A stretch of DNA of 28,984 bases from a virus. Numbering within the stretch: the first letter of the stretch is position 1; every line of letters begins with the position of its first letter. Location of the stretch: positions 1 through 28,984 of IMG/VR virus record IMGVR_UViG_3300021440_000095. The stretch is one strand, 5' to 3'. This document shows positions 1 to 28,984 of this stretch, one piece after another. The notes beneath the pieces were generated by a model. That model did no database searches, was not told the origin of the DNA, and saw nothing but the letters and a program-made list of their open reading frames with translations. Both the position numbers and the translations under genes were made by a program.

Positions 1-149
1 AAACCCCTATTTTTACTACATTTTACCCCATATTTAGTGGTATTTTTACAATTTACACACAACATATAGTGTTTAACAATATAACCACAAAACCCAGCAA
101 AATCGCACAATTCATACAGTACCCACAAAAACAAACAAAACCCAAAAGC

Positions 150-187
150 AGAACAAATGTAGAACTTTTACAGAACAAACCAAGAAC
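150..187 (+). promoter_or_regulatory. Four AGAAC boxes at exact 11-bp spacing
   Basis: AGAAC occurs at 150-154, 161-165, 172-176 and 183-187, each separated by six unrelated bases (AAATGT, TTTTAC, AAACCA). The 11-bp period places all four boxes on the same DNA face. The last box ends 2 bp before the -35 hexamer at 190. This is directly visible; that it binds an activator or repressor is inference. Confidence 0.6.
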
Positions 188-189
188 AT

Positions 190-218
190 TTGGTGATTAG
201 CAGATTTTATGTTATACT
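190..218 (+). promoter_or_regulatory. Sigma70-type promoter
   Basis: TTGGTG at 190-195 and TATACT at 213-218 are separated by 17 bp, the ideal sigma70 spacing. A TG two bases before the -10 hexamer (TGTTATACT) resembles an extended -10. Transcription would start near 225, giving a ~250-nt leader before the first gene at 479. It is the best promoter in the gene-free region and sits immediately after the phased AGAAC boxes. Confidence 0.6.
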
Positions 219-246
219 GTAAGATTTTTTTTATTTTTACCCAAGG

Positions 247-352
247 GGGGTAGTTTAGAGTGTGGGGCTGTGGGAACTGTGGGTATTATATATCCAGACC
301 CACATACCCTTCATGTCAGAAAATACTTTAATCTTGAAGATACCCCTACCCC
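247..352 (+). promoter_or_regulatory. Structured 5' leader RNA
   Basis: GGGGTAG (247-253) can pair with CTACCCC (346-352). Inside, TGTGGGT (278-284) pairs with ACCCACA (298-304) as a 7-bp hairpin with a 13-nt loop, and TGTGGG at 261-266 can pair with CCCACA at 358-363. G-runs at 245-250, 264-267, 272-274 and 281-283 are striking in an AT-rich phage. Pairings were found by eye; a role in transcript stability or translation is inferred only. Confidence 0.35.
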
Positions 353-461
353 TATATCCCACAATTCTCACCTGATATCACCAACTTACAAAAAATATAA
401 AAATATAAAAATATTTTGAACTTTTGTATTAGAAGGTGAGTCTAAGAGGTTATTTGATAAC

Positions 462-474
462 TTAACACTGTTAA
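462..474. promoter_or_regulatory. Perfect inverted repeat before the first start codon
   Basis: TTAACA-C-TGTTAA is a perfect 6-1-6 palindrome ending 4 nt before the ATG at 479. It occupies the place where a Shine-Dalgarno sequence would be expected, and none is present. It could be a protein operator or a small RNA hairpin limiting translation of the first gene. A chance AT-rich palindrome is possible. Confidence 0.35.
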
Positions 475-478
475 CTTT

Positions 479-727
479 ATGTCTAGAGATTATAAGAAGG
501 AATATGCTAACTACCAAGGCACCCCAGCCCAAAAGAAAAGAAGGGCTTCTAGAGGCCGTGCTAGGTATGCCTTAATGAAAAAAGGTAAAGTGAGAATAGG
601 AGATGGAATGGATGTAGACCATAAAGATTCTAATCCTCTCAATGATTCACACTCCAACCTAAGAGTACAAACACCCCACCAAAATAGGTCATACCCTCGT
701 ACCTCCACAGCACGTGAGAAAAGATAA
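479..727 (+). CDS. Small HNH endonuclease (packaging-linked)
   Basis: An 82-residue very basic protein. Residues about 45-70 carry an HNH signature: VDH (His-Asn-His first histidine), PLND, SNLR and a terminal QN. The N-terminus MSRDYKKEYANYQG followed by a Lys/Arg-rich stretch is, from memory, typical of a family of short phage HNH proteins found beside terminase genes. Such enzymes nick or cut DNA and, next to a small terminase, may assist packaging initiation, as described for HK97 gp74. No zinc ribbon or intron flanks it, so it is unlike the intron HNH proteins in this window. The start at 479 lacks a Shine-Dalgarno sequence but matches the family N-terminus. Its TAATG stop overlaps the next gene. 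HNH assignment is strong; the packaging role is inferred from position. Confidence 0.8.
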   Translation: MSRDYKKEYANYQGTPAQKKRRASRGRARYALMKKGKVRIGDGMDVDHKDSNPLNDSHSNLRVQTPHQNRSYPRTSTAREKR

Positions 728-1197
728 TGACTTACTTCTCAGAACCTAAACTAGAGCCTCTTGAGAAACTTTATGTTAATGCTTATTTATCTACTCTTTC
801 TCACTCTTCTGCTTATAGGGTTGTAGAGCCTGAGTTAAAGAGTCATCCCTCCTCAAATAAATATTCCTCTCGTGAGAATATAAAATATCACATCTCCAAA
901 GCTCTTCAAAATAAAACTGAATCTCTCTCCTTAACTGCTGATAAGATATTAGAAAGACTATACCTTGAAGCTACTACCTCCACAAACTCAACTGCCAGAA
1001 TACAAGCCCTTACTCTTTTAGGTAAGCAAATGGGTCTCTTCTCAGAAGGTAAACCAACTGACTCCTATACAATCAATGTAATAAATTATTCTGACTCAGA
1101 TAAAGAAACTGTTTCCACTTTAAACCTTTTAGAAGAGATTAAAGAAGACTCTATAGACTCTACTCTCTCCGAAAATATTCTCATAACCACTTATTAG
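727..1197 (+). CDS. Probable terminase small subunit
   Basis: A 156-residue protein with no membrane segment. The first ~50 residues (EKLYVNAYLSTLSHSSAYRVV) resemble the DNA-binding helices of small terminases, where a repeated helix recognises packaging sites. The middle (SLTADKILERLYLEA, then TARIQALTLLGKQMGLF) matches the helical oligomerisation region I associate with this group, in which 'A..ALELLGK.LGLF' is recurrent. The acidic, Ser/Thr-rich tail is usual. Its ATG overlaps the HNH stop, which supports a packaging role: HNH plus small terminase is a common phage pair. The large subunit is unusually far away, at 5342. The call is family resemblance, not a clear motif. Confidence 0.65.
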   Translation: MTYFSEPKLEPLEKLYVNAYLSTLSHSSAYRVVEPELKSHPSSNKYSSRENIKYHISKALQNKTESLSLTADKILERLYLEATTSTNSTARIQALTLLGKQMGLFSEGKPTDSYTINVINYSDSDKETVSTLNLLEEIKEDSIDSTLSENILITTY

Positions 1198-1206
1198 GAA
1201 AACATT

Positions 1207-1677
1207 ATGGCTGTTATTATTACTCGTGCTAATTCTTTTACTAGAGACGTAGGAGATGGTACACTAGATTTAGATTTAGTAGGTACTGCTCTTACAGTTG
1301 CTCTACTTACTTCTACTGCTACCGTAGCTAACCTTTCTGCTGCAACTCTTTTTGGTTCTACTGGTATTTCAGCTAACGAACTTCCTACTGCCAATGGGTA
1401 TACCGCAGGTGGTATATTGATGACTGCTGTCACTTGGACCTTGGCTAGCTCTATAACTACCTTAGATGCTAATGATGTTTCATGGACTGCATCTGGTGGT
1501 AGTATTGTTGCTAAGTGGGCTGTACTCTATGCTAATGCTACCCTCAATGGTAAAGTAAAGCCTTTGGTAGCTTATGTTGATTTAGATAATACCTCAGCAG
1601 GTACTTCAGTTACCACTACCACTGGAAATGCTCTCAACTTAGTTTGGAATGCTTCTGGTATTATTTCTTTAGGTTAA
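1207..1677 (+). CDS. Virion structural protein, beta-rich, unknown role
   Basis: 156 residues, rich in Ala, Thr, Ser and Val, with alternating hydrophobic/polar residues typical of an all-beta fold and no signal peptide or membrane segment. The pattern LTVALLTS ... SANELPTANGYTAGG ... DVSWTASGGSIVAKWAVLY ... GIISLG matches a widespread, functionally uncharacterised phage virion family I recognise by its GYTAGG and 'A.YAVLY' segments. Start supported by AGGAAAA seven bases upstream. It opens a block of structural genes between the two terminase subunits, so a capsid accessory or tail-fibre-associated role is plausible but unproven. Confidence 0.6.
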   Translation: MAVIITRANSFTRDVGDGTLDLDLVGTALTVALLTSTATVANLSAATLFGSTGISANELPTANGYTAGGILMTAVTWTLASSITTLDANDVSWTASGGSIVAKWAVLYANATLNGKVKPLVAYVDLDNTSAGTSVTTTTGNALNLVWNASGIISLG

Positions 1678-1680
1678 GTT

Positions 1681-2076
1681 ATGTGGGTTATATATGACCA
1701 TCTAAATAATCTGGTATCTATATCTCGTTTAGAGAATCTATCTGACCCTACTAATCTTTTTGAGAAGGAGGTAAGGGATGTAGATATGAACAAATATTCA
1801 TGGAATCCTGAAACATTAGATTTTGTAGAAAATGCTAAGGACCATCTCTCAATCTCTCCTTCCTCCTTCTTAAGAATGTTTACTATCCCTGAAAGAATTT
1901 CCATCAGAGATAAAGCTTTAACTGATAAGGTAGTAGGAGATTTGCTAGACCTACTGCACACTGTTGATTATGTAGACATAGATGATAAAGATACTACAAC
2001 AGGGCTACAATATCTAATGAGTGTTGGTTGTATAACACCTTCTCGTTATCAAGAGATTCTCTCAAACTTTAACTAA
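1681..2076 (+). CDS. Hypothetical protein
   Basis: 131 residues. I do not recognise a family. The N-terminal 55 residues look beta-rich (MWVIYDHLNNLVSISRLENL) and the remainder helical and charged (RISIRDKALTDKVVGDLLDLL), ending in a short acidic segment. No cysteine pair, signal peptide or membrane segment. It starts 3 bp after the preceding stop with a weak AGG. Short two-domain proteins of this kind often sit between phage structural genes; whether it is part of the particle is unknown. Confidence 0.6.
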   Translation: MWVIYDHLNNLVSISRLENLSDPTNLFEKEVRDVDMNKYSWNPETLDFVENAKDHLSISPSSFLRMFTIPERISIRDKALTDKVVGDLLDLLHTVDYVDIDDKDTTTGLQYLMSVGCITPSRYQEILSNFN

Positions 2077-2086
2077 AGGAACTACG

Positions 2087-2908
2087 ATGCCAATTACTCA
2101 AGATACAATTATAGCTGGTGGACTTACTACTTATAAGTATATTAAAGCTACTACAGCCACCCCAGTAACTTTTAGACCTATGTCTACTTGGTCGTTAGCT
2201 GGAAGTACTGGTGCAGGTACTTTTGATACTACCCTCAATGGGGGTACTCCTAGTTCTACAGCAGCTAATTTACCAGGTCAAATACCATTCACTGATGCCA
2301 CCCTCCCAGTAGTAAACTATCTCTCAAATTTCAATATTGTTACTGCTATAAACGGTACATTTGAAATTTATGATAGGCTTTGGCATAATGGAGGTATAAC
2401 TATTACCCTCACTACAGCTCAAACCATCACCTCACCTACATGGCCTACCAGAGATAATAACAATTCCTCTAATGGTGAGGGCGTGCTTTTGGCTTTAGAA
2501 GTTAGTGCTACTACAGGCGCTGGTACTCCTACTATTACTGTTTCTTATACTAATGAATTAGGTACAGCAGGTAGAACAGGTACTAATATTTTAGTTACTT
2601 CAGCTACCTCTCCAGTAGGTTCTTTTATACCTATATCACTCCAAGGTTCTGATAAAGGAGTAAGAAGTGTACAAAGTATAACCCTAAGTGCTACATGGAC
2701 ATCTGGCACTATTAACTTAGTTGCTTATAGAGTATTAGCTGGTGGAGTATTAGTAGGTAACGCTGGAACTGCTTTAGACCCTTTAACAGGTGGAGTAAGT
2801 ACTAAGTGTTGGAACGGAACTGTACCTTTCTTGGCATGTACACCAGGAGCAGGTACTGCATTCACTATAAACGCTTTCTCTCAATTCACTCAAATAAACC
2901 CTACTTAA
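2087..2908 (+). CDS. Virion-associated protein, beta-sandwich type, unknown role
   Basis: 273 residues dominated by Thr, Ser, Gly, Ala and beta-branched residues, with no helices of note. Segments such as FEIYDRLWHNGG, TITLTTAQTIT, SPTWPTRDNN, ALEVSATTGAGTPTITVSYTN and VLAGGVLVGNAG look like a capsid or fibre beta-sandwich. I recall similar proteins in phages with N4-gp56 capsids, annotated only as structural. An AAAGGAA Shine-Dalgarno sequence lies upstream of the ATG. It precedes the repeat-fibre gene and probably contributes to the same surface structure, which is an inference from order. Confidence 0.6.
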   Translation: MPITQDTIIAGGLTTYKYIKATTATPVTFRPMSTWSLAGSTGAGTFDTTLNGGTPSSTAANLPGQIPFTDATLPVVNYLSNFNIVTAINGTFEIYDRLWHNGGITITLTTAQTITSPTWPTRDNNNSSNGEGVLLALEVSATTGAGTPTITVSYTNELGTAGRTGTNILVTSATSPVGSFIPISLQGSDKGVRSVQSITLSATWTSGTINLVAYRVLAGGVLVGNAGTALDPLTGGVSTKCWNGTVPFLACTPGAGTAFTINAFSQFTQINPT

Positions 2909-2917
2909 GGAGACTCT

Positions 2918-4258
2918 ATGTCTATAGTCTTTGGTGGTGGTCCTAGGTACCGTAGACAGCTTAAAAGAGTCAACAATTTTAAAGTTGGGGCTGAATTTAG
3001 AAGCACTACCGAGTTCTTTAAACTTAGGAATAATATATTTTGGGATACTAATAATTATCTAAGTATCCCAAAAGTTTCCATACCTGTTACTACTTTTACT
3101 CCTACAGTTACCATCACCGCTAATAACAATATTAGCATACCACTCCTAAGTGTCCCTGTTACTGTATTTACTCCTACTGTATTTATCAGTTCTGATAATA
3201 CAATCAATATACCTTTATTAAATGTACCTGTTACTGTATTCACTCCTAGTGTAGTTAGTAATAACGATATACAGGTACCTCTCTTAAATGTCCCTGTTAC
3301 TACCTTTACTCCTACTGTAGTAAACAATAATAACATCTTCATACCTCTCCTAAATGTTCCTGTTACTACCTTTACTCCTACAGTATCCATAAGTTCTGGT
3401 AACACTATTAATGTACCTCTCTTAAATGTCCCTGTTACTACCTTTACTCCTACTGTAGTAAACAATAATAATGTACAGATACCACTATTAAGCATTCCAG
3501 TAACTACGTTTACTCCTACTGTAGTTAACAATAATAATGTTTCTGTACCTTTATTAAATGTTCCGGTAACCATTTTTACTCCTACTGTAGTTAACAATAA
3601 TAATGTTTCTGTACCTTTATTATCAGTACCTGTTAATGTTTTTACTCCTACTGTAGTTAATAATAATAATGTTTCTGTACCTTTATTAAATGTACCTGTT
3701 ACTGTATTTACCCCTAGTGTAGTAAACAATAATAACATACAAGTACCACTTCTTAACGTTCCTGTAACAGTTAGAGCACCTACAGTAACCATAAGTACTA
3801 ATATTAATGTACCCCTCCTAAATGTACCTGTTAATGTTTTTACTCCAACTGTAGTAAATAACATTAACATTGCTGTACCAAAGCTTATTGTACCAGTTAA
3901 TGTATTTAACCCTACAGTAATCATAGGTACTAATATACAGATACCACTATTGAGTGTACCAGTTAATGTTTTTACTCCTAGTGTAGTTAATAATATAAAC
4001 ATATCTGTACCCTTATTAAGTGTACCAGTTAATGTATTTACTCCAACTGTAGTTAATAATGTAAACATTAGTATACCGCTTTTGAGTGTTCCAGTTAATG
4101 TTTTCACTCCTACAGTTTCAGTAATATCTTTAGGTGATTTTGGTACAATAACCACCAACATAAGAGTATTATCCATTGCTCCTGTACCTCCTCATGTAGT
4201 AATAGGCTCTCCTAGAGCTATTAACATATCCCATAAAACTCTAGCAATAGCACTATAA
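2918..4258 (+). CDS. Repeat-built fibre-like protein (16 x ~22 residues)
   Basis: 446 residues. A ~48-residue basic N-terminal segment (GGGPRYRRQLKRVNNF) precedes about sixteen tandem units of 22 residues (24 in two) with consensus IxVPLLNVPVTVFTPTVVNNNN, running to about residue 404. A ~40-residue C-terminal end (HVVIGSPRAINISHKTLAIAL) is non-repetitive. The alternating hydrophobic pattern with a PLL corner, a TPTV strand and an Asn-rich turn suggests a stacked beta solenoid or fibrous shaft, one turn per repeat. No signal peptide. AAGGAG Shine-Dalgarno sequence. Its stop overlaps the next gene (TAATG). Probably a virion fibre or decoration filament; the exact function is not recognised. A long antisense reading frame here is an artefact of the repeats. 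Confidence 0.7.
   Translation: MSIVFGGGPRYRRQLKRVNNFKVGAEFRSTTEFFKLRNNIFWDTNNYLSIPKVSIPVTTFTPTVTITANNNISIPLLSVPVTVFTPTVFISSDNTINIPLLNVPVTVFTPSVVSNNDIQVPLLNVPVTTFTPTVVNNNNIFIPLLNVPVTTFTPTVSISSGNTINVPLLNVPVTTFTPTVVNNNNVQIPLLSIPVTTFTPTVVNNNNVSVPLLNVPVTIFTPTVVNNNNVSVPLLSVPVNVFTPTVVNNNNVSVPLLNVPVTVFTPSVVNNNNIQVPLLNVPVTVRAPTVTISTNINVPLLNVPVNVFTPTVVNNINIAVPKLIVPVNVFNPTVIIGTNIQIPLLSVPVNVFTPSVVNNINISVPLLSVPVNVFTPTVVNNVNISIPLLSVPVNVFTPTVSVISLGDFGTITTNIRVLSIAPVPPHVVIGSPRAINISHKTLAIAL
3062..4128 (+). repeat. ~66-bp tandem coding repeats
   Basis: About sixteen degenerate copies of a 66-bp unit (72 bp in two copies with an SSDNT/SSGNT insert), each encoding PLL-N/S-VPV-T/N-VFTPTV-V-NNNN. The best-conserved DNA core is close to ACTCCTACTGTAGT, followed by AAYAATAATAAT. 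Central units (about 3530-3680) are nearly identical at DNA level whereas terminal units have diverged, a pattern expected from recent expansion in the middle. Confidence 0.85.
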
Positions 4259-4779
4259 TGACTAATATAATTTATTCTGATGATTCTGGGCCTATTCTAT
4301 GGCCTATAACAGACAAACATGACCCCTCTTCAAAGAAATTTTATTACATAGACTACAGACCTCCTGTTAGAGAATCTTTTAAGGAGTATGTTAAGGGCAT
4401 GGATATAGTAGTACCTACAATCTCTAATGGGTGTATGTATGAGTGTACTAGTGGAGGTATTTCTTTAGGTGTAGAACCTCCCTTTGGGACATTAGAAGGT
4501 AAGCTTACTCCAGATGGAGATGTAGTCTGGAAGTGTAAACCCCTTTTAAGTAGACTTTCTTCTGGTGATGTTATAACAGCTTCATCCTGGACAGCTACTA
4601 CAGGTGTTACAACTTCCTCTGGAGTGATAATTCAACAAAGGTCTACAGGTATAAGAGTAGATTCAGTTGACCCTATCTTAAAAAAGTTTACCATAACAAA
4701 TCATATTACCATACTAAGAGTATCTGGTAGAATAGAAGAGTTTGAGAAGAGTTTAATAATTCAAGTTAAGGACTTATAA
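4258..4779 (+). CDS. Virion protein with a 'DGxVxW' surface motif
   Basis: 173 residues. The middle (YECTSGGISLGVEPPFGT then TPDGDVVWKC) contains the 'EP.FG/WPT...DG.V.W' motif frequent in phage tail-fibre and baseplate proteins; the gene at 21564 carries a related motif (SQPTWPTTENF, DGGVQWVC). Two cysteines frame it. The C-terminal half (SRLSSGDVITASSWTATTG through LRVSGRIEEFEKSLIIQVKDL) is beta-rich and ends like small phage adhesin-associated proteins. ATG overlaps the preceding stop. Probably a small fibre-associated virion component; precise role unknown. Confidence 0.6.
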   Translation: MTNIIYSDDSGPILWPITDKHDPSSKKFYYIDYRPPVRESFKEYVKGMDIVVPTISNGCMYECTSGGISLGVEPPFGTLEGKLTPDGDVVWKCKPLLSRLSSGDVITASSWTATTGVTTSSGVIIQQRSTGIRVDSVDPILKKFTITNHITILRVSGRIEEFEKSLIIQVKDL

Positions 4780-5015
4780 TGATAAAAATAGATAAAGTAG
4801 TATTAAATATAGCATCTCACTTAATTATGGATAGTCAATTATGGAGTGATGTTAAGGTTTGGGTAAAAGATTTAGAAGATAACACTTCCCTCACTCCTTC
4901 TCAAAAACATGATAAAGTTAAAGCTGACCTAAAAATGATTTTCAAAGATTTAAGTGATACTCTTTTAGATATAGCTATTAAAATGGCTGTTCTTTATGTT
5001 AGAATACCTGTTTAA
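4779..5015 (+). CDS. Small helical protein, unknown
   Basis: 78 residues, almost entirely predicted helix: SHLIMDSQLWSDVKVWVKDLED, then KHDKVKADLKMIFKDLSDTLLDIAIKMAVLYVRI. The last ~18 residues are hydrophobic but too amphipathic for a confident membrane segment. AAGGA lies 8 bp before the ATG, which overlaps the preceding stop. Its 3' end overlaps the lipoprotein reading frame starting at 4996 in another frame, an arrangement reminiscent of lysis gene clusters. No family recognised. Confidence 0.55.
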   Translation: MIKIDKVVLNIASHLIMDSQLWSDVKVWVKDLEDNTSLTPSQKHDKVKADLKMIFKDLSDTLLDIAIKMAVLYVRIPV

Positions 5016-5127
5016 AATAGTAATAATAATTTCTCTGGTAGGTTGTAGCTCTTTAAATGTAGAAACTCTTAAAGGCTTTAACGAAACTTACCATCCAACA
5101 ATAACCCTAATAAACATAGATTTTTAA
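4996..5127 (+). CDS. Tiny lipoprotein, outer-membrane spanin candidate
   Basis: A 43-residue frame, ATG at 4996 and TAA at 5125-5127. The sequence begins MLEYLFKIVIIISLVGCSSL: a hydrophobic signal of ~12 residues ending in a lipobox SLVG|C with Cys17 followed by SS, the form of an exported lipoprotein. The mature part would be only 27 residues. It overlaps the end of the 4779 gene by 20 bp and precedes the holin candidate by 4 bp, as small o-spanins (Rz1-like) often nest with other lysis genes. A clear inner-membrane spanin partner is not identified; the 8714 product (N-terminal membrane segment plus coiled coil) has suitable topology but lies 3.6 kb away. The lipobox is visible; the spanin role is inference. 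Confidence 0.55.
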   Translation: MLEYLFKIVIIISLVGCSSLNVETLKGFNETYHPTITLINIDF

Positions 5128-5131
5128 TATT

Positions 5132-5335
5132 ATGGGAAAATTAATAACATTATATAAATATCTTCTTAAAAGATGGAAAGAACCTAGTACCCATGCAGCT
5201 ATAGCTTCTATATGTATGGGACTAAGCGTACAGCTTCCAGATAGCTCCATTAACGCTTGGTTCACTACCTTGGGGGTTGTATTTGGCGGGTTAGGTATTT
5301 TCGTTAAAGAAGGTATTCCTGAAACCAGTATTTAA
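5132..5335 (+). CDS. Holin candidate, two membrane segments
   Basis: 67 residues with two hydrophobic stretches, about residues 21-34 (HAAIASICMGLSVQL) and 41-57 (INAWFTTLGVVFGGLGIFV), joined by a short Pro/Asp/Ser turn. The N-terminus is basic (KYLLKRWKEPST) and the tail is short and charged (KEGIPETSI). Size, double-span topology and the 'P...W...LG...G.GIFVKE' ending fit small class II phage holins, which permeabilise the cytoplasmic membrane at lysis. It follows the lipoprotein by 4 bp and lacks a clear Shine-Dalgarno sequence, suggesting coupled translation. The endolysin is elsewhere, at 9043. Another small membrane protein cannot be excluded. Confidence 0.5.
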   Translation: MGKLITLYKYLLKRWKEPSTHAAIASICMGLSVQLPDSSINAWFTTLGVVFGGLGIFVKEGIPETSI

Positions 5336-5341
5336 ATAATT

Positions 5342-6679
5342 ATGGAAAATGTAATAACTATACCTTATATGTTTGAGCCTAGGGTCTATCAAAAAGAACT
5401 TATGGCTGCTTTAGACTCAGGTTACAAAAGAGCTATTGCTGTATATCATAGAAGAGCAGGGAAAGATAAAACTATGTTCAACATAATTGTAAAGAAAGCT
5501 TTACAAAGAGTTGGGGTATATTATTACTTTTTCCCTGAATTTGCTCAAGGAAGAAGAGTAATATGGGATGGTATTGATGGCTCAGGATTTAAATTCTTAG
5601 ATCACATACCTCCACAACTAATACAATCTAAGAATAGCACTGACATGAAAGTAGTATTAACTAACGGCAGTGTTATTCAAATTATGGGTACTGATAAGTT
5701 TGACAAAGTTCGAGGTTCTAATCCTGTGGGTTGTGTGTTCTCGGAATTTGCTTTTCAGAATCCAAAGGCTTGGAATATTGTAAGACCTATCCTTATAGAA
5801 AATAAAGGTTGGGCTATATTCAATAGTTCTGTTAACGGTAAGAATCATTTTTATGATCTCTATAACATGGCTAAATCTAATAAAGATTGGTTTGTTCAGA
5901 ACTTAGATATTACAATGACCTTAGATGAGAATGGTAATAGATATGTTTCTGATGATGTAGTTAACTCAGAAAGAGAAGCTGGTATGTCTGAGGAAATGAT
6001 TCAAGCAGAATTCTATAATAACTGGACTTCCAACTCTCAAGGTTTTTATTATTTATCAATACTAGAAAAACTAGATCATGATAAAAAGATAACCAACATC
6101 CCATATGACCCTGGAGTAGCTGTAGAGACTTGGTGGGATATAGGTGTAGGAGATTACACTTGTATATGGTTTACTCAAACCTATGGGAAAGAAATTAAGG
6201 TTATAGATTACTTTGCAGCCAATAATAGAGGCTTAGATTTCTATGCCAAAACCCTACAGAATAAAAATTATGTATATCGTTCCCACAATTTCCCTCATGA
6301 TATGGCAGCTACAGAGTTTGGTACAGGTCGTACTCGTATGGAAGTAGCAGAAGAATTATTTAAAGGCACTCGTATAAATATAATCCAAAAATTATCTAGA
6401 GAAGATGGTATTAATGCTGTTAGAATGATACTGCCTCAATGTATATTTGATAAGAAGGCATGTGCTCAAGGCTTGGATGGATTAAGGAATTACCGTAAAG
6501 AGTGGGACGATAAGAACCAAGTATTTAGAAATACACCTGTTCATGACTTTGCATCAGACCCAGCAGATGCTTTTAGAACTATGGCTGTAGGTATATCTAT
6601 GCCTAGATCAAGAAGCTTTAAAAGTGAATTCATGAAATCTTCCCTCAATGTTAAACGTAAGAATTGGAAAGTAGCTTAA
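5342..6679 (+). CDS. Terminase large subunit
   Basis: 445 residues, the DNA-packaging motor: an N-terminal ATPase translocates DNA into the prohead and a C-terminal nuclease cuts concatemers. Visible motifs are an adenine-binding region with PRVYQKEL near 13-20, a Walker A variant HRRAGKDKT at 36-44, a Walker B-like GCVFSEF at 130-136 with catalytic Glu135, an SSVNGKNHFYDL coupling segment near 162-173, and a nuclease domain beginning WWDIGVGDYT near 260 and ending DFASDPADAFR near 405. Length is somewhat short but complete. The start has no Shine-Dalgarno sequence and lies 6 bp after the holin candidate. The stop overlaps the portal ATG (TAATG), as expected for packaging partners. Confidence 0.95.
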   Translation: MENVITIPYMFEPRVYQKELMAALDSGYKRAIAVYHRRAGKDKTMFNIIVKKALQRVGVYYYFFPEFAQGRRVIWDGIDGSGFKFLDHIPPQLIQSKNSTDMKVVLTNGSVIQIMGTDKFDKVRGSNPVGCVFSEFAFQNPKAWNIVRPILIENKGWAIFNSSVNGKNHFYDLYNMAKSNKDWFVQNLDITMTLDENGNRYVSDDVVNSEREAGMSEEMIQAEFYNNWTSNSQGFYYLSILEKLDHDKKITNIPYDPGVAVETWWDIGVGDYTCIWFTQTYGKEIKVIDYFAANNRGLDFYAKTLQNKNYVYRSHNFPHDMAATEFGTGRTRMEVAEELFKGTRINIIQKLSREDGINAVRMILPQCIFDKKACAQGLDGLRNYRKEWDDKNQVFRNTPVHDFASDPADAFRTMAVGISMPRSRSFKSEFMKSSLNVKRKNWKVA

Positions 6680-8712
6680 TGAGCGAGAAAATATTAAATG
6701 ATAACAGGCTAGCAGAGAATAATTGGGCACGATACTTTTCTGCTTTAACAAGAGGTCACTCTTCTTACCAACAAAGAGCCAAGCTATGTGAAGAGTTTTA
6801 TTTAGGTGGTGGCAGACAATGGAGCGATGCTGATAAGTTAGCTTTAGAGGAAGCAGGTAAACCTTGGTTAGAGGAAAATATAATCTTCTCAACAGTAAAT
6901 ACTGTATTAGGCTATCAAACTCAATCTAGAATGGATATTTCTTATAAGCCTAGAGAAGTAGATGACCAAGATATATCTGATATACTAGCTAAGATTAGTA
7001 TGTATCTTGTAGATCAAAATAAATATCCTTGGAAAGAGAGTCAAGTATTTGCTGATGGTCTCATTCAACAAAGAGGTTATTTTGATGTAAAGATGAACTT
7101 CAATGAGAATGTCTATGGAGATGTTGAGATAACAGTGCTAGACCCACTAAATGTTATTCCAGACCCAGACTCTTCATCATACGACCCAGATGACTGGAGT
7201 GATGTAATAATTACTTCATGGATGTCTCACGATGATATTAAAGAAACTTATGGATTAGGTAAGTGGAGACAAATTGAAAGTAAGATGTATAGGGAGGCTG
7301 ATTTTGGTACTGGTACTTTAGAAGAGGAAAGGAACAAATTCGGTACTTTAAATAATCAATCTTCTTTCTACTTAGATGAAACAGATACTCCTCATTCTCG
7401 TATTATAAATAGACAATACTGGAAGATTCATAATAGAGAGTTTTATCTAGATACTAAAACAGGTGACCTATACCCTACAGCAGATAAAGATAAACCTTTT
7501 ACTAAAAGGAAAATTGCTAAAGAGAATGGTTGGGAAATAATTAAGAGAGTCACTAAGAGAATTAGATGGACTGTATCTACTAAAGAAGTAGTTCTATTTG
7601 ACTCTTGGAGCCCTTATTCTCATTTTACAGTAGTTCCTTTCTTTCCTTATTTTAGAAGAGGTGTTACCCTAGGTATGGTAGATAACCTTATTAAGACTCA
7701 AGAGATGCTTAATAAAGTGCAATCTCAAATATTACATGTAGTAAATACAACTGCCAACTCTGGATGGATTTTAGATGAGTCTTCTTTAGCTAATATGGAG
7801 ACTGAGGATTTAGAAGAGAGAGGTGGGGAGACAGGACTGGTATTAGAAGTAAAACAAGGTAGAGAAAGACCACAAAAAATTGAACCAAATCAGATTCCAA
7901 ATGGTCTAAAGGACTTAGTTAGTACAGGTGTAGAGTTGATGAGGATGATTTCAGGAGTATCTGAAACTTTCCAAGGTGGTAAAGGTCCAGAAGTTTCTGG
8001 GGTTGCTATACAATCTAGAGTACATCAATCTGCAATTCAACTAGCTACTCCTATAGATAATCTCTTTAGAACTAGAAACATGATAGCAGATAGGCTCCTT
8101 GAGCTGATTAGGTCTTTTATGACTCAAGAAAGAACTTTCATGATTACTGGGCCTAATAAAGATCGTAACTCTCCTGCTACTTCCGTTACAACTCCTGTAA
8201 CCATCAACCAAGAAAATCCAGATGACCCATCTAGACTTATAAACGATATTACAGTTGGTAAGTATGATGTTGTTATCGCTGATGTACCTACTCAAATAAC
8301 TTTCCAAAATGCTCAATTTGCTCAAGCTATAGAATTAAGAAAGTATGGAGTTATGGTTCCAGATGATGAAATGGTTATGATGAGTACCCTTTCACGTAAG
8401 AATGATATAGCTAAAAAACTTTCAGGAGAACTCTCTCCAGAACAACAAGCCTCAGCTAAAGAGAGGGCAGATTTAGAGTTAGAGAACTTAAGAAAGGTTG
8501 TAGAAGAACTAGAATCAAAAGCTAAGGTAGATGAATCTAAAACCCTCAAACAACTAGCTGATATTGCAGCTATGATTTTTGAAAATCCTAAACTGGCCCC
8601 TATTATGGATTCACTACAATCTTTAATAGATTCAAAAGAAAAACAAGAAACAGAGAACACTTCAGAACAAGAAGCCCCTCAACAAGAACGTCCTTCTATA
8701 GGGTCCTTTTAA
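6679..8712 (+). CDS. Portal protein (P22-like)
   Basis: 677 residues from ATG 6679, which overlaps the terminase stop; an upstream in-frame TTG is less likely. The dodecameric portal forms the DNA channel at one capsid vertex and docks the terminase. Family features: an N-terminal 'FYLGGGRQWSDADKLALEEAGKPWLEEN' type segment, NTVLGYQTQSRMDI near 80-95, VLDPLNVIPDPDS near 160, and the long central helix region TLGMVDNLIKTQEMLNKVQSQI. A final ~90 residues are charged helical coil (ELENLRKVVEELESKAKVDES) ending in a Gln/Glu-rich tail, consistent with the P22-like portal barrel, though family tails vary. It is the usual partner of N4-gp56-type capsids. Confidence 0.92.
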   Translation: MSEKILNDNRLAENNWARYFSALTRGHSSYQQRAKLCEEFYLGGGRQWSDADKLALEEAGKPWLEENIIFSTVNTVLGYQTQSRMDISYKPREVDDQDISDILAKISMYLVDQNKYPWKESQVFADGLIQQRGYFDVKMNFNENVYGDVEITVLDPLNVIPDPDSSSYDPDDWSDVIITSWMSHDDIKETYGLGKWRQIESKMYREADFGTGTLEEERNKFGTLNNQSSFYLDETDTPHSRIINRQYWKIHNREFYLDTKTGDLYPTADKDKPFTKRKIAKENGWEIIKRVTKRIRWTVSTKEVVLFDSWSPYSHFTVVPFFPYFRRGVTLGMVDNLIKTQEMLNKVQSQILHVVNTTANSGWILDESSLANMETEDLEERGGETGLVLEVKQGRERPQKIEPNQIPNGLKDLVSTGVELMRMISGVSETFQGGKGPEVSGVAIQSRVHQSAIQLATPIDNLFRTRNMIADRLLELIRSFMTQERTFMITGPNKDRNSPATSVTTPVTINQENPDDPSRLINDITVGKYDVVIADVPTQITFQNAQFAQAIELRKYGVMVPDDEMVMMSTLSRKNDIAKKLSGELSPEQQASAKERADLELENLRKVVEELESKAKVDESKTLKQLADIAAMIFENPKLAPIMDSLQSLIDSKEKQETENTSEQEAPQQERPSIGSF

Positions 8713-8713
8713 C

Positions 8714-9040
8714 ATGCCATCTTTAAATACAATGATACTAGATCAATCTACTATAAACATGCTTATTGCTGCTGTATTCTCAGTTATCGGTTGGGCAATA
8801 AAAACTCTTCATTCTTCCTTCAAAGATTTACAAATAGCTGATAAAGAACTTATCACCAAAGTACAATCTATGGAGGTATTAGTAGCAGGTAAGTATATTA
8901 CTAAAGAAGAATTTCATAGTATAATTAATGCTATGTTTGTTAAACTTGATAAGATTGAAGCTAAAAAAGATGAAAGTATTTCAATGATGAATGCTATGTT
9001 TAGTAAAATGGATGCTTTCTATAGTCAAAAGCAGAGGTGA
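8714..9040 (+). CDS. Membrane-anchored coiled-coil protein, lysis-linked
   Basis: 108 residues. One hydrophobic segment at about 15-31 (TINMLIAAVFSVIGWAI) is followed by a long heptad-like helix (DLQIADKELITKVQSMEVLVAGKYITKEEFHSIINAMF). The 'DLQ.ADK.L..KV..IEVLVAG.Y' stretch is common in small phage proteins encoded just before GH108 endolysins; I know no firm function. Topology suits an antiholin/XhlA-like protein or an inner-membrane spanin. It begins 1 bp after the portal stop without its own Shine-Dalgarno sequence, and its stop overlaps the endolysin ribosome-binding site. Confidence 0.65.
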   Translation: MPSLNTMILDQSTINMLIAAVFSVIGWAIKTLHSSFKDLQIADKELITKVQSMEVLVAGKYITKEEFHSIINAMFVKLDKIEAKKDESISMMNAMFSKMDAFYSQKQR

Positions 9041-9042
9041 TT

Positions 9043-9570
9043 GTGACAATAGATGAAATGATATTGGATGTACTAGACAAAGAAAAAGGTTATGTTAATC
9101 ACCCTAATGACAGAGGAGGCCCTACTAATCTAGGAGTAACTCAAGCAACTTTATCTAGTTGGTTAGGAAGACCCGCTACAATCCAAGAAATTAAAGATTT
9201 AAAGAAAGAAGTAGCAGCTAAAATATTTAAAAAGATATTCTATTATGACCCAAAAATTGATACGCTTCCTGACTTACTTGAACCTATTATATTTGACATA
9301 TCTGTTAACAGCGGTAGTGGTAACGCTATCCGACTATTACAAAGAGCGTTACTAAAAGAAGGTTATGATGTAGGAAGTGTAGATGGAATCCTTGGTAAGA
9401 ATACAATTAACTACTCTAATAAGTTAGTAGAGAAGCTTGGGAAATATGCTATAAATCTCGTAGTAGATCAACGTAAATATTTCTATGAAAGAATTATAAA
9501 AAATGACCCTGATCAAAAAGTATTCAAAAAAGGCTGGATGAATAGAGCTGAATCATTCAGAGTAAAGTAA
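9043..9570 (+). CDS. Endolysin, GH108 muramidase
   Basis: 175 residues from GTG 9043. The N-terminal glycoside hydrolase 108 domain carries the signature KEKGYVNHPNDRGGPTNLGVT, in which Glu14 is the expected catalytic acid; the enzyme cleaves the MurNAc-GlcNAc bond of peptidoglycan. A C-terminal peptidoglycan-binding module follows (VNSGSGNAIRLLQRALL, then VDGILGKNTI). No signal peptide, so release through a holin is needed. GAGGTGAT at 9034-9041 is placed correctly for GTG 9043; an upstream GTG at 9037 would overlap this site and is less likely. It immediately follows the membrane-coil gene, forming a lysis pair between portal and scaffold. Confidence 0.9.
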   Translation: MTIDEMILDVLDKEKGYVNHPNDRGGPTNLGVTQATLSSWLGRPATIQEIKDLKKEVAAKIFKKIFYYDPKIDTLPDLLEPIIFDISVNSGSGNAIRLLQRALLKEGYDVGSVDGILGKNTINYSNKLVEKLGKYAINLVVDQRKYFYERIIKNDPDQKVFKKGWMNRAESFRVK

Positions 9571-9589
9571 TATAAGCTCAACCTCGTTC

Positions 9590-9609
9590 CACTAATACGA
9601 TAATTAGTG
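9590..9609 (+). promoter_or_regulatory. Hairpin with ACGATA loop before scaffold gene
   Basis: CACTAAT (9590-9596) and ATTAGTG (9603-9609) pair perfectly around the loop ACGATA. No U-run follows, so it is not an intrinsic terminator. A second hairpin with exactly the same six-base loop lies upstream of the major capsid gene (11480-11497). It could stabilise mRNA or be a recognition element. Confidence 0.4.
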
Positions 9610-9650
9610 CTTACGTAATTTAAAACGATATTAAAAAAGGAAAAATTAAA

Positions 9651-10580
9651 ATGGCAGATCAAAGTTTTGATGATGAAGACGATTTATCAAGTCTAGATAG
9701 AGGTGACGATTTAACTGAAGATGAGTTAGATGACGAAGAAGATATAGAAGAGGGTAGCGAGGACGAGGAAAGTGACGAAGATTCTTCTGAGGATTCAGAA
9801 GAGGAAACAGAAGAGGAAGAAGATACTCCTCCCGCTAAAAATATTAAAGTCCCAAAATCAAGATTGGATGAAGTTCTATCTCAAAGAGAAGAAGCTAGAG
9901 ATAGAGCAGCTTGGTTAGAGCAACAACTAGAAACACTAATAGCTAACCAAAGTAAAGCTAAAGATGAACCTGCTCCAGCTCCTAAAATAGAATACGACTT
10001 TGCAACAGCAGAGGAAACTTATATTACCCTTATTATTGAAGGGGATATTACAAAAGCTAATAAACTTCGTCAAGAAATTGATTCTAAGAAACAAGAACAA
10101 CTCTTAGAGATTATTAAAGCTTCTAACGATAAAACTTCTAAAGAAGCATCTTCTCTTTCTATACAAGCTATAGAGAACGATAGATTCAAGAATATGATTA
10201 ATACTTTTGAAGATACTTATCCATTCTTGAATACAGAACATAAATCATATAATGAAGAGGCTGTAGAAACTGTTAATACATTATTAGCAGGTTATGTAGC
10301 AGCAGGTAAGACTAAGACAGAAGCTTTGAAGTTAGCTATTAATAAAGTAGTACCTATGTATCAAAAAGAAGCTGCTCCAGTAAAGAAATCTTTAGGTAAC
10401 CAAAGAAATACAGAAGCTGTTAAAAAGGCTGTTAAAGCATCTAACTCTCAACCTATAAAAAGCTCTACTTCAACTAAGATGGCTACAGTAGATACAACTA
10501 AACTTAATATATCTAAAATGTCTGAGAAAGACTTTAGTAAACTTGATAAGAAGACTCTCAGTTTACTAAGAGGCGATTAA
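9651..10580 (+). CDS. Capsid scaffolding protein (probable)
   Basis: 309 residues. The first ~60 residues are overwhelmingly Asp/Glu/Ser (for example EEDIEEGSEDEESDEDSS region), followed by the helical, coiled-coil segment VPKSRLDEVLSQREEARDRAAW and QLETLIANQSK near 70-100, a mainly helical middle, and a basic Lys/Thr/Ser C-terminus (KKSLGNQRNTEAVKKAVKA) ending SKLDKKTLSLLRGD. An acidic start, coiled-coil core and basic capsid-binding tail immediately before capsid genes is the usual design of phage scaffolds, which template prohead assembly and then leave. Position between portal and major capsid supports this. AAGGAAAA Shine-Dalgarno sequence. Sequence is low complexity, so the call rests mainly on architecture and position. 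Confidence 0.75.
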   Translation: MADQSFDDEDDLSSLDRGDDLTEDELDDEEDIEEGSEDEESDEDSSEDSEEETEEEEDTPPAKNIKVPKSRLDEVLSQREEARDRAAWLEQQLETLIANQSKAKDEPAPAPKIEYDFATAEETYITLIIEGDITKANKLRQEIDSKKQEQLLEIIKASNDKTSKEASSLSIQAIENDRFKNMINTFEDTYPFLNTEHKSYNEEAVETVNTLLAGYVAAGKTKTEALKLAINKVVPMYQKEAAPVKKSLGNQRNTEAVKKAVKASNSQPIKSSTSTKMATVDTTKLNISKMSEKDFSKLDKKTLSLLRGD

Positions 10581-10592
10581 TGTATTAAAATA

Positions 10593-10702
10593 AACCTCCT
10601 ACGCTTCTACTATACGCTGTTTATAGAGAGAGTTAAAAATGCTAAGAGACTCTATAGATGTAAGATTCACCGTATAGGATATTTAGCGCACCCTAGGAGG
10701 TT
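10593..10702 (+). promoter_or_regulatory. 110-nt nested RNA stem between scaffold and decoration genes
   Basis: Four helices are nested in order: AACCTCCTA (10593-10601) with TAGGAGGTT (10694-10702), 9 bp; CGCT (10602-10605) with AGCG (10685-10688); CTATACG (10610-10616) with CGTATAG (10671-10677); TATAGAG (10622-10628) with CTCTATA (10650-10656), leaving a ~21-nt apical loop. A perfect AGGAGG is buried in the outer stem but has no start codon after it. Nested perfect pairing of this extent is unlikely by chance. It resembles a stable mRNA-processing or stability element; no known class is recognised. Confidence 0.5.
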
Positions 10703-10717
10703 GCTTTACATAACCCT

Positions 10718-10744
10718 TTCTTACTGGGTAAAAATAAGTAAGAA
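10718..10744 (+). promoter_or_regulatory. 8-bp hairpin upstream of decoration gene
   Basis: TTCTTACT (10718-10725) pairs with AGTAAGAA (10737-10744) around an 11-nt loop, ending a few bases before the AAGGAGAT Shine-Dalgarno sequence of the 10765 gene. No U-run. Probably part of the same processed leader as the preceding nested stem. Confidence 0.4.
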
Positions 10745-10764
10745 CTTTCTAAGGAGATTATTTA

Positions 10765-11076
10765 ATGGTAGTTATTAATGAAAATGCACCTCAAGTAGGT
10801 ACAGCTGTTTTCATGAAAGGTGATGTAGTTGGTCAAGTGCAAGGAGTCCCTGTTTGGGAGCTTACTCCACCTGATGCAGCTAGTATGTCTGTGGCTCCAG
10901 ATGGTATGAGCATTGTTATTACTTGGGTTAAAGAAGGTCTTGCAGATATTAAAGTTTCTGCTGATGCTGATCTAGGTGATGGCGTATCTTTAGTTAGCGC
11001 TGTTGAGCAATTAACGTTTCCTGCTTCTACTGTTGGTGCTACTTCAGCTACAATCTCATTTGCTCCAGTTGTTTAA
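10765..11076 (+). CDS. Ig-like head decoration protein (probable)
   Basis: 103 residues, entirely beta-type. After a short N-terminal arm (NENAPQVGTAVFMKGDVVG) the sequence WELTPPDAASMSVAPDGMSIVITWVKEGLADIKVSADAD has the shape of a bacterial Ig-like (Big-type) domain, with the usual central Trp and 'G.A.I.V.AD.DLGDG' segment. Single Ig domains encoded between scaffold and major capsid are typical decoration proteins that coat or stabilise the expanded capsid. A very strong AAGGAGAT Shine-Dalgarno sequence predicts high expression. Its stop overlaps the next start (TAATG). Confidence 0.65.
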   Translation: MVVINENAPQVGTAVFMKGDVVGQVQGVPVWELTPPDAASMSVAPDGMSIVITWVKEGLADIKVSADADLGDGVSLVSAVEQLTFPASTVGATSATISFAPVV

Positions 11077-11420
11077 TGAGTGCGGCGTCTGACCTATTAG
11101 TAGAGCTTAAGCAAGCAAAAACTTTTGAGGAGATAAGGGTAGTAGGTTATTCCGAATATCTTTCTCTCACTAATTTATCTCAAGAAGAAAGAGTAGAAAT
11201 ACAAGAAGCTTTAAACTTTTCATCTGAACGAGTTACCAAGATTGATAATACTATTTTAACATTATCAGCTTTAATTGAAGATGGGTACCCAAATAGAGAA
11301 AAACAAGAAGCTTCTGAATCTACAATACTTCTACTAAAAGGTAAATTAGATGCTATGAGAATAGCTTTTGAAGAATTTGATGTGAAGGTTACTGCTAATA
11401 TAGTTTTCAAAGAAGTGTAA
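11076..11420 (+). CDS. Small helical protein, unknown
   Basis: 114 residues, mostly amphipathic helix (DLLVELKQAKTFEEIRVVGY; EERVEIQEALNFSSERVTKI; STILLLKGKLDAMRIAFEEFDVKV). No cysteines, no membrane segment. Coupled to the decoration gene through TAATG and followed by hairpins before the major capsid gene. Not recognised; position suggests a head accessory or assembly factor. Confidence 0.55.
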   Translation: MSAASDLLVELKQAKTFEEIRVVGYSEYLSLTNLSQEERVEIQEALNFSSERVTKIDNTILTLSALIEDGYPNREKQEASESTILLLKGKLDAMRIAFEEFDVKVTANIVFKEV

Positions 11421-11430
11421 AAATTCCTTT

Positions 11431-11497
11431 GACCAGTTAGGAAATAAAATAATTAACTGGTCCTGAATTAATTTCGTTCGTTTATACGATAATAAAC
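11431..11497 (+). promoter_or_regulatory. Two hairpins in the capsid mRNA leader
   Basis: GACCAGTTA (11431-11439) pairs perfectly with TAACTGGTC (11454-11462), 9 bp, 14-nt loop. GTTTAT (11480-11485) pairs with ATAAAC (11492-11497) around the loop ACGATA, the same loop as the hairpin before the scaffold gene. Neither is followed by a U-run. The capsid Shine-Dalgarno sequence AAAGGA lies at 11542-11547. Confidence 0.4.
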
Positions 11498-11553
11498 CGG
11501 CCTAGTCTCCGTTATGATAACTAAAAATAAAAACGTAATATAAAGGAATAAAA

Positions 11554-11600
11554 ATGTCTTTAACGAACTTTGCCGCCCTTACGGCAGATCAAAAACTAGT
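11554..11600 (+). CDS. Major capsid exon 1
   Basis: Encodes MSLTNFAALTADQKLV, the conserved family N-terminus, then reaches TAA at 11602-11604 in the intron. The boundary is placed after CTAGT (11600), because that gives an in-frame join with a G-ending intron (K-L-V | E-L-W). A boundary at 11602 (GTGT|) joined to 12457 would give V-S-R-E-L-W, closer to the family, but the intron would then end in A rather than G. Confidence 0.75.
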
Positions 11601-14600
11601 GTAAATACTCTGGGTCTGAGCTTTAGCTCACTTGGCTGCACTTAAAAAATTCTCTTAATTGCGGGAAACTCTTTAGAGCTAATAATACTAAACTTAAGTT
11701 GAGAAACATTAAGTGGCGAATGGTAATGCGTTCGGTATAGTAAAAAGTTATTAGATTAGACAATCCGCAGGTAATACACCAAGATGGGTGTAAACTTCAA
11801 CGATCAAATATGTAGGGTAGATAGCTATCCGAAAAGGAGAACAATAGCTTATGAGTAAATTATATAGTTGTACTATATGTAATAAAAAGAAACAAACTAA
11901 CGAATTCTATATATATAAATCTGGACCTAAATCTGGTAAAATATCTGATTACAGGTGTAAATTATGTCTTTTAAAAATTAAGAAAGAAGTTTACGATGAG
12001 AATCCTATAGGTTTTAATGAAGCTGCAAGATTAAGAAAAGAAAATAAACCAGAAGTATATAGAGGTCATTGGGCTAAATACAGAAATAATAATCTAGATG
12101 TTTGTAGGCAGAGGGCTAATGAAAGCTCTAAGAGGTACTATGAAAGATATCCTGAGAAGCTTAAGGCTAAATCTTCAAAAAGAAGAGCTTCTAAAATGAA
12201 TAGAGTACCTTCATGGATGACTAAAGAAGAAGAGTCTAAGATTAGGTCTGTGTATAAAATGTGTAGAGCAATATCTAAAAAGACTGGAATACATCATCAT
12301 GTAGACCATATAATACCTCTACAAGGAAGATTAGTTTCGGGGCTACACACTATAAGTAACCTACAAATTATTACAAAAGAACAAAATTTAATTAAATCTA
12401 ATAAGTTAATTGAAGATATGATCTAGTCTTACTAGAAATAGTAAGTTAATAAAACACACGTGAACTTTGGAAACAAGCTCGTGATATGGCTTTCATCAAT
12501 AAATTTATTGGCGGAAGCTCTGATGTTATTCAAAGAATTACTGAATTAACTAAAACAGAAAAAGGTGAGATGGTTATTATGCACCTATTAGCTGACTTGG
12601 TTGAAGACGGTATTACTGGGGATAACCAACGTGAAGGTTTTGAAGAAGAAATGAAGACCTATAACGATAAGATTACTATTGATCTTATTTCTCATGGTGT
12701 TCGTGAAAAAGGTAAATTAGCTGCTCAAAAAACTGTTGTATCTTTCCGTGAAAACGCAAAAGAAAGATTAGCTTTTTGGTTGGCTAACCGTATGGACCAG
12801 TTGGCGTTCTTAACTCTATCTGGTATCTCATATGCATTTAACAATGACGGTTCCCCAAGAACTTCTGGAGCATTTGCTAACTTAGCCTTTGCTGCGGATG
12901 TTTCAGCACCTACTACTAATCGTGGTCGTAGATGGGATGGGGTTAATAGTGTACTAGTTCCTAGTAATACTGCTGGTATGTTGGCTACAGATACTCTTAC
13001 TTATAAAGCTATCGTAGATATTACAGTGTATGCTAAAACTCACTACATTAAACCGTTAAACTATGGTGGTAAAGAGTACTACTGTGCATTCATTCGTCCT
13101 GAAGGTTTAGCACAATTAAAGAAAGACCCGGATAAAATTGATTGTCCCCTAGCAGCGTGAGCTGTTTTGAATAACTCTTCTAATTGCTGGAACACCCTTA
13201 GAGCCTCCAAGCTACAACGCAATCTGAAAAGATAAACGTGACATGCTTAAAAATTGGTAGGATTGGGCAATCAGCAGCTAAGATTCGTATAGATATATAT
13301 ATACGTTTAAAGTTCAACGACTATCCCTTATGGGAGTAGAGCATAAGCTCGAAATGGAGAGAAACTTATGATAGAGATTACTAGAATATGTTCTAGATGC
13401 AATTTAGAAAAACCTACTGATAGCTTTACTAGAAATAAAACTAAAAAGTTTGGCTTAGATTCTTGTTGCAAATTATGTAAATCTAGAGAAGATAAAGAGT
13501 ACAGAAGGTTAAATGCTCATAAACTTAAAGAGTATTTTAAAGAGTACCATTTACTGAATAAAGAACATAAAGTAAGAGTTGCTTGTAAATGGCAAAAAGA
13601 CAATAAAGAACAAGCTAACTCAAATAAAAGTACTAATAGAGCTAAAAGAATAAAAAGATTTCCTAGCTGGTTAACTTTAGATCAGTTAAATGATATAAAA
13701 TCTTTTTATAAAAAAGCAGAAGAGCTAACTAAATCTACAGGTATATTACATCATGTAGATCACATAATCCCTCTTAATGGTAAATTAGTATCTGGACTGC
13801 ATGTTCCTAGTAACTTACAAGTAATTCCTTGGAATGAAAACCTATCAAAAAATAATAAGTTTGTGATATAGTCTGCTCTTAATAGAAATATTAAGTTAAC
13901 AAAAGGTATCAAAGAGCAGTTGTAACTGGTGCAGATCGTGGTAAAGATAACCCTTTCTTCACTGGCGGTATTATGACTGTAGATGGCATAAATTACTGTG
14001 CCGCTGCTTAGTGATAAGCAGGCAATAACCCCTCTAATTCGGTGAAACTCTCTCTGAGACAATACCGAGCCAAGCTATATTTTGAACTTTTTTAGTTTTT
14101 CATGGTCATAGATATAGAAGGTGTAACGACTAGATTTTAAATCGTACTTACTTAGTTTAGTGAGGAAATGGGGGGCTACTGATGGAATGTAATATTTGTA
14201 AATCAGAAAATGTTAAGTATAAAAACTCTAAAAAAGAATTTGCTATTGGTAAAGCTCTTTGCAGAAAATGCTATAATGTTTTATTTAAACAGACAAAGGA
14301 TTATAAAGAATATAAAAGCAACTACGACTTGAATAGATATGAGCGAGACAAAGAAGCTATTATTAATAAAAGTAATAATTATTATCGAAATAATAAAGAA
14401 AAATGCTCTTTAGTAAAAAAGATTTATTACAGTAATAATAGGTACAAGTTTCTTGCTTCATCCAGAGGCTATAAAATTAAAAAATTAAATGCCACACCTA
14501 AATGGCTTAGTAGTAAGCATAGGGAAGAAATAAATTTAATTTATAAAAAATCTCAAGAGTTGTCACTAGCTACAGGTATTAATTATGAAGTAGATCATAT

Positions 14601-15974
14601 AATACCTATAAAAAGCAAATTTGTCTGCGGATTACATGTTCCTTGGAACTTACAAATACTCACCTCTTACGAGAATAGAAGTAAGAGTAATAAATTAGTA
14701 GAAGATATAGTCTAAACTTTATAGTGATATAAAGAGAGATAGGAAATCTCGTAATATATTTGTGTATTTCACGAGCATCGCTTAGTTTATAACACTAAAG
14801 GTGCTGCATCTGGTTCTAAATGGGGAGCTACTGGAACTGTCGACGGCTCTCGTATGCTGATTTGTGGTTCACAAGCTTTAGGTTTCGCTGATTTAGGCGC
14901 ACCTGAGTGGAGTGAAAAATGGTTCGAATATGAATCATCTCCTGGTATTAACATCGATTGGGAAATTTCCCTAGTCGCTTAATATAGTAATATATTAATG
15001 AAAAGTTCTTAAATTGCTGGAATAACTTGAAGGCATTTAAACTACAACGTAATTTGAAAAAGTAAGCGTGAATGTTTAAAAATTAAATGTTATAAGTCAA
15101 TCAGCAGCTAATCCCCTAATCCAATAGGCACGGGGAATGTTCAACGATTAAATAGGATTAATAATAGCCATGCGCTTAAATAAAGAAACAAAGAATCTAC
15201 TAATAGCTATGAGTTTTGGAGACGGGTATATAAACCCTAAAGGATATCTTCATCTTCTCCACTCTCAGAAACAAAAAGATTATTTAGAATATAAATATAA
15301 CTTAATAAAAGATTTATGTAAGTCTGGTATCAAATCTACTAAAGTTAAAGGTCATAAAAATACTCCATATTATTATAGAGTATATCTTACTACAAAAATC
15401 AATAAATTTCTTAAAGCTTTAAGAAAAAGTTTATATATAAATAATAAGAAGTTAATCTCTAGAAGTTTATTGAATAGAGTAGATGATAGAGGTTTAGCTA
15501 TATGGTGGATGGATGACGGTTGCAGATCACCTCAATATAGGGAAGGTAAAGTACACTCAGTTAATTATATATTTTCTACTTATTTAAGTAAAGAAGATAA
15601 TAAAATTATAGCTGATTGGTTATTAGATAAGTATAATATAAAAGTTAACATTACTCCTAGGGGTAAATCTGGTTTATATTGTATTACTTTTCATACTAAA
15701 GAGGGTAGAAAGTTTAGCGATATAGTTAGACCGTATATTATACCATCATTATTATATAAAATTAATCCTGTAGGAGAGGTAGGAAACTCTCTGAAACAAG
15801 AACTACCCTAATAGGGTAATGATATAATCTAGTCTGTATAGTGATATACAGAGAGTAAGGATACTCGTAATATAAACGAAAATGTTTGGCTTCTTAAAAC
15901 CACAATTCTATAGCATCTACGATAAATCTGTTGAAGATTTTGGTGTATTGGCTATAGACCACGCTATCGCTTAA
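11554..15974 (+). CDS. Major capsid protein (N4-gp56/DUF4043 type), split by four group I introns
   Basis: Five exons (11554-~11600, ~12461-13133, 13907-13989, 14763-14958, 15879-15974) join in frame to a ~364-residue protein. Collinear family features are MSLTNFAALTADQK at the start, ITELTKTEKGE, DGITGDNQREG, AQKTVVSFRENAKERLAFWL, MDQLAFLTLSGISY, FAADVSAPT, YAKTHYIKPL, DNPFFTGG, VDGIVFHEHRLVYNTKGAA, GSQALGFADLGAPEW, GFLKPQF and DFGVLAIDHAIA at the end. Every one is where the family has it, and no residues are missing across junctions 2-4. It forms the HK97-fold capsid shell. Each unspliced exon runs into a stop soon after its intron begins, so splicing is obligatory. AAAGGA Shine-Dalgarno sequence. 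Only exon 1/2 joining is uncertain (364 or 366 residues). Confidence 0.9.
11601..12460 (+). ncRNA. Group I intron 1 in capsid gene, with HNH ORF
   Basis: About 860 nt. Core elements include TTAATTGCGGGAAACTC (11656-11672, P3/P4 region), CAATCCGCAGG (11761-11771, P6/P7 side) and CTTCAACGATCAAAT (P7 strand, near 11795). Near the 3' end come GATATGATCTAGTCT, a P9 hairpin CTTACTA-GAAA-TAGTAAG with a GAAA tetraloop, and terminal G at 12460. GAGC-TTTA-GCTC at about 11618-11629 looks like P2. The HNH ORF sits between the two P7/P8 halves, as in other phage IA introns. The 5' splice pairing is unclear: CUAGU pairs with UCUGG except at the splice U, AGUGU pairs well with GCACU (11637-11641), and CAGAU pairs well with GUCUG, but the last two give no in-frame G-ending solution. 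Confidence 0.8.
11851..12426 (+). CDS. HNH homing endonuclease of intron 1
   Basis: 191 residues. An N-terminal zinc ribbon is visible as C7xxC10 and C36xxC39, followed by a long basic helical linker (many Arg/Lys/Tyr, residues 70-135) that should wrap DNA. The C-terminal HNH module has HHHVDHIIPLQG (148-159), SGLH and SNLQ, then KEQNLIKSN. Such enzymes cut intronless alleles of the host gene and drive intron homing by repair. AAAGGAG lies 11834-11840 before ATG 11851, spacing rather long. The stop overlaps the conserved 3' core of the intron (GATATGATCTAGTC), so ORF and ribozyme share bases. Related to the intron 2 and intron 3 proteins in layout and HNH motif but clearly divergent in the linker. 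Confidence 0.88.
   Translation: MSKLYSCTICNKKKQTNEFYIYKSGPKSGKISDYRCKLCLLKIKKEVYDENPIGFNEAARLRKENKPEVYRGHWAKYRNNNLDVCRQRANESSKRYYERYPEKLKAKSSKRRASKMNRVPSWMTKEEESKIRSVYKMCRAISKKTGIHHHVDHIIPLQGRLVSGLHTISNLQIITKEQNLIKSNKLIEDMI
12461..13133 (+). CDS. Major capsid exon 2
   Basis: Encodes ELWKQARDMAFINKFIGG through AQLKKDPD, the main body of the capsid protein. The 5' boundary may instead be 12457. The 3' boundary follows CCGGAT: the GGAU pairs with GUCC at 13144-13147, giving the expected U.G at the splice site. The open frame continues 27 bp into the intron (stop at 13158-13160), so an automatic annotation would report an ORF of 224 residues from 12486. Confidence 0.85.
13134..13906 (+). ncRNA. 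Group I intron 2 in capsid gene, with HNH ORF
   Basis: 773 nt. P1: GGAU (13130-13133) with GUCC (13144-13147), splice U opposite G. P10: UUGAU (13138-13142) with AUCAA of exon 3 (13908-13912), 5 bp, which fixes both splice sites. P2: CAGC-GTGA-GCTG near 13155-13166. Core: TCTAATTGCTGGAA (near 13180), CAATCAGCAGCTAAG (near 13269) and GTTCAACGACTATCC (near 13311). 3' part: GATATAGTCTG, P9 hairpin CTTAATA-GAAA-TATTAAG, terminal GG. The core sequence closely resembles intron 4, while the 3' end resembles intron 1. Confidence 0.9.
13368..13871 (+). CDS. HNH homing endonuclease of intron 2
   Basis: 167 residues, the shortest of the three HNH intron proteins. Zinc-ribbon cysteines C8/C11 and C34/C37; basic helical linker containing repeated KEY/KEH motifs; HNH module HHVDHIIPLNG (128-138), SGLHVPSNLQVIPW, NENLSKNN. 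The PW after SNLQVI is typical of this phage intron HNH group. TGGAGAG precedes the ATG by about nine bases, so it can be translated from unspliced RNA. The C-terminal codons and stop lie in the conserved GATATAGTCT core. It presumably cuts intron-minus capsid alleles near the exon 2/3 junction; that target is inferred. Confidence 0.88.
   Translation: MIEITRICSRCNLEKPTDSFTRNKTKKFGLDSCCKLCKSREDKEYRRLNAHKLKEYFKEYHLLNKEHKVRVACKWQKDNKEQANSNKSTNRAKRIKRFPSWLTLDQLNDIKSFYKKAEELTKSTGILHHVDHIIPLNGKLVSGLHVPSNLQVIPWNENLSKNNKFVI
13907..13989 (+). CDS. Major capsid exon 3 (83-nt mini-exon)
   Basis: Encodes YQRAVVTGADRGKDNPFF then TGGIMTVDGI, with the conserved NP(L/F)FTG and VDG landmarks. It starts right after the intron-terminal GG and ends at GGCAT, where GGCAU pairs with GUGCC (13998-14002). 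Far too short to be noticed as a gene by itself. Confidence 0.85.
13990..14762 (+). ncRNA. Group I intron 3 in capsid gene, with HNH ORF
   Basis: 773 nt. P1: GGCAU (13985-13989) with GUGCC (13998-14002), splice U opposite G. P10: UAC (13994-13996) with GUA of exon 4 (14764-14766). P2: CTGCTTA-GTGA-TAAGCAG near 14002-14019. Core: CTCTAATTCGGTGAAACTCTC and AATACCGAGCC, then GTGTAACGACTAGA. 3' part: GATATAGTCTAA, hairpin CTTTATA-GTGA-TATAAAG, second hairpin GAGAT...ATCTC, then GTAATATATTTG ending in G. The core is the most divergent of the four; the 3' end is closely like intron 4. Confidence 0.88.
14182..14715 (+). CDS. HNH homing endonuclease of intron 3
   Basis: 177 residues. Zinc-ribbon cysteines C3/C6 and C27/C30 at the extreme N-terminus, a Tyr/Asn/Lys-rich DNA-binding linker, then the HNH module: here YEVDHIIPIKSKF replaces the HHVDHIIPL of its two relatives, followed by CGLHVPWNLQ and ENRSKSN. 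The VDH histidine and the NLQ asparagine are kept, so activity is plausible. The upstream GAGGAAATGGGGGGC gives an ambiguous ribosome-binding site. The terminal LVEDIV and stop are encoded by the conserved 3' core of the intron. Not an obvious duplicate of the other two: the linker has little resemblance. Confidence 0.85.
   Translation: MECNICKSENVKYKNSKKEFAIGKALCRKCYNVLFKQTKDYKEYKSNYDLNRYERDKEAIINKSNNYYRNNKEKCSLVKKIYYSNNRYKFLASSRGYKIKKLNATPKWLSSKHREEINLIYKKSQELSLATGINYEVDHIIPIKSKFVCGLHVPWNLQILTSYENRSKSNKLVEDIV
14763..14958 (+). CDS. Major capsid exon 4
   Basis: Completes the split Ile codon (AT|T) and encodes VFHEHRLVYNTKGAA, GSKWGATGTVDGSRM, GSQALGFADLGAPEW and SPGINID. No start codon belongs to it. 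Ends at ATCGAT; CGAU pairs with GUCG at 14974-14977. Confidence 0.85.
14959..15878 (+). ncRNA. Group I intron 4 in capsid gene, with LAGLIDADG ORF
   Basis: 920 nt. P1: CGAU (14955-14958) with GUCG (14974-14977), splice U opposite G, extended inside the intron by UGGG (14959-14962) with CCUA (14970-14973). P2: TTAATATA/TATATTAA near 14978-14998. Core: AAATTGCTGGAATAAC (near 15013), ACTACAACGTAATTTGAAAA, TCAATCAGCAGCTAA and TGTTCAACGATTAAAT (near 15139). 3' part: TAATCTAGTCT, hairpin CTGTATA-GTGA-TATACAG, hairpin GAGTA...TACTC, then GTAATATAAACG with terminal G at 15878. Confidence 0.88.
15170..15811 (+). CDS. LAGLIDADG homing endonuclease of intron 4
   Basis: 213 residues with two LAGLIDADG-type helices: LLIAMSFGDGYI at 10-21 (acidic residue Asp18) and RGLAIWWMDDGC at 107-118 (Asp115/116), each ending in the Gly-Asp-Gly-like turn that brings a catalytic acid to the domain interface. 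Between and after them come the expected beta strands (KGYLHLLHSQKQKDYLEY; VNYIFSTYLSKEDNKI; GLYCITFHTKEG). It belongs to the two-motif LAGLIDADG_2-like set, so it could act as a monomer. No zinc ribbon and no relation to the HNH proteins. AGGATT is a weak, distant ribosome-binding site. Presumably cuts intron-minus capsid alleles near exon 4/5. Confidence 0.88.
   Translation: MRLNKETKNLLIAMSFGDGYINPKGYLHLLHSQKQKDYLEYKYNLIKDLCKSGIKSTKVKGHKNTPYYYRVYLTTKINKFLKALRKSLYINNKKLISRSLLNRVDDRGLAIWWMDDGCRSPQYREGKVHSVNYIFSTYLSKEDNKIIADWLLDKYNIKVNITPRGKSGLYCITFHTKEGRKFSDIVRPYIIPSLLYKINPVGEVGNSLKQELP
15879..15974 (+). CDS. Major capsid exon 5
   Basis: Encodes KMFGFLKPQFYSIYDKSVED then FGVLAIDHAIA and a TAA stop, the conserved C-terminus of the family. 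The joined sequence GINID-KMFGFLKPQF has exactly the expected spacing, supporting the intron 4 splice sites. Confidence 0.85.
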   Translation, partial: KMFGFLKPQFYSIYDKSVEDFGVLAIDHAIA

Positions 15975-15984
15975 TAAAAATTTA

Positions 15985-16065
15985 ATATCCCTGTCATTTT
16001 AAGGTATTAGGAAGACCTACCAATATGGTAGAAATATAGGTGCAAATCCTATCAGGGATATTTTT
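15985..16065 (+). terminator. tRNA-shaped hairpin plus U-run after the capsid gene
   Basis: ATATCCCTG (15985-15993) pairs with CAGGGATAT (16053-16061), and TTTTT follows. Inside, directly against the closing stem, ATAGG-TGCAAAT-CCTAT (16036-16052) has the geometry and loop of a tRNA T-arm. The 7-bp version 15987-16059 is 73 nt with the inter-arm lengths of a tRNA. A CTAC/GTAG (or CTACC/GGTAG) arm fills the anticodon position and a weak TTTT/AAGA arm the D position. The anticodon loop lacks U33 and no CCA is encoded, so a working tRNA is doubtful. It probably ends or protects the capsid transcript. Confidence 0.45.
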
Positions 16066-16089
16066 AATATAAGTATAAAGGAAATTAAA

Positions 16090-16161
16090 ATGGCTAAAAT
16101 GCCTTCTAAAGCCCCAATGAAAATACCTATGCCTAAACCAGGCAAAAAAGGTAAATACTAA
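16090..16161 (+). CDS. 23-residue Lys/Pro/Met-rich peptide
   Basis: ATG 16090 with AAAGGA seven bases upstream; reads MAKMPSKAPMKIPMPKPGKK then GKY and TAA. Strongly basic with regularly spaced prolines, no hydrophobic segment. From memory, other phages of this capsid type have tiny Lys/Pro/Gly-rich genes right after the major capsid gene, but function is unknown. The perfect Shine-Dalgarno sequence and clean placement between the tRNA-shaped element and the next gene argue for real translation. Confidence 0.5.
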   Translation: MAKMPSKAPMKIPMPKPGKKGKY

Positions 16162-16179
16162 TAAACCTATATGGTTTAA

Positions 16180-16227
16180 GTATGTTATTTTTGATGATGT
16201 TTAACATACCCCCTCTATAAATCATCA
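16180..16227 (+). promoter_or_regulatory. Possible pseudoknot beside the 16240 ribosome-binding site
   Basis: GTATGTTA (16180-16187) pairs with TAACATAC (16202-16209). The loop sequence TGATGAT (16192-16198) is complementary over 7 bp to ATCATCA (16221-16227), which directly abuts the AGGAG Shine-Dalgarno sequence (16229-16233). Together they form an H-type pseudoknot. A small hairpin AAACC-TATAT-GGTTT (16163-16177) lies just upstream. By-eye prediction; translational control is inferred. Confidence 0.4.
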
Positions 16228-16239
16228 TAGGAGAATAAA

Positions 16240-16641
16240 ATGGCTAATAAAATTGTAAAGAACGTAGGTCGTCAAGAAGTAATTGCAGTTAAACAAAATT
16301 TAAACTTCGGTACTGGTAAAGAATTAGATTCTACAGGTGTTGTAGCTGCAATTGATCTACCTGCTGGCGCTATCCTTTTGGATGGTTATCTAAACGTATT
16401 AACTGGAACCACTGCTACTGCTACAATCAGTTTAGGTGATTCTGGTAGTGCTACTAGATACCTAGCAGCTACCTCAGTAGTAACAGTTGCCAAGACTGCA
16501 ATCACAGCTACTGGCCTCAAATATACCACTCCAACTACCTTATTAGTAACTATTGCTGGTGCAGCTCCTGTAGCAGTAGGTACTTCAGAAATAGTTTTGA
16601 GATATATTGTTGACGGTCGTGCTGCGTTTTCACAAGGCTAA
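16240..16641 (+). CDS. Capsid decoration or head-surface protein (probable)
   Basis: 133 residues, Ala/Thr/Val-rich and all-beta, no signal peptide. Pattern: basic start (MANKIVKNVGRQEVIAVKQ), DLPAGAILLDGYLNVLTGT, TISLGDSGSATRYLAATSV, a 'G..Y' middle, and EIVLRYIVDGRAAFSQG. I recognise the 'LPAGA.L.DG.V.V' plus 'GDSG...RYLA' layout from phage head proteins encoded just after N4-gp56-type capsid genes. AGGAG Shine-Dalgarno sequence, and a terminator immediately follows the gene, both fitting an abundant particle protein. Exact role not established. Confidence 0.6.
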   Translation: MANKIVKNVGRQEVIAVKQNLNFGTGKELDSTGVVAAIDLPAGAILLDGYLNVLTGTTATATISLGDSGSATRYLAATSVVTVAKTAITATGLKYTTPTTLLVTIAGAAPVAVGTSEIVLRYIVDGRAAFSQG

Positions 16642-16654
16642 GATTTAAACATAA

Positions 16655-16703
16655 GGCTCATACTTTTGGATTAAGGATTCTTGGTCGGGTATGGGCCTTT
16701 TTT
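16655..16703 (+). terminator. Intrinsic terminator
   Basis: GGCTCATAC (16655-16663) pairs with GTATGGGCC (16689-16697), nine pairs including one U.G, followed by TTTTTT (16698-16703). A textbook Rho-independent terminator after the head-surface gene; because downstream genes need transcription too, it probably attenuates rather than ends the operon. Confidence 0.8.
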
Positions 16704-16717
16704 ATATACGGAAATAT

Positions 16718-17101
16718 ATGAATTTTAAAAAATTTAAAAGTTTGAATGGAGACATTGCTGTATCTAACACATTAGGTCACTCAGCAGTAATCTCTTCAGA
16801 GTATGTATCGGTACCAGAATCTTTATGGGGAGAAGCTTACGCTAAAGGTGCAATACCAGAAGACGTAAAGATTAGAGATTTCAACAGTTATGTAAACGAA
16901 CAGAAAGCTCTACAGGATATGAATGCAGCAGAAGAGTTAGCTTCAATAAAAGAAAAACTTAAATGGGTTTATGAGAACCCTAATGGCTACTTAAAACCTA
17001 AAGGTGATTTAGATATTAGAAAAGTATTGATATATCTCAAAGAACCTGTAAAGTCAGAGGTTATTTTAAAAGCTTGGAATGAATTAGTAAGCGAGAAATA
17101 A
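16718..17101 (+). CDS. Small head protein, unknown
   Basis: 127 residues from ATG 16718. An in-frame ATG at 16691 lies inside the terminator stem and would add nine residues; the downstream start has GGAAA and gives the N-terminus MNFKKFKSLNGDIAVSNTLG, resembling small phage proteins of the form 'ST.G.IA....GH...I......VPKSLW.EAYA.GA'. The conserved-looking VPESLWGEAYAKGAIPED segment is followed by a helical, charged C-terminus. Encoded between head and tail-adaptor genes, so a head-completion or assembly role is possible. Confidence 0.6.
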   Translation: MNFKKFKSLNGDIAVSNTLGHSAVISSEYVSVPESLWGEAYAKGAIPEDVKIRDFNSYVNEQKALQDMNAAEELASIKEKLKWVYENPNGYLKPKGDLDIRKVLIYLKEPVKSEVILKAWNELVSEK

Positions 17102-17102
17102 A

Positions 17103-17798
17103 ATGAATGTATTAGAGCTAGTATCTTACCTCAGAAAAAATATCTTATATGATACAGGTGGTCAAGGTGTTAATTGGGAAAGTTATAATTCAGATGACTA
17201 TGACAGCATTCAGCTTAGATGGGGTAATGAAGAATTAGTCTCTAATATTAATGAAGCTATTACTCAAGTATATCGAAGGACTAACCCAATTAAAGATATT
17301 GAAGAGTTAGAAGTATTTGCAGGGGTTAGTGAATACACTATCCCAACCTACATACAAAATATACTTTTAGTAAAAGATTCCTTCAGTAGACAGCTTAAAG
17401 AAAGAGAATTAATTGATAGATGGTGGGATGAAACTTTGGACACTCAAACAGGTGACCTAAAGATATTTATACCTGACTTAAAGAATAACACAATTAAATT
17501 CTCTCCAGTACCGTCTAAAGATGAAACATTATTGATGGTTATATATCGTTATCCTAAAGAAAAATTAACTTGGGATGATTATGATGTATCTCCAGAGCTT
17601 GTAGAAGAGTATCAACTACCTATGCTATGGTATGCAGCTTTCTTAGCTTACTCTAAAGATGAAGTGAATACTTTAGACCCTCAGAGAGCAGAGAGAATGA
17701 AGAGCTACTTTGATAGAGAGTTCCCTTTTACTAGTGTATACTCTAATATACGTAAAGGTAGAACTTCTAACAGAACCATAAAGTATGGTGGCTTATAA
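17103..17798 (+). CDS. Head-tail adaptor protein
   Basis: 231 residues, helical and beta mixed, no membrane segment. It has the layout of podovirus adaptors (gp4/gp11-type ring under the portal): an N-terminal 'LVSYLRKNILYDTGG' helix, W-containing ELVSNINEAITQVYRRTNPI, a beta domain SEYTIPTYIQNILLV ... NNTIKFSPVPSKDETLLMVIYRYP, and a final helical hairpin VEEYQLPMLWYAAFLAYSKDE and PQRAERMKSYFDREF. That last 'Y...L..WAAYLAY...D......RA..Y...F' pattern is characteristic. The preceding gene stops 1 bp earlier and the next start overlaps its stop, so it is tightly coupled to the hub gene. Confidence 0.75.
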   Translation: MNVLELVSYLRKNILYDTGGQGVNWESYNSDDYDSIQLRWGNEELVSNINEAITQVYRRTNPIKDIEELEVFAGVSEYTIPTYIQNILLVKDSFSRQLKERELIDRWWDETLDTQTGDLKIFIPDLKNNTIKFSPVPSKDETLLMVIYRYPKEKLTWDDYDVSPELVEEYQLPMLWYAAFLAYSKDEVNTLDPQRAERMKSYFDREFPFTSVYSNIRKGRTSNRTIKYGGL

Positions 17799-19069
17799 TG
17801 CCTATACATCCTAAAACTACTCACATATCCACATTTAAAGGTTTAAACAATGTAGAGTTACCAGAGGATACAGAGGTAGGGTTCTTTAAAAAGATAGTAA
17901 ATGCTGACATATCTAAAAAGAGTAAAGTAACTAAGAGAAAAGGTTATTATCTTAGGGATGGAGGTAATTACATATCTTTATGGGCTTCTGAAAATAATTT
18001 AGGATGTTATGCTAATAAAGGCGGGTCTCTTATTAAAATAGATGAGGGATACAACAAAGAAGTATTAGCAGATAACTTAGATAATTACAAAGTATCTTTT
18101 GAAGAGGTAGATGATACAGTATACTATACCTCCCCTATAACTACAGGTAGAGTGGTAGATGGAATTAGATATGACTGGGGTATAGATAGAAATTATCTTT
18201 CTCCTACCTTAATTCAAACTGTAGGTACTTTACCGGAAGGCACTTATCAAGTTACATTTACCTATGTAAACTCAGATGGACTGGAATCTGGCACATCTCA
18301 CGCCTCTACAATAGCCCTCCCAGCTAATAGTGGAATAAGTCTTTTTATACCTCCTCATCCTTCCCCTAATGTAGTATTTGCTAGAGTATACTGCTCTACT
18401 CAAAACGGTAATATGTTGTACTACTCTGGATTTACTACCACTAATAGCACCTATATTGTATCTTCTCAAGAAAATCTAATAAACCCACTTATAACATTCA
18501 ATCTAGATAAACCTCCTACAGGTCAAAACATTAAGTACTTTAAAGGTAGATTATTTGTTGCTTCTGATAATGTATTGTACTATACAGAACCTTTAATGTA
18601 CAATCATGTTAATATGGCTAAAAACTTTTTTGAGTTTCCTAGTTATATTCGTGGAGTTATGCCGGTAGAAGATGGTATATGGATAGCGTCAGATAAACTT
18701 TATTATCTATCTGGTGTAGACCCTACATCCTTTAAGAAGACTACTAAGGAATACTTAGAGATGGTAGAGGGTAGTGAAGTAAGGTTTAGTGGAAGTTACT
18801 TACATTTAGATAATACTCCTGTAGGTTATAAATGGTTTATTACTACTAACCTAGGTATATTTGTTTTATTTAATCAAGGATTAGTAATAAACATGTCTGC
18901 TGCTAGTGTTAATCTAGATAGAGCTGACGAAGGTGCTGCTGTATTTTTACAGAGCAAAGGTTTAAACGGTTATTTATCAATGTTAAGAAACAACGATAAA
19001 GAAGCTAATACCTCTTTTGGGGATATGGTTGAAACTACCATAATTAGAAACGGGGTAGTGATACCTTAA
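17798..19069 (+). CDS. Tail hub/stopper-like protein
   Basis: 423 residues, beta-rich. The start (STFKGLNNVELPEDT, then KKIVNADISKKSKVTKRKGY) is the recurrent opening 'F.GLNNV......AVNVDI...G.L..R.GY' of phage tail hub or stopper proteins (P22 gp10-like position). Blocks such as LPEGTYQVTFTYVNSDGLESG, FARVYCSTQNGNMLYYSGF and KYFKGRLFVASDNVLYYTEP look like propeller blades or Fn3-like strands. It follows the adaptor directly and probably closes the DNA channel and connects to fibres. Function from order and fold resemblance. Confidence 0.7.
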   Translation: MPIHPKTTHISTFKGLNNVELPEDTEVGFFKKIVNADISKKSKVTKRKGYYLRDGGNYISLWASENNLGCYANKGGSLIKIDEGYNKEVLADNLDNYKVSFEEVDDTVYYTSPITTGRVVDGIRYDWGIDRNYLSPTLIQTVGTLPEGTYQVTFTYVNSDGLESGTSHASTIALPANSGISLFIPPHPSPNVVFARVYCSTQNGNMLYYSGFTTTNSTYIVSSQENLINPLITFNLDKPPTGQNIKYFKGRLFVASDNVLYYTEPLMYNHVNMAKNFFEFPSYIRGVMPVEDGIWIASDKLYYLSGVDPTSFKKTTKEYLEMVEGSEVRFSGSYLHLDNTPVGYKWFITTNLGIFVLFNQGLVINMSAASVNLDRADEGAAVFLQSKGLNGYLSMLRNNDKEANTSFGDMVETTIIRNGVVIP

Positions 19070-19107
19070 TCAGCTTTTAATAGCTTTAATTTTAATAGGA
19101 AAAAAAT

Positions 19108-19629
19108 ATGAATACAGAAACAAAATCTAAATTTGGTGTTGGCGGTGTTTGGACATTTGAACAAGTAAGAGATGGTAAAGTAATTGATACTTGGGAAGAT
19201 CATAATATTGTAGTAGACGAAAGTATCAACTACATCCTCAATGCCTCATTCTTTAATGCTACTGTTAATCCATCTTGGTTTGTAGGTTTATTCAAGAATA
19301 ACTTTACACCTGTAGCATCTAATGTTATGTCTACTTTTAGCAGTGCTGGTGTAGCTAATGAAGCAACATCTGAATATTCTCAATCTACTCGTCCAGCTTG
19401 GTCAATTGTATCCTCTACAGCAAAATCTCTTACCAATACCGCTTCTCCAGCTACCTTTACCTTTACTCCAGCATCTACAGTAATTTTTGGAGCATTCTTA
19501 AGCTCTAGCAGCGTTAAAGGTGGTACAACTGGTGTACTAGGTTCAGCTATCAAGTTCCCTGCATCAAGAACCCTAACAGCTGGAGATTCTTTGAATGTAG
19601 TATACTCTCTAACAGGTTCTTCTACTTAA
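19108..19629 (+). CDS. Tail-associated structural protein, unknown role
   Basis: 173 residues. The opening GVGGVWTFEQVRDGKVIDTW then EDHNIVVDESINYILN is strongly reminiscent of a phage tail or baseplate family ('G.W..E..RDGKV......NLVV.EGL...L'). The remainder is Ser/Thr/Ala-rich beta structure (NPSWFVGLFKNNFTPVA; GAFLSSSSVKGG; NVVYSLTGSST). A TAGGAAAA sequence precedes the ATG. Layout resembles the 1207 gene (surface beta protein) without clear sequence similarity. Particle component likely, location uncertain. Confidence 0.6.
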   Translation: MNTETKSKFGVGGVWTFEQVRDGKVIDTWEDHNIVVDESINYILNASFFNATVNPSWFVGLFKNNFTPVASNVMSTFSSAGVANEATSEYSQSTRPAWSIVSSTAKSLTNTASPATFTFTPASTVIFGAFLSSSSVKGGTTGVLGSAIKFPASRTLTAGDSLNVVYSLTGSST

Positions 19630-19635
19630 TAACTT

Positions 19636-21567
19636 ATGAATTTACTCTCTCCTTCTTTTGATTTTAGCGGTAATGTGCAAGCAGCTTTAAAACTTAAATC
19701 TATTGGTTTGAAGATGTATCAAGATGTTGCCTCCCAAGCTTCTACAGAAGGAGTTGAGTCTATTCATAAAAATTTTGTATTAGGAGATAAAAGTACCATA
19801 TCAGTTAGTATAAGTAAACAAAGTATTTATGATAACTGGTATGGAGCTGTTAAGATATTCGCTGTTCAATCTTCTTTTGGAGAATCAGAGGATGAGGGTT
19901 ATGTTAGCGTACCAGATAGAAATGATATAACTGATATAACTAACACTGAATTTACCTCTAAACGCAGAAGCAGATTACTTTACTCTAAAATAGATAAAAA
20001 AGTTCAGGTTAAATTCCATAGGTCTGGTGGACCTTTTATGCCTAGAGGTAGTGCATCTCAAAACTTGTATACTCAATCCTTCGGTATGTCATGGCATGGT
20101 GCTGGAAAAAGAAGAATGTCATGCACTTTTACTACTGCTACTACCACTACTAAAAATCTAAGCTACTTTATAGGTGGTGAACATTATGATCTTACGTTTA
20201 CTATTCCTACTCAAATACCTAACTTAACTACTTATGAATGTAAGGCTATATGTTATGTAGATAATAATGATTTACTGAAAGCTCAATACCCTGAACACTC
20301 TATGCACAAGAGACTGGTAATAGGTCTTTGGCAAAGCTTTACTACCACCACTATCAAACATTATTTTACTGTTATAGGTAACTCTAAACCTTTTGGTGGA
20401 GCCGCTACGGTGTTTGAAATAGCTCTTCCATCAACCATCTCTACTGAAACTATAAATAATATATCCGGCTTTACTGATGATGGTAAGAGTGTTTGTATTT
20501 CTACATTAGTCAATGGTGGGGTAGGAGGTAGTATATTTTCTCAAAAGCTAATGGTACTTACTTTTGATGAATTGTACACTTCTTATACTACAACCTTAGT
20601 TTATGACGATACTATAGCCTCTGTTAATTCTACAACCACACATACTGAAACAGTAGGTACTCCTACAGGCGGAGGAGGTTTTATAGGTGGAAGTATATCA
20701 GATACAACTTCAGCATCTTATGTCCCAGGAAATAAACCTGAGATAATAAATATAAAACCAGAAGGAAAATTATTTTCTGCTTTAAGGTTTAACTTAGATT
20801 CTTATAGCTCATCTTTTAATTCCACAGTAAACAGCACTAACTCATCTTCAACTAGTTCTGGTAGTTCTGGATACCATTATGATTTAATTAAAATAGATAT
20901 ATCTTCAATACCTAAATATGATATAATTATAACTTCAGAAGCTTTATCTCATAATATTAATAGCTCTGATGTAATAGTTAATGGAACGTCAAGAATTTAT
21001 TCTATGAACTACACTGCTTCTGATATGGTATTAACTCATTATTACTCATCTAAAAAGAAGCTTTTACTCCAAGTAAAACATAGAGAAGTCTATTCAGAAT
21101 CTGGTACCCATACTGTTCCATTTTCTTTTTCATTAAATGCTAATAGAGACTATCTAATAACTAAACCTGGCAATAGAAACACTATAGTTGATACAAATAT
21201 AGTTAACGATTCTTCTACCACCTCTACTTTGTCTCCGTCTTATTTATTCTCTGAGCCCTCTGTTCCAGTAAGTACTTCTAATACTTCTTTAATAAGGGCG
21301 GTAGGTGAAGGCATCTCTAGAATAGGTACTACTAATGTACCAAGACCTGTTAACTATAATTTTGCTTATACTAAAGATGTGAGTATATCTTGTTTTCATT
21401 TATCCGGCGTCTACAAGCTATACAACAATACAAAAACCCTCCTACTAGACTTAAATGATTTTAAGTATGAAGTATTACCAGTAGCTCTGGATGCACCTTT
21501 ATCCTCAGATGGAACAGGTCAAGATTTTACCTACTCAATATCACCAACACAACTACACTACCTATGA
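19636..21567 (+). CDS. Large beta-rich virion protein, tail or fibre associated
   Basis: 643 residues, not recognised as a specific family. Composition is Ser/Thr/Asn/Tyr-rich with beta alternation; no signal peptide, membrane segment or long coiled coil. Runs such as TTTTTKNLS, STTTHTETVGTPTGGGGFIG and SSSFNSTVNSTNSSSTSSG mark flexible Ser/Thr linkers between folded parts (about 1-330, 390-500, 520-643). Two conserved-looking strands, FSALRFNLDSYSSSF and NRDYLITKPGNRN, frame the last domain. The stop overlaps the next gene (ATGA), which carries adhesin-type repeats, so it is likely part of the same receptor-binding apparatus. No Shine-Dalgarno sequence is evident. Confidence 0.55.
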   Translation: MNLLSPSFDFSGNVQAALKLKSIGLKMYQDVASQASTEGVESIHKNFVLGDKSTISVSISKQSIYDNWYGAVKIFAVQSSFGESEDEGYVSVPDRNDITDITNTEFTSKRRSRLLYSKIDKKVQVKFHRSGGPFMPRGSASQNLYTQSFGMSWHGAGKRRMSCTFTTATTTTKNLSYFIGGEHYDLTFTIPTQIPNLTTYECKAICYVDNNDLLKAQYPEHSMHKRLVIGLWQSFTTTTIKHYFTVIGNSKPFGGAATVFEIALPSTISTETINNISGFTDDGKSVCISTLVNGGVGGSIFSQKLMVLTFDELYTSYTTTLVYDDTIASVNSTTTHTETVGTPTGGGGFIGGSISDTTSASYVPGNKPEIINIKPEGKLFSALRFNLDSYSSSFNSTVNSTNSSSTSSGSSGYHYDLIKIDISSIPKYDIIITSEALSHNINSSDVIVNGTSRIYSMNYTASDMVLTHYYSSKKKLLLQVKHREVYSESGTHTVPFSFSLNANRDYLITKPGNRNTIVDTNIVNDSSTTSTLSPSYLFSEPSVPVSTSNTSLIRAVGEGISRIGTTNVPRPVNYNFAYTKDVSISCFHLSGVYKLYNNTKTLLLDLNDFKYEVLPVALDAPLSSDGTGQDFTYSISPTQLHYL

Positions 21568-23063
21568 AAATTAACTTTTTTAATAATAGAAAAACTACAC
21601 TAACAGCAACAGTTAATATTGGTGATACTACTCTACCTGTTGCATCTCTCACATCAGACCCCATAGCTACTCAAGTTATGGATGGTAATATGTATGTCCT
21701 TACATTTACCAATACCACAGAAACAGCTAGAGAGATTGTATATGTTACATCCTCTGCTGGTGGAGCTACTCCTACGTCCTATACAATCCTTAAAGCTCAG
21801 GAAGGGACTTCTGATTTATCTTGGCCTTCTGGCTCTAAGGTAGAAATCAGAATATCCAAAGGCACTCTTGATAAATTCACTCAAAGCTTTTACGATACTT
21901 TCACATCTTTAGCTGCTGGTAATATACTAACTTTACAAAATAGTATATTCGCTGCTGTAAGAACAGGTGCTGCTAGAGCTAATAGTACATTTGTAGCAGC
22001 AGGTTCAATTAGAATAAGCGCTGCTGGTAATATAGCTATATACTACCTACAAGACGGTACTACTGCTGCATCTGAACCTGGTTGGGGAGGTTTTGGTAAT
22101 CCATTTATAGCAACAGCAGATGGTTCAGCTATCGGTATAGGTATTTCTATATCGTCAGCCGATGGTACTTTAGATTCTTCTTCTGGTATAGGAGTGACTT
22201 TAGGTAAAGGTGCTTTATCTGCTGGAGGTTTTTCTACTGCTTTAGGTACTGATGGTACTGTAACCCTATCACAAGGAGCTTCTACGTTATCAGTAGCTGG
22301 CGGTATGGCTTTAAACGATAACTCTGTAGCAATAGGCGAAGGCTCAATAGCTGCTGGAAAATACTCTTCTGCTTTAGGTGGAGTTGGTAATATTAGAGGA
22401 GCTTTATTTACTAATAAAATAGCTTCTAAAGAGACTAGGATTAGAGCTTATGCAGTTGATTCTACTTTTAGGAGATATGATACCAACCTAGAGAGTGTAG
22501 TATGGTCAGAACCTATAGGGTTTAATGGTGGTCAAACTTGGACTGCTTCTACTCCAGTAAAAAATGGTTATGTATATAAACCTACTGCTGGCGGTACAAA
22601 TCAATTTGTTAGAAGAGATTCTAGTAAATATACAGATTATTCAGGAATGTTTCCAGCTACCTATACTCCTACAAATACAGGAGCTTCTCAGCCTACATGG
22701 CCTACCACAGAAAACTTTACAGTTAATGATGGTGGAGTGCAATGGGTGTGTCATCCTAACGTAGGTCATACTATGAACTTAGATGCTAAATTTCTAGTTA
22801 CTCAAATAGGTATAGTGATTTTTGATGGTACTGGCATTACTGTTCAACCTTTTGTATCTTTTGGTATAGTGGGTAATAATACTTTCTATGTAGCCAACGT
22901 ACAAACTACCCAACTAACAGCTACTGACTCAGTACAGTTGTTTACTCCTGTTAACTCTCAGCTATCTAACTCTTTTACAATTAGTATTAATACATTAGCT
23001 ACCGCTACTACAATGCTAGGACAGGTATTCTTTAAAGGTTTCTATTGCCCATCTTGGTTCTAA
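21564..23063 (+). CDS. Tail fibre with YadA-like head repeats
   Basis: 499 residues. N-terminal attachment domain (FFNNRKTTLTATVNIGDTTL ... AREIVYVTSSAGG ... ILKAQEGTSDLSW) is the common phage fibre opening with the 'R.QEGT....W..G..V..R.T.G' pattern. Residues about 190-275 carry left-handed YadA-head (Hep_Hag) repeats: GKGALSAGGFSTALG and AIGEGSIAAGKYSSALG, which in adhesins form trimeric beta rolls. A segment SQPTWPTTENF then DGGVQWVC is a small carbohydrate-binding-like insert, and the C-terminus is beta-rich. This is a trimeric host-recognition fibre or spike. ATG overlaps the preceding stop. Confidence 0.75.
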   Translation: MKINFFNNRKTTLTATVNIGDTTLPVASLTSDPIATQVMDGNMYVLTFTNTTETAREIVYVTSSAGGATPTSYTILKAQEGTSDLSWPSGSKVEIRISKGTLDKFTQSFYDTFTSLAAGNILTLQNSIFAAVRTGAARANSTFVAAGSIRISAAGNIAIYYLQDGTTAASEPGWGGFGNPFIATADGSAIGIGISISSADGTLDSSSGIGVTLGKGALSAGGFSTALGTDGTVTLSQGASTLSVAGGMALNDNSVAIGEGSIAAGKYSSALGGVGNIRGALFTNKIASKETRIRAYAVDSTFRRYDTNLESVVWSEPIGFNGGQTWTASTPVKNGYVYKPTAGGTNQFVRRDSSKYTDYSGMFPATYTPTNTGASQPTWPTTENFTVNDGGVQWVCHPNVGHTMNLDAKFLVTQIGIVIFDGTGITVQPFVSFGIVGNNTFYVANVQTTQLTATDSVQLFTPVNSQLSNSFTISINTLATATTMLGQVFFKGFYCPSWF

Positions 23064-23066
23064 GCT

Positions 23067-24302
23067 ATGGCTATTAACGGTTCTTCAATAAACAATGAAG
23101 CTATTAATGACACAGAAGCTTCTATAGGTACCGTAGTTACCGAAACTATAGCTGAAAATTTATTAGTAGATAACACTACTTCCCCTATAAGTTCTTTAAA
23201 AGAGATTGTTGCTGAGTTAATATCTATACTAGAAATCTCTACAGATACACCATATTATGCTGTTAGTGATGGTATAGTGTTTAACAGTACCCTGTCATCT
23301 TTATTATCAGATATACTTCTAGTAGAATCTCTAATACTTTCTAGTGACTCTGTTACTACAGCTTCTTTTAAGGAATTGGTATTAGAAAAAATAAGCTTAG
23401 TAGAGGAACTAATAGGTTTACTAACTGTCTCAGTAACAGATTCTATAGTTTTAGTAAATACTATATCTGCACTACTTAATAATCTAGTAGAAGTAATAGA
23501 TTTAATAAATCTCTCTCCAGACTCTTCTTCTAAAGCTGACTTCATTAGTGTAGTTAACAGTACAATCAACTTAATTAACTCTATTGATTTATCAGCTCAT
23601 GAGGCGGTAGTAGATTCTATTATTATAAATAACTCTATTAATGCTATCTACTCCGCTTTAGCTTCTCTAGTAGATTCTATAGTTATAACTAGTCTAGTTA
23701 ATCCTACTAGCGTATATGCCCTATCTTTATCAAATAACCTATCATTAGGGAGTTCTCTGTCTTCTACTGCAATACTAAATAATTTAGTAAGCGATAATTT
23801 ATTATTCTTTATTAAGGATACAGCAGAAGATAAATTCTCTACATATCTATTCTATCCTGAAACTTCAGCTATAAGTACTTATACTAACTATAACTTTGTT
23901 TGTGCTACTAAGTTTGGCGATAAATATCTATTTGGCAATAGTACTGGACTGTACGAGTATGGTGCTGTAAAAGACGGCGAATTAGGAGAGAGCTTTACTA
24001 CTCCTGTCATGAACTTAGAATTAACTGCTATGGATTTTGGAACTACTAATCTTAAGATAGTTCCTCAAATGTATTTAGGTGTAAGTTCTACAGAGCAAGT
24101 AATATTGAAAGTTAGAGTAGATGGTAAAGCTGAGGTACATTATCAACTTAATAAACATACCAATAATCTTCAAACTCAGAAAATAGATATAGGTAAGGGA
24201 TTAGTAGGTAGATACTTTCAATTTGAACTGGTAACATCTGCTAATACTTTTAATTTAGAATCTATAGATTTTTATCCTGTAGAATTAAAAAGGAAAATAT
24301 AA
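23067..24302 (+). CDS. Tail protein with hydrophobic ~58-residue repeats
   Basis: 411 residues. Residues about 35-240 contain two full and two partial units of ~58 residues built on SLLSDILLVES / SVTDSIVLVNTIS / VVDSIIINNSIN patterns, Ser/Leu/Ile/Val-rich and acidic, probably a stacked beta or helical shaft. The C-terminal ~140 residues are a distinct globular domain (YNFVCATKFGDKYLFGNSTG ... PVMNLELTAMDFGTTNLKIV ... ESIDFYPVELKRKI). An ending 'F.LES..FYPV.L.R.I' is a signature I associate with podovirus tail proteins. Likely a tail spike base or internal tail component. Confidence 0.65.
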   Translation: MAINGSSINNEAINDTEASIGTVVTETIAENLLVDNTTSPISSLKEIVAELISILEISTDTPYYAVSDGIVFNSTLSSLLSDILLVESLILSSDSVTTASFKELVLEKISLVEELIGLLTVSVTDSIVLVNTISALLNNLVEVIDLINLSPDSSSKADFISVVNSTINLINSIDLSAHEAVVDSIIINNSINAIYSALASLVDSIVITSLVNPTSVYALSLSNNLSLGSSLSSTAILNNLVSDNLLFFIKDTAEDKFSTYLFYPETSAISTYTNYNFVCATKFGDKYLFGNSTGLYEYGAVKDGELGESFTTPVMNLELTAMDFGTTNLKIVPQMYLGVSSTEQVILKVRVDGKAEVHYQLNKHTNNLQTQKIDIGKGLVGRYFQFELVTSANTFNLESIDFYPVELKRKI

Positions 24303-24334
24303 TGAATAAAATAATTAACACAGGAGCATATTAA
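24302..24334 (+). CDS. 10-codon coupling minigene (tentative)
   Basis: ATG 24302 overlaps the previous stop (TAATG) and reads MNKIINTGAY; its TAA overlaps the next ATG at 24334 (TAATG again). AGGAAA precedes it and AGGAG within it serves the next gene. Exact tiling on both sides suggests a translational coupling spacer; it may equally be chance in AT-rich DNA. Confidence 0.3.
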   Translation: MNKIINTGAY

Positions 24335-26199
24335 TGAGTTTACAGGATATTGATGCTTTTGTTCAAGTCCCTAATGTAGATGGTTGGTTAAATACTCTCA
24401 ATGATTATGCCTCTAATGCTGTAAAGAGCGCTAACTTAGTCGCTAGTGGTTTAGGTAACCTATCCTTAAATACACTAGAACCTGCTATCACTTTTGAAGG
24501 TATACCCTCTACAGCTACTATAGGCTCTCCCACTAAACCTGTTATACCTTCTTTTCCTACTATCTCTAGGACTGTACCTACAGCTCCCAACATATCTTCT
24601 CCTACCTTTGATACTAATGCAATTACTCCTCCAGTATTTTCAGCAGTATCTCCAGATATAAATTTACCCTCTCCACCTAATCCTCTTACAATATCCGCTC
24701 CAGTAAAAGAGTTTACTCTTAATCTTAATCAAGATTTTCCTGTAAGCCCTGATATTGTTTTACCAGATGTACCTACATTTGTATCACTGAATATACCATC
24801 TGCTGTACCTATTAACCTACCTACATTCTCTTTAGATTTCCCCACTTCTAATGGAATAACAGTTCCCGGATTAACTTTTAGTTTTATAGAAAACCCTTAC
24901 TCTTCTTTATTGTTGGATAAAGTAAAGAGTGAACTTCTTTCTAGATTATCAGGTGGTACAGGTCTTAATCCTATAGTAGAACAAGCTATTTGGGATAGGG
25001 GTAGAGATAGAGAGTCTAGAGCATCTATCTTAGCTATAAATTCTTTATTAACTGATGAAGCTTCTAGAGGATTTACTAGACCTACAGGTACAGCTTATTC
25101 AGCTTTAGAACAACTTACTCAAGAGACTCAATCTAAGATCATAGAGTTATCTAGAGAGGTTATGATTAAACAAGCTGAACTAGAACAAGAGAATATTAAA
25201 ACCTCTATTCAGCAGACCATCGCTCTAGAAGATATTCTTATTAGAGAGCATAACGTAGTTTTACAAAGAGCTTTTGAAGTAGCTAAATATACTCAGGATG
25301 TTGCTATAGAACTATTCAAGGTTCAAGTAAGTAGATACACAATGGAGGTGGAAGCTTATAAAGCTTTCTCTGCAAGTTACTCTGCAAAGGTTCAAGCTGA
25401 ACTTTCTAAGATAGAGATATTTAAAGCTCAAATAGAAGCTGAAAAACTTAAAGGTGATATTAATGAGCAGAATGTAAGATTATATCTAGCTCAGATTGAA
25501 GGCGTCAAAAGTAATGTCGAGATATATAAAGCTTTAGTATCCACAGTATCTGAAAAGCTTAGAGCTGAAGGATTAAAGATTGAAGCTTATAAAGCTGATG
25601 TAGATGCTTACTCTGCTACTATAAGAGCTAAATCAGATGAGTTTAGTATGTATTCTGAACAAGTTAAAGGTGAATTAGCTAAGACTGATGTATTTGAATC
25701 TCAGGTTAAAGCGTTTACTTCTAGAGTTCAAGCTTACGCAGCTCAGGCGGATGTTCAAAATAATAAAGCTAAAGTAGAAGTGGATATTCAAGAGCTAAAT
25801 ATTAAAAAGTATGAAGCATCCTTAGAAGCATTTATTAAGCAAGTTCAAGCAGACCAACAACTCTACCAAAGTGCTGTAGATATTTATAAAGGTGAAGCTG
25901 CTATGTATTCTGCTAATATAGATTTAGCTAGAGCTAGAGCAGATATAGACTTAAAGAACTCTGAGAATGTTATTCTACAAAATAAATATAGAGCCGACAT
26001 AGGTATACAAAACGCTCAAATAACCTTAGAAAGTATTAAGAATGCTTATAACGCTATGATTACAGCTAGACAATCTGCTGGTAGTATTTATCAATCCATC
26101 GCTACTTCAGCCTTAAGCTCTATAAATGTAAGTGCAAGCCTTGGTGGTTCTGTGTCTATGCAAGCTTCTGAATCTCATAACTATAACACCTCTATATAA
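24334..26199 (+). CDS. Long coiled-coil virion protein
   Basis: 621 residues. The N-terminal ~200 are Pro/Ser/Thr-rich and extended (IGSPTKPVIPSFPTISR; PSPPNPLTISAPVKEF). From ~205 to 600 it is continuous helix with a loose repeat 'VEAYKA..S.YSA.VQAE..K...FKAQIEAEK', typical of long coiled coils or internal helical bundles. The conserved-looking junction LDKVKSELLSRLSGGTGLNPI and RGRDRESRASI begins the helical part. Phages of this type carry such a protein in the tail or internal core; I know no proven function. AGGAG Shine-Dalgarno sequence seven bases before ATG. It precedes the ejection-type genes, so roles in tail needle, fibre shaft or internal core are all possible. Confidence 0.6.
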   Translation: MSLQDIDAFVQVPNVDGWLNTLNDYASNAVKSANLVASGLGNLSLNTLEPAITFEGIPSTATIGSPTKPVIPSFPTISRTVPTAPNISSPTFDTNAITPPVFSAVSPDINLPSPPNPLTISAPVKEFTLNLNQDFPVSPDIVLPDVPTFVSLNIPSAVPINLPTFSLDFPTSNGITVPGLTFSFIENPYSSLLLDKVKSELLSRLSGGTGLNPIVEQAIWDRGRDRESRASILAINSLLTDEASRGFTRPTGTAYSALEQLTQETQSKIIELSREVMIKQAELEQENIKTSIQQTIALEDILIREHNVVLQRAFEVAKYTQDVAIELFKVQVSRYTMEVEAYKAFSASYSAKVQAELSKIEIFKAQIEAEKLKGDINEQNVRLYLAQIEGVKSNVEIYKALVSTVSEKLRAEGLKIEAYKADVDAYSATIRAKSDEFSMYSEQVKGELAKTDVFESQVKAFTSRVQAYAAQADVQNNKAKVEVDIQELNIKKYEASLEAFIKQVQADQQLYQSAVDIYKGEAAMYSANIDLARARADIDLKNSENVILQNKYRADIGIQNAQITLESIKNAYNAMITARQSAGSIYQSIATSALSSINVSASLGGSVSMQASESHNYNTSI

Positions 26200-26201
26200 C
26201 T

Positions 26202-27599
26202 ATGGCTACATACGATAATAAACCAAATAAATTTAGACAGTTTTTTGCTAATGCTGATGCTACTTCTGCTAGAGGTGGTATGAGACCTCCAATAGAAAAT
26301 GCTGCGCCTTATCAACCTATAAATGAAGTAGCTAGTAAGTTAGGGGATGTAGGTAATAACGTTGTTTCTAGATTCAATAATAACGCAGAAAGATATAAGA
26401 AAATAGGTCTTAAAGGCGTTTTAAATGAGGCTGGTGCCCCGATAACTTCCGCGGTATACTCTAGTAACGATGCCATAGTAAATGGAGCCTCTAATGCCCT
26501 TAAAGGAGCTACAACACTCGCAAGTAATATTGCAGACACAGCTAACTCTCTTTATAATGGAACCGATGGAATTGCAGCTCAAAGGGCACAAGCAGCTAAA
26601 GGTTCTGCTGGAGCTACTAATGTAGTATCTAACCCTACAGCTAACTCAGGAACAATTAAAAATGAATCACCTACCACACCTTCTCGCATTGGCGCCATTA
26701 ATCCCTCTCCTAATACTGCTACTGCTCCCAATACATTAGCTCCCAAACCTTCTGTTACCACTCCATCTGAGATAACCTACGGTAATGCTACTCCTTCTCA
26801 GATAGCTCAAAGAACAGGATTTCAATTAGAGCAGCCAGAGACTCCGCAACTGGGTACCCCTATAAGAGGCTCTGGTGGACAGATTACCTCATACTCAGAA
26901 CCTGGATATTCAGATCAGAAACCTGCTGGACAAAGGAACACTGTAAGCTTTGATAATGGTGTAGGAGGTACTGCCTCTATTACTTCTAATAAAGTATTCA
27001 GTAAAGACCAAATGGACTCTTTGAATAAAACTATAGCCTTCAATAATAAACCTGAGACTATACAACACTTTGCAGAACAAGCTGCTATCACACAAGCAAG
27101 AATAGATAAATATAAAGGTAATCCTGAAAGAGATCAACTAAAACAAAATCTTTATGATGCTTACAGAAGAGGTGATAAAACAGGTATAGCTATTAATAAA
27201 GATTTGTTGATGGCTTTAGATAAAAATAATATTGATTCTTCTCAAGTAGCAGCTAGTAAAGAAATAGGATTAGCTAACAATGAAAGGCAGACTCTCGGTT
27301 TAGCTAATGAGGCTCAGTTCAAGGATAATAAAGCTCAACTAGATGCTCATAATAACGGCATTAAAAATATAATGGATTTACAGAAAGAAGGAGCAGAGCC
27401 ATTAACTTTATTTGGGGCATATACCTCAGCCTCCGGTCAGTTACCAGATTTAAGAACAACAGATGTTCTCTTAGGTAACAATCAAGATTATAAAGATGCT
27501 GTTAAGTCAGGTTCTAGAGAAAAAGTACAAAAGGTATTTGAAGATCTAGGTTTACCAGAAACATATGTCAGACGAGCTTTAGGTGAAATACCACAATAA
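26202..27599 (+). CDS. Internal virion/ejection-type protein (tentative)
   Basis: 465 residues, Asn/Ala/Gly/Thr-rich. The N-terminus (NKPNKFRQFFANADATSARG) is basic; residues 40-150 are Ala-rich helix; 130-240 is a Pro/Thr/Asn-rich flexible segment (SPTTPSRIGAINPSPNTAT). The last ~200 residues are charged helix (KGNPERDQLKQNLYDAYRRGDKTG). Similar architecture is common among phage internal proteins encoded just before the giant ejection protein. No catalytic motif is seen. Start 2 bp after the preceding stop. Confidence 0.5.
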   Translation: MATYDNKPNKFRQFFANADATSARGGMRPPIENAAPYQPINEVASKLGDVGNNVVSRFNNNAERYKKIGLKGVLNEAGAPITSAVYSSNDAIVNGASNALKGATTLASNIADTANSLYNGTDGIAAQRAQAAKGSAGATNVVSNPTANSGTIKNESPTTPSRIGAINPSPNTATAPNTLAPKPSVTTPSEITYGNATPSQIAQRTGFQLEQPETPQLGTPIRGSGGQITSYSEPGYSDQKPAGQRNTVSFDNGVGGTASITSNKVFSKDQMDSLNKTIAFNNKPETIQHFAEQAAITQARIDKYKGNPERDQLKQNLYDAYRRGDKTGIAINKDLLMALDKNNIDSSQVAASKEIGLANNERQTLGLANEAQFKDNKAQLDAHNNGIKNIMDLQKEGAEPLTLFGAYTSASGQLPDLRTTDVLLGNNQDYKDAVKSGSREKVQKVFEDLGLPETYVRRALGEIPQ

Positions 27600-27613
27600 C
27601 ATTAAGGTTTAAG

Positions 27614-28984
27614 ATGCTAAATAAAGAACAACAAGATGTAGTAAATAGATATAAACTAGGAGAGTTTAATGGGGATGTCTCTCCATCTAACAACTACCCT
27701 GAGATAGAAGGTTATAATCCTAATAGATCATCAGAAGGAGGAAGTTCTTTAGGAAGTGATTTATCTAAAACTTTTTTAAGTGGTACAATAGATGTAGGTA
27801 GAGCTAATATAGGTTTAGCTAAAGATGTTGTAGGAATGGTATCTCCTAAGTTAGGAGAAGCTCTTAACCCTTATCTAGATGAAGGTAAAGCATCTGCTGA
27901 TAAACTTAGAGATAGTCGCTCTGAGGGATATAAAGAATCTGCTTCTAAAAGCATTGTCAATGATGATGGTAGCTTTGGTGGGTTTGATGCTACTACTTTA
28001 GCTGATAGAGTTGTAGGCTCTTTACCGGCTATTATAGATACAGGAACTAAAGCTAAACTTATGCTTAAAGGAGCTACAAAGCTTGCTGGTAAGAGTTTAG
28101 GAGCTGTTGCTGCCTCTAGTATAGGTGAAGGTGCTACTGCTGGTCTGATGGCTCAGAATGACGCTAGAGACACTGCTCTTGCTACCGATATTAGTGTATA
28201 TAGAAAGAGTCCAATATTTCAAGAAGCTTTAGCATCCTTAGACCCATCTTTACCTATAGATCAAAGAGAGTCTATAGCTAAAAATATGTTAGCTGAAAAA
28301 GCGGGTAAAGAAGCTGGAATGAACACCGCTTTATCTACAGGCACTATAGGAGCAGTTACTGGTGGCGGAGCTATAGGTACACTTCTAGGCAGAGGCACTG
28401 GTAAAGTAACAGGTTCTCTCATTAAAGGTATGGGTAAAGGTGTTGCTGAGGAAATGTTCCAAGAAATGCCTCAAAGCTACTTAGAGCAAATCTTAGCTAA
28501 TAAAGCTATCAAAGATAATGTTGACCCCAGTAAAGATATTAATGAAGGCGCTTTAAATGCTTTATTAGAAGGTGGAGTTGTAGGTGGGGTTACTGGAGGA
28601 AGTTTAGGTGGATTACATCACTTCTCCTCTAAAGACAACAAAGCTATAGAACCAGATCACTCTATTAATCCAGAAACATCTCAGCCATTTCAGAATGGTG
28701 ATGTTAAGAAAGCTTATTCTAATTTTAGTTCTGTAGCATCTTCTACAACACCAGATACAGAAGCTTATACAAACGCTTACACAGCATCTACTTCTCTCCT
28801 TAAAGATATTTTATCTAATGAGAACACTGACCCAATAAAAGCACAAGAAGCTAAAGATGCTATTAAATCTATAGAGTCTTTCCACAAGTTAGCAGAAGAT
28901 CATCATCTTCAAAACAAAACTAATGAAGAAGTTAATCAGAGGGTAGGTGAGGAAGTATTAAGTAAGGCAGGGCATTTGTCTGAT
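27614..28984 (+). CDS. Giant ejection-type protein, N-terminal part (runs off window)
   Basis: ATG 27614, open for 457 codons to the window edge with no stop. Notable segments: a charged N-terminus (MLNKEQQDVVNRYKLGEF), Gly/Ala helices AVAASSIGEGATAG, a glycine-zipper stretch TGTIGAVTGGGAIGTLLGRG, the block EEMFQEMPQSYLEQILAN and a second zipper EGGVVGGVTGGSLGG. The pairing of an 'E...E.PQS..EQ...N' block with GGxxGG zippers is a mark I associate with very large multidomain podovirus proteins injected with the genome. AAGGTTTAAG is a weak ribosome-binding site. Its enzymatic domains, if any, lie beyond this window. Confidence 0.7.
   Translation, partial: MLNKEQQDVVNRYKLGEFNGDVSPSNNYPEIEGYNPNRSSEGGSSLGSDLSKTFLSGTIDVGRANIGLAKDVVGMVSPKLGEALNPYLDEGKASADKLRDSRSEGYKESASKSIVNDDGSFGGFDATTLADRVVGSLPAIIDTGTKAKLMLKGATKLAGKSLGAVAASSIGEGATAGLMAQNDARDTALATDISVYRKSPIFQEALASLDPSLPIDQRESIAKNMLAEKAGKEAGMNTALSTGTIGAVTGGGAIGTLLGRGTGKVTGSLIKGMGKGVAEEMFQEMPQSYLEQILANKAIKDNVDPSKDINEGALNALLEGGVVGGVTGGSLGGLHHFSSKDNKAIEPDHSINPETSQPFQNGDVKKAYSNFSSVASSTTPDTEAYTNAYTASTSLLKDILSNENTDPIKAQEAKDAIKSIESFHKLAEDHHLQNKTNEEVNQRVGEEVLSKAGHLSD

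Follow-up and report, generated by a model that had tools for sequence, protein, structure and literature searches.

The stretch of DNA analyzed here (the window), a virus record of 28,984 bases, opens with an intergenic region, after which all genes run rightward in the order small HNH, small terminase, several small genes, large terminase, portal, capsid, and tail. The first gene (479 to 727, + strand) encodes an 82-aa HNH protein (HNH_3) that is conserved beside terminase genes, and the genes for the small terminase subunit TerS (727 to 1197, +) and the large subunit TerL (5342 to 6679, +) follow. Relatives found with TerL as the query and then aligned are 67 to 78% identical to the window in TerL, and the closest relative having this intergenic region is only ∼75% identical. 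TerS is only 42 to 54% identical between the window and its relatives, and no relative was found in IMG/VR with TerS alone as the query. At the nucleotide level, the first 8 kb had no match in phage records, nor was there a match in Rfam. Two of the relatives are whole genomes, MW202615 (65 kb, circular) and G005 (66.9 kb, with ends overlapping by ∼127 bases), and both have rightward late genes and leftward early genes. Because of this layout, we read the first 480 bases of the window as belonging to the single divergent region, which in MW202615 and G005 coincides with the switch in GC skew. MW202615 also has a COOH.NH2 ligase-type gene, and this gene and the layout are reminiscent of phiEco32; the window is a fragment of a phage whose genes are arranged in a phiEco32-like manner.

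Within the divergent region, the pentamer AGAAC occurs four times on the + strand (150 to 154, 161 to 165, 172 to 176, and 183 to 187) at a spacing of exactly 11 bp, as had been described in the original prediction; on the other strand, the array (150 to 187) reads GTTC-N7-GTTC-N7-GTTC-N7-GTTC. No other pentamer of the window recurs fourfold at a constant spacing (6 to 40 bp tested), AGAAC itself is arranged in this way only here, and such a pattern was not reproduced by shuffling: equally spaced fourfold pentamers arose in none of 30 third-order simulations of the window and in none of 3000 first-order simulations of its first 480 bp. The spacers had been taken to be unrelated, but the array consists of two 22-bp tandem units (149 to 170 and 171 to 192, +) with 17 of 22 positions identical, and all five differences between the units sit in the spacers, sparing AGAAC (chance 0.03). 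A/T runs lie 3′ of each AGAAC. The idea that the four copies occupy one helical face holds approximately, in that the 11-bp period is near one turn but not exactly one turn.

The array stops, as predicted, 2 bp before a sigma70-like promoter (190 to 218, +) composed of TTGGTG (190 to 195), a 17-bp spacer, and TATACT (213 to 218). The sequence may be a sigma70 promoter: both elements and the spacer are present, the −10 matches at five of six positions, and a TG precedes it (extended −10), but the −35 matches at only three of six positions, and the promoter scores below the threshold of the promoter scanner (consensus TTGACA, 16 to 18 bp, TATAAT). Two relatives (L006 and L012) have a rightward sigma70-like promoter roughly in the window's place without the array, which is nearly the arrangement that the original prediction had named as speaking against the array as a late-gene switch. 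We note that most relatives carry leftward TTGAC-type sigma70 promoters upstream, and that tandem leftward promoters of the TTGACA type on the − strand of L107 (∼79 to 324) and L008 (∼357 to 465) are likely early promoters.

The sigma70-like promoter had been regarded as the only good one before the gene row, but a promoter of another type lies nearer the first gene. At 416 to 446 (+), 63 bp before the first start codon, the sequence TTGAACT-N17-GTCTAAG combines AAC in the −35, a GT(C) core in the −10, and a spacing of ∼16 to 17, as expected of an ECF-type promoter; the −35 was compared with the RpoE element GGAACTT and the ECF AAC box (PMC8103513). Among 10 upstream regions, 7 contain the motif TTGAACT-N16/17-GTCNA, with nine occurrences in all, whereas shuffled sequences gave 0.007 on average and never more than 1. 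An additional match at 7880 was not counted because it lies inside the conserved portal coding sequence. In the window, MW202615, and L014, the ECF-type motif is located 59 to 63 bp before the start codon, those of the relatives having been placed by alignment, and the L109/L275 group has an additional gene separating the motif from the HNH gene. G005 and L008 have, in place of the ECF-type motif, TAAA-N15-GCCGATA, which we take to be the FliA promoter form and which was detected at three sites in two regions but not in shuffles; in L008, it occupies the corresponding place, 59 bp before the start codon. The upstream region of L012 contains neither the ECF-type nor the FliA-type motif.

In addition, G005 has a gene for a FliA/sigma28 homologue (E = 2e-57 to solved FliA) at 25489 to 26235 (+) of its contig, IMGVR_UViG_3300045994_000147. 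FliA-type promoters precede both the late operon of G005 and this gene, but the one preceding the sigma gene falls within a different coding frame. The search for sigma genes found none in the ECF-type relatives, including MW202615 (complete) and the 63-kb contig of L275, and none in G011 or the L271 contig. It must be assumed that the ECF-type promoter of the window would be read either by a host RpoE-type sigma or by a phage sigma too diverged to detect. Judging from the conservation and position of the motif, the late genes would most likely be started by this alternative-sigma promoter at 416 to 446.

Phages of the phiEco32 type are known to read their late genes with a phage sigma (PMC8948821). 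The window and its relatives share with phiEco32 and 7-11 the podovirus layout of rightward late and leftward early genes, a late operon that would be read from alternative-sigma promoters, and a late consensus that differs among related phages. They differ from them in the motif itself, which here is ECF-type TTGAACT-N16/17-GTCTAA or FliA-type TAAA-N15-GCCGATA; neither the phiEco32 consensus tAATGTAtA nor the 7-11 consensus GTAAtg-16-aCTA is present in the window. A further difference is that phiEco32 and 7-11 have a phage-encoded sigma, whereas none was found in the ECF-type relatives; G005 has its FliA homologue, and the early genes of the window phage lie outside the window. The motifs and the one sigma gene suggest that, within one lineage, the promoter before the packaging and structural genes may have switched sigma class in place. 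Most members, the window among them, would have an ECF-type promoter there and the others a FliA-type one, with a FliA homologue encoded by one of the latter; in the window phage, a private operator array would be an optional addition. We consider this account to have an even chance of being correct. The region around the array would then matter more than the array: across these phages the late promoter would stay in position while its sigma class changes, and this natural series, with a matching FliA-like sigma in one member, opens changes of late-gene control in phages to testing.

A conserved bipartite element is also present in the divergent region. Its first half is a G run, CCAAGGGGGGTAGTTTAG (241 to 258, +; family form AAGGGGGGTNGGTT), a possible cos-like packaging site, and its second half is TTATATATCCAGACCCACA (286 to 304, +; family form YTATATRNTC...CCCACAG). 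The G run is followed by TATATRNTC...CCCACA at a fixed distance of 41 to 42 bp in the window, L004, L107, L008, L012, and MW202615. Further CCCACAG repeats accompany the element, and a second, weaker CCCACA copy, CCCACAATTCTCACC (358 to 372, +), was recognized partly by eye. The combination expected of a cos or packaging site, a conserved cis element with repeats beside the TerS and HNH genes, was found at 241 to 304 and not at the array. By analogy, the G-run element and the neighboring HNH and TerS genes would resemble a cos region such as that of HK97-type phages, where these two genes adjoin a conserved G-rich cis element with repeats, but the likeness is positional only, and the ends of the window contig are assembly ends. 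A separate sequence, TATATAAGGA, lies ∼120 to 200 bp upstream of the G run in L004, L006, L008, and L107 and takes the form TATATATGGA in L014; it is absent from the window.

The array itself was not found in the intergenic regions of MW202615 and the 18 relative contigs, even when three copies with two mismatches were accepted, and the few weak matches in the relatives all lie outside the intergenic region. An intact four-copy array was found in 77 IMG/VR stretches, none of which belongs to the window's family when searched with the window proteins; the best match among them is a distant terminase with 37% identity (L068). Recurrence of the array in relatives, proposed as a check of the original prediction, was thus not observed, and among the sampled relatives the array is private to the window's lineage. 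The fourfold AGAAC-N6 array shows no overall excess in IMG/VR (77, versus 72 for the reversed word), and just those arrays whose spacers vary carried information. When intragenic arrays of this variable-spacer kind from other phages were inspected, 19 of the 20 tested were located in DnaD-like or O-like initiator genes, and the reversed-word control arrays were in initiator or primosomal genes in three of four tested cases. Initiator genes with AGAAC at 11-bp steps include those of L029, L030, L034, L056, L061, L089, L093, L098, and others, and CAAGA shows the same pattern inside phage initiator genes. The AGAAC arrays in the initiator genes of many phages are probably origin iterons, such genes being a common location for the origin repeats of phages. 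Intergenic arrays occur in mixed contexts, some of them upstream of terminase genes, with no clear excess over the control. A late switch cannot be recognized from phased pentamers alone.

We propose that a DNA-binding protein recognizes the array as a cluster of half-sites that is private to this lineage. Placed immediately before the −35 of an early-type sigma70 promoter (190 to 218), in the sole intergenic region separating leftward early from rightward late genes, the array would modulate that promoter, and the late genes would start not at the array but from the alternative-sigma promoter at 416 to 446, ∼200 bp downstream. This explanation as a whole, with the array as an operator rather than a late switch, is tentative, and we place it slightly below an even chance. 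An operator is favored because the array is nonrandom, the mismatches between its units spare AGAAC, and it ends 2 bp before the −35; a late switch is disfavored because relatives without the array share the alternative-sigma promoter nearer the first gene. As the closest relative is only ∼75% identical in TerL, a conserved function of the array may nevertheless have turned over fast. The upstream sigma70 promoter at 190 to 218 may be inactive.

It is also conceivable, though unlikely, that no specific protein is involved and that the array is a tandem duplication of 22 bp, now degenerate, within A-rich DNA, whose effect, if any, would be that of a bent or UP-like sequence. The identity of the two units, the A/T runs that follow each AGAAC, and the absence of the array in relatives are consistent with such an origin; yet all five mismatches avoid the AGAAC words, and a single duplication leaves unexplained why the AGAAC pair inside each unit is phased as well. 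Rather unlikely, in our view, is that the four AGAAC are replication-origin iterons, that is, sites bound by a replication initiator of the phage in the divergent region, where replication could plausibly start. The intragenic arrays described above suggest that 11-bp phased pentamers with variable spacers, whether AGAAC or another word, are a usual form of phage iterons, and the divergent region is where the GC skew switches in MW202615 and G005. However, initiator iterons lie inside the initiator gene, whereas the array of the window lies between genes, next to a promoter and to the HNH and terminase genes; the relatives encode a primase/helicase (phrog_239), with no match to the DnaD-like family phrog_2514; and skew tracks gene direction, which makes it weak evidence.

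Read on the − strand, the array contains three overlapping copies of the direct repeat GTTC-N7-GTTC, which match the Caulobacter LexA box GTTCN7GTTC exactly in all eight bases and in spacing (PMC9578287, PMC4211646). A host alphaproteobacterial LexA could thus control the adjacent promoter upon DNA damage, and both the position of the array just upstream of the −35 and the number of such pairs in the window (three, versus 0.7 expected on both strands) point in this direction. Nevertheless, we consider this improbable: it would need an alphaproteobacterial host with such a LexA, and no relative was found in any genome of the species collection; GAAC-N7-GAAC was absent from the corresponding region of the relatives where it was looked for and occurs genome-wide in approximately chance numbers; and four half-sites in a row exceed a normal operator. 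Similarly improbable is that the array serves in packaging, as a TerS binding site upstream of the cos-like G-run element and the HNH-TerS genes. The array is 55 bp from the bipartite element that adjoins these genes, an HNH protein encoded beside terminase helps cos cleavage in HK97 (PMC9410871), and in L042, L065, L095, and L097 the intergenic array is followed, on the same strand, by a gene for a large terminase. Against this, the relatives keep the G-run element and TerS without the array, albeit with a TerS of low identity, and a control array (L189) also has a terminase gene downstream, which weakens the association. Finally, a late-gene switch bound by an undescribed phage activator, as originally predicted, is very improbable, as the array does lie directly upstream of a promoter pointing at the late genes but is private to this contig and has downstream of it a conserved alternative-sigma promoter, the type that relatives of the same layout have there.

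Two further features of the rightward gene row were observed. The match of the capsid open reading frame (12486 to 13160) to its family covers only approximately the first two thirds of the latter, and downstream lie HNH open reading frames at 13368 and 14182 and a LAGLIDADG open reading frame at 15170, with another HNH open reading frame at 11851 (region 11851 to 15811); homing-endonuclease elements or introns may interrupt the capsid gene, although none were found by Rfam. In addition, positions 2918 to 4258 encode a 446-aa protein that consists largely of repeats such as VPLLNVPVTVFTPTVVNNNN, corresponding to DNA repeats of ∼66 bp.
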